Below are positions 1-55,065 of a stretch of DNA of 55,065 nucleotides, one piece after another. The stretch is from contig CAIXGR010000087.1 of assembly GCA_903919075.1 (NCBI GenBank), positions 1-55,065 of the forward strand, written 5' to 3'. Both the position numbers and the translations under genes were made by a program. Positions within the stretch are counted from its first letter, which is position 1; every line of letters starts with the position of its first letter. The notes below the pieces were generated by a model. It made no database searches. It saw only the letters and a list, made by a program, of their open reading frames with translations, and was not told where the DNA came from. The DNA is from an uncultured Bacteroidota bacterium. GTDB taxonomy: Bacteria > Bacteroidota > Bacteroidia > Chitinophagales > LD1.

Positions 1-414
1 ACGCACAAATTTATTGACAAACAGTTTGCCGGGCACATACTCCAGTTCCTCGGTTATTTCTTCGCCAATCTTCACTAAGCCGGTTACATCTTCTTCCGGT
101 TTTATTTCATGGATTACCCTTTCTAAATGAGCAGGGATAGGTTGGCGTGACGGCTTTGATTTGTTGTTATTCTTTTCCCGCTCATAGGTGATGGTTTCAG
201 TAGCAGGTACTTCCTTCTTTACTTCCGCCGTATCGCCAAAATCAAGGCTTGTTTGCTCCGGTGCCACTTCAGGAACAAAGCGTTCGCTCTTCGAGCCGAA
301 GATTGCTTTTTTAAGATTACCGTTTTCAAACTGTAGATTTTGATTTTCATCATACAGGGAACTGATTATACTAATCAGTTCTTCGCGATCCATTTCCTGT
401 ATTCCCGGTGGCAT
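1..414 (-). CDS. tnpC: IS66 family transposase TnpC, N-terminal part
   Basis: This is the first 138 codons of the IS66 DDE transposase; the C-terminal part, including the DDE catalytic core, is off the left edge. The frame is open from an ATG at 414 to position 1. Visible features are an acidic and asparagine/glutamine-rich coiled N-terminus (about residues 8-35), the GSKSER motif typical of IS66 TnpC (about residues 41-46), a charged linker, and EYVPGKLFV close to the edge, matching the zinc-finger-proximal region of the family. A TACTTTTG box lies at 426-419, only 5 bases before the ATG, so it may be chance. TnpC catalyses transposition together with TnpA and TnpB. Confidence 0.9.
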   Translation of the reverse strand, partial: MPPGIQEMDREELISIISSLYDENQNLQFENGNLKKAIFGSKSERFVPEVAPEQTSLDFGDTAEVKKEVPATETITYEREKNNNKSKPSRQPIPAHLERVIHEIKPEEDVTGLVKIGEEITEELEYVPGKLFVNKFVR

Positions 415-491
415 AGTGCAAAAGTAGTACAAACCCATTGCTGGCAAGGGGTTTGAATCACCTCTTTTTTCAACACAAAATGACGAACAAT

Positions 492-863
492 TCACATGTG
501 TTGATAAGCCTGCTGATTCTGCGGGCAAATGTACCGCTTTCGGCGTTTTACTGATTTTAACGCTATGCCTTCCAGCATCATGATCAATACCTCCCATTTT
601 ATGGCGATGCTTTTTTCATCTGTGGCAGGTATTTCAAAGTTGCCTTTCTCCAACCGTTTATAATAAATCACGAAGCCATTCCGGTCCCAAACTAATAGCT
701 TGATGCTGTTGCGCGGTTTGTTGATGAACATAAATACATCACCAGTGGTAAGAGGCTTCTGCAATTCATTGGTCACTACTCCGCATAAGCCATTGAAGCT
801 CTTTCGCATATCTGTCGCTTCACGGTATAAAAAGAATCGCTGTGAGCTGCTGAATGAAATCAT
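492..863 (-). CDS. tnpB: IS66 family accessory protein TnpB (Orf2)
   Basis: This 123-residue protein has the length and motifs of IS66 Orf2/TnpB: an N-terminal 'FFLYREATDMRKSFNGL' stretch, 'GDVFMFINKPRNSIKLLVWD' and 'GFVIYYKRLEKGNF'. TnpB is an accessory protein needed for transposition in IS66 elements; its biochemical role is not settled. The start ATG overlaps the tnpA stop as ATGA (863-860), a usual sign of translational coupling. A gap of 77 bases separates its stop from the tnpC start. It looks intact. Confidence 0.93.
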   Translation of the reverse strand: MISFSSSQRFFLYREATDMRKSFNGLCGVVTNELQKPLTTGDVFMFINKPRNSIKLLVWDRNGFVIYYKRLEKGNFEIPATDEKSIAIKWEVLIMMLEGIALKSVKRRKRYICPQNQQAYQHM

Positions 864-1168
864 GATTTGAAAGCCGGAAGAAATTGTTTCACCAGTGCAG
901 CAGTAGATGTGCCGGATAACGTAAGGCGGGTGCCATCAGCGTATTGAATGATGAATTCTGTTTCTTTGGCCACATCTACAACTGATAACGCAGTAAAGCC
1001 GGGCTTGATTGCCTGTACGCTGGCTTTGTTTCTTTCAAGATATTTTTTCTTCCAGTGATACAGCGTTTTATGATTGAGTCCGTTGGCTTTGCAGAACTCC
1101 TTAACGGTAAGGCTGCTGCTTAGCTGTTTTTCTATCAGTGGAAAGTATTTTTCAGAGACTTCGAGCAT
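860..1168 (-). CDS. tnpA: IS66 family protein TnpA (Orf1), HTH
   Basis: This 102-residue protein is the first gene of the IS66 element. Residues 15-45 (SSSLTVKEFCKANGLNHKTL then YHWKKKY) form a helix-turn-helix of the type seen in IS66/IS3 OrfA proteins, expected to bind the element ends. The C-terminal half ends in a 'LSGTSTAALVKQFLPA' helix. It begins at ATG 1168 and overlaps tnpB by four bases. Its start is 71 bases from the predicted IS end at 1239, a normal spacing for the promoter and left end of such elements. Confidence 0.9.
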   Translation of the reverse strand: MLEVSEKYFPLIEKQLSSSLTVKEFCKANGLNHKTLYHWKKKYLERNKASVQAIKPGFTALSVVDVAKETEFIIQYADGTRLTLSGTSTAALVKQFLPAFKS

Positions 1169-1219
1169 GGTGTATGTTTTGCGCGCAAATTTAGCGACCG
1201 GTTACGCCATGCGCAAGAT

Positions 1220-1239
1220 GCACTTCACCGGATGCTTAC
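1220..1239 (-). repeat. Predicted IS66 terminal inverted repeat
   Basis: Read on the minus strand from 1239 inward the sequence is GTAAGCATCCGGTGAAGTGC. IS66-family ends characteristically start GTAAGC. The matching opposite end is outside the window, so this is a one-ended assignment. Confidence 0.6.
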
Positions 1240-1719
1240 TTTCAATATAGCTTTAATAATTCCAAACATTTAATCCGCGCTTTTTCATACCTCTTCGGTT
1301 TTTTTATCATCATCAGTATTTGTGTGGCTTTTTTGTATAATGTTTTTTTAGTGGATAGGCGCTCGTATGAGGGCAGTTTTCCGGCCATTGTATTGGATTC
1401 TTTTGTAAGAAACGGAGGACTAAATGATTGTGACAGTGGCAGCGTTATTATTTTGCACAATGATTATTATTGGCAAGCCCCCAATTTATATGCCATACTG
1501 TTTAAATATAATACCGGTAAAGACTTTACGGTTTACGATATTGAGCATGGTTTTCCCTGTAAAGATTCTACTGACAAAGCCAAATGTTATTTACTGGCCT
1601 GTCCGGCGGGTAACCCGGTTGTTGCTTCGCTGTCCGAAATCAATTTCTATGACGGAAGCATTTTAAGATTGGTAAAAAAATCAGAAACGCCTTGTAATAT
1701 CAGACGAATGCCGGAATAA
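1240..1719 (+). pseudogene. Membrane-anchored hypothetical protein, 5' end removed by IS66
   Basis: The reading frame is open from the IS boundary at 1240 to a TAA at 1717-1719. It first encodes a basic stretch (SKHLIRAF), then one hydrophobic segment (YLFGFFIIISICVAFLYNVF), then an external-looking domain with cysteines and many aromatic residues. No ATG occurs in this frame upstream of the membrane segment. The only start-type codon before residue 30 is a GTG at 1324, which falls in the middle of the membrane helix. Because the frame stays open up to the IS end, and a signal-anchor is cut near its start, the natural gene most likely began just upstream and lost a few N-terminal codons to the IS. 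I do not recognise the family. Expression from a non-standard start cannot be excluded. Confidence 0.55.
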
Positions 1720-1765
1720 AAGTTTCTGATATAAAATATAGTTTCTGGCCTGCCGGGTTTGGGTT

Positions 1766-2650
1766 CTATCTCTGCACTTTTGCACCAAGCACTTTTGCCA
1801 TAGTTTCGCCAATAGCTGCAGGTGATTCAACAACTGTTATTCCGCATTCGCGCATAATAGCCATTTTCGCTGCCGCTGTATCATCCTTCCCCCCTATTAT
1901 GGCACCCGCGTGGCCCATTCTTCTACCAGCCGGTGCTGTTTGCCCGGCAATAAAACCTACCACCGGTTTGGTACCGTTGGCTTTTATCCAACGTGCTGCT
2001 TCGGCTTCAAGACTTCCACCTATTTCGCCTATCATAACAATACCATCGGTATCGGGGTCTTTCATAAAAAGTTCAATAGCTTCTTTAGTGGTAGTGCCAA
2101 TAATTGGGTCGCCACCTATACCAATTGCGGTTGAAACGCCCAAGCCGGCTTTTACTACCTGGTCGGCCGCCTCGTAAGTTAACGTGCCTGATTTTGAAAC
2201 AATACCTACACGGCCTGCTTTAAAAACAAAGCCCGGCATAATACCCACTTTGGCTTCGTTAGGTGTAATAACACCCGGGCAATTGGGTCCTATTAAGCGT
2301 GTTTTTTTATCACTCAGGTACGATTTGGCTTTCACCATATCCTGTACCGGTATGCCTTCGGTAATACAAACAATTAGTTCAACACCCGCATCAGCAGCTT
2401 CCATAATAGCATCAGCAGCAAACGCTGGTGGAACAAAAATAATGCTCACATTGCAGCCGGTAGCTTTACGTGCATCCGCAACTGTGTTAAACACCGGTTT
2501 ATCCAAATGCTTCTCTCCTCCCTTACCTGGTGTTACTCCGGCCACAACATTAGTGCCATATTCAATCATCTGTGTTGCATGAAAAGTTCCTTCCTTACCG
2601 GTAAAACCTTGAACAACTATTTTCGATTTTTTATTTACTAATACACTCAT
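1766..2650 (-). CDS. sucD: Succinate--CoA ligase subunit alpha
   Basis: SucD forms, with the beta subunit SucC, the TCA-cycle enzyme that interconverts succinyl-CoA and succinate with ATP or GTP formation in the cytoplasm. The 294-residue length is normal for the family. An N-terminal CoA-binding Rossmann domain carries [19 protein letters not shown] and VTPGKGG. The central [10 protein letters not shown] and the C-terminal GHAGAIIGG, whose His is the phosphorylated active-site residue, are present. sucC is not in the window. The gene starts 40 bases after the mlaF stop on the same strand, so the three may be one transcript, though the pathways are unrelated. Confidence 0.97.
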
Positions 2651-2690
2651 TTATTTTGTTTTAGTGTTATTTCTTAAATCTTGTGTTTAT

Positions 2691-3449
2691 TTAATATTGC
2701 GCCCTTCTCCTCAAATCTTTCAAAAAGTCGGAAGCGAATATAAAATCAAAAAGTTCGCCTTCGGTAATTTTCATAATTTCTTTATTGTTGCCCTCCCAGT
2801 ATTTCAAGCCTTCGTGCAGAAAGACGATTTTATCGCCAATTCCCATCACCGAATTCATATCATGGGTATTCATTACAGTTGTAATTTTATATTCCTGAGT
2901 AATTTCTTTTATCAAATCATCTATTACAATAGAAGTTTTAGGGTCGAGGCCGGAGTTGGGTTCATCGCAAAAAAGATATTTGGGATTCATAACTATGGCG
3001 CGGGCAATGCCTACGCGCTTTTTCATCCCCCCTGATAAATCGCTGGGATATTTTTTATTGGTATTAGCCAAGTTAACCCGCTCTAAACAAAAATTAACCC
3101 GCTCGGTTTTTTCCTCCATTGTTTTATCTGTAAACATGTCGAGCGGGAAGCGCACATTTTCTTCAACACTTAATGAATCAAACAACGCAGTTCCCTGAAA
3201 AAGCATTCCTATTTCCTTGCGCAGCTCTTTGCGTGCAGTAAACTCCATATCGGTAATATTCCTACCGTCAAAAAGAATAGAACCCTCATCGGGTTCAAAT
3301 AGCCCGACCATGCATTTAAGTGCAACAGTTTTACCCGAACCTGACTTGCCTATAATGAGGTTGCATTTGCCATTCTCGAAAGTGGCCGAAATACCTTTGA
3401 GTACGGGAACGTCACCAAAGCTTTTTTTAATGTTTTTGATTTCTATCAC
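2691..3449 (-). CDS. mlaF: ABC transporter ATP-binding protein, MlaF type
   Basis: This 252-residue ATPase would energise an MlaE-type permease for phospholipid or lipid movement across the envelope. Walker A (GKSGSGKT, about residue 34), signature LSGGMKKR and Walker B (YLFCDEPNSGLDP) followed by the H-loop (MNTHD) are all present. The start is GTG at 3449; GTG and the mlaE stop overlap as GTGA, indicating coupled translation. In many Bacteroidota an MCE-domain substrate-binding protein (MlaD) is encoded nearby, but none is seen within this window, so the substrate-binding partner must be elsewhere. Confidence 0.92.
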   Translation of the reverse strand: MIEIKNIKKSFGDVPVLKGISATFENGKCNLIIGKSGSGKTVALKCMVGLFEPDEGSILFDGRNITDMEFTARKELRKEIGMLFQGTALFDSLSVEENVRFPLDMFTDKTMEEKTERVNFCLERVNLANTNKKYPSDLSGGMKKRVGIARAIVMNPKYLFCDEPNSGLDPKTSIVIDDLIKEITQEYKITTVMNTHDMNSVMGIGDKIVFLHEGLKYWEGNNKEIMKITEGELFDFIFASDFLKDLRRRAQY

Positions 3450-4189
3450 AGCAAAATAAATGCAACAAAAAAGTTTACAATAATGATAAAGATAGAGCTA
3501 TAAACCACAGCACGTGTTGATGCTTTACCAATTTCAACAGCGCCGCCATGAACAGTAAAACCCATATAACACGAAACAGATGAAATAATGTAGCCAAACA
3601 ATGTGGCCTTTACAAGCATAACTACCGAATCGTGTGAGTTAAAGTTATCCTGAACACCCCTAAAATACTCGGCGGTTGAGTAAAAATGACCAGATAAACC
3701 AGCCCCCCAGCCTCCCACTATGCCTAACATAACAGCAACTATAACCAGCATAGGCACTACAAAAATTGAAGCCAAAACTTTAGGGCCTATCAGGTAGGCA
3801 GGTGTGTTTACGCCCATTATTTCATAGGCGTCTATTTGCTCTGATATACGCATGGTACCCAACTCCGAAGCTATGTTAGAGCCTACTTTACCAGCTAACA
3901 ATAGTGCGGAAATAGTAGGGGCCAATTCAAGTATTATGCCCTTGCGTTCAATTGAGCCTATCCACCACATTGGTATAAAGCTAAGGTTACGGAACTGATA
4001 GGCAAACTGAACTGCACTTACAGCACCTATAAAGGTAGCCACAATAGCAATAATAAGCAATGAACCAACGCCTATTTCAGCTGCTTGGCGGAAAGTTTCC
4101 TTCCAAAACATCGCGGTTTTTTCGGGCCGCGATATGGAACGGTACATTAGGGTGAAATACTCGCCTACGAGTGAAAAAATCTTTACCAT
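3446..4189 (-). CDS. mlaE: ABC transporter permease, MlaE family
   Basis: This 247-residue inner-membrane protein has the MlaE family layout: an amphipathic N-terminus (REC: GEYFTLMYRSISRPEK), then about five or six hydrophobic segments. The family core 'ELAPTISALLLAGKVGSNIASELGTMRISEQIDAYEIMGV' region lies at about residues 108-146 (quoted here only to identify it: ELAPTISALLLAGKVG, then ASELGTMRISEQIDA). It pairs with the overlapping mlaF ATPase to form a lipid ABC transporter. The start ATG at 4189 has no Shine-Dalgarno sequence, which is usual in this phylum. Confidence 0.92.
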   Translation of the reverse strand: MVKIFSLVGEYFTLMYRSISRPEKTAMFWKETFRQAAEIGVGSLLIIAIVATFIGAVSAVQFAYQFRNLSFIPMWWIGSIERKGIILELAPTISALLLAGKVGSNIASELGTMRISEQIDAYEIMGVNTPAYLIGPKVLASIFVVPMLVIVAVMLGIVGGWGAGLSGHFYSTAEYFRGVQDNFNSHDSVVMLVKATLFGYIISSVSCYMGFTVHGGAVEIGKASTRAVVYSSIFIIIVNFFVAFILL

Positions 4190-4263
4190 ACTTATTAAAG
4201 GGCGCTAAGATAATTCTTTGCGCGAAAGTGGAAAGTATTGACAGTGTTTAAGCAAAAGAACAC

Positions 4264-7200
4264 TTACTTAATGAGGCAAATTTTCTTTATGGCTGGCATT
4301 TCGTTATTACCCTGGTATACCTTCAGTAGAAATATTCCTGAAGAAAACTCCGAAAGGTCGAACGAAACAACTTCGCTGCTAAACTTCTTGCTCAAAACAA
4401 TCTGTCCAAATTCATCAATTAACTGGGCATAATTTGCCCCTTTATAGATAGAAGATAACTGAACCGTAAGAATATTTTTAGTAGGATTGGGAAACACTTT
4501 TATTTGCGCTTCTTCAACTTCATCAATATTATTTAGCTGACCGTGTATCGCAATCGTTTCGGGAATAATATTCAACCCCATTGTATCGCCACTATTATTT
4601 ATACAAAGAACATTTTCTACAGATAGTGCACGCTGTACGTTTCCGGACAAATTGGTGTCAATAACAAAACTGAAAATCATTATTGCCCCCTGGCCCGATG
4701 TGTTTGAATGGTTGATTCTGGTTTGAGCTACATTAGCAGATGAACCGGAATTTCTTGTAAATAGCAATTGGTTATTAGCAGGCGTTAACCACGATTCTGA
4801 CTGCTGAACGCTTAGCGAATTTAACGCTGTTATTCCCCCCGGATTAAAAGTATAAGCTATGCCATAAACATCGTTAGCCTGTGAATTAGTATCTCCAAGA
4901 CTAATATAACCTTTAACCGTATCGCCAGAATTATAAGAAGAGTATTGTGTGGTTATAGTTAGTGGAATACTTCCTTCCCTAAATACAGAATTCATGTTTT
5001 TTGTTTGACCGTAATTTGCTTGAATAGCCATGGTATCATTTTCATCAATAATGCCATCGCCGTTACAATCTGCAAAAGCATAATTGTTGCCATTGGTAAA
5101 ATTTCCCGCCCAGGCTAATGCGCACTGCGGGCCCCATATAATAGAGGCTTCAGGTCGTGCTGGACCGGTTGCCCCATAAGCAATACCTAAAGCTAGAACA
5201 TCAAAATTATTTACAACACTATCGTTATTGGCATCACCGGGCCAAACGGCAAGTGGCATTACTGAAACACTAATTGACTCGAGCGATGAACATCCGGTTG
5301 AATCTATTCCCCTTACAAAATAATACCCCGATTGGGCCGGACTAACGCTAACCACATTTGAGACAGATGAAAATGAAGTGTCGGCATTGTACCAATAATA
5401 ATTAAGTGCCCCATTTACCTGCAAGTTTAATGCACCCGAATTACAGTATAGGGTATCGCCTAAAATTGAAAGCTGAGGCAAAGAATTTACTACAACAGTC
5501 AGCATAATTATACTATCGCAACCACCTTGCGCAGTAAGCGAATCGAAATAAATGCCTGAAGATGTTAATACCTGATTATTAAAAGAAATAGACTGGCCTG
5601 CACAAATAGTATCATCTAAATTTGTATAAATCACATCGCTTACCTGCAAATGCAAGGTAACAATACTATCGCAGCCATGTGCTGAAGCAAGGGTGTCCAT
5701 ATATGTTCCGGATGAAGTTAACTGTTGGCCCTTGAACGTATAGCTACTGCTGGTACATATAGAAGCACTAATAGTTGTAGGAGCTGTATAACAGCCATAC
5801 TCAATTAAATTACCGAATGGAGCCCCACCGGTATTTAAGGTATCAAGTTGTTGTAAAACAGTAAGTGTGTTAGACGATACATTGAATTTGAAAATGGTAC
5901 CCAAACCTTTGTTACCGCCATTGTTGGTCATCCCATAAAAATTGCTGTCGCTTGCCAGCAACAAATCTCCATAAGGTAAGCCTCCATTGCCTCCATTGTC
6001 AAAACTATAAAGTTCAGTATAACCTCGTGAAACAGCATCAAAACTAAATATAGTTCCAGATTGTTTCGTGCCGCCTGCATAAGTCATTCCGTATAGCAAC
6101 CCCTCATTACCCAATACGAAACTTCCATAAGGATATGTACCCGTAGAATCAGCAGGATCAAAATTAAAAAGGGTTTTGTATCCATTTACAGAATCATAAC
6201 TAAAAATAACTCCGCGGCCCGCTGTACCTCCATTTTTTGTCATTCCGTAAAATGTCCCATTAACCTGAAGCAATTTACCGTTGGGGCTTTGGCCGGTAGT
6301 ATCATCAAAATCAAACAACTTGGTATAATTGTTATTCACCGGATTATAACTAAAAATCACCCCGTGGTTAAACGTGCCTCCAAACTGCGTCAATCCATAA
6401 AATATTCCATTATTGGACAAAGTAAGTCCGCCCATAGGGCTCGAGCCATTTATACCATTAAAATCATGCACGTCATGATAATCATTTGTAGCAGGGTCGA
6501 AGCTAAATATTACACCACTATCATGGGCACCCCCATTTACAGCCATGCCATATAATTTCGAATCAGCCGTTTGCACCAGCTGTCCAAATTGCGGGTTAGC
6601 ACCTGTGTTTAAACTAAATTGGACAGCTACAGCATTATTTCCCGTAACAGGATCGTAGCTGAATACGGTGCCTGCATTATTATCACCACCTACTGATGTT
6701 GTTCCATAAAACTTGCCGTTTGCTGCGGCACATAAGGTACCATAAGGCTTGGCCGCCTTTGATTGATTAAACTCGAAAATTTTAGTAAAATTATTTGCGT
6801 CAGTATCTATGCTAAAAAAAACTCCTACGTTAGTCATACCACCATAATAAGTCATACCATATAGTTTACCTCCCAATAAAAACAAACTGCCTAAGGGGTC
6901 TGCTCCATCTATAGTATTAAAATCATGGATATCTGTATAATGTTGCGAAACCGGGTCGAAACTAAAAATAACCCCCATGTTATGTGCCCCGCCTTCGCTA
7001 GTCATACCATACATTTTTCCGGTTGGAGATTGAATTAAACTACCACCCATAGGTGCTGAACCTGTAGAATCAATAAAATCATATTCGTCGGTATATGTAC
7101 CACCTACCGGGTCATAACTAAAAATGCCGCCGTTAAAATATTGGTTACCTCCGCCACCATAATTCATTCCGTACAGCTTTCCATTTGTCGCCTCCAGAAG

Positions 7201-8037
7201 TGTACCGGTCGAAGGCATACCACCGGTCATAAGCTGAAAGTCAAATAGCTCGATATAACCATATTGTGGGATATCAGGTGGATGGTAACTAAATAAAAAA
7301 CCAATATCGTCACCCCCATATTGCGATGTTACCCCATAAATATTCCCATCGCTGGCCGATATAACTCCTCCCATTGGGGGGCCGTGGAAGGATTCATTTC
7401 CATAAAAATCCTGTATGTCAATAACCTCTTGTGTTATCGGGTTGTATGAGAATAAGCTACCCCATACTTCTGAAGGATATACCGGAGCGGTACTTGTAAG
7501 GCCATAAAGATTACCATCGCTTCCCTGAGCCAGTTTGCCGCTAATGTTGCCAGAAACCCATGTTAATACAGTGCAGACATTTGTTGTTGGATCAACCGAA
7601 AAAAATGTTCCCCCGGCCGCCCCATAAAGCAGGCCGTCGTTTGCCAAAATGAGGCCGCATTCCGGAAACCCATAAAATGTTTCTAGATCAAAATCAAAAA
7701 CATCTTCGTATTGTTGGGTTACCGGGTCAAAACTAAAAAGGGTTCCATATCCATAAGCGCCTCCCCCGACGGTTGTTCCATAAAGTTTACCATTCGGGGC
7801 AAGAACCAACGATACATATTGAGGATAGCTACCGGGTATATCTATTTTAAAATCGGTTACGGTATTGAACGCTGTTCCATTGCCATTAACAGTAAACATG
7901 GCGCCTGCTCCTTTACTATCGCCGCCAACTGAGTTAAGCCCCCAGAGCTTAGGCGTTTGAGCAGTTACATCTGTAAATATCATGGCACCTAAAACATGCA
8001 CTATAAAAATAGCCAGTGGCAAAGTATACTTCTTCAT
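4264..8037 (-). CDS. T9SS type A secreted protein with tandem LYG..GG repeats
   Basis: This 1257-residue protein has a signal peptide (residues 1-27, ending TAQ). It is followed by about 14 tandem repeats of roughly 50 residues, each built on a core like LYGMTYYGG....GVIFSFDP and ending in a Y-x-x-x-x-DF motif. This matches the repeats known as GloVer in database family names, expected to form a beta-propeller or solenoid. After the repeats come two copies of a Cys-containing 'HGCDSIVTLHLQV' type module (about 770-890), an Ig-like segment, and a dockerin-like pair of calcium loops (DANNDSVVNNFD and DCNGDGIIDENDT). The C-terminus (VFPNPTKNILTVQL ... GIFLLKVY) is a T9SS type A sorting domain. 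It should be exported and attached to, or released from, the cell surface. Substrate is unknown. Confidence 0.88.
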   Translation of the reverse strand: MKKYTLPLAIFIVHVLGAMIFTDVTAQTPKLWGLNSVGGDSKGAGAMFTVNGNGTAFNTVTDFKIDIPGSYPQYVSLVLAPNGKLYGTTVGGGAYGYGTLFSFDPVTQQYEDVFDFDLETFYGFPECGLILANDGLLYGAAGGTFFSVDPTTNVCTVLTWVSGNISGKLAQGSDGNLYGLTSTAPVYPSEVWGSLFSYNPITQEVIDIQDFYGNESFHGPPMGGVISASDGNIYGVTSQYGGDDIGFLFSYHPPDIPQYGYIELFDFQLMTGGMPSTGTLLEATNGKLYGMNYGGGGNQYFNGGIFSYDPVGGTYTDEYDFIDSTGSAPMGGSLIQSPTGKMYGMTSEGGAHNMGVIFSFDPVSQHYTDIHDFNTIDGADPLGSLFLLGGKLYGMTYYGGMTNVGVFFSIDTDANNFTKIFEFNQSKAAKPYGTLCAAANGKFYGTTSVGGDNNAGTVFSYDPVTGNNAVAVQFSLNTGANPQFGQLVQTADSKLYGMAVNGGAHDSGVIFSFDPATNDYHDVHDFNGINGSSPMGGLTLSNNGIFYGLTQFGGTFNHGVIFSYNPVNNNYTKLFDFDDTTGQSPNGKLLQVNGTFYGMTKNGGTAGRGVIFSYDSVNGYKTLFNFDPADSTGTYPYGSFVLGNEGLLYGMTYAGGTKQSGTIFSFDAVSRGYTELYSFDNGGNGGLPYGDLLLASDSNFYGMTNNGGNKGLGTIFKFNVSSNTLTVLQQLDTLNTGGAPFGNLIEYGCYTAPTTISASICTSSSYTFKGQQLTSSGTYMDTLASAHGCDSIVTLHLQVSDVIYTNLDDTICAGQSISFNNQVLTSSGIYFDSLTAQGGCDSIIMLTVVVNSLPQLSILGDTLYCNSGALNLQVNGALNYYWYNADTSFSSVSNVVSVSPAQSGYYFVRGIDSTGCSSLESISVSVMPLAVWPGDANNDSVVNNFDVLALGIAYGATGPARPEASIIWGPQCALAWAGNFTNGNNYAFADCNGDGIIDENDTMAIQANYGQTKNMNSVFREGSIPLTITTQYSSYNSGDTVKGYISLGDTNSQANDVYGIAYTFNPGGITALNSLSVQQSESWLTPANNQLLFTRNSGSSANVAQTRINHSNTSGQGAIMIFSFVIDTNLSGNVQRALSVENVLCINNSGDTMGLNIIPETIAIHGQLNNIDEVEEAQIKVFPNPTKNILTVQLSSIYKGANYAQLIDEFGQIVLSKKFSSEVVSFDLSEFSSGIFLLKVYQGNNEMPAIKKICLIK

Positions 8038-8181
8038 AAATTTTTCATTATATATCAGTGTGCAATATATTACTTATTTAGCTATTAAAAATTTACAGGC
8101 TTAGACTGCTTTTTGGGCCTGCACTTTCATTCTGTATACCCCTTGCAAAATATTTATTTTTTCTCAAATCCAGACTATACT

Positions 8182-8189
8182 TATGTTTG
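8182..8189 (+). promoter_or_regulatory. Bacteroidota -7 box TATGTTTG before the SDR gene
   Basis: TATGTTTG matches the TAnnTTTG box of the Bacteroidota primary sigma factor. It lies 5 bases before ATG 8194 and inside a longer upstream open frame, which argues that the gene starts at 8194 or shortly after. No clear -33 TTG is visible, so the leader would be very short; moderate confidence only. Confidence 0.4.
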
Positions 8190-8193
8190 TAGT

Positions 8194-8895
8194 ATGAATA
8201 AAAAAATTGTAGTAACGGGCGCCACTAAAGGCATAGGCCGTGCAATTGCTGAAAAATTTGCCGCAAATGGCTTCGATGTTGCCGTTTGCGCTCGTTCAGA
8301 AAAAGATTTAAAAGCCTTACAATCTAAACTGCAAACAGCTAACAATAAAATAATCGCACAAAAATGCGACGTAAGCAAGAAAGATGACATAAAGGCATTT
8401 TCTGACACTATTCTGCGCGAGTTTGGAACTGTAGATGTGCTCGTAAACAATGCCGGCATTTATTTGCCGGGGCAAGTGTATAATGAAACCGAAGGAACTC
8501 TTGAAACATTGATTGAAACCAACTTATACAGCGCCTACCACTTAAGTCGTGCGCTTCTACCATCTATGGTTAAACGAAAAAGTGGCCATATTTTTAATTT
8601 ATGCTCAGTAGCAAGTATACAAGCATATCCTGACGGAGGTTCATACAGCATTTCGAAATTTGCTTTACTGGGAATGTCGAAAGCTTTGCGTGAAGAGCTT
8701 AAACAATTTCATGTTAAAGTAACTGCGCTATTGCCCGGTGCCACCCACACCGCATCATGGGAAGGCACGCACCATCCCGACTCGCGCTTTATGAAGGCCG
8801 CTGATATAGCGCAAATTGTATGGGATATTTACAACCTTTCGGCTAATACAGTGGTTGAAGAAGTAGTGTTAAGGCCAATTTTAGGCGATCTTTAG
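8194..8895 (+). CDS. SDR family NAD(P)-dependent oxidoreductase
   Basis: This is a 233-residue classical short-chain dehydrogenase/reductase. The cofactor motif TGATKGIG (TGxxxGxG) is at residues 8-15, NNAG near residue 86, a catalytic Ser in LCSVAS, and YSISK (YxxxK) at about residue 150. The open frame extends back to 8113, but the upstream 27 codons look non-coding and contain a -7 promoter box, so ATG 8194 (MNKKIVVTGATKGIG) is preferred. The substrate cannot be told from the sequence. It is single-gene, followed by a separate promoter before the DUF1573 gene. Confidence 0.93.
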   Translation: MNKKIVVTGATKGIGRAIAEKFAANGFDVAVCARSEKDLKALQSKLQTANNKIIAQKCDVSKKDDIKAFSDTILREFGTVDVLVNNAGIYLPGQVYNETEGTLETLIETNLYSAYHLSRALLPSMVKRKSGHIFNLCSVASIQAYPDGGSYSISKFALLGMSKALREELKQFHVKVTALLPGATHTASWEGTHHPDSRFMKAADIAQIVWDIYNLSANTVVEEVVLRPILGDL

Positions 8896-8973
8896 GTCAA
8901 AATGTTGTTAACGGTTAACTGGTCTTTTCTAAAAATTTAAAATTATACGCACAGTCTATTATTTTTGGGGGCT

Positions 8974-8981
8974 TAAATTTG
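8974..8981 (+). promoter_or_regulatory. Bacteroidota -7 box TAAATTTG before the DUF1573 gene
   Basis: TAAATTTG fits TAnnTTTG and lies 7 bases before ATG 8989. A second candidate, TATTTTTG, is at 8960-8967 and would leave a more comfortable leader of about 20 bases. One of the two probably serves the gene. Confidence 0.4.
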
Positions 8982-8988
8982 ATTTGTC

Positions 8989-9483
8989 ATGAAAAAAATA
9001 TTGTTTGCCTCATTAATGGCGGTCTGTGTGTCGGTGGTTTCCGCCCAGCAAGCTAAAACCTCCTCAGCATCTCAGGAAAAGAAAGAAACTAAAAGCGCAG
9101 CTGCTGAAAACCCAAATGCACCTCAACTTATTTTCAACGAAGAATCATACACCTTTGGCGAAATAGGTGAAGGACCGCAGGTAACGCACGAATTTAAATT
9201 CAGCAACCCGGGTAAAGAGCCTTTGGTGCTTTCTAATGTTCGTGCCTCTTGTGGCTGTACTACACCAAGCTGGCCTAAGGAACCTATTTTACCCGGTAAA
9301 GATGCAGTTATATTAGTTACCTACAACACCAAAGGCAGAATAGGGCCTTTTACAAAATCTATAACCATTACCTCTAACGCTGCTACATCAAGCAAAGTAA
9401 TTTACATAAAGGGTGAGGTAGTAAAATCCGATCCTGAAAAATCAGTGCCGATGGAACAGCCAAGTATGTTGTCGCCCAAATAA
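8989..9483 (+). CDS. DUF1573 domain-containing secreted protein
   Basis: This 164-residue protein has a signal peptide (residues 1-19, ending VSAQ) and a low-complexity Ser/Lys/Glu linker to about residue 40. A single DUF1573 domain (about 45-145) follows, an Ig-like fold recognised by FxEESYTFGEIGEGPQVTHEF and the conserved RASCGCTTPSWPKEP motif. Such proteins are abundant and exported in Bacteroidota; no function is established. The short Pro/Ser-rich tail after residue 145 is not part of the domain. Confidence 0.93.
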   Translation: MKKILFASLMAVCVSVVSAQQAKTSSASQEKKETKSAAAENPNAPQLIFNEESYTFGEIGEGPQVTHEFKFSNPGKEPLVLSNVRASCGCTTPSWPKEPILPGKDAVILVTYNTKGRIGPFTKSITITSNAATSSKVIYIKGEVVKSDPEKSVPMEQPSMLSPK

Positions 9484-9557
9484 CAATTGTAGCAATATAA
9501 TTGATGTCATTTTTCATTTACTCATTTTCAAATTTGCTCATTTACTAATTTAAAAGG

Positions 9558-10775
9558 ATGCCTAAAATATCACATAAAGGAGCCGCAATGCCAGCTTCGC
9601 CAATTCGCAAACTGGTTCCATATTCCGATGCAGCGAAAAAGAAAGGCGTAAATGTTTACCACTTAAATATTGGCCAGCCTGATTTAGAAACACCGGCATT
9701 GTTTTGGGACAAACTCAAAAATCTTGATATTAAAGTATTGGAGTACTGCCCCAGCAATGGCATTGCATCGTACCGCGAAAAATTTGCAGGGTATTACAAC
9801 AACATAGGCATAAAGGTTGATGCATCGAATTTTATGATTACCGAAGGGGCCAGCGAAGCACTTTCGTTTGTAATGATGAGTTGTATTGATGAGGGCGATG
9901 AAATTATTATACCCGAGCCTATGTACGCTAACTACATTGGCTTTGCTTCAGCAGGAAATATTATAGTAAAACCAATTTCAACGTCTATTGAAAATGGTTT
10001 TGCATTACCACCTATTGCCGATTTTGAAAAAGCCATTACACCAAAAACAAAAGCCATATTAATTTGCAACCCCAATAACCCTACCGGTTATTTTTACAGC
10101 AAAGAAGAGCTGCTTACCCTGCGCAAAATTTGTTTGCAACACGACCTATATCTTTTTGTTGACGAAGTATACCGCGAGTTTTTATACAGCGGCACACCTT
10201 TTTTCAGCGCATTAAATTTAGAAGGAATGGACGAACACGTTGTTGTTTTCGATTCCATATCTAAACGCTTTAGCGCTTGCGGTGCACGGATAGGTGCTAT
10301 TGTAACCCGCAATAAACAAGTGCTTGAAGCGTCCCTTAAATTCGGACAAATGCGCTTAAGCCCACCATCACTTGGGCAAATTGCAGGCGAAGATCTGTTT
10401 GATTTGGGCAAAGATTATTACGACGGTGTAATAGCCGAATACCAAAAACGCAGAGACACAGTAATTGGATTATTGAATAAAATACCCGGTGTAAAATGCC
10501 CTAACCCCGGCGGTGCATTTTATGCAGTAGCAGAGTTACCGGTAAACGACACCGATAAATTTTGCCAATGGATGCTCGAAAGTTTCTCATACCAAGGCGC
10601 TACTGTTATGATGGCCCCTGCCTCTGGCTTCTACTCCACCACCGGTGCCGGTAAAAACCAGGTGCGCATAGCATACGTATTAAAAAGCGAAGACCTTACT
10701 AAAGCTATTCAATGCCTGGAAGAAGGTTTAAAGACTTATGCTAAGAAGCAGTTGGAGCCTGCGAATGCGGAATAA
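9558..10775 (+). CDS. PLP-dependent class I/II aminotransferase
   Basis: This 405-residue fold-type I enzyme belongs to the aspartate/aromatic aminotransferase group. Visible landmarks are the N-terminal 'HLNIGQPDLETP' substrate loop, NPNNPTGYFYS with the conserved Asn, the VDEVYREF Asp that holds the PLP ring nitrogen, and SISKRFSACGARIG, whose Lys forms the PLP Schiff base. The Arg that binds the substrate carboxylate (QVRIAYV) is near the C-terminus. The specific amino-acid pair cannot be assigned. It starts at ATG 9558 and converges with the HAD phosphatase gene with 23 bases between stops. Confidence 0.93.
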   Translation: MPKISHKGAAMPASPIRKLVPYSDAAKKKGVNVYHLNIGQPDLETPALFWDKLKNLDIKVLEYCPSNGIASYREKFAGYYNNIGIKVDASNFMITEGASEALSFVMMSCIDEGDEIIIPEPMYANYIGFASAGNIIVKPISTSIENGFALPPIADFEKAITPKTKAILICNPNNPTGYFYSKEELLTLRKICLQHDLYLFVDEVYREFLYSGTPFFSALNLEGMDEHVVVFDSISKRFSACGARIGAIVTRNKQVLEASLKFGQMRLSPPSLGQIAGEDLFDLGKDYYDGVIAEYQKRRDTVIGLLNKIPGVKCPNPGGAFYAVAELPVNDTDKFCQWMLESFSYQGATVMMAPASGFYSTTGAGKNQVRIAYVLKSEDLTKAIQCLEEGLKTYAKKQLEPANAE

Positions 10776-10798
10776 ACCAAATTGGAAATAAGATAAAC

Positions 10799-11362
10799 CT
10801 AAGACGTTACCGCCTCAGCAAATCCGGCGAGCGAATCACAACTATCATCCACCAATTTTTTCTGTTCGGCGGTAAGTTTATTAATATCACCGGCAAAAAT
10901 AGTTACCATGCCCATATTGCGCCCAAACTCCATATCGCTGGCCGAGTCACCCACTATAATTGATTTTGAAAAATCTATTTCCGGGAAATCTTTCTTAGCC
11001 TGTTTCGCCATACCAGTTGCTGGTTTACGCATTTGCCGTGCGTCTTTCTCTTTTAATTGGGTGGCTGAGTAAATGGCGTGTATTCTGCCGCCGTATTTTC
11101 GCACCTCTTTCAGCATTTCGTCGTGTATAAAACTTAAATCTTCCTCAGTCATCAACTCTTTTCCTACACCCTGTTGGTTGGTAACAATAATAATGCGCCT
11201 AAATTTTTTCGAAAGTGTTTTCATCGCATCCAACACGCCTTCTAAAAAATAAAACTCATCCCACTTTTTTACATAGTCGTTGGGGTAGTGAAGATTAATC
11301 ACCCCGTCGCGGTCTAAAAAAAGCGTCCAGCCTTTATCTATTTTCAAATCTTGCAAAGTCAT
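10799..11362 (-). CDS. HAD-IIIA phosphatase, GmhB/histidinol-phosphatase type
   Basis: This 187-residue HAD-superfamily phosphatase has DRDGVIN (nucleophile and acid/base Asp), VTNQQGVGK (motif II) with KPATGM, and VGDSASDMEF (motif IV). The family removes the 7-phosphate from heptose 1,7-bisphosphate. Unlike typical GmhB, the loop between motifs II and III has no cysteines (SATQLKEKDARQMRKP), so the usual zinc site is absent; the only Cys is near the C-terminus. The ATG at 11362 lies inside the preceding nucleotidyltransferase gene (overlap 29 bases), so the two are translationally linked. The pairing suggests a sugar-1,7-bisphosphate to sugar-nucleotide step for surface glycan synthesis. 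Confidence 0.85.
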   Translation of the reverse strand: MTLQDLKIDKGWTLFLDRDGVINLHYPNDYVKKWDEFYFLEGVLDAMKTLSKKFRRIIIVTNQQGVGKELMTEEDLSFIHDEMLKEVRKYGGRIHAIYSATQLKEKDARQMRKPATGMAKQAKKDFPEIDFSKSIIVGDSASDMEFGRNMGMVTIFAGDINKLTAEQKKLVDDSCDSLAGFAEAVTS

Positions 11363-12038
11363 GTTGCGCTTTTTGGTAATCTTCGGGTATGCCTATATCA
11401 ATAAAATATCCACCAAAAACTTTTCCGTAAAATTTTAAATGTTTCACCTGCTTTTCCAATACATCTTTCTCCAGCGAAAACTTTTCGCCCGTTTCTATTT
11501 TATCAAACACCTTTTTGTCGAAAAAATAAACTCCACCATTAATCAATCCCTGTTCTATATATTTCTTTTCAACAAAATTAGTTATCCGGTTATCATCATT
11601 TGTCTGCACTGTACCATACCTGTCAAAATGTTCAAGCTGTTTTAATGCTAGCGCCATATCGCATTTCGAACTGAGATAAAAGTTTTTTAACTCCTCTAAT
11701 TGGACATCAAAAAAAGTATCGCCATTCAACACAAAAGCAGTATCAGCTACTAATTTAAATGCCTTTTTAATACCACCTCCTGTGCCCAAAGGTTCATCTT
11801 CAACCGAATATTTAATTTTAATGCCCAAATATTCATCATTAAAAAAATCAACAATGGCTTCGTGCCGGTAGCCCGAAGAAATTATTACATTTTCAATTCC
11901 CTGCCCATTCAAATATTTAAAAACGTAATGAAGAAAGGGCTTGCCGTTAACCGGTGCCATTGGCTTGGGCAAATCTTTGACCACGCTTTGCAGCCTGGTG
12001 CCTAAGCCGCCTGCTAATATAATAACTGGTGTGTTCAC
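11334..12038 (-). CDS. Sugar-phosphate nucleotidyltransferase (HddC-like)
   Basis: This protein of about 234 residues is a nucleotidyltransferase. The signature LAGGLGTRLQ and LPKPMAPVNGKPFL lie at the N-terminus, ALNGDTFFDV-type metal-binding Asp (VLNGDTFFDV) near residue 108, and INGGVYFF further on. It should transfer a nucleotide to a sugar 1-phosphate; next to a GmhB-type phosphatase the best guess is D-glycero-alpha-D-manno-heptose 1-phosphate guanylyltransferase. TTG 12041 and GTG 12038 are adjacent possible starts; GTG is chosen. Neither has a Shine-Dalgarno sequence. A strong terminator for an upstream transcript lies only 28 bases away, so the gene needs its own promoter in that gap or reads through. 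Confidence 0.85.
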   Translation of the reverse strand: MNTPVIILAGGLGTRLQSVVKDLPKPMAPVNGKPFLHYVFKYLNGQGIENVIISSGYRHEAIVDFFNDEYLGIKIKYSVEDEPLGTGGGIKKAFKLVADTAFVLNGDTFFDVQLEELKNFYLSSKCDMALALKQLEHFDRYGTVQTNDDNRITNFVEKKYIEQGLINGGVYFFDKKVFDKIETGEKFSLEKDVLEKQVKHLKFYGKVFGGYFIDIGIPEDYQKAQHDFARFENR

Positions 12039-12065
12039 CAAACAAAGGTGTCAATTCGGGCGGAT

Positions 12066-12102
12066 AAAAAAAACGGCTGCAGGAAATTTCTTTCCGCAGC
12101 CG
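12066..12102 (-). terminator. Rho-independent terminator of the structured RNA
   Basis: On the minus strand, CGGCTGC-GGAAA-gaaa-TTTCC-t-GCAGCCG (12102 to 12074) is followed by eight T residues (12073-12066). The stem has 12 pairs with one bulge. The run of T lies only on the minus side, so it terminates minus-strand transcription coming from 12262. Confidence 0.9.
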
Positions 12103-12262
12103 GTAAAGCGTTTTTACTCTGGCGCTCAAGTTGTTTTTTAAACCAGAAGGGGTTCCCTTGCCTTCGTTTGGTTTTCACAAGCTCGATTCCCGGGTAGGGA
12201 AGCTCCGGCACTCCTCAGCTAAGGCCGTTTATTGCACACCGTCGTTGTAAAACGCCTTTAAA
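12066..12262 (-). ncRNA. Structured non-coding RNA, unidentified
   Basis: No convincing open frame occupies this region, but the minus strand folds by eye into a compact multi-branch RNA. An outer stem pairs AAAGgCGUUUUAC (about 12254-12242) with GUAAAAACGCUUU (12116-12104). Inside it GGUGUgCAA pairs with UUGaGCGCC. Three hairpins follow: CGGC...GCCG enclosing CCUUAGCUGAGG; AGCUUCCC/GGGAatcgAGCU; and AAACCaaacGAAGG/CCUUCuGGUUU. The RNA ends in an intrinsic terminator with eight U. The 5' end is approximate; no perfect TAnnTTTG is seen upstream. It lacks the landmarks of tmRNA, RNase P RNA, SRP RNA and the single long hairpin of 6S RNA. It could be a trans-acting sRNA or, less likely, an attenuator for the downstream nucleotidyltransferase. 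Confidence 0.55.
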
Positions 12263-12533
12263 AACTATATATCTTCAATCTACTTTAAACTTACTAAAGC
12301 CAATATAAATATAATATGTGAAACTATTTTTGAAAAATGATAATAATCAGAAAGACTCTTGATGTTTGTCAAATTATACAAATGCGCTTATACTAACTGC
12401 AAACCCGTTTTAACCTATACTATCATTAATTTCAATAAGTTACCCCGTTACCGTAGCCTTTTTATATGCTTAATTGTGCATTATTTATATTCGCTGAAGC
12501 TGCTTAAAACCTACAGCATTAAGATTGGGAGTT
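12263..12533. other. AT-rich intergenic stretch with no gene seen
   Basis: About 270 very AT-rich bases separate the structured RNA (minus) from the TMTC-like gene (plus). This should hold the divergent promoters for both, but no clear TAnnTTTG box stands out on either strand. The short plus-strand frame in this region has no coding character. Confidence 0.4.
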
Positions 12534-14405
12534 ATGAAAGAGAAAAAGAATCCAAACATCAAGGCCATTAAAAATATTGCGGCGCCTAAGTCTTTTAATA
12601 AAATACTACCGCTTGTTCTTATAATAGTTACAAGTATAGTTTACTATGCTTCACTTAACAATGAGTTTACCAATTGGGATGACCCTTCAAACGTTGCAGA
12701 TAATGCCAATGTGCAAGCCTTCCATGGTGATAGCGTGAATACAACTTTAACAAAAATTTTTTCCGTTAGTAATGATATGGTAATGTATGCGCCGCTTACC
12801 AATTTAAGTTTTTGCATTCAGTTTGCCGAATCTAAACTTAACCCGTGGCCGTATCATTTTTTCAATTTGTTCTTACACCTGCTTAATACTTTGCTGGTAT
12901 TTGGTTTTATCTGGCTTTTGACGAAACAGCAATGGGTGGCTTTTATTACCGGGTTGCTTTTCGCCATACACCCCATGCATGTTGAATCGGTAGCGTGGAT
13001 TACCGGACGCATAGATGTGCTTTATTCGGTTTTTTATCTTGGGGCGCTGTGCACTTATTTACTATTCATTAAACAAAAAAAACGCAAGTGGGCGTATTAT
13101 ACATTAACTTTTATCCTCTTCTTTTTAGCCGATATTACTAAGGCTGCTGCAGTAACATTACCGGTGGTTTTTTTAGCGCTTGATTATTTTTTGGGAAGAA
13201 AATTTGACAAGAAATTGATTTTAGAAAAGGCACCTTTTCTTCTACTCTCGCTTGTCTTTGGCTATCTTGCCATTTATGTTCAAAAGGGAATTCCATCAAT
13301 AGATAGCTTTGTACATTATAGTTTCTTCGACAAAATACTGTTCACCTGTTACGCGTTAATGATGTACCTATGGAAACTTGTAGCACCGGTAAGCTTATCG
13401 TGCTGCTACAACTACCCTTCTCCTCAATCAGGGGCTTCACTTCCGTATCCTGTTATTTTTTATATAGCCCCATTGGTAATTGCTGCTATTGGGTTTCTAA
13501 TTTATAAATCGAAGCAATACGGAAAAGATGTGGTTTTTGGATTTTCTTTCTTCTTAATCAATGTAGCGTTAATTCTACCGGGCCTGGCTTCAAGAAATAC
13601 TATTATTGCCGACCGGTATACTTATATTTCTTATATCGGCTTGTTTTTTATACTCGCCCGCTGGTTAAATAATTTATGGGAAAATAAAGCTGGCAGTTTT
13701 CAATATTTAAAAACATCGGTTATAGCTGCATTTACATTGCTCGTAATATTATGCAGCTATTTAACTGTTCAACGCTGCAGTGTATGGCACAATAGCATTA
13801 CACTTTGGACCGATGCTATTGAATTCAATCCCGCTTGCGTATTGGCTTACGACCATAGAGGGCGCGCCTATCAGGATAGTGCAAAAAATGAAGCCGCTAT
13901 CAAAGATTACAACACAGCAATTCTTCTATTTCCGGATGATGAGCAGGCACTTTTTGGCCGGGCATTGGCTTATTATAACACCGGTAAATATGATGATGCT
14001 GTAAAAGATTATACAGCAGTAATTAAGCTTAAACCAAAAGATGGCAACGCTTACAATAATCGTGGTAATGCATACGGCGCTAATAAAAAATACAAGGAAG
14101 CAATTGATGATTTCAATACTGCCATTAAACTTAAACCCGATTATGCCGATGCCTACAATAACCTTGGCAACGCACATTGCATGATGCAGGAATTTAATGA
14201 AGGGATAAAAGATTATAATGCAGCCATACGCCTTAACCCGAATTTTGCCGATGCTTATAAAGACAGGGCCCTTACTTATTTCAATATTCAAAAATACCAA
14301 CAGGCCTTAGATGATGCCACCAAAGCAAGGCAGCTAGGCTATAATATTGACCAAGGATTTATTGATATTATACAAGAGAATATTAGAAATAAGTCAAAAG
14401 ATTAG
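12534..14405 (+). CDS. TMTC-like GT-C membrane protein with C-terminal TPR repeats
   Basis: This 623-residue protein has a first membrane helix (residues about 22-40) followed by a loop with the acidic NWDDPSN motif. Some ten hydrophobic segments continue to about residue 425, and the rest is at least five tetratricopeptide repeats (about 440-610; e.g. AYNNLGNAHCMMQEFNEGIK). The motif HPMHVESVAWITGRIDVL resembles the HPVHxEAVAxxxGRAD signature of TMTC proteins, which are GT-C fold O-mannosyltransferases in animals. A role in transferring lipid-linked sugar to exported proteins is an inference. The frame opens at TTG 12525, but ATG 12534 is the natural start. It converges with kup. Confidence 0.85.
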   Translation: MKEKKNPNIKAIKNIAAPKSFNKILPLVLIIVTSIVYYASLNNEFTNWDDPSNVADNANVQAFHGDSVNTTLTKIFSVSNDMVMYAPLTNLSFCIQFAESKLNPWPYHFFNLFLHLLNTLLVFGFIWLLTKQQWVAFITGLLFAIHPMHVESVAWITGRIDVLYSVFYLGALCTYLLFIKQKKRKWAYYTLTFILFFLADITKAAAVTLPVVFLALDYFLGRKFDKKLILEKAPFLLLSLVFGYLAIYVQKGIPSIDSFVHYSFFDKILFTCYALMMYLWKLVAPVSLSCCYNYPSPQSGASLPYPVIFYIAPLVIAAIGFLIYKSKQYGKDVVFGFSFFLINVALILPGLASRNTIIADRYTYISYIGLFFILARWLNNLWENKAGSFQYLKTSVIAAFTLLVILCSYLTVQRCSVWHNSITLWTDAIEFNPACVLAYDHRGRAYQDSAKNEAAIKDYNTAILLFPDDEQALFGRALAYYNTGKYDDAVKDYTAVIKLKPKDGNAYNNRGNAYGANKKYKEAIDDFNTAIKLKPDYADAYNNLGNAHCMMQEFNEGIKDYNAAIRLNPNFADAYKDRALTYFNIQKYQQALDDATKARQLGYNIDQGFIDIIQENIRNKSKD

Positions 14406-14458
14406 TTGATTCTGTTTTTATAATACAGTTCCATTAATAAAAACTTCTTAGCCCGTAA

Positions 14459-16411
14459 CTAATTTATTCTTACCAAATGCGGGGTTTCAACTGCATGAAT
14501 GACCAAAGGATAGTTTTCAAGAATAACGTGACTTCTATCTAATCCAAAGTTCAACTCTTCACGCACACTTAACTTCTTGATCAGGAAATAAAGTTTCATA
14601 ACCATATTACTGAAAAAAGGTAATGAATTATCAAACGAAAGAAAACTGTTCATCAGTACAAACTTTACATCACCAATTTTACTATCCTGGTAGTTCACTT
14701 CGGGGCGTTTGGTAAGGCACACTTCATTGCTTTTCTCCAAATCGCTCAGGGCTGTTCTAAAATAATAATCAATTCTAGGTGCAATTCTAAATCCCATATT
14801 AAACGTAAGAAAGTAAACATTATCAGCTGCTATTGTTTGCATAGCATATTCCATGGTATAAGGTTCATCAGTTATGTTAACATGCAACAGCCAATATATA
14901 TCGGCACGCTTGGGCGTGCCTGACAAAATAGATTGAACAATTGTTTTTTCGATTTGGCCCGGCGTGTTAGATGTTGTAAGGTATACCAGGTTCGTGCAAT
15001 ATTTTTGTATGCGTCCATCTTCACTTAACTGAATCAGCCTGGGCACATAATCGTTTATATTCACTTTTTCAGTAATTCTTCCTTTTATTTTCTTCCCATA
15101 CCACCAAATCAACATTACCGATGACAAGCCCGTTCCTATAGCTATAGTAATCCACCCACCGGCGCGAAGCTTTTGCAGGTTTGCAATTAAAAAAGTTATT
15201 TCAACCGATAAAAATATTCCAGTAATAAGAAAAATAAAAACCAAAGGAACTCTCTTTGCATATAAATAAAAATTAATAAGAAAAGTTGTCATGAGCATGG
15301 TAAGGGTTACGCTTAAACCAAAGGCCGCTTCCATTTTAGTAGATTCTTTAAAATACAATACCATTCCCAAACATCCGGCCATCAGTAACCAGTTAATAGC
15401 CGGTATATATATTTGCCCTTTAATTTTTCCAGGGAAAGCTACCAAAAGCCTTGGCCATATTTCAAGTCTGATAGCTTCATTAATAAGGGTAAAACAGCCA
15501 CTAATAAGTGCCTGGCTTGCAATTATCGTTGCTATTGTAGATATAGCCAGTGCTGGCCAATAAACAGCTTTAGGTACAATAGCATAAAAAGGACTTATTG
15601 TAGTTAAACTTTCACCGGAGTGTTGTACCAGCCACGCGGTTTGCCCCGCATAGCTTAAAATAAGTGTTATTTTAATGTAAATCCAGCTAACACGAATATT
15701 GTTTTTCCCGCAGTGCCCCATGTCGCTATACAAAGCTTCGGCACCGGTAGTACATAAAAAAATGCTTCCTAAAAGCCAAAAACTTCCCGGTTCATCCGCG
15801 AACAAACGGTAGGCATAGTAAGGATTCAGTGCTTTTAATACAGAAAAATTACCTATAAGGGCCAACAGTCCAATTGCACCCATAAATGTGAACCACACCA
15901 ACATCACTGGTCCAAAAATTTTGCCAATCCGCTCAGTTCCGAATTGCTGAAAAACAAATAACAGAACCAAAATACCTATTACAATCGGCGTAATATTTAT
16001 ATCGGGCTTAACTGCATATAAACCCTCCATTGCTGAAGTAACGGAAATAGGCGGCGTAATAATACCATCTGCCATTAAAAACGCGCCGCCTGCAATGGCC
16101 GGTATCAATAGCCACTTGCCCCAGTATCTTCGTATAAGTGCGTAGAGTGAAAAAATGCCGCCTTCGCCATTGTTATCGGCTTGCAGTGTTATAATTATGT
16201 ATTTGATTGTGGTTTGTAAAGTTAAGGTCCAAAAAATACAGGAAAGCGTGCCAAGCGCAACAATCTCTGTAATTACCCGATTATGAAAAATCGCATTTTG
16301 AGTATATAGCGGCGAAGTACCTATATCGCCGAATACTATACCGGTGGCAACCAAAATGCCGGCAAGTGAAATTTTTTCATGAAAATTTTGCTGCGTGGAG
16401 CTATGTGTCAT
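14459..16411 (-). CDS. kup: KUP/HAK/KT family potassium transporter
   Basis: This protein of 650 residues (658 from the upstream ATG at 16435) imports potassium with protons across the inner membrane. The N-terminal family signature GIVFGDIGTSPLYT, the 'ADNNGEGGIFSLYALIRR' loop, about twelve membrane helices up to residue ~450 and a long cytoplasmic tail (about 450-650) are all present. ATG 16411 is preferred over 16435 because it follows a purine-rich AAAAGAAAAA stretch and leaves a normal short N-terminus; the choice is not certain. No regulatory partner is adjacent, and it converges with the TMTC-like gene. Confidence 0.95.
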   Translation of the reverse strand: MTHSSTQQNFHEKISLAGILVATGIVFGDIGTSPLYTQNAIFHNRVITEIVALGTLSCIFWTLTLQTTIKYIIITLQADNNGEGGIFSLYALIRRYWGKWLLIPAIAGGAFLMADGIITPPISVTSAMEGLYAVKPDINITPIVIGILVLLFVFQQFGTERIGKIFGPVMLVWFTFMGAIGLLALIGNFSVLKALNPYYAYRLFADEPGSFWLLGSIFLCTTGAEALYSDMGHCGKNNIRVSWIYIKITLILSYAGQTAWLVQHSGESLTTISPFYAIVPKAVYWPALAISTIATIIASQALISGCFTLINEAIRLEIWPRLLVAFPGKIKGQIYIPAINWLLMAGCLGMVLYFKESTKMEAAFGLSVTLTMLMTTFLINFYLYAKRVPLVFIFLITGIFLSVEITFLIANLQKLRAGGWITIAIGTGLSSVMLIWWYGKKIKGRITEKVNINDYVPRLIQLSEDGRIQKYCTNLVYLTTSNTPGQIEKTIVQSILSGTPKRADIYWLLHVNITDEPYTMEYAMQTIAADNVYFLTFNMGFRIAPRIDYYFRTALSDLEKSNEVCLTKRPEVNYQDSKIGDVKFVLMNSFLSFDNSLPFFSNMVMKLYFLIKKLSVREELNFGLDRSHVILENYPLVIHAVETPHLVRIN

Positions 16412-16542
16412 TTTTTCTTTTAGGTAATAATGCAATTAGAATTATCATTTATACAATAGTAAGTAAATGAAATTGAATCTTAGACGACTTAAAAAACCTA
16501 AAACAGCATTCTCCGATATTTAACAATTTATAAAATAGTAAT

Positions 16543-16573
16543 AAAAAAGCCCTTCATTACTAAAGGGCTTTTT
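16543..16573 (-). terminator. Terminator downstream of nrdJ
   Basis: The hairpin AAGCCCTT-loop-AAGGGCTT is flanked by A6 on the left and T5 on the right, so it can act in both directions. On the minus strand it follows nrdJ by about 80 bases and precedes kup, so ending the nrdJ transcript is its likely job. Confidence 0.75.
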
Positions 16574-16653
16574 GTTAGTTGCAGAATACAAGCCTAGGTT
16601 GAAAACCATTTAGGCAAGTACCTGCGTATTTTTACGCATGTTCTGTTTGCGAA

Positions 16654-19600
16654 CTATGAACAGCCCATGCTATTACCGCAATTCATACATTTATAGCAAG
16701 TACCGCTACGAAGAGTGATGTTGCCGCACACACTGCAAGGTGGGGCATCGCCCATCATTTCGCCGGCAAGTTTATTGAAGCTTTGCATCGAGCTTTCTGC
16801 CATTGTAATTTTTCTTGCCTCCGGTTTCTTTACCTCGCTTTCAACTTTTATAGTTTTTTGCGCATCTCTCATTTCAGGATGCGGTTGAGGCCTTTTCTCA
16901 ACAAATGGGTCGTCAGCAATATCAGTAGTTAAATCGCTGGTTGGTTGCGAGCGCATAGCAAGTTCAGATGGTGTAACATGCACCAAGTCTGTACGGTTCA
17001 AATATTCTAACGCTACAAGTCTGAAGATATAATCCACCACCGAAGATGCGTTTTTGATATTCGGATGCTCCACCATTCCACTTGGCTCAAAGCGGGTGAA
17101 GGTGAATTTATTTACAAACTCTTCCAACGGCACGCCGTATTGCAGCCCTATAGAAACTGATATGGCAAAACAGTTCATCAACGAACGGAATGATGCACCT
17201 TCTTTGTGCATATCCACAAAAATTTCTCCCAATGTTCCGTCATCATACTCACCGGTGCGCACAAATACTGTTTGCCCACCAATTTTTGCCTTTTGAGTAA
17301 AGCCTCTGCGCTTATTTGGCAATTTCTTACGCTCAACAATTTGCGAAAGCTCGCGCATAAAATGAGTATCAGTTGACTCCTGCATTAAAATGCGGGCAGC
17401 CTCCAAAACTTGTTCTGGAGTAAGCTTGCTGAATACTTCACCGGGTTGTTTTTGTTCGGCTGTGCTTGTTGTTGCAGCTTCTTTTTTCTCTTCTTTCTCT
17501 TCGTCCTTTTTGTTCGAAAGCGGCTGAGAAAGTTTGCATCCATCGCGATAAAGCGCATTCGCTTTTAATCCCAATCTCCATGAAAGGGCATAGCAGCTTT
17601 GAATATCTTCCATAGTTGCCTCGTTAGGCAAATTGATGGTTTTAGAAATTGCTCCGCTAATAAAAGGCTGAACAGCCGCCATCATACGAATGTGTCCGTA
17701 AGGATGAATATAACGCTGGCCTTTAGTGCCACATTTATTCGCGCAATCAAATACCGGTAAATGTTCTTCTTTTAAATAAGGTGCACCTTCAACAGTCATA
17801 GTTCCGCAAACGTATTCGTTAGCGGCATCCATTTCTTCTTTATTAAAGCCTAACTCGCGTAGTAAGTTGAAGTTTGGCGCTTTGTATTGTTCGGCATTAA
17901 AACCAAGCCGCACCAATGTTTCTTCGCCAAGCGTAAATACATTAAACACAAAAGTAATATCAAAAGCCGATGGAAGTTGTGCTTCTATCTTTTCAATATC
18001 ACCAGCAGTGAAACCACGTGCGCGTAATGAATCTGCGTTGATATGCGGACAGCCGTTTAACGAAGCATTTCCCTGTGCATATTTTATAATAGCACTAATT
18101 TGTCCTTTTGTATAGCCCAAAGTTTCAAGCGCCATTGGCACACACTCGTTTACAATTTTAAAGTATCCACCACCCGAAAGTTTTTTGAATTTAACCAAAG
18201 CAAAGTCTGGCTCAACACCGGTAGTGTCGCAATCCATTAACAAGCCGATAGTACCGGTAGGTGCTATAACTGTAGCTTGTGCATTACGGTAGCCGTGTTT
18301 TTCGCCAAGTTGCAAAGCTTCATCCCATGCACCGGTAGCGGCTTTAAGTAAATAATCAGGGCAATATTTAGGATCAATGCCGCAAGGTTTTATTTCGATG
18401 CCTTCATAAGCGGTTTGATCTGCGTTATATGCTGCCAAACGGTGATTACGCATTACACGCAACATGTGTTTTTTGTTTCTTTCATAAGCAGGGAAGGCAC
18501 CAAGCGCCGCGGCCATTTCAGCCGATGCTTTATATGAAGTACCGGTCATGATAGCTGTAATGGCACCGCCAATAGCACGTGCTTTATCGCTGTCATAAGG
18601 TATACCCGATACCATTAATACCGAACCTAAGTTAGCATAACCAAGCCCAAGTGTTCTGAAGTCATACGAAAGCTGCGCTACTTCTTTAGCTGGGAACTGC
18701 GCCATCAATACAGATATTTCAAGCACCACAGTCCAAATGCGGCTCATGTGCTCAAAACCGTTTACATCAAACTCCAGCGTTTTATCATTAAAGAATTTTC
18801 TAAGGTTGAACGAAGCCAAGTTACATGCCGTGTTATCCAAGAACATATACTCGCTACAAGGATTTGAAGCGCGGATAGGCCCATCTTCAGGACAGGTATG
18901 CCATTCGTTAATAGTCGTATCAAACTGAACACCCGGATCGGCACAACGCCATGCGGCCTCAGCAATTTTATCCCACAACTCGCGCGATGGAATAGTTTTC
19001 ATTACACGTTTATCCAATCTTGCTAAAAGGTTCCAGCCATCACCTTTTTCCAAAGCATGGAAAAATGTGTTAGGAACACGAACTGAGTTATTAGAATTTT
19101 GCCCTGCAATAGTTCTATACGCTTCACCTTCATAGTGAGAATCGTAACCGGCATTAATCAACGCTGCGGCTTTATTCTCCTCCTTCATCTTCCACTCAAT
19201 AAAATCAACTATCTCAGGATGGTCAAGATCCAAACAAACCATCTTAGCTGCTCTTCTTGTAGTTCCGCCAGATTTAATGGCACCTGCTGCTGCATCGCCA
19301 ATTTTCAAAAAGCTCATTAAGCCTGATGAAGTTCCTCCGCCCGAAAGTCTTTCACTTTCACCACGTATGTTTGAGAAGTTAGTTCCTACACCTGAACCAT
19401 ATTTAAAAATTCTTGCTTCGCGCACCCACAAATCCATAATACCACCACCGTTTACTAAATCATCATCTACTGATAGAATGAAACAAGCGTGTGGCTGTGG
19501 CCTTTCGTAAGCAGAAGTTGATTTTTCTAATTGATTGGTTGAAGGATTTACGAAATAATGGCCCTGCGGCTTGCCTTTAATACCATAAGATGAATAAAGG

Positions 19601-20022
19601 CCGGTATTAAACCACTGCGGCGAATTAGGCGCAGCCATTTGTGCTACCAAAGAGTATACTAACTCCTCGTAAAATATGGCTGCATCTTTTTTAGTTGCAA
19701 AGTAACCGTAACGTTCGCCCCAGCTTTTCCAGCAATCCGCCATGCGGTGTGCTACCTGTTTAATAGAGCGTTCGCCGCCCAAGCTGCCATCGGGCTGTGG
19801 CACTCCGGCTTTGCGGAAATATTTTTGCGCAAGAATATCAGTTGCTACTTGGCTCCAACCTTTCGGCACTTCAACATTATGCATTTCGAACACGGCATCA
19901 CCGGTAGGATTGCGAATAATGGATGAGCGCAATTCATACTCGAACATGTCGAATACGGGCGTTTCCTCATGGGTGTAGAGGCGGTTTATCTTTAACCCTT
20001 TTTTGTCAGTCTTTCTTGCCAT
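16654..20022 (-). CDS. nrdJ: Adenosylcobalamin-dependent (class II) ribonucleotide reductase
   Basis: This 1122-residue enzyme reduces ribonucleotides to deoxyribonucleotides using adenosylcobalamin to make the thiyl radical, so it works with or without oxygen. Landmarks include [20 protein letters not shown] with the active-site Cys and Glu, [19 protein letters not shown] in the barrel, and a charged Lys/Glu linker (about residues 850-880). A TSCPD-type domain (about 905-1010) and a C-terminal Cys4 zinc ribbon (CSVCGN...CYKCMNCG, ending MGCS) that supplies redox cysteines complete the chain. Length and order match the long NrdJ type. No B12 riboswitch is recognisable upstream. It starts at ATG 20022 and diverges from the GGGP synthase gene. 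Confidence 0.96.
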
Positions 20023-20105
20023 AAACTATATTTGTAAAAATTTTAACTCGTGTCGAAGTGATTGTGAAACCTTCAACGAATTTATTTTTCGTTTGCTGAA
20101 AAACC

Positions 20106-20189
20106 TTGCACATTTTTCCACACCGATTGTGCAAACGCCCAGCTACCTTTTTTAAACGCTGTGTGGGGGCTAATCCATTGTGTGGAAAA
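20106..20189. promoter_or_regulatory. Nested inverted repeats in the nrdJ upstream region
   Basis: Between nrdJ and the divergent gene lie TTGCACA (20106-20112) and TGTGCAA (20128-20134), an exact inverted repeat with 15 bases between. TTTTCCACA (20114-20122) and its exact reverse complement TGTGGAAAA (20181-20189) form a second, overlapping inverted pair. TTTTCCACA also fits the loose DnaA-box pattern TTWTNCACA. Reductase genes in other bacteria are controlled by NrdR or DnaA, but the spacing is not that of a standard pair of NrdR boxes, so the factor is not named. The 290-bp spacer holds no gene; a plus-strand TATATTTG at 20027-20034 is too far from a gene to interpret. Confidence 0.45.
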
Positions 20190-20313
20190 CTGTTTTTTGA
20201 AATTTTTAATTCAAAAATTAGGAAAATTGGATATGAAATTCTGTATGTTTTTTTAGCCGCCTTTAAAGAATTGGATATTTAATGATACTTTTCCGTTAAA
20301 TTTTTAAAGACCA

Positions 20314-21057
20314 ATGGTTTACAAAATCTTTTCACAAAAAGGCACTCCAAAACTGGCAGTTTTGGTAGATCCAGATAAACAATCGGCAGAGAGCTTGGTT
20401 CGTTTGGCGAAGCTTGCTGTAAACTGTAAAGCAGATTTTTTTTTCGTAGGCGGAAGTTTACTTACTGAAAACTCTTTCGAGCAGGCCATTATTACTCTCA
20501 AAACACACTCAAACATACCGGTGGTTATTTTTCCTGGCAACAACTATCAGCTAAGCAAACATGCTGATGCTATTTTGTTTTTAAGTTTAATATCGGGCAG
20601 AAATCCGGAGTATTTAATTGGGCAACACGTAATAGCAGCACCCTTTGTAAAAGGCACGGGCATTGAAGTAATACCCACAGGATACATACTGATTGATGGC
20701 GGTAAAATTTCTACCACATCATACATTACTCAAACAGTACCCATACCTGCAGACAAACCCGAGGTAGCAATAAGCACAGCCATCGCCGGCGAAATGCTGG
20801 GTATGAAAATGATTTACCTTGAAGCGGGCAGTGGCGCTAAATATCCTGTAAGTGCTAACATGATAAAAGAAGTGAAGAAAAATATTGGCGTACCTTTAAT
20901 AGTAGGTGGTGGCATCCGTACTGCAGAGCAGGCAGAAGAAGTTTGTGCTGCAGGTGCCGATGTATTAGTAATAGGTAATGCGTTAGAAAAAAATCCTGAA
21001 CTGTTAATGGAAATTTCGCTGGCAGTGCATGGAACAAAAAAAACTCCTCTTAGATAA
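20314..21057 (+). CDS. Geranylgeranylglyceryl/heptaprenylglyceryl phosphate synthase family
   Basis: This 247-residue TIM-barrel protein belongs to the GGGPS/PcrB family, which joins glycerol 1-phosphate to a polyprenyl diphosphate to make an ether lipid precursor. Matching features are LVDPDKQ near the N-terminus, FFVGGSLLTE, VVIFPGNNYQLS, the conserved MIYLEAGSGA and the phosphate-binding VGGGIRTAEQAEE and VIGNALEKNPELL near the C-terminus. Homologues are known in Bacteroidota, but the product's role in these ester-lipid bacteria is poorly understood. It starts at ATG 20314 and is followed 23 bases later by a small secreted protein gene. Confidence 0.92.
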   Translation: MVYKIFSQKGTPKLAVLVDPDKQSAESLVRLAKLAVNCKADFFFVGGSLLTENSFEQAIITLKTHSNIPVVIFPGNNYQLSKHADAILFLSLISGRNPEYLIGQHVIAAPFVKGTGIEVIPTGYILIDGGKISTTSYITQTVPIPADKPEVAISTAIAGEMLGMKMIYLEAGSGAKYPVSANMIKEVKKNIGVPLIVGGGIRTAEQAEEVCAAGADVLVIGNALEKNPELLMEISLAVHGTKKTPLR

Positions 21058-21080
21058 AAAAACTTTCAGATTTTAAATAA

Positions 21081-21623
21081 ATGAAGTTTAGCATATCGTT
21101 ACTGTTTTTATTTTTTAATCTTTTATTGTTTGGCCAATTCAAAAATCCAACTAAAGTTCAGGTATTAGCTTTAATTGATCAAACTAATGCAGAAAAAGCT
21201 AATGGTTTAGATGGTAAATGGTGGACGGCTAACAATGATAGTAGCTTTTACAAGAGCGATACGATACAGTTCTTTAATAATGAAAACGTTTCCGACACAA
21301 AACAAATTTGTCATTTTCAAAGTTGGGAATTTCGGGGTAGTGGAAAACTATTACAATTGGGCGGCAATAATTGCCAGGAGCCGCCAACAATCGAATGTGA
21401 GGTAAAGCAGTCCACCCGAAAAGGAAAGAGCGTTTTCATTACACCATATCCTGATTCATTTTCTATAACCGAAATAAATAACAAGGCATTTCTGCAAACA
21501 TTTAAAAATGGAAAACCATTTGATAAATACCTAGTATTGGGGTTACAGAAAATCACTTTTGACAACAACAGACAAACCAGTGATATTATCACATTAGTTA
21601 GACAAAAAATAGTCGTAAGATAA
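21081..21623 (+). CDS. Hypothetical secreted protein
   Basis: This 180-residue protein has a strongly hydrophobic signal sequence (residues 1-18, FSISLLFLFFNLLLF). The rest is a beta-rich, polar domain without a recognised motif; a WW pair (GKWWTA) and two cysteines (about 75 and 98) stand out. It sits between GGGP synthase and rsgA on the same strand with short gaps (23 and 52 bases). A lipocalin-like fold is possible but not supported by any motif. Function unknown. Confidence 0.75.
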   Translation: MKFSISLLFLFFNLLLFGQFKNPTKVQVLALIDQTNAEKANGLDGKWWTANNDSSFYKSDTIQFFNNENVSDTKQICHFQSWEFRGSGKLLQLGGNNCQEPPTIECEVKQSTRKGKSVFITPYPDSFSITEINNKAFLQTFKNGKPFDKYLVLGLQKITFDNNRQTSDIITLVRQKIVVR

Positions 21624-21675
21624 CTGAAACCAATATGATGAATACTTGTAATCATAAATATATGCTTAACCTATA

Positions 21676-22620
21676 ATGAAAGGCATCGTTACAAAATCGA
21701 CAGGCAGTTGGTACGAAGTAAAAGTTGAAGGCGGCGACATTATTAAATGCCGCCTAAAGGGCATTTTCAGGTTGGATGAAACAAAAGAAAAAGATTCGAA
21801 CCCGGTTGCAGTAGGCGATAAAGTGGAGATTGAAAAAGGCGAAGGCGAAGATTGGATGATTGCCGTTATTGAACCCCGCGAAAACTATATCGTGCGTTCA
21901 TCGCCCAAACATAAGGGCGCGCGGCAAATAATAGCCGCCAATATGGATCAGGCTTTGCTGATAGTTACCATGGCTAACCCGCGCACCTCAACCGGTTTTA
22001 TTGACCGTTTTCTGCTTACTGCAGAAGCCTATCACATACCCACAGTTATAGTTTTTAATAAGCAAGATTTGCTGGAAGGAAAAGCCAGCAAAGCAAAAAA
22101 CAAACAAGATTTTGTTGCTGAGATTTATCAAAACATTGGATACAAAACGGTTTTTATTTCGGCATTAAAGAACGAGCATATTGAAGAATTAAAGGATGTG
22201 ATGAAAAATAAAACTTCGCTTTTGGCAGGGCACTCCGGCGTTGGCAAAACAACTTTGTTAAATACTATTGAACCTGGACTGGGCCTGAAAACTTTAGCCA
22301 TTTCAAAAAACACCGGCAAAGGAATGCATACCACTACTTTTGTTGAAATGCATCCGCTTAATTTTGGCGGGTCTATTATTGACACACCCGGCATTCGAGA
22401 ATTTGGAATACTTGATTTTAAGCCTGAAGAAATTTCGCATTACTTTATTGAAATGCGCGAGGTGTTGAATAAATGTAAATTCAATAATTGCACACATGAA
22501 AACGAACCGGGCTGTGCAGTAAGGCGTGCTTTTGAGGATGGGGAAATTTCGGAAGAGCGCTATATAAATTACTTAACGATACTTGCTGATTATAAAGCTA
22601 ATTATAAGCATTGGGAATAG
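21676..22620 (+). CDS. rsgA: Ribosome small subunit-dependent GTPase RsgA
   Basis: RsgA helps the late maturation of the 30S ribosomal subunit. The 314-residue protein has an N-terminal OB-fold (residues 1-75) and then a circularly permuted GTPase domain. G4 (NKQD, about residue 133) comes before the P-loop GHSGVGKTTLLN (about 185) and DTPGIREFG (about 236). A C-terminal zinc site follows (CKFNNCTHENEPGC, about 270-285), with the His and three Cys expected. The length is typical. It starts at ATG 21676 and precedes a small unknown gene by 16 bases. Confidence 0.97.
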   Translation: MKGIVTKSTGSWYEVKVEGGDIIKCRLKGIFRLDETKEKDSNPVAVGDKVEIEKGEGEDWMIAVIEPRENYIVRSSPKHKGARQIIAANMDQALLIVTMANPRTSTGFIDRFLLTAEAYHIPTVIVFNKQDLLEGKASKAKNKQDFVAEIYQNIGYKTVFISALKNEHIEELKDVMKNKTSLLAGHSGVGKTTLLNTIEPGLGLKTLAISKNTGKGMHTTTFVEMHPLNFGGSIIDTPGIREFGILDFKPEEISHYFIEMREVLNKCKFNNCTHENEPGCAVRRAFEDGEISEERYINYLTILADYKANYKHWE

Positions 22621-22636
22621 AATATAATTGCTATGT

Positions 22637-22981
22637 ATGGAACAACAATCTAAACTAACCAACTTAATTGAAATAGTACGGCAAATCAGATTTCGACCTG
22701 TCATGTATATAGGTGATAAGAAGATTTCGAGTATGTATATGTTTTTGAACGGCTACAGATTTGCTATCATGATTCATAAACTTGAAGCTGACCAGCCAGT
22801 TACTATGGCGTTTCAGGATTTCAATGACTTCATCGCTTTAAAACTTGGAAAAAATAGCATTACACATGGATGGCGTGCAATGATGATTGAGCATTGTGAT
22901 GGCAATGAGGAAAAGGCGCTAGAATTTTTCTTTGAAACTTTTGAAGAGTTTATAGAACATATACATAAAAAATTTAAATGA
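22637..22981 (+). CDS. Small conserved-looking protein with a GyrB-like RPVMYIG motif
   Basis: This 114-residue protein starts at ATG 22637; a TTG nine bases upstream in frame is less likely. Residues 13-24 (IRFRPVMYIGDK) closely resemble the RPGMYIG motif at the N-terminus of GyrB/ParE, but the ATP-binding motifs of a GHKL fold are absent. The remainder is helical and rich in aromatic residues, ending in Glu-rich FETFEEFIEHIHKKFK. Its stop overlaps the dtd start as ATGA, so it is translationally coupled to dtd, and rsgA ends 16 bases upstream. The family is not recognised by name and the resemblance to GyrB may be only local. Confidence 0.7.
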   Translation: MEQQSKLTNLIEIVRQIRFRPVMYIGDKKISSMYMFLNGYRFAIMIHKLEADQPVTMAFQDFNDFIALKLGKNSITHGWRAMMIEHCDGNEEKALEFFFETFEEFIEHIHKKFK

Positions 22982-23430
22982 AAGTTGTTGTACAAAGAGT
23001 TTCAGAGGCTTCGGTTACTATTGAGGGTAATGTGAAATCGAAAATTAGTTTGGGCTTGCTGGTGCTTGTTGGTTTTGAAGAGTCAGATACCGATGAAGAT
23101 ATTGAATGGATGAGTAACAAATTAGTGAGCCTTCGAATATTTAGCGATGAGAACGGACAAATGAATTTATCGGTTAAAGATGTAAGCGGCGATATAATTA
23201 TTGTTTCGCAATTTACACTTTATGCTCTGACAAAAAAAGGTAACCGCCCCTCCTTTATAAAAGCTGCAAAACCTGAAATTGCAATTCCTTTGTACGAAAA
23301 ATTCGTAGCGCGAGTGTCAAACGATTTAGGAAAACCAGTAGGAACAGGTGCGTTTGGTGCTGATATGAAAGTGGCATTGATTAATGATGGACCGGTAACA
23401 ATTGTAATAGATTCAAAGAGCAAAGAGTAA
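22978..23430 (+). CDS. dtd: D-aminoacyl-tRNA deacylase
   Basis: Dtd removes D-amino acids (and mis-charged glycine) from tRNA. The 150-residue protein has the family N-terminus MKVVVQRVSEASVTIEG, the SQFTLYA motif (about residue 79) and NDGPVTIVID near the C-terminus, in place of the common NxGPVT; both motifs line the active site of the dimer. The ATG overlaps the stop of the preceding gene by four bases and the next gene follows after 11 bases, so 21676-24062 is probably one operon. Confidence 0.96.
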   Translation: MKVVVQRVSEASVTIEGNVKSKISLGLLVLVGFEESDTDEDIEWMSNKLVSLRIFSDENGQMNLSVKDVSGDIIIVSQFTLYALTKKGNRPSFIKAAKPEIAIPLYEKFVARVSNDLGKPVGTGAFGADMKVALINDGPVTIVIDSKSKE

Positions 23431-23441
23431 AAAATACTGCA

Positions 23442-24062
23442 ATGTATATTCCCAAACATTTTGAAGAAAAAGATTTGAACGAGATTGAAGCACTTATCCG
23501 TGAGTTTGGATTTGCTACGCTTGTTTCGATTGAAGATGGCTTACCTTGGGCCACACATTTACCTTTGGAATTAGAAAAAACTGCCACCGGTGAGTGGTTA
23601 TTACATGGGCATATTTCAAAAGCAAACCCTCAATGGAAAGATTTTGCAACCATGAGCGATGTGCTTGCCATATTTATGGGACCACATAGTTATGTATCGC
23701 CATCGTGGTATAATCATAAAAATGTGCCTACCTGGAATTACAAAGCCGTCCATCTGTATGGCAAAGCACGAATTATTGAAGGCGATGAATTAAAAAACAT
23801 GCTGCACAAAATAATGGCGCGTTATGAAAATGCCCATGCAGAAAAGCCTTTAAAGTTTGATGACCTACCTACGGACATGTTGCAAAAAGATTTAAACGGA
23901 TTGGTTGGTTTTGAAATAAAAGTAGAACGTATGGAAGCCGCCAGTAAGTTAAGTCAAAACCGCGATGCTGAAAGTTATACCAATGTTATGGAGCATCTTA
24001 AAAAGATGGGGGCTTATGATGCGGATAAAGTTGCAGAGGAGATGGAGAAAAGAAAAAAGTAA
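23442..24062 (+). CDS. PaiB-like FMN-binding protein
   Basis: This 206-residue protein belongs to the FMN-binding negative transcriptional regulator family named after Bacillus PaiB, a flavin split-barrel fold. The start MYIPKHFEEKDLNEIEALI, THLPLELE, HISKANPQWKDF and the signature HSYVSPSWYNHKNVPTWNY are all characteristic. In Bacillus PaiB affects sporulation and protease genes; here there is no clear target, and it may be a flavin enzyme. It is the last gene of the rightward cluster and meets panC tail to tail with three bases between stops. Confidence 0.92.
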   Translation: MYIPKHFEEKDLNEIEALIREFGFATLVSIEDGLPWATHLPLELEKTATGEWLLHGHISKANPQWKDFATMSDVLAIFMGPHSYVSPSWYNHKNVPTWNYKAVHLYGKARIIEGDELKNMLHKIMARYENAHAEKPLKFDDLPTDMLQKDLNGLVGFEIKVERMEAASKLSQNRDAESYTNVMEHLKKMGAYDADKVAEEMEKRKK

Positions 24063-24065
24063 AAC

Positions 24066-24914
24066 CTAATTCAACAACATATTATCAATTAACCTTACCC
24101 CACCTATTTTAACCGCTGTAAGGGCTACAAGTTTTTCCAATTTATCTTTCACAGGTTTTAGTGTTTCCGCATTTCTTATTTCAAAATATTCCGTTTCTAT
24201 TCCTTTAAATTTAGCAAGGCGAATCATTCCCCCTTCTTGTATTTGGGCTATTGATAATTTGGGTTGGCGAATAGCTGCTTTAGTTTCTTTGAGTGTTTTC
24301 GAAATTTCAACAGCAAGTTTTCTTGACGCTGCATCCAATCTTACATTTCTTGAACTCATGGCTAAGCCATCTTTTTCGCGAACGGTAGCACCAACTACTA
24401 ATTCTGTTTTAAGCTTTCGCTTCTTTATTAATTGGGCTACTATTAATTGTTGCTGGTAATCTTTCTGGCCCATAAAAAGTTTGTCTGGCTGTACTATTCG
24501 CAATAGCACTTCAACTACCTGTGCCATGCCATTGAAATGGCCGGGGCGTTTTTCGCCTTCAAGTATTTTTGCCAGGTACCCAAAATCTATTTTCGATTTA
24601 TTTTCAAAGCCTTCCGGATACATTTCATTTACTGCGGGCAAAAACAGCACATCGCACTTAGCATCGTTTAACATTTCCATATCGCGCTCAATAGTTGAGG
24701 GGTATTTGTCGTAATCGCTCTTATCATTAAATTGGGTGGGGTTTACAAAAATGCTGCAAACGGTTATGTCGCACTGTTTTTTGCAGGTTTTAATAAGTGA
24801 GATGTGCCCGGCGTGAAGTGCGCCCATAGTGGGCACAAAACCTATTTTAAGCCCTTGTTTTCTGAATTGTTGTATTTTACCGGTTGTGTCTTTTATCTTC
24901 TTGAAAATGAGCAT
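24066..24914 (-). CDS. panC: Pantoate--beta-alanine ligase (pantothenate synthetase)
   Basis: PanC condenses pantoate with beta-alanine using ATP in the last step of pantothenate (coenzyme A precursor) synthesis. The 282-residue length is normal. The nucleotide motifs PTMGALHAGHISLI (HIGH-like) and AMSSRN (KMSKS-like) are present, as are SIFVNPTQF and MGQKDYQQ. It starts at ATG 24914 and diverges from the glycogen-synthase-like gene across 121 bases. panD, often near panC in Bacteroidota, is not in the window. Confidence 0.97.
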   Translation of the reverse strand: MLIFKKIKDTTGKIQQFRKQGLKIGFVPTMGALHAGHISLIKTCKKQCDITVCSIFVNPTQFNDKSDYDKYPSTIERDMEMLNDAKCDVLFLPAVNEMYPEGFENKSKIDFGYLAKILEGEKRPGHFNGMAQVVEVLLRIVQPDKLFMGQKDYQQQLIVAQLIKKRKLKTELVVGATVREKDGLAMSSRNVRLDAASRKLAVEISKTLKETKAAIRQPKLSIAQIQEGGMIRLAKFKGIETEYFEIRNAETLKPVKDKLEKLVALTAVKIGGVRLIDNMLLN

Positions 24915-24975
24915 ATTGGACTTAGGTTAACAGTTTAGTGCGGAACAATTTCGTTTATTTTCGATTTTTTATTAT

Positions 24976-24983
24976 TATCTTTG
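24976..24983 (+). promoter_or_regulatory. Bacteroidota -7 box TATCTTTG before the glycogen-synthase-like gene
   Basis: TATCTTTG followed by CAC is a near-ideal TAnnTTTG-type box of the phylum. It is 52 bases before ATG 25036, leaving a leader of about 45 bases. It lies in the 121-bp spacer shared with divergent panC. Confidence 0.6.
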
Positions 24984-25035
24984 CACTCCGGTTCTAATAA
25001 TTCCTTTCTATTAACTCACTAACAGAAACAATAAT

Positions 25036-25851
25036 ATGGAAAAAAAGAGAATTCTTATCGTCACTCAGGAGATGGACCCATATCTCGCACTTACAGAAGC
25101 CTCGAAAATTGCCAACGAACTACCCAAGTACATGCAGGATAACGGCATGGAAATAAGAGTATTAATGCCAAAATTTGGAACGATTAACGAAAGACGCCAC
25201 AGATTACATGAAGTGGTTCGCCTTTCAGGTATTAACGTAATAATAAACGACGAAGACTACCCTTTAGTAATAAAGGTAGCCTCTTTGCCAGGTGCGCGTT
25301 TACAGGTTTACTTCTTGGATAACGAAGATTTCTTTAAGCGTAAGCTGGTTTTCCATGATGAAAACAATAAGTTCTTCGAAGATAATTCTGACCGGATGAT
25401 TTTCTTCTGCAAAGGAGCGCTTGAAACCGTAAGAAAGTTTGGATGGGCACCGGATATTATCCATTGCTTTGGTTGGATGACTAGTCTTATACCAATGTAT
25501 TTGAAAACTACTTATAAAGACGATCCTATTTTCACAAATACCAAGGTTGTTTATTCGGTTTTCAAAAATGAATTTAAAGACAAACTGAAAAACGATTTTA
25601 CTACCAAATTAGCTATTAGCGAAGATATTTCGAAAAAGCACTTAGATTACTTTAAAGCCGGTGACAACACCAGCCTGCTTATTGGCGGCTCGGAGTTTGC
25701 CGATGGTTTAGTAGTAGGCGAGGCTTTGGATGAAAAAGTATCTAGCTTCGTTAAAAAAGCTAAAGGAAAGCAGGTATTGAAAATGAGTGACAAGGACCTG
25801 ACCCCTCTTGTTTCCCTCAACACCTTCTATCAAAATATTCTTGCCAACTAA
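25036..25851 (+). CDS. Glycogen/starch synthase N-terminal domain protein
   Basis: This 271-residue protein resembles the N-terminal (GT5-type) half of glycogen synthase: RILIVTQEMDPYLALTEASK, RVLMPKFGTINERRH, and DIIHCFGWMTSLIPMYLK. A full glycogen synthase has a second Rossmann domain of about 200 residues with the ADP-glucose site, which is missing here. Also the usual KVGGLxDV is replaced by LALTEASKIANELPKY. Short versions like this, next to panC, DUF4270 and glmS, recur in Bacteroidota. Enzyme activity alone is doubtful; a partner or a regulatory role is possible. It begins at ATG 25036 behind a good promoter box. Confidence 0.85.
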   Translation: MEKKRILIVTQEMDPYLALTEASKIANELPKYMQDNGMEIRVLMPKFGTINERRHRLHEVVRLSGINVIINDEDYPLVIKVASLPGARLQVYFLDNEDFFKRKLVFHDENNKFFEDNSDRMIFFCKGALETVRKFGWAPDIIHCFGWMTSLIPMYLKTTYKDDPIFTNTKVVYSVFKNEFKDKLKNDFTTKLAISEDISKKHLDYFKAGDNTSLLIGGSEFADGLVVGEALDEKVSSFVKKAKGKQVLKMSDKDLTPLVSLNTFYQNILAN

Positions 25852-25903
25852 GCGTTTGTTTGCTTTGCAACCAAGTAATATTAGAAAACCTGAGTTGCAT
25901 TGG

Positions 25904-25911
25904 TATATTTG
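25904..25911 (+). promoter_or_regulatory. Bacteroidota -7 box TATATTTG before the DUF4270 gene
   Basis: TATATTTG matches TAnnTTTG exactly. It lies inside the upstream extension of the DUF4270 open frame, showing that the gene probably starts further down, at TTG 25933 or TTG 25939. Confidence 0.5.
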
Positions 25912-25932
25912 CGAAGCATTTTAACGCTAAGA

Positions 25933-27261
25933 TTGAAATTGAAAAATAAATTCACATTATTATCGGCACCAGCAATTATTATTTGCTGGTGTTTGTTTTG
26001 TATACAGGGCTGTAAAGACCCGTTAGTTAACAGCAGCTCTCTTCTTTTAAGAAGCGACAGCCTTAACTTGGCTCAAACCACAATACCGGTAACTGCTATT
26101 ACCCAAATTTCCGCACCTATCGCTTCAGCCGGAACCAGCATTGGGGTACTTGGCAGCATTTCCGATCATAATTTCGGAACTACCTACGGCAGTTTTTATG
26201 CTCAATGCCAATTAACCAGCGCAAGCGTTAATTTTGGCTATAGTCCTACTTTAGATTCGGTAGTATTAACCCTTGCTTATGCAGGGCAATACGGGCCTTG
26301 TACAAAGCCGGTTAACGTAGTAGTTTATGAATTGAACCAAGACCTGCAAGATTCAGTGAACTATTACACGAATAGTTCGTTTCAGGTGAAAACACCAAGC
26401 TTGGGGCAGATCAATAACTTTGTTCCCAACTTTACGGATAGTGTTTATGTTCCAGCACTTGGTATTAGCCTGCCGGCAAGTATGAGTGTAACTTTAAGCA
26501 ACTCTTTCGGCAATAAAATACTTTTGGCAGATGCGAATATCCTATCAAGCAATGCTGCATTTTTGGCTTATGTGAAAGGGCTTTACATTACCACCACATC
26601 TGCTGCCACAGGCAACGGAATAGCATATCTTAACCTTCTTTCCCCCCTTTCAGCAGTTAACCTTTATTATCATTATGCATACTCTGCTGATTCGCCTGCA
26701 AATGTACTAGGTCAATTTAGTTTGCCCCTTACCGGTATTTCAGTAGATCATTACGATAATACTTACATGGGTACCCCGGCTTATGCAGCCATTCATTCTG
26801 CAAACCCCGCTGCAGAGCCTAATTTATTTATTGAAGGTGGCGGCGGTGTTGATGGAAAAATTACTTTTAACCTGGATTCGCTACCTAAAAAAATTGGTAT
26901 TAATAAAGCCGAAATAATTTTAGCCCAATCAACTGCCGATACTCAATATGCCGTGCCCAGTTTGCTTAATCTTTTGCGAATAGATGATGCCGGACAGGGT
27001 CAAACTATTGACGATGCCGTTTTATCAACTTTTGGAGGCGTACTTCAAACAGATGTGGTAGATGGTGTCTCAATTAACCGATATCACTTTAATCTTAGCG
27101 TGTATTTCCAAAGACTGGTGCAAGGGATTTACAAGAATAACGGATTGTATTTAACCGTGCAGAACGCGGCTTATTCGGCAGATAGAGTTACAATCGTTAA
27201 TTCTTCCACAAATAAAAATTATAAGCTATCTTTAAAAGTGACTTACACTAAATTACTATAG
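25933..27261 (+). CDS. DUF4270 family lipoprotein
   Basis: This protein of about 442 residues has a lipoprotein signal: a Lys-rich start, a hydrophobic stretch (LLSAPAIIICWCLFCI) and QGC with the lipidated Cys followed by Lys-Asp. The body matches the layout of DUF4270 proteins of Bacteroidota, a beta-rich outer-membrane or surface lipoprotein of unknown function (e.g. ISDHNFGTTYGSFYAQ, LDSVVLTLAY, then FNLSVYFQRLVQG near the end). No ATG precedes the signal; TTG 25933 is chosen, with TTG 25939 equally possible, and a promoter box just upstream rules out earlier starts. It is four bases from glmS, so the two are co-transcribed. Confidence 0.85.
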   Translation: MKLKNKFTLLSAPAIIICWCLFCIQGCKDPLVNSSSLLLRSDSLNLAQTTIPVTAITQISAPIASAGTSIGVLGSISDHNFGTTYGSFYAQCQLTSASVNFGYSPTLDSVVLTLAYAGQYGPCTKPVNVVVYELNQDLQDSVNYYTNSSFQVKTPSLGQINNFVPNFTDSVYVPALGISLPASMSVTLSNSFGNKILLADANILSSNAAFLAYVKGLYITTTSAATGNGIAYLNLLSPLSAVNLYYHYAYSADSPANVLGQFSLPLTGISVDHYDNTYMGTPAYAAIHSANPAAEPNLFIEGGGGVDGKITFNLDSLPKKIGINKAEIILAQSTADTQYAVPSLLNLLRIDDAGQGQTIDDAVLSTFGGVLQTDVVDGVSINRYHFNLSVYFQRLVQGIYKNNGLYLTVQNAAYSADRVTIVNSSTNKNYKLSLKVTYTKLL

Positions 27262-27265
27262 GCTT

Positions 27266-29101
27266 ATGTGCGGAATAGTTGCTTACATCGGACATCGTGA
27301 GGCTTACCCGATTTTAATTAAAGGATTAAAAAGATTAGAATACCGGGGATATGATAGTGCCGGAATTGCATTGCTTAACGGCAACCTTAATATTTATAAA
27401 TGCAAGGGCAAGGTAGCCGACCTTGAAAATATTGTTGCCGGTAAAAATATAACCGGAAGCTTAGGCATGGGCCACACCCGCTGGGCCACACATGGCGAAC
27501 CCAATGATACCAACTCGCACCCACATATTTCTCAATCGGGCGATATAGCAATTATTCATAATGGAATTATTGAAAATTATGCAACGCTAAAAGAAGAGTT
27601 GAGCCAGCGTGGACACGAATTTACCAGCGATACCGATACAGAAGTGCTGGCACATTTAATTGAAGACATTAAAAACAATACTCATACATCGTTAGAAGAA
27701 GCGGTGCGTTTGGCATTGCATGAAGTAATAGGCGCTTATGCTATTGTTATTATTTCGAAAAACGATCCTACTAAACTTATTGGTGCGCGTAAAGGCTCGC
27801 CATTAGTAGTTGGTATTGGCGATAATGAATACTTTATGGCATCGGACGCCACACCTATTATTGAATACACCCGCAATGTAACTTATCTTAACGACGGCGA
27901 AATTGCGTTTATTAAGGATGGCAAACTGAGTATCAAAACCATTCAGAACGTTGAAAAAACCCCTTACATAGAAAAGCTTGAAATGAATCTCGAAACCATT
28001 GAAAAAGGCGGTTACGAGCATTTTATGCTGAAAGAAATTCATGAACAACCACGTTCTATTTACGATTCCCTACGCGGCCGGTTCGACCCCATTAATTGCA
28101 CCTTTGCAATGCGCAGTTTAAAAGAGTTTGAAACGAAAATCAAAAACTTGAAGCGCATTATTATTGTGGGCTGTGGCACATCATGGCACGCAGGGTTAGT
28201 GGGTGAATATTTATTTGAAGACATAGCACGCATACCGGTTGAAGTAGAGTATGCGTCTGAATTCCGCTACCGCAACCCGGTGATTAATGAAGATGATTTA
28301 GTGATTGCAATTTCGCAATCGGGCGAAACTGCCGATACGCTTGCTGCCATTGAACTGGCAAAAGAAAAAGGCGCAACTATTTTTGGCTTATGTAATGTGG
28401 TAGGTTCTTCAATACCTCGCGCTTCTCATGCAGGCGCATACACACACGCCGGGCCAGAGATTGGCGTGGCATCAACAAAAGCTTTTACAGCACAGGTAGC
28501 AGTGCTTACACTTTGGGCATTCGGCTTTGCACATCTTAGAGGCAAAGCATCGAAACAAGATTTACGAAATGCTTTTGCCGAACTTGAAGCTATACCTGCA
28601 AAAGTTGAAAAAACGTTAGAGCGCGAAGCACAAATTATTGAGATTGCAAAATTATTTAGTGAAACCAATAACGCACTATATCTGGGAAGAGGTTACGGCT
28701 TTCCGGTAGCGCTTGAAGGGGCTTTAAAACTTAAAGAAATTTCATACATACACGCCGAAGGCTATCCTGCGGCAGAAATGAAACACGGCCCCATTGCTTT
28801 AATTGATGAAGCAATGCCGGTAGTAGTTATTGCCACAAAAAGCAGTATTTACGAAAAAGTTATAAGTAACATACAGGAAGTTAAAGCGCGCAAAGGAAAA
28901 ATAATTGCCATTGTAACCGAAGGCGATAACAAGGTGCGTAAAATGGCCGACTATGTGATTGAAATTCCAGAAACGAAAGAATATCTGGAACCATTAGTGG
29001 CTACTATTCCACTACAACTACTCTCCTATTACGTAGCCATTCAACGCGGCTGCAATGTTGACCAACCAAGGAATTTAGCGAAGAGTGTAACGGTGGAGTA
29101 A
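27266..29101 (+). CDS. glmS: Glutamine--fructose-6-phosphate aminotransferase (isomerizing)
   Basis: GlmS makes glucosamine 6-phosphate, the first committed step to peptidoglycan and LPS amino sugars. The 611-residue protein begins Met-CGIVAYIG, so after Met removal Cys1 is the glutaminase nucleophile. The glutaminase domain (about 1-225; RWATHGEPND, HNGIIEN) is followed by two SIS sugar-isomerase domains (CGTSWHAG, SQSGETADT; LGRGYGFPVALEGALKLKE). The chain ends in the conserved QRGCNVDQPRNLAKSVTVE. It follows the DUF4270 gene after four bases. Confidence 0.98.
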   Translation: MCGIVAYIGHREAYPILIKGLKRLEYRGYDSAGIALLNGNLNIYKCKGKVADLENIVAGKNITGSLGMGHTRWATHGEPNDTNSHPHISQSGDIAIIHNGIIENYATLKEELSQRGHEFTSDTDTEVLAHLIEDIKNNTHTSLEEAVRLALHEVIGAYAIVIISKNDPTKLIGARKGSPLVVGIGDNEYFMASDATPIIEYTRNVTYLNDGEIAFIKDGKLSIKTIQNVEKTPYIEKLEMNLETIEKGGYEHFMLKEIHEQPRSIYDSLRGRFDPINCTFAMRSLKEFETKIKNLKRIIIVGCGTSWHAGLVGEYLFEDIARIPVEVEYASEFRYRNPVINEDDLVIAISQSGETADTLAAIELAKEKGATIFGLCNVVGSSIPRASHAGAYTHAGPEIGVASTKAFTAQVAVLTLWAFGFAHLRGKASKQDLRNAFAELEAIPAKVEKTLEREAQIIEIAKLFSETNNALYLGRGYGFPVALEGALKLKEISYIHAEGYPAAEMKHGPIALIDEAMPVVVIATKSSIYEKVISNIQEVKARKGKIIAIVTEGDNKVRKMADYVIEIPETKEYLEPLVATIPLQLLSYYVAIQRGCNVDQPRNLAKSVTVE

Positions 29102-29248
29102 TTTTTTGCTTTCCCCAACCCCTCACAAAGGAATAACCTGAATGTACGTTCAGATTAATATCTAAAATCCGTTAAATTAGTTCAATAAAATTGTAATATT
29201 TTATTGAAAAATCTGTTTACTACATCACACTAATAAACCAATTGTTAT

Positions 29249-31154
29249 ATGATAAAAAAATCATTGTTCATTACCTTAATGGTATTAGTGCGGTTTGTAT
29301 ATGCCGATGGCAACAAAACCGTTGAAAGCAAAATCGAAAAAGTTACTGTATACCTTGACGGGGCACAGGTAACACGAAGCGCGCAAGCCAATATTACTAC
29401 CGGTAAAACAGAAATTAAATTTGGCAATCTGTCGCCTTATATAGATAAGTCGAGCATTTTGGTTTCAACAAAAGGCGGGTTAACCGTAGTAAGCGTGGTA
29501 ACACAGGCTAATAAGTTAACTGAACAAAAAAAAGAAAGAGGAAGTAACACAACTTGAAAAAAGAAGAGAAGAATTTAATAAAAAGCTGGAGGATGAAAAC
29601 AACATCAAAGAAGTTTATGATGAAGGCATAGAAATATTAAAGAAAAATCAATTGGTAAATAGCCAGCATACCGATTTAAAAATTGTGGATCTTAAAGCGG
29701 CTATGGATTTTCACCAGCAACGCTTAAGTACTTTGAAGAGTTCGCTTCTTGTTTCGGAAAGAGTAATTAAAAAATTGAATGATACCATTGCTGTAATTGA
29801 TGCGCAACTTCAAACCCTGAATGCAAAAAAAGACCCATCGACAAGTGATTTAATTGTTACGGTAAATGCCAAGCAAACAACCGAAGCAAGTTTCACTATT
29901 TCGTACTTTGTAAATTATGCCGGCTGGTTCCCTACTTATGATTTTAGGGTTGATGATATTTCGAAACCTATTAGTGTTTCTTATCGCGCTAACGTGCATC
30001 AAAACACCGGCGAGGACTGGAAGGATGTAAAACTTACTTTAAGCAATGCCGAACCCAAAACCAGCGGTGTAATACCTAATTTAAGAACCTGGTATTTGCC
30101 ACAAAATACAGGATACACAAAAACAAATTTTAATTATACCAATGCCTACCCCGGATGGACACCGGACCCAGGTGTAATGGAAGTAAAAGGAAGAGTATAT
30201 GATGATTACAATAAACCACTATTTGGCGCAACCATTATTGTAAAGGGTACCACAATAGGCACCACAAGCGACTATGACGGTAATTACTCCATTAAACTCC
30301 CTCCGGGTTCAAATTACCTTACAGTAAGCTATATAGGCTATACCACACAGGACATACCTGCATTTTCCAACCACATCAATATTAAAATGACACAGTTCTC
30401 TAATAATTTAGATGAGGTAGCTGTTGGAAACGCGAATACTAACGCCATGTATTTTTCTGCCAGAACTGCTGGAGCTGAACAAGCAAAAGAGAAGATAGCA
30501 TACATAGAGCCGATGGTTAATATTGAAACTAATGAAACTTTTAGCCCAACAACATATTCATTCGAAATACAAATGCCGTACTCAATACCTAACGATGGGA
30601 AAACTTATGCGGTAGATATTAAGCAGCAGGATATACCGGCCACCTATGTTTACAAGTGCACACCTAAGTTAGATAAGGAGGCATTCCTAATGGCAAATAT
30701 TATCGATTGGAATGATTACAACTTTTTAGATGGAGAAGCTAATTTATATTTTGAAGGAACATACTTAGGCAAAACACTTTTAAACACAGCAGTTGAAAAT
30801 GACACTATTGAAATATCGCTTGGCCACGATAAAGGTGTTACCGTTACCCGAACCAAGTTGAAAGATATTGGCAAGAAGACTTTTTTGGGTGATAAAAAAA
30901 TTACCTCGCGTGCTTTTGAAATTGCAGTGCGCAATAATAAAAAGCAGCCGATTAATATTTTGGTTTTGGATCAATTTCCTGTTTCAACACAAAAAGAAAT
31001 TGAGGTAGATAAGCAGGAATACAATGAAGCCTCACTTGATAATGCAAGCGGAAAATTGACATGGAATTTGCAAATATCAGCTGCAAATGAAAAGAAGGTG
31101 AGCTTTAAATATGCGGTGAAATATCCGAAGGATTATCATATACTATTGGAGTAA
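29249..31154 (+). pseudogene. MuiA-like protein (DUF4140/DUF4139), frameshifted at A8
   Basis: Two adjacent frames together encode one mucoidy-inhibitor MuiA-type protein. The first (29249-29557) has a signal peptide and the DUF4140-type start (IEKVTVYLDGAQVTRSAQA). The second, open from about 29532 to the TAA at 31154, has a coiled coil and a DUF4139 region (NYAGWFPTYDFRVD, GEDWKDVKLTLSNAEPK). Inserted within that is a CarboxypepD_reg-like domain (VKGRVYDDYNKPLFGATII). The frames join at eight A residues (29526-29533): removing one A restores a single protein of about 635 residues. A true mutation, an assembly error and transcriptional slippage are all possible; a -1 ribosomal shift is excluded because that frame stops at 29545. 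The function of the family is unclear. Confidence 0.85.
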
Positions 31155-31200
31155 CCACCCCTCTATACTTCTCCTAAAAGAGAGACTTAAATACAAAATA

Positions 31201-31240
31201 AATGGCCTGAGAGCGCTAAGCAGTCAGGCCATTATTATTT
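31201..31240 (+). terminator. Terminator between convergent muiA-like and sod genes
   Basis: AATGGCCTGA (31201-31210) pairs exactly with TCAGGCCATT (31224-31233), a 10-bp stem with a 13-base loop, followed by ATTATTTT on the plus strand. It serves the plus-strand gene and may also work weakly in reverse for the dismutase gene, which ends at 31257. Confidence 0.75.
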
Positions 31241-31256
31241 TAAAAAGACAAGTAAA

Positions 31257-31859
31257 TTATTTTTGGCTAAATCTTTTCGCTACTTCGTTCCAATTAATAA
31301 CATTATAAAAAGCAGTTATATAATCAGGACGACGATTTTGATAGTTGAGGTAATACGCGTGTTCCCAAACATCAAGCCCAAGTATAGGTGTGCCTTTTAC
31401 TTCGGCCACATCCATTAAAGGGTTATCCTGGTTAGGAGTTGATGAAATAACCAATTTGCCACCACTAACAACTAACCAAGCCCAGCCCGAACCGAAACGT
31501 GTAGTTGCAGCTTTTGTAAATTCTTCTTTAAATTTATCGAACGAACCGAAAGCGCCGTTAATTGCATCGGCCAACGCACCGGTAGGTGTTCCGCCTGCAT
31601 TAGGTGCCATAATTTGCCAAAACATGCCGTGGTTCCAATGCCCGCCGCCATTGTTGCGAACTGCGGGAGAAATTTTTCCGGCATTGGCTACAATTTCTTC
31701 AAGCGATTTATTTTCCCATTCTGTGCCTTTAATAGCATTGTTTAAATTAGTAACATAAGCGGCATGGTGCTTATCGTGGTGTATTTCCATAGTGCTGGCA
31801 TCAACATGCGGCTCAAGCGCATTAAATGCATAAGGTAATTGCGGTAATTCGAAAGCCAT
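31257..31859 (-). CDS. Superoxide dismutase (Fe/Mn type)
   Basis: This 200-residue dismutase converts superoxide to peroxide and oxygen. Metal ligands are His in [12 protein letters not shown] (two residues region near 27), His in [10 protein letters not shown] (about 75) and the [11 protein letters not shown] Asp and His (about 160-164). The start [15 protein letters not shown] is canonical. The sequence [11 protein letters not shown] leans towards a manganese or cambialistic form, but metal use cannot be fixed from this. No signal peptide is present, so it is cytoplasmic. A TACCTTTG promoter box lies about 48 bases upstream. Confidence 0.96.
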
Positions 31860-31906
31860 AATAATTAATTTTATATAGTTAAGAAATAAGTTTTAGATGG
31901 GTAATA

Positions 31907-31914
31907 CAAAGGTA
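31907..31914 (-). promoter_or_regulatory. Bacteroidota -7 box TACCTTTG before the sod gene
   Basis: On the minus strand TACCTTTG (31914 to 31907) matches TAnnTTTG and lies 48 bases before the ATG at 31859, giving a leader of about 40 bases. It sits between the tadA stop and the sod start, so sod can be transcribed on its own. Confidence 0.55.
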
Positions 31915-31926
31915 AAAAATACATTA

Positions 31927-32370
31927 TCACTTCCCTCTCTTTTGTTTAAAAAACTCGGTCACTAAACTTCCGCATTCGCCTTCCAAAATGCCCGAAATTA
32001 CCTCGGTTTTAGGATGCAGCACTTTGCCTTTGGTTAAACTATAGCCTGCCTTCGGGTCGCTTGCACCGTAAATTAAGCGGGCAATACGCGCCCATTTTAA
32101 GGCGGCAGCACACATCAGACAGGGCTCAAGTGTTACATACAAAGTGCAGTCCTCTAAAAATTTACTGCCCAAATAATTCGAGGCAGCTGTTATAGCAATC
32201 ATTTCAGCATGGGCGGTAACGTCTTTAAGCCGTTCGGTTTGATTATAGCCTTTGCCTATAATGCGGTTGTTGCAAATAACCAATGCACCTACCGGCACCT
32301 CATCTTCCTCAAATGCATAAAAAGCTTCCTTCAAAGCCATCTTCATATAATATTCATGCGAAAAAATCAT
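31927..32370 (-). CDS. tadA: Nucleoside deaminase, TadA type
   Basis: This 147-residue zinc deaminase most likely converts the wobble adenosine of tRNA-Arg to inosine. The zinc and catalytic motifs are HAEMIAI (HAE, about residue 52) and EPCLMCAAALKWARI (PCxxC), and TFFKQKR-like basic residues end the chain (VTEFFKQKRGK). ATG 32370 is preferred to the in-frame ATG 32382 because it overlaps the upstream stop as ATGA, the usual coupled arrangement. A guanine deaminase or similar is the alternative; TadA is favoured by length and the conserved N-terminal MKMALKEA helix. Confidence 0.88.
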   Translation of the reverse strand: MIFSHEYYMKMALKEAFYAFEEDEVPVGALVICNNRIIGKGYNQTERLKDVTAHAEMIAITAASNYLGSKFLEDCTLYVTLEPCLMCAAALKWARIARLIYGASDPKAGYSLTKGKVLHPKTEVISGILEGECGSLVTEFFKQKRGK

Positions 32371-33299
32371 ACCGACACCCATTTGCGTTTAAAAATAAAT
32401 AAATAACCGGCTATTGCTGGCACAACTAAATTAAGCAGCCATACCATTGTTACTGCACTTAATACTGCCAGGTTATCGGCGGTATAATTTTTAAATACAT
32501 ATAACGCACTGCCGTTTCTAAAACTAATATCAAGCAAAGGCATTAGAGGCGAATATGTTTGCACTAAAAGAAAGACGATGCTATGAACAGTTAATTGTAA
32601 AATTTCATTTCCCGCACCAAAAAATAATAACAGCAAAACATATTGCGATGAATAAACAAAAAACCGAAGGAACGAAAGTAGCAACCCTTTTACCTGCACA
32701 TCCATATCCGGTAAGTGAGCATGCCCAATAGTAAGTCCATATTTTTGAAGAAGAGGAATGGATGCGATAAACTTATTCAATAAATCGAATCTGAAATATA
32801 TAAGTAAATAAATGGCCGCCGCCCCAGCGGTGATCTCGGTAAGGAATTGGCTGCCACTCCACAAATACACAAAAGGCACACCGGTAACCAGTGATGTAGC
32901 GGTTTGCGCAAATCCACCAATGCTGCTTATATAAAATGCTTTGGTTTTATTGTCGTCTTCTAAAAATAATACGCGGCCCATAAACTCGCCGCTTCGGCCA
33001 GGTGTTACAAAACCTACACTAATACCCGCCACTACTGATTTAAATAAATTGGTAAATGAAGTTTTAGTGCTAAGCAGAATTTTCCATTTCAGCGTTTCAA
33101 CCATCCAGTTAACCGGCATTAATAAAACTGCAATAATTAAAAAGTAAAACCGGCCTGCCTGCAGGTTTTCAATAAAAAAATGGAATTGCGAATGGAAATC
33201 GTTTTTTATAAATAAGCGGTCTATCACAAACCAACTCATTAATAAAAACAAAACTATGTTGAGTGCAAAAAAAAGTTTCCGGTTGTTTAAAAAATTCAC
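32367..33299 (-). CDS. YbhN/lysylphosphatidylglycerol synthase TM-domain protein
   Basis: This 310-residue membrane protein has about eight hydrophobic helices and the UPF0104/LPG_synthase_TM family motif 'GFVTPGRSGEFMGRV' (about residue 95-110) with a preceding NWMVETLKWKILL. It lacks any soluble synthase domain, so it is the flippase-like or transporter-like part only; a role in moving a lipid across the inner membrane is inferred. It starts with GTG at 33299 (MNFLNNRK), and its stop overlaps tadA by four bases. A gene of this family near panC and glgA-like genes is frequent in Bacteroidota, though here it lies 7 kb away. Confidence 0.87.
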   Translation of the reverse strand: MNFLNNRKLFFALNIVLFLLMSWFVIDRLFIKNDFHSQFHFFIENLQAGRFYFLIIAVLLMPVNWMVETLKWKILLSTKTSFTNLFKSVVAGISVGFVTPGRSGEFMGRVLFLEDDNKTKAFYISSIGGFAQTATSLVTGVPFVYLWSGSQFLTEITAGAAAIYLLIYFRFDLLNKFIASIPLLQKYGLTIGHAHLPDMDVQVKGLLLSFLRFFVYSSQYVLLLLFFGAGNEILQLTVHSIVFLLVQTYSPLMPLLDISFRNGSALYVFKNYTADNLAVLSAVTMVWLLNLVVPAIAGYLFIFKRKWVSV

Positions 33300-33399
33300 G
33301 GATTAAACTTAGTGTTTTTTGCAACGAGGAGAACCCCTTCCGTTCCCTAAGGGTAAACCAGAGCCAAATCCAATGTAGGATATAATTGTGCGGGTGGAA

Positions 33400-33804
33400 T
33401 TAACTTACAGGATTTAATACAATACTGAAAATTTTATACTGGCCCATATCCCGGCCGTAATAAAATTTATCAAGCGCTTCGTACATGTTCTTTGCCCGGA
33501 AGTATGAAGTGTGCAGCTTGTTTTCGCCTATTTTAATCCATTGAATGGTAAGGCTGCTTGCCTGGTGGTAGTGCTCGTCAATATATTCGAGCACTTTTTT
33601 AAGGGCATCAATTTTATTGGTGCCGGTTTCGGTATGAAACAGGAAAGACTGTTCGTGCTTAGGATTAACCGTTACTAAATCTAACCTTACAGTTTCGTTT
33701 TTCTGTTTATAGTTAAAAATCAGATTTTGCGAATCTAAGCCGAGGCGCGCCGCAATATCTTTTTGATAGCGGGCTACTTCAACATTTTGGTCTTGCTGTG
33801 TCAT
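33400..33804 (-). CDS. Hypothetical protein
   Basis: This 134-residue cytoplasmic-looking protein has no signal peptide or membrane segment. It contains alternating beta strands and an amphipathic helix (KIDALKKVLEYIDEHYH), followed by LTIQWIKIG and a 'SYFRAKNMYEALDKFYYGR' stretch. The mix resembles small Bacteroidota-only conserved proteins, but I do not recognise a family. It lies 100 bases upstream of ybhN-like and 116 bases downstream of clpP, all on the minus strand. Function unknown. Confidence 0.75.
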   Translation of the reverse strand: MTQQDQNVEVARYQKDIAARLGLDSQNLIFNYKQKNETVRLDLVTVNPKHEQSFLFHTETGTNKIDALKKVLEYIDEHYHQASSLTIQWIKIGENKLHTSYFRAKNMYEALDKFYYGRDMGQYKIFSIVLNPVS

Positions 33805-33920
33805 AACTTGTAGGAAATTACATGTACTTATCCGGCATGAGTTAAACGGAGTAACAAGTATATTATTACATCAAAAAAATTGTATGTCGCTTACTAATCC
33901 CTTAGGACAGTAGTAATAGT

Positions 33921-34535
33921 TTAACTCAGCTTATCGGCAATTTTATCTACAATGCCGTATTTCAAAGCTTCATCGGCATTCATCCAATGGTCGCGGTCGA
34001 AATCTTTCATAACCTGCTCGTATGTTTTACCGCAGTTTTTAGCAAGAATATCGGCGCTAGATTCTTTTATTTTCTGAATTTCAGCAGCAGTAATTTCAAT
34101 ATCTGTAGCCTGACCATACATACCACCTAAAGATGGTTGGTGAATCATTACCCGGGCGTGAGGCCAAATCAACCTTTTGCCTTTTTTCCCCCCGCTTAAA
34201 AGTATGGAACCCATAGATGCCGCTAAGCCCATACAAATAGTATGAACCGGTGATGAAATCATTTGCATAGTATCATAAATAACCATGCCTGATGTAACCA
34301 CGCCACCGGGGCTATTGATATAAAAGAATATATCCTTACCCGGATCTGCTGCTTCTAAAAACAACAAGCGGTTTACAATACGCTCGGCCGATTCATCATG
34401 CACAGCACCCCACAAAAACAAACGACGCTGTTCTAAAAATTTATTGTCGAAGCGCATCATGCCTCCGGCAAATTTCTCTATCAATTTATCTGGTTCACCT
34501 TCTGGCTTTTCGGGTTCTTGTTGTCTTGTATTCAT
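33921..34535 (-). CDS. clpP: ATP-dependent Clp protease proteolytic subunit ClpP
   Basis: ClpP forms the barrel-shaped peptidase that works with ClpX or ClpA/C ATPases. The 204-residue protein has the catalytic Ser in GLAASMGSILLSGG, the His in VMIHQPSLGG and the Asp in FDRDHWMNADEA, so all three catalytic residues are present. The N-terminus is longer and more charged (NTRQQEPEKPEGEPDKLIEK) than in the mature form; a cleaved propeptide is likely. No clpX follows within the window, so this may be either the only ClpP or a second copy. Confidence 0.95.
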   Translation of the reverse strand: MNTRQQEPEKPEGEPDKLIEKFAGGMMRFDNKFLEQRRLFLWGAVHDESAERIVNRLLFLEAADPGKDIFFYINSPGGVVTSGMVIYDTMQMISSPVHTICMGLAASMGSILLSGGKKGKRLIWPHARVMIHQPSLGGMYGQATDIEITAAEIQKIKESSADILAKNCGKTYEQVMKDFDRDHWMNADEALKYGIVDKIADKLS

Positions 34536-34747
34536 TTTTCTATTTTTTTAATTGACGACTTCAAAAATAGAATATTTTACAAGTTGCAATAGCCTTGGTT
34601 TATAATTGTGCCTTGCAGGCATCTTTTTTATCTTCTACTAGCCTTCTAATCCCAAAAACCGACCATTTTTCTTAAGAAGATACTTTAACAAGATATTCTC
34701 CCGTTTCTGATTGTGGAAAAATCTTTCCGCCTGATAAGATTCTTCTT

Positions 34748-35560
34748 TTGATTTTTGCAGCTGTGAATCTCTTTTCATTATTCGACTCGCTTACCAGCCC
34801 TAAACCAGCCCATAAAGAAGAAAATCCTAAACAAGAGGAATTCGACATACAGGTGAATGGTGAGAATGTTCGTGTAAAAATTCGATTTGAACAACGCTTT
34901 AATAACCGCGCCACCGTTAATAAAAACGGTATTCTTATACGCATATCGGCCAGGCAGCAAAAGGATGAACAACGCAAACAGATAGATACTTTATTAAAAT
35001 GGGCCAAAGAAAAACTGGGCGATAAACCTGAGTTGCTGGATAGCCTGAAACAACGTTATTACGTTAATGGCGAAATACTTAGGCTTGGCACGCAAGAGTT
35101 TATTATTTCCATTTACTATAACGATATAGCAAAATCATCGGCTAAAATATTCAGAAACAATATTGTGCTTTCAATGGCCAAGGGGCTTACTAAAGAGGCG
35201 GAAGCCAATGCTGCATCGTATTTAATTTCTAAATGCCTGTGCAAATTTTATTTGCCTATAGTAACAGAGCGTTTGCATGAACTTAATGCCCGGTTTTTCA
35301 AAAAAAACCTGCATTCGGTAAAAATGAAATATGCCAGTAGTTTTTGGGGGCATTGTTCGCACAATGGGCACATTGTCATATCTGTGCGCCTAATGTTTGC
35401 GCCACCCAGAACGATAGATTACGTGCTTATTCACGAATTGGCACATTTGGTTCATCATGATCATTCCGTGCGTTTTTGGAAGTTGGTAGAGCAGGTAATG
35501 CCCGATTACCGTATCCATGAGAAGCATTTACAGGAAAACCACCTTAAATATTACTTGTAA
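34748..35560 (+). CDS. YgjP-like (DUF45/M48-type) metallopeptidase domain protein
   Basis: This protein of up to 270 residues carries the zinc motif HELAHLVHHDHSVRFWKLVE near residue 228, the HELxHLxxxxHxxxFW signature of the YgjP/SprT-like DUF45 family. It is preceded by FWGHCSHNGHIVISVRLMFAP, also typical. The N-terminal 45 residues are extra compared with YgjP. The frame opens at TTG 34748; GTG 34763 is an alternative start and neither has a ribosome site. The exact activity is unproven for the family. It lies divergent from clpP. Confidence 0.85.
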   Translation: MIFAAVNLFSLFDSLTSPKPAHKEENPKQEEFDIQVNGENVRVKIRFEQRFNNRATVNKNGILIRISARQQKDEQRKQIDTLLKWAKEKLGDKPELLDSLKQRYYVNGEILRLGTQEFIISIYYNDIAKSSAKIFRNNIVLSMAKGLTKEAEANAASYLISKCLCKFYLPIVTERLHELNARFFKKNLHSVKMKYASSFWGHCSHNGHIVISVRLMFAPPRTIDYVLIHELAHLVHHDHSVRFWKLVEQVMPDYRIHEKHLQENHLKYYL

Positions 35561-35664
35561 ACCGAGATAAAGCCGCTATTTAACGAATTGTGGTTACATT
35601 GTTCCTGTGAGATTTGGAATTTGGACCGCTGGAATTTACTTTCGCCCCTCCATTAAACAGTAAC

Positions 35665-37026
35665 GTGGCAAAACCGAAAAATGTAATTTTAATAGTAGCC
35701 GATAGCTTGCGCCATGATTCTGTTTACCAAGAAACGAAGCCTGGCGTGCCGTATCTTGAGCAAAACTCAATTCAGTTTACTAATGCCCGTTCTTCTGGTT
35801 GTTGGACTTTGCCAGCTACCAGTAGTATGTTTACTGGTTTGCTTCCACATGAGCATGGTGCTACTACACAAACGCGTTGGCTTAAAGATGAAATACCTTC
35901 ACTACCTGAAAAGTTGAAACCTGCAGGATATAAGCCGATACAAATTTCGGCCAATATTGTTACTACCGATATTTTTAATGTTAGCAAAGGTTTTGATGAG
36001 GTTTACAAAACCTGGAATTTTGTAAAGTCGCAACACCAAATGATGTTGCGATTGGTGCTTACATTCAACCGGCCTCGTATTCGCCGAATGGTGTTAAAGC
36101 CAAACGATAAGGTTTTTGAAAAGCTAAGCGAAGATTTAAGGCAGGGGATTGTTTGGGCGCAAAAAACAGCGCATGATGCGCTTGCAAGGGCGCGCCAGCT
36201 TATTGCTGAAAACAACGCCAAAGGGCAGCCTGTATTTATGTTCGTCAATTTGATGGAGTCGCACTACCCCTATCATATTGCCGATGTATTTACTTTGATT
36301 AATAAAACGCTGCCGGGAAAAATTCATGAGTGGTTTATTCTTTACCATTTCCTTTCGCAAACATTTCTGAAAAAGGATAAACAGGTATTGATACAAGAAG
36401 ACCTTGACTTGTTAAGAAGAAAGCAACAGCTATCGTGGAAGTTGATACGTGATGACGTAGATAATTTTTGCAAAGAGATGCATAGTAACGATGATAACCT
36501 GATTGTTTTTTGTTCGGACCACGGCGATAATTTTGGCGAACAAGGATGGCAATATCACTTTAGCAACGTAACAGATGGTGGAAATAAAGTGCCTCTTTTC
36601 TGGCTTGATCATGAAAACCGGAAGGCAGAAACAAAGTCGCATAACGTAAGCTCACGGTTTATGTACCATGATATCTTGCGTGCCTGCGGCGTGCCTACCG
36701 ATGAAGGAACTTTAATGCAGGAAAGCGACAGCAACTTGCCCTTTTTGCAAAGTTTTTGGTATGATAATGAGGGCCGTACACTACCCAAATACAAATTCAA
36801 CCAAATGGCGTTTATTGAGGGTGACCAGCGCTTTGCTTTGCGTGCAGGCGAGTGGATGTATGCCCCGGTTGGAAAAGACGGTAAAGAACCCACGTTTGAA
36901 TATGTTCAAAAGAACTTTAATCCGCTTGAAGAGCTACATCTTTCAGCCGAAAGGAAAAAATACCTTGAAAAGTCAGTTAAAGACTTCTCAAGTTTTTCGG
37001 AAATGATTATGCAGAAAGGCAAATAG
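35665..37026 (+). CDS. Sulfatase/alkaline phosphatase-superfamily hydrolase
   Basis: This protein of about 453 residues begins at GTG 35665, chosen because VILIVADSLRHDS (metal-binding Asp) follows directly and a TACTTTCG near-promoter box lies upstream at about 35637. The frame could extend to TTG 35614. Metal ligands recur in FCSDHGDNFGEQG (about residue 292). Where sulfatases have the Cys/Ser that becomes formylglycine (C/S-x-P-x-R), this protein has SGCWTLPATSSMFTG, so a Thr or Ser is the likely nucleophile, as in phosphatase and phosphoglycerol-transferase members. No signal peptide is seen; it is predicted cytoplasmic, which is unusual for a sulfatase. The substrate is unknown. Confidence 0.83.
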   Translation: MAKPKNVILIVADSLRHDSVYQETKPGVPYLEQNSIQFTNARSSGCWTLPATSSMFTGLLPHEHGATTQTRWLKDEIPSLPEKLKPAGYKPIQISANIVTTDIFNVSKGFDEVYKTWNFVKSQHQMMLRLVLTFNRPRIRRMVLKPNDKVFEKLSEDLRQGIVWAQKTAHDALARARQLIAENNAKGQPVFMFVNLMESHYPYHIADVFTLINKTLPGKIHEWFILYHFLSQTFLKKDKQVLIQEDLDLLRRKQQLSWKLIRDDVDNFCKEMHSNDDNLIVFCSDHGDNFGEQGWQYHFSNVTDGGNKVPLFWLDHENRKAETKSHNVSSRFMYHDILRACGVPTDEGTLMQESDSNLPFLQSFWYDNEGRTLPKYKFNQMAFIEGDQRFALRAGEWMYAPVGKDGKEPTFEYVQKNFNPLEELHLSAERKKYLEKSVKDFSSFSEMIMQKGK

Positions 37027-37072
37027 AAGGTAGCAAGTTAACGTTAAGAAAAGTATAACCCTCTGCTTTACT

Positions 37073-37432
37073 ATGAATGTTGAAGAAGTAAGAGATTATT
37101 GTTTGACCAAAAATGGGGTTACAGAAGATTTTCCGTTTGACAACGACACCCTTGTATTTAAGGTAATGGGCAAAATTTTTCTGTTAACAAGTTTGACTTT
37201 TCAGCCTTTTAGGGTTAACTTGAAGATGGATACAGAGTTGGTGGGTGAATACAGGGATAAATACCCCGATGTGCAGCCCGGCTACCACATGAATAAAAAA
37301 TATTGGAACAGTGTTTATTTTGATTCTGGAACAATTCCACGTAAAGAATTGTTATTTATGTTGGAGCACTCTTATAACGAAGTAATAAAGGGCCTGCCTA
37401 AAAAAATGCAGGCCGAATTAAAAAATAAATAA
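37073..37432 (+). CDS. MmcQ/YjbR family protein
   Basis: This 119-residue protein belongs to the MmcQ/YjbR family, recognised by NVEEVRDYCLTKNGVTEDFPF, the 'TLVFKVMGKIFLL' strand, and the ending YWNSVYFDS ... MLEHSYNEVIKGLPKK. The family has a MoaD-like/double-wing fold and is often called DNA-binding, although direct evidence is weak. It starts at ATG 37073 and is one base from the next gene, so they are co-transcribed. Confidence 0.92.
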   Translation: MNVEEVRDYCLTKNGVTEDFPFDNDTLVFKVMGKIFLLTSLTFQPFRVNLKMDTELVGEYRDKYPDVQPGYHMNKKYWNSVYFDSGTIPRKELLFMLEHSYNEVIKGLPKKMQAELKNK

Positions 37433-37433
37433 T

Positions 37434-37787
37434 ATGATATTCCTGCTGCTTTTAGTTTTTTTCTGCTTCATGTTGCACAAAATGTGCGATGAAAGAGGCA
37501 TTTCGCCGTGGAGCTACTTAACCGGATTTGTTGCTGGATTTGTGCTTATTCTTTTTCTTACTTCGGCAGCTATTGTTTATCTATACGGGCAAAATGTACT
37601 TAACGACCCGGACTTACAGAAAAAGATTATATTCTTTACCCCTGTTGCTTTGGTTTGCGACCTTTTGCTTTTCCTTTTTATGCGCCGAAAAATATCTAAA
37701 GTTGGTGTGTATCACGATGATGACGATGATAGCAACATGCCACCACCGCCATCGAATGAAAAGAAAGACCTCTCCTATTTCCGTTAA
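37434..37787 (+). CDS. Small two- or three-helix membrane protein
   Basis: This 117-residue protein has hydrophobic segments at residues 1-15, about 25-50 and about 66-82, then a charged tail with an Asp run (HDDDDDSN) and a Pro-rich stretch (MPPPPSN). The tail looks like a soluble cytoplasmic end. It starts at ATG 37434, one base after the MmcQ gene stop, so translation is probably coupled. No family is recognised. Confidence 0.75.
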   Translation: MIFLLLLVFFCFMLHKMCDERGISPWSYLTGFVAGFVLILFLTSAAIVYLYGQNVLNDPDLQKKIIFFTPVALVCDLLLFLFMRRKISKVGVYHDDDDDSNMPPPPSNEKKDLSYFR

Positions 37788-37816
37788 TTATTATCGTTTA
37801 CAATAGCGCTAGTTAT

Positions 37817-38866
37817 ATGCTTGATTTCATCATAGTAGGTCAAGGCATTGCAGGCAGTATGCTTTCGTGGTTTTTGCTGAAAGCAAATCAAAAAATTTTA
37901 GTGCTTGATCGGTTCAATCCGTCTTCTGCTACTTATGTAGCATCAGGCATTACCAATCCTATTACTGGTAGAAGATTTGTAAAAACATGGCTGGCAGATG
38001 ATATTATTCCGTTTGCCGAGAACACCTACAATGAATGCGAAAGGATTTTTAATGAAAGGTTTTTGCAAGCATTACCAATTATACGGCTTTTCGATTCTAT
38101 TAAAGCACAAAACGATTGGAGCACCCGGTGCGCCACCCCGGAATATTTACGCTATTTGAAAAACGAAAGCATTGTTTATTTAGATAAACAGAAAATTAAA
38201 AATGATTTTGGCGGGTTTGAAATAAATGGTGGAAGCAGGCTTGACACAGGAAAATTTCTTACCTCTTACCGTACGTTTCTAAAACAAAAATCTCTTTTAT
38301 CAGATGAGGCTTTTGATAGTTCAGAATTTAAAACTGAAGCCGGCAGTATAAGTTATAAAAACATTAAAGCACGTAAAATTATTTTTTGCGAAGGTGCTGC
38401 AGCATTGCAAAACCCTTATTTTAAATTTCTGCCTTTTATGCCCGCCAAAGGCGAGTGCCTAACTGTAAAAATTCCCAATTTTTACGGCGATAGAATTATT
38501 AGCGCTGAAGCTTTTATTATGCCACTGATTAATAAGGACGAATATTATATAGGCTCAACCCACCAGTGGAATTTTCATGATGCGCTGCCAAGTGAAGAAG
38601 GCAAAAATGAGTTGATGGGCAACTTATCTGCTATTTTAAATGCACATTACGAAATAATAGGCCAGAGTGCAGCTATAAGGCCAACTGTAAAGGACAGACG
38701 GCCATTAATAGGCTTTCACCCTGAACACGAGAACATTGGCATATTTAATGGCATGGGCACTAAAGGTATTTCGCTTGCGCCTTATTTTGCCAAACATTTT
38801 GTTAGGCATATGATAGAGCAAACAGACCTGATGAAAGAAATTGACATCAGAAGATTTTTATCTTAG
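37817..38866 (+). CDS. FAD-dependent oxidoreductase, DAO type
   Basis: This 349-residue protein has a dinucleotide motif VGQGIAGSMLSWFLL at residues 6-20 (GxGxxG with one change) with VLDRFNPSSATY as the FAD ribose-binding acidic strand. The DAO-family core SGITNPITGRRF and the C-terminal FAD-closing GMGTKGISLAPYF are present. It is shorter than glycine oxidase and likely oxidises an amino acid or related amine; the substrate is not determined. It lies 29 bases after the preceding membrane gene on the same strand. Confidence 0.88.
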   Translation: MLDFIIVGQGIAGSMLSWFLLKANQKILVLDRFNPSSATYVASGITNPITGRRFVKTWLADDIIPFAENTYNECERIFNERFLQALPIIRLFDSIKAQNDWSTRCATPEYLRYLKNESIVYLDKQKIKNDFGGFEINGGSRLDTGKFLTSYRTFLKQKSLLSDEAFDSSEFKTEAGSISYKNIKARKIIFCEGAAALQNPYFKFLPFMPAKGECLTVKIPNFYGDRIISAEAFIMPLINKDEYYIGSTHQWNFHDALPSEEGKNELMGNLSAILNAHYEIIGQSAAIRPTVKDRRPLIGFHPEHENIGIFNGMGTKGISLAPYFAKHFVRHMIEQTDLMKEIDIRRFLS

Positions 38867-38933
38867 TGCTAATGTTTTTTGCCCCGGTATTAAAAGATTT
38901 TTTTCTTTGTAAAAATAATGCAAAACCTAACTT

Positions 38934-39422
38934 ATGATTAAGGCAACCGTGAACGGAAAAAGGGAATTTAATATTGAAAAAAATATAGTAGACGGCCAAC
39001 CGGTGGAATGGGATTTAATTGAGGTGCACAATAATACCTTCAACATTCTTAAAAACAATAAAAGTTACAATGCTACGCTAATCAGTTTTAATGCTGATGA
39101 AAAAACGATGGTAGTAAATGTAAATGGCAATGATTATGAAGTTCAGGTAAAAGATAAATACGATTTGCTGTTGCAGCAATTGGGTATTAGCGCAAAATCT
39201 TCGGCTAATATTCAGCACATAAAAGCCCCTATGCCGGGGCTTATTATTAATATTTCAATTGCCGAAGCGGATGAAGTAAAAAAAGGCGATGCGCTGCTGA
39301 TTCTCGAAGCGATGAAAATGGAGAACGTAATCAAATCGCCTCGCGATGGTAAAATCAAAAAAATAAATGTGCAGCTACGCCAAGCTGTTGAGAAGAACCA
39401 GGTAATGATTGAATTTCATTAA
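38934..39422 (+). CDS. Biotin/lipoyl-containing carrier protein (BCCP type)
   Basis: This 162-residue protein ends in a biotinyl domain with LEAMKMENVIKSPRDG; the Lys of AMKM is the biotinylation site. The HIKAPMPGLIINIS strand and the closing KNQVMIEFH are typical. The N-terminal 90 residues form a small beta domain as in biotin carrier subunits of propionyl-/acyl-CoA carboxylases. No carboxylase subunit is nearby, so the partner enzyme is elsewhere. It starts at ATG 38934 and its stop abuts the stop of the convergent SRPBCC gene with no spacer. Confidence 0.92.
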   Translation: MIKATVNGKREFNIEKNIVDGQPVEWDLIEVHNNTFNILKNNKSYNATLISFNADEKTMVVNVNGNDYEVQVKDKYDLLLQQLGISAKSSANIQHIKAPMPGLIINISIAEADEVKKGDALLILEAMKMENVIKSPRDGKIKKINVQLRQAVEKNQVMIEFH

Positions 39423-40412
39423 TTACTTCATGTGGAAATGCATCACTGTTTCTACTTGTATTTTCTCTTTTACAGCAGTTGGGTCTGTAACATAAGCTTC
39501 ACTTTCCATGCCATTCCATTCCAGCTTATTGGCTTTCATGTGTGCTATAACTAAAGGCATGGCTTGCGACAGGTATTTATAATCGCCAAAAAACGAAACC
39601 GTTAACACCTTTGTTTTAGGCGTGGTTTTGCCTATTACCCTTCCTTCGCCTTTTATTTGTTTAGCTACTGGTATAGCAGCCTCCATAACTACTTTATCCT
39701 GGTCGAAACTGTAATAGTAGGCCATTACCGGACCCGTCATTTGCAATTTATTTTTATTCATTACTACACCTATTTCACCATATAGAGGGCCCAATTTATT
39801 TCCAATTTCCGCAGCAGGGCATGAATCAAGCACGCTTAGTATTGGCTGATCGGGAAGCTCTTCGATTTTATATTCACCCAATTTCCATAGCGGTGTAGAT
39901 TCAACTTCCTTTTTTAAATTTTGCAAGCCGGCTTCAAAATCAGGGCCCATCATTTTATCAGCAAGCATATTTAATGGTGACCAAAATAATCCAACACTTC
40001 CGGTATCTATCCAACTCACCTCTGTACCACCATCAACTGGCTTAAATTCAAAATGACTTTCAAATGGCGGCATACCACCAAATTGCAATTGATTTCTAAT
40101 GTAGGTTGATGGCTTGCTCTCAATAATCTCCATTGAGCCGGTGCCGCTCTTTTTGCTGGTCCAGGCCATTTTATTTCCTACACCCTCTTCCGGGCCAGAG
40201 TAAGTATTTTTAATAGTCGAATCTCTTTTTATCCAAGGACTCCAGTGCTCCCAATTTTTGAAACTATTTATCTGTTTAAAAACGAGCTCAGGAGAAGCAT
40301 TCACAACTATTTTGCGCTTTACATCGAAACTTTTGGGCGCTAACAAAGCTACCATTGCATACAGTACAATCACTGTAAAAAGTGTAATTCCAATTATTTT
40401 TAATGCTTTCAT
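39423..40412 (-). CDS. SRPBCC domain plus GyrI-like effector domain protein
   Basis: This 329-residue protein has an N-terminal membrane helix (LKIIGITLFTVIVLYAMVALL) and an SRPBCC/polyketide-cyclase-like domain (about 32-180; IVVNASPELVFKQINSFKNW, FKPVDGGTEVSW). A GyrI-like small-molecule binding domain follows (about 190-329; KIEELPDQPILSVLDSCPA, LYGEIGVVMNK). Such two-domain proteins bind hydrophobic ligands in Bacteroidota; the ligand is unknown. It is transcribed leftwards, tail to tail with the biotin carrier gene. The start ATG 40412 is 20 bases from the glpD stop, suggesting co-transcription. Confidence 0.85.
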   Translation of the reverse strand: MKALKIIGITLFTVIVLYAMVALLAPKSFDVKRKIVVNASPELVFKQINSFKNWEHWSPWIKRDSTIKNTYSGPEEGVGNKMAWTSKKSGTGSMEIIESKPSTYIRNQLQFGGMPPFESHFEFKPVDGGTEVSWIDTGSVGLFWSPLNMLADKMMGPDFEAGLQNLKKEVESTPLWKLGEYKIEELPDQPILSVLDSCPAAEIGNKLGPLYGEIGVVMNKNKLQMTGPVMAYYYSFDQDKVVMEAAIPVAKQIKGEGRVIGKTTPKTKVLTVSFFGDYKYLSQAMPLVIAHMKANKLEWNGMESEAYVTDPTAVKEKIQVETVMHFHMK

Positions 40413-40432
40413 AATTTATATTTATTTCAAAT

Positions 40433-42073
40433 TTAAATAAATGATATTGCCGAACGAAATTCTTTTTTCACCTCGTCTGCATTCCCGTTAGCCAAGCCAG
40501 CTTCTAAATTAAATTGCTGAGCAAGAAGCCCCGATAAATAATCGATTTGCTTAGCTGAACTTTCGATGTCAAAGAAAATCTTTCCGGTACGGCGAATCAT
40601 AAAATCATTAAGATTATAAACCATTTCATTTTCAATAGCATATAACAGCTCTGCGGCTTCGAATAATTTTTCCTTCTCATGGATAGATACGCAATATTCC
40701 TTCACTTTTTGAATAAGTTGTATGGTGTTCTTACCGTATCTAAAAAACCATTCGTCAATTTTTTCCACTGAGATATTTTCCGCTTCTGCTATTTCAACTA
40801 AGCTATTATAAAAAATTTCGAACTCGGCCTCATTCTTAAATTCGCCGCCGCTTAATCTAAAGTTTTTTGTCTGGCACCCCTGGGCTTTTTTTCCAAGTTC
40901 CTTTACTACTCGGTCAACTATTTTTTCGGCCATTAATCGGTACCCGGTCAACTTTCCTCCTGCAATTGAAATTAAGCCTGATTGGGAAACTATAATTTCA
41001 TCTTTTCGAGAAAGTTCCGATGCCGATTTCCCTTCTTCAAATATTAATGGCCGCAGTCCTGCCCATGTAGATATAATATCAGTTAGTTGAAGATTTACTG
41101 AGGGGAACATTTTATTAACAGCGTTCAACAAATACCGGGCATCATCCTTGTCGCATTGTGGCTTATCAAGGTCGCGGTTATAAACCGTATCGGTGGTGCC
41201 TACGTAGGTAATATTATTGCGTGGAATAGCGAATATCATTCGGCCATCCTCTACATCAAAATACACCGCCTGCTGTATAGGAAATTTTAGATATGGGAAA
41301 ACAAGATGTACACCTTTGGTAAGCTGTAGCCTTTTGCCTTGTAGCGAATTGTCTTCTTTACGTAGTAAATCTACCCAGGGCCCGCAGGCATTAACCACTA
41401 CATTAGCGGATATACTCAACTCATTACCGGTTACTTTATCAAGCACTTTTGCACCGGTAACTTTTTTATTGCTGTTACAAACAAACTCTTTTACTTCAGC
41501 GTAATTAAGCAAAATGGCATTTTGAGCAAATGCGCTTTTTGCTACTTCAATTACCAGCCTCGAATCATCTGTTCTATATTCGTAATATAAGCCGCCGCCT
41601 TTTAATTTATTAAAGGCCAGCAATGGTTCAGCTTTTAATGTTTGATGCCTGTCAAGCATTTGTTTTCTTTCAGGGCCTTTTACTCCCGCCAAAAAATCAT
41701 AAAGCCACAAGCCTATTGAAGTAGAATAAGCGCCTAATGAGCCACCGTGTATAATGGGCAGCAACATTTTTTCGGGAATAACAATATGGCGGGCGTTGCG
41801 GTGCACAATGGCGCGTTCGCGGCCTACATCATGCACCAGTTTAATTTCGAACTGCTTGAGATACCTGAGTCCGCCGTGGATTAATTTTGTAGAGCGCGAG
41901 CTGGTGCCGGAAGCAAAATCATTTTTTTCTACCAAGGCTACTTTCAATCCTCGTAAGGCAGCATCCAGCGCAATACCGCAGCCGGTAATGCCACCGCCAA
42001 TAACCAGCAAGTCGAAATGTTGCGAAGTAAGTTGTTGGGTAAAAGTATTGCGATTAAGATTGGAGAAATTCAT
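40433..42073 (-). CDS. glpD: Glycerol-3-phosphate dehydrogenase/oxidase
   Basis: GlpD oxidises glycerol 3-phosphate to dihydroxyacetone phosphate at the inner membrane and passes electrons to quinone. The 546-residue protein starts at ATG 42073; an in-frame TTG 18 bases upstream is the alternative. The FAD motif VIGGGITGCGIALDAALRG is near residue 25, the DAO core FASGTSSRSTKLIHGGLRYL follows, and the C-terminal DAO_C domain (about 410-540) is present. It is read in the same direction as the rhodanese gene upstream (37 bases between them). Confidence 0.95.
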   Translation of the reverse strand: MNFSNLNRNTFTQQLTSQHFDLLVIGGGITGCGIALDAALRGLKVALVEKNDFASGTSSRSTKLIHGGLRYLKQFEIKLVHDVGRERAIVHRNARHIVIPEKMLLPIIHGGSLGAYSTSIGLWLYDFLAGVKGPERKQMLDRHQTLKAEPLLAFNKLKGGGLYYEYRTDDSRLVIEVAKSAFAQNAILLNYAEVKEFVCNSNKKVTGAKVLDKVTGNELSISANVVVNACGPWVDLLRKEDNSLQGKRLQLTKGVHLVFPYLKFPIQQAVYFDVEDGRMIFAIPRNNITYVGTTDTVYNRDLDKPQCDKDDARYLLNAVNKMFPSVNLQLTDIISTWAGLRPLIFEEGKSASELSRKDEIIVSQSGLISIAGGKLTGYRLMAEKIVDRVVKELGKKAQGCQTKNFRLSGGEFKNEAEFEIFYNSLVEIAEAENISVEKIDEWFFRYGKNTIQLIQKVKEYCVSIHEKEKLFEAAELLYAIENEMVYNLNDFMIRRTGKIFFDIESSAKQIDYLSGLLAQQFNLEAGLANGNADEVKKEFRSAISFI

Positions 42074-42110
42074 CAGCGGGCAAAATTGCAATAATTATTG
42101 GCAGAAAACC

Positions 42111-42785
42111 TCAATTTTTAGACATGCCTGAATCGGGATAATTTTGAGAAGTTTTGTCTTTTTTCTTTTGTTTGACAAGTGGCACACCTGAAGCATGAAT
42201 TTCGGTATAAAGTGCTGCTATTGCCCTTATTCTTTCAACACCGTAGCGTTTAAATAACGAGCCGGCAGTTATAGCACCATCCAGTGAATCGGCATAAACA
42301 TAATAGCTTTGCTGGGCATCTAATTCCAGAACCATTTGCTGTAGGTCATCAAGCGAGATATTTTCTGAATCTTCAACGTGTTCTTTTTCGAACTCTTCTT
42401 TAGATCTTACATCAACCAAATAAAATTCGTCGAACTGGTAATCTATGGCAAACTCATCGGGTTCGATGGTAATGAGCATGTTAATTTTCCCGCCAGATTT
42501 TTTCCACTGTTCGTAACCACCATCTAAAAAACCTACAACATTAGTTAGTGCCGCATTTCGAACTATATCTGAGATACTTTTAGCCTCGGCTTCCTGAACT
42601 ATGAGCACAATCTTCTGCTCACTGTCAACCAACTCATATAAAGTTTGAAGGAAGTTTTCGTTAAACGGTGCCGACAGAGATTTTTCGATAAACCCTTCTG
42701 CAAATTCGGTGGAGGGGCGGGTGTCAACAACAATAGTGTTTTTTTCAAGCAACTGCTTAAATTCTTTAAGCTCTAATTTTTGCAT
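42111..42785 (-). CDS. Tandem rhodanese-like protein without catalytic cysteines
   Basis: This 224-residue protein has two rhodanese-like domains. Domain 1 (about 5-105) has IVVDTRPSTEFAEGFIEKS and LTNVVGFLDGGYEQWKKSG; domain 2 (about 110-205) has YLVDVRSKEEFEKEHVEDS. In both, the loop that should hold the catalytic Cys lacks one (LIVQEAEAKSISD and YYVYADSLDGAIT); indeed no cysteine is present, so sulfurtransferase activity is not expected. The layout recalls the paired rhodanese modules behind metallo-beta-lactamase-fold enzymes. A lysine-rich tail (KQKKKDK) ends the chain. A binding or regulatory role is an inference. It lies just downstream of two ArsR-type regulator genes. Confidence 0.83.
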   Translation of the reverse strand: MQKLELKEFKQLLEKNTIVVDTRPSTEFAEGFIEKSLSAPFNENFLQTLYELVDSEQKIVLIVQEAEAKSISDIVRNAALTNVVGFLDGGYEQWKKSGGKINMLITIEPDEFAIDYQFDEFYLVDVRSKEEFEKEHVEDSENISLDDLQQMVLELDAQQSYYVYADSLDGAITAGSLFKRYGVERIRAIAALYTEIHASGVPLVKQKKKDKTSQNYPDSGMSKN

Positions 42786-42901
42786 AAAATATCTTTAAGG
42801 ATGCAAAAATATTATTTCAGCACTCATTTTGTAAGCGGGCACACCACTAATTGGTAAATTTGAAAATAAACTACCTATTTGAACGAGCGGCCAAAACACT
42901 A

Positions 42902-43207
42902 TTAGCCAAAGAAATGGCCTAGCGTACGGGATATTTGCTCAATACGCTTGTAGTTTACTGTATAAAAAATAAACTTACCGCTGCGGGTAGCAATTACAAG
43001 TTTATCATCTCTTAAAATACGTAAATGTTGCGAAGCAATTGATTGCTCGAGCCTTAGCGATTTATATATTTTATTGACATTAATTTTTTTATTGCTGTCA
43101 ATAAAAGAAATGATTTTTATACGCAAAGGATGCGCCAATGCTCTTAAAACAGATGAAACTCCTTCTAACTCCTTATTCTCAACAAGCTTATTTGCTGTAG
43201 CAGCCAT
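42902..43207 (-). CDS. ArsR-type winged-helix transcriptional regulator
   Basis: This 101-residue winged-helix protein has the ArsR core: ALAHPLRIKIISFID, the recognition helix SLRLEQSIASQHLRILRDDK, and the wing RSGKFIFYTVN. No Cys/His metal-site is present, and the arsenic motif (CVC) is missing, so it senses something other than a thiol-binding metal. It is a paralogue of the next gene upstream. It starts at ATG 43207 and ends 116 bases before the rhodanese gene, which it may control. Confidence 0.9.
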   Translation of the reverse strand: MAATANKLVENKELEGVSSVLRALAHPLRIKIISFIDSNKKINVNKIYKSLRLEQSIASQHLRILRDDKLVIATRSGKFIFYTVNYKRIEQISRTLGHFFG

Positions 43208-43339
43208 ATATACCAGGTTTTATATGAATAAATATAATAAAGTTACTATTTGACAATAAAAAAATTCAGTAAGCTGATGCTTAACTATGCAGCAAGGGGG
43301 AATACCACATATAATAATATAAACTAATTCCAGATTTAC

Positions 43340-43693
43340 TTAGCCTTTCTGAGCAAGGTCTTCTACCAATTCAGTTACTTCTCCAACGCGTTTTTTGTTC
43401 ACGGTGTAATAAATGAATTTTCCATCTCTTTCAGTGTCTACAATTTCAGCTTTTCTTAAAATAGCTAAATGTTGTGATGCCACTGATTGTTCAAGACGGA
43501 GCTTTACGTAAATTTCGGTTACAGTAACCTTTTTCTTATCCTCAATAAGAGTGATAATTTTTTTACGTAATGGGTGATTAATTGCTCTTAATGTTAGTAC
43601 GGCCTTTCTCAGTTTTCCATAGTCAAGACGGATGCTGTTTTTGCCGCCTTCTTTTAGTATTACCAAAGCTTCTTTTGCAGTTTTCGCAGACAT
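43340..43693 (-). CDS. ArsR-type winged-helix transcriptional regulator (paralogue)
   Basis: This 117-residue protein has AINHPLRKKIITLIED, the helix KLRLEQSVASQHLAILRKAE and the wing RDGKFIYYTVN, about half identical over some 80 residues by eye to the neighbour at 42902-43207. It has an N-terminal extension (KTAKEALVILKEGGKNSIRL) that the neighbour lacks. Both lack obvious metal-binding residues. The pair looks like a tandem duplication, oriented the same way with 132 bases between them. The target is not known. Confidence 0.9.
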   Translation of the reverse strand: MSAKTAKEALVILKEGGKNSIRLDYGKLRKAVLTLRAINHPLRKKIITLIEDKKKVTVTEIYVKLRLEQSVASQHLAILRKAEIVDTERDGKFIYYTVNKKRVGEVTELVEDLAQKG

Positions 43694-43813
43694 AATAATT
43701 TATTTTAAGGACGTCAAAAATATAATAATTTGCTTCTTTCAAAACATAAAATAATTGTATTTGAATAATTTAACAAAAAGCTTATAAGTAAAGCTATTTA
43801 AAAAAATACACTT

Positions 43814-44485
43814 TTACCCCTTATTTCCAAATTCTTTTAAGTAAACAGGTTCGAAGTAAGAAAGGTTTTCAAATTGCGCATGTTTATATTTTATTTCTGA
43901 AATTTTCACCATTAATCTTGAATCGCAATCAATTCCGTCGATAAAATGAATATGATTGGAAGTAAATATATTTTTGCATTTTTCAATAGCATTACCTCCT
44001 AAATAAACCGTATCATATTTATTTAGGTCATCTTCTAATGCCTCATTAATTGTAATAGCCTGAGTTTTAGTTAATTCATGCGCATCATTATCAAATACAG
44101 CCATGTAAACATCTAATCTTCTTGCATCTATTACAGGCATATAATATGCTTTTTTATTATTGCTCACTTCTTTTATGCCCTCACATAGGGCCTGTAGCGT
44201 TGGTACAGCAATTAAAGGCTTGTTTAAAACATAGCACAAGCCCTTGGCAACGGAGGTTCCTATGCGCAGGCCTGTATACGAGCCGGGCCCTGCGCTAACC
44301 GCAATGCCATCGAGTTGATTATATGAAAATTTATTTTCATGCATTAGCTCGTCAATAAGTACCGTAAGTATGCGCGCATGAGAGTTGCCCTGGCGGTCTT
44401 CTCTAAAGTCAACCAAACTTCCATTATTTGCAATACATACTGAACAAACAGGTGAGGATGTTTCTATGTTTAAAATGAGGCCCAA
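43814..44485 (-). CDS. tsaB: tRNA threonylcarbamoyladenosine biosynthesis protein TsaB
   Basis: TsaB is the TsaD partner needed to make the universal t6A37 modification on ANN-reading tRNAs. The 223-residue protein has ILNIETSSPVCSVCIA, HARILTVLIDEL, the ASKHA-fold core AVSAGPGSYTGLRIG and TSVAKGLCYVL, and VPTLQALCEG. It appears to start with TTG at 44485, as no ATG is available at the N-terminus. Length is normal for a bacterial TsaB without the TsaD metal site. It lies 74 bases from the CorC-type gene. Confidence 0.93.
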   Translation of the reverse strand: MGLILNIETSSPVCSVCIANNGSLVDFREDRQGNSHARILTVLIDELMHENKFSYNQLDGIAVSAGPGSYTGLRIGTSVAKGLCYVLNKPLIAVPTLQALCEGIKEVSNNKKAYYMPVIDARRLDVYMAVFDNDAHELTKTQAITINEALEDDLNKYDTVYLGGNAIEKCKNIFTSNHIHFIDGIDCDSRLMVKISEIKYKHAQFENLSYFEPVYLKEFGNKG

Positions 44486-44559
44486 AAATCAATTTATGTT
44501 TTTCGAATTACAAATGTATAAGGGCGCAAGTATCTGTACACCAGCGCATAATTTCAAAC

Positions 44560-45822
44560 TTACTCTTCAATTACCTTTAATTTTACCAGTTCAATTCTTT
44601 TGTCAGTAGCTTTCATTACTTTAATATGAAAAGTGTCTATATCAATGGATGTGCCAGCCTCGGGTATATCCTCGAACTTGCTGACAATATAGCCCGACAG
44701 GGTAGTATATTCACCAACAGGAATTCGTAATTGATGTTCATTGTTCAAATAATCCACCTCCAGCCTTCCTGAAAAAATGAATTCGGCACTTGATATTACC
44801 TTTTCGGTAAGGTTTTCTTCATCATGCTCATCCTTAATCTCTCCGAAAATTTCTTCCATTAGGTCCTCAAGGGTAATAATGCCGGCTGTTCCGCCATATT
44901 CATCTACTACCCAGGCCACATTTTTTTTATCGCGTATAAACTGAAGTAACAAATCGCGTGCAGTCATTGTTTCAGGTATTACCTGCAACGGCCGAATTAT
45001 TTGTTTAAGAGTAGGCGGAATTTTCAATAAATCGAGATGGTGAACGTAACCTAGTATTTTATCAATCACATCATCATAAACAACTAATCGTGAAAGTTTT
45101 GTTTCAATAAATTTTTTCTTTAGGCCTTCCAGTCCCTCAGTTATTTCAATAGCTTGTATTTCCGGTCGGGGAACCATGCAACTTCGCACTTTTACATCTT
45201 TAAGGTATAAAGCCTTTTCGAAAATTTCGGAGTTAAGATGGTCCGTATCGTCGCTTTTATCGTTATCGCTAACCGCAGTTTCTTTCACTAAATACTCAAG
45301 GTCTTCTTTTGTAAACGAAGGCTTACTTTCAACCAGGTCAATTCCTATTACTTTCTTAATAATCCACCGTGAAATACCATAGAAAATATTGGTAAATGGC
45401 TTTAATGGTATATAGAAAAGATATTTGGTAGGGTAAGCAAACAATAGTAAGGCCCGATCGGAATTAACCCGGAAAAGAATTTTTGGGATCAACTCGCCAA
45501 AAATGAGAATGATAAACGCAGTAATAATTGTTTGAATAACAAGCAGCAGTACTTCATCTGTAGGCAGGAAAGAAAATTTTTCGTGTGTAAGATAATTAGC
45601 CGTAATGCTACCAAATAAAACTAGTGATATATTAAGCCCCACCAACATAGTGCTAATAAACTTTGATGGCGCAGCTGTAAATTCAGAAACAATGTTCGCA
45701 GCAGTAGAGCCTTTTTCTTTCAATAACTCGATACGCAATTTGTTGGATGAAACAAAAGCAATTTCGATGCCTGAAAAAAAGGCAATTAGAAGAAGGGCCA
45801 GAATTGTAGCAAAAATTTCCAC
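44560..45822 (-). CDS. Hemolysin/CNNM family protein (DUF21, CBS, CorC_HlyC)
   Basis: This 420-residue protein has a DUF21/CNNM membrane domain (about 1-170, three to four helices, starting FATILALLLIAFFSGIEIAF). A CBS pair (about 200-330; MVPRPEIQAIEITE, VVDEYGGTAGIITLEDLMEE) follows, then a CorC_HlyC transporter-associated domain (about 340-415). The family includes magnesium/cobalt efflux proteins; the ion is not determined. It starts with GTG at 45822. The frequent label 'gliding motility GldE' applies to some Bacteroidota members; a match to GldE is possible but not shown here. Confidence 0.9.
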   Translation of the reverse strand: MEIFATILALLLIAFFSGIEIAFVSSNKLRIELLKEKGSTAANIVSEFTAAPSKFISTMLVGLNISLVLFGSITANYLTHEKFSFLPTDEVLLLVIQTIITAFIILIFGELIPKILFRVNSDRALLLFAYPTKYLFYIPLKPFTNIFYGISRWIIKKVIGIDLVESKPSFTKEDLEYLVKETAVSDNDKSDDTDHLNSEIFEKALYLKDVKVRSCMVPRPEIQAIEITEGLEGLKKKFIETKLSRLVVYDDVIDKILGYVHHLDLLKIPPTLKQIIRPLQVIPETMTARDLLLQFIRDKKNVAWVVDEYGGTAGIITLEDLMEEIFGEIKDEHDEENLTEKVISSAEFIFSGRLEVDYLNNEHQLRIPVGEYTTLSGYIVSKFEDIPEAGTSIDIDTFHIKVMKATDKRIELVKLKVIEE

Positions 45823-45891
45823 CGCTGAAATTTACGAAAAGTGAAAGAATTGGGGGGAGAAAGTTTTTAAACGCTAAACAAAAGCATGTAT

Positions 45892-45938
45892 AAAATGAAA
45901 GCCTGGAGAAAGAATTCCCCAGGCTTTCATTTTTTTTG
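45892..45938 (-). terminator. Long bidirectional terminator
   Basis: AAAATGAAAGCCTGG (45892-45906) pairs perfectly with CCAGGCTTTCATTTT (45919-45933), a 15-bp stem with a 12-base loop. T8 follows on the plus side and TTTTATA on the minus side. It lies 12 bases downstream of the giant minus-strand adhesin gene and ends that transcript before the CorC-type gene. Confidence 0.85.
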
Positions 45939-45949
45939 CCAAACTGTTT

Positions 45950-48900
45950 TTATCGCAACAAAACTACCGAGCCTTCTAGTTTCTTAGTTACGGTGATTGA
46001 GGGATTTATTGGATTAGGATAATCAACTACTATATAATACACGTAAGTAGCTGCCGGCTGAGGTTCGCCTTTAAAATTACCATCCCATAAATCAGTTGAG
46101 TTGTGTACCAATTGGCCCCAACGGTTATAAATATGGAACTCTTTAATAGCAACATAGCTATGAAGCGCAGGCCCAAATAAATCGTTTTTACCATCACCGT
46201 TTGGTGTAAAGGCGTCAGGCATTTGGAACTGTCCCTTGATAAGTATAATTACCGAATCGTATGCTCCGCAAGCACTGTTCAGAGAATCAGTAACATAAAC
46301 ATAATATACGCTTGGTGCTGTAACTGTAGGGTCATAAACTGTTGCAGTATTGTTGATACACTGAGTACAGCTTAAGCCTGTAGATGGGGTCCAGAAATAA
46401 ACCGGGCTAACAAAACCAGGACCAATAATAGCAGATAGCAGATCGGAAGTATCGCCATTAATAATAGTCGCAGTATCAGGATTGATATTTACATATAGTT
46501 TGGCCGGTTGGTAAACAGTAGTAAACAGCGTATCGTAACAACCTACGCTATTGCGCACAATAACCTGGTAATCGCCAGCACCAAGGCTATCGAAACTACC
46601 ACTAAGTTGAGGCGTTTCGTTATTAATAGAGAATGTATACGGCTGGTTAGGAGTAATTACAGGTGTTACCGTAAGGTCGCCATCTCGTAAACCAAAGCAA
46701 CTTGTTGAATCGGCGAAAATAGTAAAGCTATCTACAGCATAACCTTCGGGTACAAAAAAGCCACCACTAACAGAACATCCAGCGCTATCGGTTACAGTGT
46801 AACCATATTCACCTGGTGCTACACCATTAAACTGACCGGTGCTATTAGTTGCCCCATTAACAATATGATAATCGAATGGACTAACGCCTGCGTTAGTGGT
46901 AATAGTTACATTGCCGTATGGAGGCCTTCCGCATTTGAAAGGTATAACCGTATCGGTTGAAGATGAAAGCTGATCTTGCAAAATAGTACCGGAAGCGCTT
47001 ACCGAACATTGATGTGCATCGGTAACAGTTACTTTAAATTGCCCTGCGGATAAAGTACTATCTACAGATGATGTAACATTATTACTCCATAAATATGTAT
47101 AACCCGGTGTACCTCCTGAAGGGCTAACCGAAGCCCTGCCGTTGCTCATGCCAAAACAAACATAAGGCACATTCGAAAGACTATTAACCAACTGCGAAGG
47201 TTGTGTAATAGTATATGTAGCGCTAGCAGTGCATCCGCCATCATCGCTTGCTGTAACCTGATAACTACCCGCCGATAACCCGCTAATGGTAACGGTGGTA
47301 TCGCTATTGCTCCATTTATAATGTATAATGCCTGGCTGTCCATGATGTGCATGCACTGTAATACTACCGGTCTGAGCTCCAAAACAAAGCAGGTTAGTTA
47401 TAGTTCCGGAATCAATAACCATAATATTTGGCGAATTGGTAACCTGGAATGTGGCGCTGATGCTACATGAATTTTGATCGGTAATAGTTACCGTATAAAA
47501 TCCCGCAAGAAGATTAGTAATTAATGCACCTGTTTGAGAGGTGCCTGACCATCCGTAGTGCAAGGTGCCCGTTCCGCCACTTGCAAATACGTGTATAGAA
47601 CCATTAACCGTACAACCTACCGGTGTAATAGTAGTATCGGTAATTGTAATTGCAGTTGGCTGAGTTAAACTATATGAAGTAGTTGCCGTACATCCATTAG
47701 CATCTGTAGCTGTAACAACATAAGTTCCCGGCCCTAAATTGCTGATGGTAGCAGTGCTATCATTATTATAATTCCACTTATATTTAATAAGGCCTGTGCC
47801 ACCAGATGCAGAAGCTGTAATGCTGCCGTTATTAGCACCAATACAGGTTATGTTTTGTATAGTAGGGCTGCCCAGAGTAACTACTGTTGGTTGTGCCACC
47901 TGGTAAGTTGTAGTAGCGCTACATCCTAATGAATCGGTAGCAGTTACGGTATAATTACCTGCCGAAAGACCTGTTATAGTAACGGTAGTATCGTTATTAA
48001 AACTCCAGTGATAATGTATAGAGCCAGTGCCGCCGGTAGAGGTAGCGGTAAGGGTTCCATTGCTTTGTCCGTTGCATTTAGGCTCAACAACTATCGGGTT
48101 GCCCAATACAATTATCGGCGTTGCCGATGAATCAGTAATGGTTTTAATCAATTTGCATCCTTTAGTATCAGTAATAGTTACCGTGTAGTCGCCGGCAGGT
48201 ATGCCGCTGATAATACGGGTTGTGTCACCATTGGACCAAAGATAGGTATAGCCGGGTGCTCCACCACTAGGCGTTACGGCAATAGAACCTCCGGTGATAC
48301 AAATAGCTTTTACTATTACCGATGTTTCTGTGATAGGTGTAGGTTGTGTAACGGTATAAGTGGCCGATGCACTACAGCCATGAACATCTGTAGCTGTTAC
48401 GTTATAAGTTCCTGCTGCAAGACCGGTAACAGTATCGTTGTTAGGTAAAGAGTTTGTCCAGGTATAATTTAATGCAGGTACCCCACCGGTTACCGATATA
48501 GCAATACTTCCATCGTTACCTCCATTACAAGTTACATTTTTAATTACCGGAGGATGGAAAATAATAGGCGGACTAAGAACAAACGAAACTGTGCCTGAAG
48601 CACTGGCTGTACAAGCTAAGGCATCGGTAACTGTTACATTGTACGTTCCGGTAGTAAGGCCGGTAATGCTGCTGGTAGTGGCATTATTGCCCCAATGGTA
48701 ATGAAAATCTGGCGTACCACCTGATACATTAGCGCTAAGCACACCGGTGTTATTGGTACCGCTAGTAGAATCGCATGAAACAACTGTATCATTAGGAACT
48801 GTAACTGTTGGCGGCGTTGGTGGAGATAATATAACGGTATCAGATTTTGTACAACCGCTTTGAGTAGTAACACTAAAAATGTAAGTGCCGGGGCCCAAGT

Positions 48901-51895
48901 TAGTAAGCTTGGTTTTGTTTGCACCACCCGGCGACCATCCAAATGAATCAACCGGTGAAGCCTGCGAACTGTATGATGCATAAACTGCACCATTATTTCC
49001 CGCACACGATATTTGATGAACTGAATCGATATTAACTGTAAGACTGCCGCCTGGTAAAACATGCACACTATCGGTTACAGTTACAGTTGAATTATCGCAA
49101 TTAGTATAAACCGCCTGCACCTTGTAATTTGTTGGGGCCGTTGGACAAACAGTTACCGTAGGGCCTGTACCAATAACAGTGGTATCCTGATACCATGTAA
49201 TACTATCATTAGGCGCGCCGCTTGGCGTAAAACGGTATGCATCATTATCAGCAGTCCATTGTGTGGCATTTCTTCCAGGTACTGTATATGCAGTGGTACC
49301 GGCAGCATTTTGTATGCCTTCAATAGCCAGGCCGCCGTTCCAATAACCATCCGGACTATAGAAATCTACATTGTCTAAATCATTACATATTACACTTTTG
49401 TGTTTTATATTAATGTCTATCAGGTTTGTGGTTTCATAAATAACTATTTGCTGGCTTTGAGAATCGATACCTGTGCAATAAGTATTATTAATACTAAATG
49501 CATCGCCATACATAGGACATTGATTCCAAGAAACCACAAATTTCCTACAAGGGAAAGTGTCTAAAACTTGGTAGTATATATTCCCGAAAAGGCTAGGATC
49601 TAAATCCTGCCATGGGCTCATAATAACGTTATTTAAGTCACTCGGGTTGTTATCTGGAGCAGGGCCTGTTATATACCAGTTGTTAGGTGCACCGGCATTA
49701 AATACATCAAATGAAATTACGCCATTTGAGCCGACAATAATGGAATTATAAACTTGCCCGAAGAAGCAAAAATTAAATGGCAAATCAATTTGGTCTGACC
49801 AAATATCATCTTCAGCAACCAAAATGGGGATTCCGGTATCAAACGGAAACTGAGGTGCATAATCAATTGGGGCAACATCATATGAAGTAGTTTGTGCCGC
49901 ACTAACCGCACTGGCGGTAAGTGTGGTACAAGTTTGCCCACAAGGAATGGCTACGTTATTATTGGTTGAAATAGCCGGACATGGACTGCAAGGAGAATGG
50001 CCTATTATATAATAGGCAGTAGCGGTGCAGCCCCCTTTATCGGTAACTGTAACAGTATAACCACCAGCAGCCAGGCCGGTTAAAGGGTTACCAGTTAAAC
50101 CGCCTGACCAGTTATAAGTATATGCGGGCGTGCCACCAGTAGCGTTTACATCTATAGAACCGGTGCCGCCTGCGCATGAAATTGAATTAACAGTACCACT
50201 ATCAATTGATAACGGCGGGGTGGTACTAACACTATACGTTGCTGTTGCTGTACAACCTGTGGAATCGGTAACGGTAACATTATAACTACCTGCCGCAACA
50301 TTGGCAAGTGTATCTGTATGCAATAAGCCGCCCGGAGACCAATTATAAGTATAAGGTGCTGTGCCATTGCCTACACTTATAATAATGCTACCCTTGGCAC
50401 CACTTGGGCAAGCAGAAGCATTTTGAATTTGAGAACTGAGTGAAAGCGGCTGGGGAGTTATTGAAACACTAGCCGAAGCGCTGGCAGTACAACCATTAGC
50501 ATCGGTTACAGTTACACTATAAGTACCTGTGCCTAAATTGGCATGCGTTTGTGTGTGCGTAGAATCATTCCAAGTATAATGATAAATAGGTGTTCCGTTA
50601 CTAGGATTAGCAGTAAGCGAGCCACTATTTGTATTACTTGAACATGTGGTAATAGTGCTACTAGGAACACTAACCGTAAACGGCGGGGGTATGTTCAATG
50701 TAACTGTATCAGATTTTGAGCAACCTGCACTATCAGTAGCTGTAAAAATATAGGTGCCGGGCGAAAGATTTGTCATTGATTTTTTGCCAGCGCCACCCGG
50801 TGACCACCCGTAGGACACAACACCCGATGTAGTATCGAACGAAGCATAAACAGCGCCGTTGTTTGCATTACATGTTGATGGCTGACGAACAGAATCAACA
50901 GTAATTATAGGCGATTGAAACGTGACATGAACATTTGCGCTAGATTGAACTGTGGAATTATCGCAAAGTGTAATAGTTGCACGCGCAGTGTAATCAGTAG
51001 GCACTGTTGGGCAAACTTGTATGCTGTCGCCGGTTCCAATTTGTGCATTGCCTTTAAACCAGGTAATAGTATAATCTGGTGTGCCACTTGGGCTAAAACG
51101 GTAAGCATCATTAGTAGCATTCCACTGGGTTGCATTTCTTCCAGGTACGGTATAAGCTACACTGCCTGCGGCATTTTGTATACCTTCAATAGCGCGGCCG
51201 TTATTCCATTCGCTGCAATATCCTTTGTCTTGTATATATATATCAATAATGTTACTTGTTTCATATAATACCACCATTTGAGTTTGGTGGAAGGCACTAT
51301 CGCAAGGGTTTTTGCTGGCACTATCAACACTATTCGGGTCATCGTACATAGCTGAACGATACCATGAAACAGATAAGTAGCGGCACGGGGCTACACCACC
51401 AATCTGGTAATAAATGGTTCCCTGATTGGTAGGGTCCAAATCCTGCCAAGGTGCCATGATAGAATTATGCATATCGGCAGGATTAGCAAAGGGAGCTGGG
51501 CCGGGGATATTCCAATTATTAAAAGTACCAGCCAAGTTGGTATTGAACGAAATAGCGCCGTTAGAACCAATAACTATACTATTATAAGTATTACCAAAAA
51601 AGCAAAATTTAAAAGGCAAAGCAATAGGATTAGACCACAAATCATCGGTATCTGCAAGAATTATTGTGCCCGCATTAAATGAAAACGGGGGGGCATAAGT
51701 TATTTGCGCAACATCATAAGTTGTTGTTTGATTTCCGCCAATGGCTGTAGCCTGCAGGGTTGTGCAGGTTTGTCCGCATGGTATGGCAACATTGGGGGCT
51801 GTACTAACTGAGGCACACCCTGAAAATTGTCCGTACACTTGCGAAAACTGGGAAAGTACGAGCACGAGAACTGAAACCCGTAAAAAATTTTTCAT
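45950..51895 (-). CDS. Giant SprB-repeat adhesin with T9SS type B C-terminal domain
   Basis: This 1981-residue exported protein has a signal peptide (1-22). A first N-terminal module (about 25-320) contains VAIPCGQTCTTL and GSNGAISF and resembles a nidogen-like beta domain. About four SprB-type repeats follow (60-65 residues; core WSPGG...L..GTY.VTVTD..GC). Then the N-terminal module recurs in a second copy (about 670-980; VAIPCGQTCTTL again, WYITGPAPDNNP), followed by about eleven more SprB-type repeats. An Ig/PKD-like segment and the C-terminal CHU_C domain (PDAFTPNGDGKNDLFGP ... IYNRWGQLVH) close the chain. SprB repeats build surface adhesins moved by the gliding machinery in Flavobacterium; motility itself is not shown here. 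Confidence 0.92.
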   Translation of the reverse strand: MKNFLRVSVLVLVLSQFSQVYGQFSGCASVSTAPNVAIPCGQTCTTLQATAIGGNQTTTYDVAQITYAPPFSFNAGTIILADTDDLWSNPIALPFKFCFFGNTYNSIVIGSNGAISFNTNLAGTFNNWNIPGPAPFANPADMHNSIMAPWQDLDPTNQGTIYYQIGGVAPCRYLSVSWYRSAMYDDPNSVDSASKNPCDSAFHQTQMVVLYETSNIIDIYIQDKGYCSEWNNGRAIEGIQNAAGSVAYTVPGRNATQWNATNDAYRFSPSGTPDYTITWFKGNAQIGTGDSIQVCPTVPTDYTARATITLCDNSTVQSSANVHVTFQSPIITVDSVRQPSTCNANNGAVYASFDTTSGVVSYGWSPGGAGKKSMTNLSPGTYIFTATDSAGCSKSDTVTLNIPPPFTVSVPSSTITTCSSNTNSGSLTANPSNGTPIYHYTWNDSTHTQTHANLGTGTYSVTVTDANGCTASASASVSITPQPLSLSSQIQNASACPSGAKGSIIISVGNGTAPYTYNWSPGGLLHTDTLANVAAGSYNVTVTDSTGCTATATYSVSTTPPLSIDSGTVNSISCAGGTGSIDVNATGGTPAYTYNWSGGLTGNPLTGLAAGGYTVTVTDKGGCTATAYYIIGHSPCSPCPAISTNNNVAIPCGQTCTTLTASAVSAAQTTSYDVAPIDYAPQFPFDTGIPILVAEDDIWSDQIDLPFNFCFFGQVYNSIIVGSNGVISFDVFNAGAPNNWYITGPAPDNNPSDLNNVIMSPWQDLDPSLFGNIYYQVLDTFPCRKFVVSWNQCPMYGDAFSINNTYCTGIDSQSQQIVIYETTNLIDINIKHKSVICNDLDNVDFYSPDGYWNGGLAIEGIQNAAGTTAYTVPGRNATQWTADNDAYRFTPSGAPNDSITWYQDTTVIGTGPTVTVCPTAPTNYKVQAVYTNCDNSTVTVTDSVHVLPGGSLTVNIDSVHQISCAGNNGAVYASYSSQASPVDSFGWSPGGANKTKLTNLGPGTYIFSVTTQSGCTKSDTVILSPPTPPTVTVPNDTVVSCDSTSGTNNTGVLSANVSGGTPDFHYHWGNNATTSSITGLTTGTYNVTVTDALACTASASGTVSFVLSPPIIFHPPVIKNVTCNGGNDGSIAISVTGGVPALNYTWTNSLPNNDTVTGLAAGTYNVTATDVHGCSASATYTVTQPTPITETSVIVKAICITGGSIAVTPSGGAPGYTYLWSNGDTTRIISGIPAGDYTVTITDTKGCKLIKTITDSSATPIIVLGNPIVVEPKCNGQSNGTLTATSTGGTGSIHYHWSFNNDTTVTITGLSAGNYTVTATDSLGCSATTTYQVAQPTVVTLGSPTIQNITCIGANNGSITASASGGTGLIKYKWNYNNDSTATISNLGPGTYVVTATDANGCTATTSYSLTQPTAITITDTTITPVGCTVNGSIHVFASGGTGTLHYGWSGTSQTGALITNLLAGFYTVTITDQNSCSISATFQVTNSPNIMVIDSGTITNLLCFGAQTGSITVHAHHGQPGIIHYKWSNSDTTVTISGLSAGSYQVTASDDGGCTASATYTITQPSQLVNSLSNVPYVCFGMSNGRASVSPSGGTPGYTYLWSNNVTSSVDSTLSAGQFKVTVTDAHQCSVSASGTILQDQLSSSTDTVIPFKCGRPPYGNVTITTNAGVSPFDYHIVNGATNSTGQFNGVAPGEYGYTVTDSAGCSVSGGFFVPEGYAVDSFTIFADSTSCFGLRDGDLTVTPVITPNQPYTFSINNETPQLSGSFDSLGAGDYQVIVRNSVGCYDTLFTTVYQPAKLYVNINPDTATIINGDTSDLLSAIIGPGFVSPVYFWTPSTGLSCTQCINNTATVYDPTVTAPSVYYVYVTDSLNSACGAYDSVIILIKGQFQMPDAFTPNGDGKNDLFGPALHSYVAIKEFHIYNRWGQLVHNSTDLWDGNFKGEPQPAATYVYYIVVDYPNPINPSITVTKKLEGSVVLLR

Positions 51896-51922
51896 CGGTT
51901 ATGGTTTAGTGGTTTGAGAGCA

Positions 51923-51954
51923 CGAAAATAAAAATAGCCTTCGCTTTTGGACAA
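51923..51954 (-). promoter_or_regulatory. Candidate Bacteroidota promoter of the adhesin gene
   Basis: On the minus strand TTG (51954-51952) is followed after 21 bases by TATTTTCG (51930-51923), one base off TAnnTTTG. The predicted transcript would begin about 20 bases before the ATG at 51895. The spacing is within the range reported for the phylum, so this is plausible but not proven. Confidence 0.45.
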
Positions 51955-52067
51955 TATTTAAAAAAAACTTCGAAAAACAATAAATCCTGTTTAATGTGTC
52001 TTTATTCAAGTTTGGTCCCTGAAGGCGCACGAAGTTAAAAAAAATGACGATTATTGGCGAGGTTTAT

Positions 52068-52151
52068 ATGAAAAATCGGCATGTGTTAATTTTACCCGTA
52101 TTATGGATAGGATTGATTGGAGCGGGTAAGCACTTTTTTGTGCTCATTTAG
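52068..52151 (+). CDS. Possible 27-residue hydrophobic peptide
   Basis: In the 306-base spacer between the adhesin and the next gene, ATG 52068 opens a 27-codon frame ending TAG. The peptide (MKNRHVLILPVLWIGLIGAG, then KHFFVLI) has two basic residues then one hydrophobic stretch long enough to span the membrane. GAGG lies 7 bases upstream, a rare Shine-Dalgarno-like feature here. A short palindrome, AGCACtttttttGTGCT-type, overlaps its end. Such small hydrophobic frames can arise by chance; low confidence. The rest of the spacer is AT-rich with no other signal. Confidence 0.2.
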   Translation: MKNRHVLILPVLWIGLIGAGKHFFVLI

Positions 52152-52201
52152 CACGCGGCCGAAGTGCATTTAATTTGGTAAAAACAAACTCTAATTGATT
52201 G

Positions 52202-52705
52202 ATGAACAATATAATAACTAAGGAAAATATTCTTTACTTAATTAAAGAGTTGATTTGGCTTACAATTACAGCTATAGTAATATATGCGGTATTGTATCCC
52301 ATTACCGCCAAAATTGATTTTATATACTGGAGAATCAATGCGTTGCTGATTTTTATCACGCTTACTTATTTCCGGTATTCAACTACCTTTAAAAGCCTGC
52401 CCTTTTTGCGCCCGGCTTGGATAAGGTTTCTTTTATTTACCATTAACTTAAGTCTGTTTCTTTACGTGGCACATTACGAGCAAAAATTTGTAGCAATGGC
52501 CGATAATTTTTATACCGAAGATTTCGGGTTTCCGAAGATTATTTTGTACGATGATATTAAGAGGCAGTTATTCAAATACCTGTATACCGAAATTGTATTA
52601 TTTGGAACTGGCAGCCTTATTATGATTTCGGCCTTTCAAATACGACTTATAGTCTCGTACTGGCAGTACTATAAGCACCAGGCAAATGCCCGCTTGCAGG
52701 ATTGA
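52202..52705 (+). CDS. Hypothetical membrane protein
   Basis: This 167-residue protein starts at ATG 52202 (a TTG directly upstream is in frame). It has four hydrophobic segments (about 15-37, 46-60, 75-92 and 132-152) with a soluble loop between the third and fourth containing MADNFYTEDFGFPKIILYDD. The mixture resembles small Bacteroidota inner-membrane proteins of unknown role. No family is recognised. It is followed after 139 bases by the M3 peptidase gene, which has its own promoter box. Confidence 0.75.
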   Translation: MNNIITKENILYLIKELIWLTITAIVIYAVLYPITAKIDFIYWRINALLIFITLTYFRYSTTFKSLPFLRPAWIRFLLFTINLSLFLYVAHYEQKFVAMADNFYTEDFGFPKIILYDDIKRQLFKYLYTEIVLFGTGSLIMISAFQIRLIVSYWQYYKHQANARLQD

Positions 52706-52818
52706 GAGCAGTTTGTATTTCAACACCCTCCTACTCCTTTCCACTACACACTCCTCTTTCATGAGCGTAAACTAAATGCAAAACCTAGGCCATACTTCAA
52801 AAACCCGCCTATTTTTAC

Positions 52819-52826
52819 TACGTTTG
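52819..52826 (+). promoter_or_regulatory. Bacteroidota -7 box TACGTTTG before the M3 peptidase gene
   Basis: TACGTTTG matches TAnnTTTG and lies 18 bases before ATG 52845, leaving a leader of about 12 bases. No clear -33 TTG is visible. Confidence 0.5.
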
Positions 52827-52844
52827 CTCCATAAAATATAGCAT

Positions 52845-54539
52845 ATGAAGTTTTCGGAAATGGAATATAAGCGCCCTGATTTGGCGGAGGTAGAAAGGGA
52901 TTTTAAAGCGCTGCTTACCCAATTTAATAATGCCGGTACAGTAACCGAGCAACAGGACGTGCTTTCGAAGATTTATGAGTTGCGTAATGAGTTTCAAACT
53001 TTTTCTACTATAGCATCTGTTCGCAATTCAATGGATACTGCGAATGCTTTTTATGAAACAGAACAAGATTTTTTTGATACTACCGAACCGGTAATTAAGG
53101 ATCTGAACATACAATTTTACAAAGCCCTTGGCAGTTCGAAATTTAAAAAGGAGCTTGAGGAGAAATTTGGCAAACAATTGTTCCGCTTAGCCGATGTAAG
53201 CCTCAAAACTTTTGACACCTCAGTTATTGATGACCTGAAGGAAGAAAACAAACTTTGCACTGAGTACACCAAGTTAGTTGCAAGTGCCGAGGTTGAATTT
53301 GATGGCAAGAAGATGAACCTTTCAGCGTTAGAAGCTTACCAGGAATCAACAGACCGAGAAATAAGAAAGCAATCGTACTTAATTAAGTGGAGTTTTTTTG
53401 CGCAACATGAAGAGAAATTTGAAGACATATACGATAAGCTGGTAAAAATAAGAACCACTATTGCACGTAAATTAGGCTACAAAAATTTTGTTGAGTTGGC
53501 CTATTACCGCATGTTGCGTACTGATTACGACGCTGCTAAAGTTGCTGTTTACCGCGAACAGGTTTTAAAACATGTTGTGCCGCTTGCCGCGAAACTACGC
53601 GAAAAACAAAGAGTACGAATTGGCGTTGATAAACTGAAAATTTACGATTGGGGACATAACTTTAATTCAGGAAATCCGCGCCCGGTGGGAACACCTGATG
53701 AAATTGTAGCCAGTGGGCAAAAAATGTACGCCGAACTATCGCCAGAAACAAAAGAGTTTTATGATTTTATGGTAAATAATGACCTGATGGACCTTACCAA
53801 TAGAAAAGGTAAAGCAGCAGGTGGTTATTGCACTATGTTCAATAAATATAAATCGCCTTTTATTTTTGCCAACTTTAATGGCACACTGGGCGATGTTGAT
53901 GTGTTAACGCATGAAGCAGGACATGCTTTTCAGTGTTTTGAAAGCCGTGGTTTTGAAGTGGAAGAATATTTTTTCCCAACTATGGAAGCTTGCGAGATAC
54001 ATTCGATGAGTATGGAACAGCTAACTTACCCTTGGATGAATTTGTTTTTTGGTAAGGATACTGAAAAATACAAGTTTGTTCACCTGGCATCTAACATTTT
54101 GTTTTTACCCTACGGTGTTGCGGTAGATGAATTTCAGCATATAGTTTATGAGAACCCGGATATGACACCGGCTGAACGAAAAAAAGTATGGCTGGGCCTT
54201 GAAAAAAAATACCGCCCATGGGTTGATTATGACGGGATAGATTATTTGGAGCGTGGCGGGTTTTGGCAGCGGCAGAACCATATTTACCGCAGCCCTTTTT
54301 ATTACATTGATTATTGCCTGGCACAATTTTGTGCTTTACAATTTTGGCAAAAAAGCCGGGTAGATTTTAAACAGGCCTGGGCAGATTATCTTCGGTTGTG
54401 TAAAGCCGGTGGCAGCAAACCTTTTCTGGAATTGGTACAGCTAGCCAATATACAATCGCCATTTGATGAGAAAGCATTTGAAACACTTTTCAAAGACATT
54501 GAAAAGTATTTGGATAGCGTGGATGATAAGGCGATGTAA
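52845..54539 (+). CDS. M3 family oligoendopeptidase
   Basis: This 564-residue zinc metallopeptidase of the PepF/M3B group cleaves short peptides in the cytoplasm. The metal motif THEAGHAFQ (HExxH, about residue 356) is followed by the conserved MEACEIHSMSMEQLT (third ligand Glu in the E-x-x-S/E-x-x-M type helix) about 25 residues later. A C-terminal YIDYCLAQFCALQFW is typical. The long helical N-terminus is normal. It begins at ATG 52845 behind a TACGTTTG promoter box and converges with a small lipoprotein gene after 10 bases. Confidence 0.94.
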   Translation: MKFSEMEYKRPDLAEVERDFKALLTQFNNAGTVTEQQDVLSKIYELRNEFQTFSTIASVRNSMDTANAFYETEQDFFDTTEPVIKDLNIQFYKALGSSKFKKELEEKFGKQLFRLADVSLKTFDTSVIDDLKEENKLCTEYTKLVASAEVEFDGKKMNLSALEAYQESTDREIRKQSYLIKWSFFAQHEEKFEDIYDKLVKIRTTIARKLGYKNFVELAYYRMLRTDYDAAKVAVYREQVLKHVVPLAAKLREKQRVRIGVDKLKIYDWGHNFNSGNPRPVGTPDEIVASGQKMYAELSPETKEFYDFMVNNDLMDLTNRKGKAAGGYCTMFNKYKSPFIFANFNGTLGDVDVLTHEAGHAFQCFESRGFEVEEYFFPTMEACEIHSMSMEQLTYPWMNLFFGKDTEKYKFVHLASNILFLPYGVAVDEFQHIVYENPDMTPAERKKVWLGLEKKYRPWVDYDGIDYLERGGFWQRQNHIYRSPFYYIDYCLAQFCALQFWQKSRVDFKQAWADYLRLCKAGGSKPFLELVQLANIQSPFDEKAFETLFKDIEKYLDSVDDKAM

Positions 54540-54549
54540 TACTATCAAT

Positions 54550-54954
54550 TTATTGCCTGAGCCAATTTCCATTTACAGCAAAATACCGGGGCACACTTGA
54601 AGAGTTAGTGCATACATCGGTAGCCACAGTTAAGTTAAGGGTATTACCATTAATAACATAAGAATAAACACCAGGCGTGCCTATACAATTATTGCCACTT
54701 GCATCTGCACGAAAGGTAAATGTAAGCTGCGAACCGGTATAACTATAATCGCCGCTACCCTGATCGGAAATACCTGCACCGGTTGAACTGCTATATTGAA
54801 AATTTGAGTTGTCGGTTGCCTTAAAGTTAGCAGTATCACCTGCTGTAATTACTTTTCTCCAGGTGCCTACAAAGGGGCCGTTATCTTTTTTACATGAGGG
54901 TATAATAGCAAGTATTATAAAAACTAAACTTGTTACGGCCAATAGCTTTTTCAT
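54550..54954 (-). CDS. Small lipoprotein, lipocalin-like
   Basis: This 134-residue protein (ATG 54954; ATG 54966 upstream would add four residues) has a lipoprotein signal: MKKLLAVTSLVFIILAIIPSC, with the lipidated Cys followed by Lys-Lys-Asp. The mature part starts VGTWRKV, a motif common at the first strand of small lipocalin-like Bacteroidota lipoproteins, followed by repeated Thr/Ser-rich strands (SYTGSQLTFTFRADASG). Two further cysteines may pair. Function unknown; the ligand is not determined. Confidence 0.82.
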   Translation of the reverse strand: MKKLLAVTSLVFIILAIIPSCKKDNGPFVGTWRKVITAGDTANFKATDNSNFQYSSSTGAGISDQGSGDYSYTGSQLTFTFRADASGNNCIGTPGVYSYVINGNTLNLTVATDVCTNSSSVPRYFAVNGNWLRQ

Positions 54955-54987
54955 GTTAGTTTGCATTTATGTTCTATACTGTCCGAG

Positions 54988-55019
54988 AAAAAAAATAGGG
55001 GAGGCCGAAGCCGCCCCAT
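54988..55019 (-). terminator. Strong terminator of a gene beyond the right edge
   Basis: On the minus strand GGGGcGGC-TTCG-GCCtCCCC is followed by TATTTTTTTT. The stem is closed by an exact UUCG tetraloop and ends in eight T, a near-ideal intrinsic terminator; on the plus side only five T follow. It therefore most likely ends a minus-strand gene that lies to the right of the window. Two frames are open at 55022-55063 and 55036-55065, so the last codons of that gene are probably in view, but the frame cannot be chosen. Confidence 0.85.
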
Positions 55020-55065
55020 TTTTATAGCTTAGAAGTTACCACACTTTTAAAGCTATGAACCAAAG

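Follow-up and report, generated by a model that had tools for sequence, protein, structure and literature searches.

The minus strand of a contig from an uncultured Bacteroidota bacterium carries, between genes for a sugar nucleotidyltransferase and a TMTC-like protein, a stretch that an earlier note had read by eye as an abundant, possibly undescribed small RNA of trans-acting or housekeeping type. This raises the question whether positions 12066-12262 of the 55,065 nucleotides analysed here (the window) hold an RNA gene at all, and whether such an RNA would be a widespread one. The fold computed for this stretch has the following parts:

12066..12258, minus strand: candidate small RNA of about 190-193 nt, marked by its fold, its G+C content and the lack of an Rfam family
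12105..12258, minus strand: outer stem P1, 10 bp, 12258-12249 with 12114-12105 (pair probabilities 0.78-1.0)
12245-12244 with 12117-12116, minus strand: inner pairs (with P2, pair probabilities 0.74-0.92)
12121..12240, minus strand: inner stem P2, 12240-12236 with 12125-12121 (pair probabilities 0.82-0.92)
12206..12227, minus strand: hairpin 1 (pair probabilities 0.76-0.95)
12187..12201, minus strand: hairpin 2 (pair probabilities 0.53-0.99)
12126..12186, minus strand: hairpin 3, a long arm with internal loops (pair probabilities 0.54-0.98, two apical pairs 0.4)
12066..12102, minus strand: intrinsic terminator with a 12-bp stem, one bulged U, a 4-nt loop and T8 (pair probabilities 0.88-1.0)

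Every part that had been described by eye, the outer stem, the inner stems, the three hairpins and the terminator with its eight U, is present in the computed fold. Pair probabilities are moderate at the base of hairpin 3 (0.54-0.71) and high in its middle, in P1, in hairpin 1 and in the terminator. An intrinsic terminator at the 3' end, a trait of the sRNA type, is present at 12102-12066. Its stem at 12102-12074 had been called perfect-looking, and it does consist of twelve pairs followed by T8 at 12073-12066, but one bulged U makes it nearly perfect. Among 277 hairpin-plus-T candidates on both strands of the window it ranks first with -18.7 kcal/mol, by a small margin over the next at -18.3.

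As a whole, 12066-12262 has a folding energy of -65.7 kcal/mol, where shuffled sequences average -52.3 (z -3.04), and one of 200 shuffles was equally stable. Much of this signal comes from the terminator. With the terminator removed, the stability of the 155-nt body alone is only modest, with z -1.9 in 300 shuffles and z -1.6 in a second run, where 130 of 2000 shuffles were equally stable. Among 32 comparison windows of 155 nt from other intergenic DNA, taken on both strands and overlapping in part, at least six reached z -2.1 or lower; note that four of these six stem from one gap, 16436-16653, that contains a strong hairpin. A closing stem of at least 12 end-to-end pairs, that is P1 and the next two, arose in 2/2000 shuffles, both of them less stable than the native body. 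The body beats its shuffles on the minus strand only, the plus-strand body giving z -0.09, and the stretch forms a G+C island of 0.48-0.49 versus 0.28 in the 258 nt upstream (12263-12520). The folding goes beyond chance in part, and it is the closing stem, the terminator, the strand asymmetry and the G+C island that stand out.

A single-sequence pairing test gave no sign of an antiterminator, as 58% and 52% of 200 shuffled bodies matched the two terminator arms equally well, and in stepwise folding the 5' arm stays free for terminator formation. Since the arms pair no better with the body than with shuffled bodies and the 5' arm is free, termination looks unconditional, a point in favour of a stand-alone sRNA rather than a switch. 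The nearest upstream minus-strand gene, which is kup-like, ends at 14459, 2.2 kb off and beyond the plus-strand TMTC-like gene, so that a terminator at this place is most simply explained by a local transcript. Two short elements upstream of the fold might form a promoter:

12286..12289, minus strand: possible -33 element TTTA (3/4 to TTTG), 18-nt spacer, a weak match
12260..12267, minus strand: possible -7 element TAGTTTTT (5/6 to TAnnTTTG), a weak match

If the -7 box spans -12 to -5, the position used for this estimate as in PMC9723704, a transcription start is predicted at about 12255, which is where P1 has its foot. As such -33/-7 pairs are common, with a background of 2.7 per strand-kb in the window, the match is only a suggestion of a promoter.

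The Rfam search that the earlier note had proposed, 6S-Flavo included, left the locus without a family. The whole window yielded no match at gathering score, and with E up to 10 the surroundings of the locus (11700-12700) returned six weak matches, the sole one inside the stretch being IsrM, whose 10.7 bits fall short of the cut-off (376). The impression that landmarks of tmRNA, RNase P RNA and SRP RNA are missing is borne out, as none of these families was matched near the locus with E up to 10. ARAGORN found neither a tRNA nor a tmRNA, which led us to reject the idea that the 5' half is tRNA-like. The view that the RNA is not of the 6S type agrees with the minimum-energy fold, which is multi-branched, and with RF00013 and RF01685 being unmatched with E up to 10 in 11700-12700. 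Neither of the two 6S models reaches its cut-off in this genome. As a side observation, RF00013 stayed below cut-off in all 30 genomes searched, own included, and the 6S RNA of the clade is unlocated. Elsewhere in the window, a second structured spot was seen at 16412-16660 on the minus strand, between a ribonucleotide reductase gene and the kup-like gene. It folds with z -4.6 in a 155-nt window at 16476 and with z -3.2 over 249 nt, it holds a terminator-like 13-bp hairpin with a T tract, and it has no Rfam match at gathering score.

Related genomes were searched with blastn and with a covariance model, R1, built from this single sequence, in family, order and class sets that overlap. Neither the 29 family relatives nor 395 other genomes of the order or 394 others of the class yielded a credible homologue. 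A conserved housekeeping RNA would be expected to be detectable in the three closest genomes (G013, G011 and G006), whose aminotransferase is 82-84% and whose K+ transporter is 76-79% identical, yet no credible relative was obtained there with either blastn or R1. The proposal of a housekeeping-type RNA of Bacteroidota is therefore unsupported by the three closest genomes, the family, the order and the class. Note that a far-diverged relative could be missed, since a single-sequence model and the initial filters limit sensitivity.

With blastn, the only non-self match of the 197 nt in 99 genomes (own included) was one of 27 nt, located within a 565-aa open frame. In 395 class genomes (own included) five other matches appeared with E 3.8e-4 to 0.008, all of them set aside: four lie in open frames and the fifth, L245, has its alignment limited to the terminator plus the foot of P1. 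Searched with an E limit of 10, the 155-nt body gave short matches in every one of 30 family genomes (own included), as expected at this threshold, with a best non-self E of 0.043 among the matches listed. All 29 other loci listed by this search were scanned with R1, unfiltered; of the nine checked for open frames (L102-L110), eight lie wholly within one and L107 does so for 39 of its 41 nt.

R1 itself, run on the 30 family genomes (own included) at E up to 1, recovered the candidate and four weak matches. The best, in G021 (E 7.4e-5, 59 nt), covers the terminator and the foot of P1 while skipping 138 model positions, and was rejected. The others are found in G006 (E 0.013, 54 nt) and G018 (E 0.55, 46 nt), both free of open-frame overlap, and in G008 (E 0.67, 115 nt, 47 of them in an open frame). 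An opposite-strand match in G021 (24.7 bits, E 3.9e-5 in 89 kb) covers a large part of the model, gaps and mispairs included, and 80 of its 150 nt fall in an open frame; we judge it to be probably chance. Among 396 order genomes (own included), at E up to 0.001 and with stricter filters, R1 found only the candidate. On neighbour loci from the three closest relatives the unfiltered model gave 42 matches with E up to 10, five of which were inspected as alignments. The best (E 0.0014) was discarded as terminator-like; the fifth (E 0.33) also spans the outer stems but was discarded because it lies inside a 626-aa open frame. No full-length match was obtained upstream of hddC or gmhA in G013 and G011, and on the window itself unfiltered R1 returned the candidate followed by 13 matches at E 0.0085 or worse. 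Most of the weak matches inspected lie in open frames or are confined to the terminator hairpin.

Searches were also made beyond these relatives. An exact 28-mer was not found in viral contigs, a plasmid search gave no match, and a phage search gave one of 24 nt (E 0.7). A degenerate 17-mer scan of an 84,980-species collection, which is restricted to genomes that retain the 17-mer and possibly excludes own-genome records, returned 110 stretches. On these, R1 with default filters produced one match at E 0.37 in a set of 80, while the remaining 30 gave nothing up to E 1, and no credible homologue emerged among the 110. One stretch, L207, stood out with z 4.6 from 20 shuffles in an alignment test of 80 of the 110, and was dismissed because R1 does not match it. 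A further short blastn match, L232, is situated in a 421-aa open frame.

The position of the stretch is best understood from the genes downstream of it, whose names are NCBIfam best matches below strict cut-offs:

11337..12038, minus strand: hddC-like D-glycero-D-manno-heptose 1-phosphate guanylyltransferase (NCBIfam NF049965, 282.6 bits, cut-off 300; Pfam PF00483)
10799..11362, minus strand: gmhB-like heptose bisphosphate phosphatase, next after hddC (NF006506, 124.2 bits, cut-off 178; TIGR01656 above cut-off)

The GTG start of hddC follows the T tract by 27 nt on the same strand as the RNA. The closest relatives have genes for a short-chain dehydrogenase, a DUF1573 protein and an aminotransferase, then gmhB, hddC, gmhA and an hddA-like kinase gene, in this order. 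G013 has an additional frame between its aminotransferase gene and gmhB, G011 has two between gmhA and the kinase gene, and the G006 sequence ends within this series of genes. Of 28 other loci tested, 26 have gmhA directly upstream of hddC, the spacer being longer in G007 and G027; in G008 and G009 gmhA is absent from that place. In the genome studied here the hddA-like gene and gmhA stand together on contig C47 (L247, 4581-6197), and gmhB-hddC remain in the window (10799-12041). The cluster is broken directly upstream of hddC, and the candidate RNA sits in the break. On its other side, the protein that had been called TMTC-like shows only TPR repeats in Pfam, and tblastn of this protein against the collected loci of relatives returned nothing with E up to 1e-20.

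Our preferred reading, to which we give about an even chance, is an independently terminated sRNA gene that is restricted to this species or to a narrow lineage, approximately 190 nt long, with a start near 12255 and a stop at 12066. Such an sRNA is most likely an ordinary orphan and not a new widespread RNA. What the analysis shows directly is a potential to fold, a terminator, a G+C island and no detected relative; the promoter, the transcript and the action in trans are inferred. Transcription would start near 12255 on the minus strand, the ends of the transcript would meet in the closing stem P1, and transcription would stop at the strong intrinsic terminator at 12066. Judged by its kind, the RNA would most likely base-pair in trans like other intergenic bacterial sRNAs, through exposed stretches, for example the GCAAUAAA junction or the loops of the hairpins. 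Predicted pairing of the body with 48 gene starts of the window (60 shuffles each) gave a lowest z of -3.75 at 32367-33299, followed by -3.1 and -2.7; with so many tests, so few shuffles each and no conservation, this was set aside as evidence for targets. An orphan sRNA would be normal, since 27 of the 49 high-confidence intergenic sRNAs with a start and a terminator described for Bacteroides thetaiotaomicron are strain-specific (PMC7366714). Against an sRNA speak the lack of a detected homologue, the modest z of the body, a promoter match that is weak and of a common kind, and a terminator position that would suit a leader equally well.

The main rival, possible although somewhat unlikely, is accordingly a cis-acting 5' leader of hddC-gmhB that shares the promoter of these genes and whose terminator would set transcription into hddC by attenuation or as a metabolite switch. 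It stays in play because only 27 nt separate the terminator from the GTG of hddC, which shares its strand, and because hddC is here separated from gmhA. With gmhA and the hddA-like gene on C47, hddC needs a promoter at this place, there is little room for one past the terminator, and, being cut off from gmhA and the DNA upstream of it, hddC may now have the promoter of the RNA as its main one. Against a leader, the single-sequence pairing test showed no antiterminator signal, the arms pairing no better with the body than with shuffled bodies and stepwise folding leaving the 5' arm free. R1 moreover lacks a full-length match upstream of hddC or gmhA in G013 and G011, and the arrangement is not conserved upstream of hddC, the coding sequence of gmhA occupying that place in all but two of the 28 other loci. 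Bacteroidota cis-leaders such as Bacteroid-trp are, like the candidate, structured elements upstream of a same-strand gene. Bacteroid-trp is RF01692, tabulated in PMC2864571; compared with leaders of this sort, the candidate has no Rfam match, no antiterminator signal and no counterpart upstream of hddC in the closest relatives. A combination of both functions, in which a new sRNA born at the breakpoint of the heptose cluster, recently and from a new 5' UTR, would also act as a leader metering hddC-gmhB by read-through, appears quite improbable to us. The stretch had also been described as gene-free, which needs qualification: five small frames overlap it, among them a 58-aa GTG frame at 12211-12035 on the minus strand, and the four searched in Pfam, all but one of 39 aa, have no match. 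If translated, the 58-aa frame might be a leader peptide coupled to hddC, as its stop overlaps the GTG of hddC (GTGA). This we regard as highly improbable, because a frame of such length occurs in 218 of 2000 shuffles and is within chance, because it has neither a Pfam nor a plasmid match, because the collected loci of relatives gave three weak matches of 31 aa each (best E 0.017), and because the terminator falls inside the frame.

The stretch might also encode no functional RNA and be a G+C-rich spacer with a strong terminator at a rearrangement breakpoint, its other helices being chance or remnants. The modest z of the body (-1.6 to -1.9), the lack of a credible homologue in the family, order and class searches and the breakpoint position are in line with this, but the rarity of the closing stem among shuffles, the first rank of the terminator, the strand asymmetry and a minus-strand terminator for which a local transcript is the simplest cause make it improbable. 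The last alternative is a strongly diverged 6S RNA that the Rfam 6S models miss in this clade. 6S RNA has the shape of one long hairpin with a central bubble. Like the candidate, 6S-Flavo RNA (RF01685) and 6S RNA (RF00013) are stand-alone non-coding RNAs, the latter of a similar length with 187 model positions, and with neither model passing its cut-off the 6S gene of this genome is unlocated. The two differ from the candidate in that neither model matches the locus with E up to 10 and in that the body of the candidate is branched; a 6S RNA should furthermore persist across the genus, yet no relative of the candidate was found there, and we consider this explanation scarcely credible.

The preferred reading, an orphan sRNA, finds its closest parallels in two described groups. 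The GibS-type intergenic sRNAs of B. thetaiotaomicron share the intergenic location, the 100-200 nt class and the intrinsic terminator, and many of them are strain-specific; GibS itself differs in that it is 145 nt long, conserved in Bacteroides and shown by experiment (PMC7366714), whereas the candidate is known from sequence and has no detected relative. The comparison with Bacteroides sRNA sequences was made via Rfam only, which includes at least BTnc231. In Flavobacterium psychrophilum, the Rfp series comprises non-coding independent transcripts with a median of 176 bp; 45 independent transcripts are non-antisense, and 18 of these are strongly folded (PMC9723704). Rfp transcripts differ from the candidate in having been seen by RNA-seq, and many of them may have homologues in the genus (PMC9723704). 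The candidate opens no new RNA class, and the idea of a conserved housekeeping RNA is left without support. If transcribed, it would add one more orphan sRNA for a group of bacteria in which few have been studied, and its position in the cluster break could show the birth of an sRNA beside a displaced gene.
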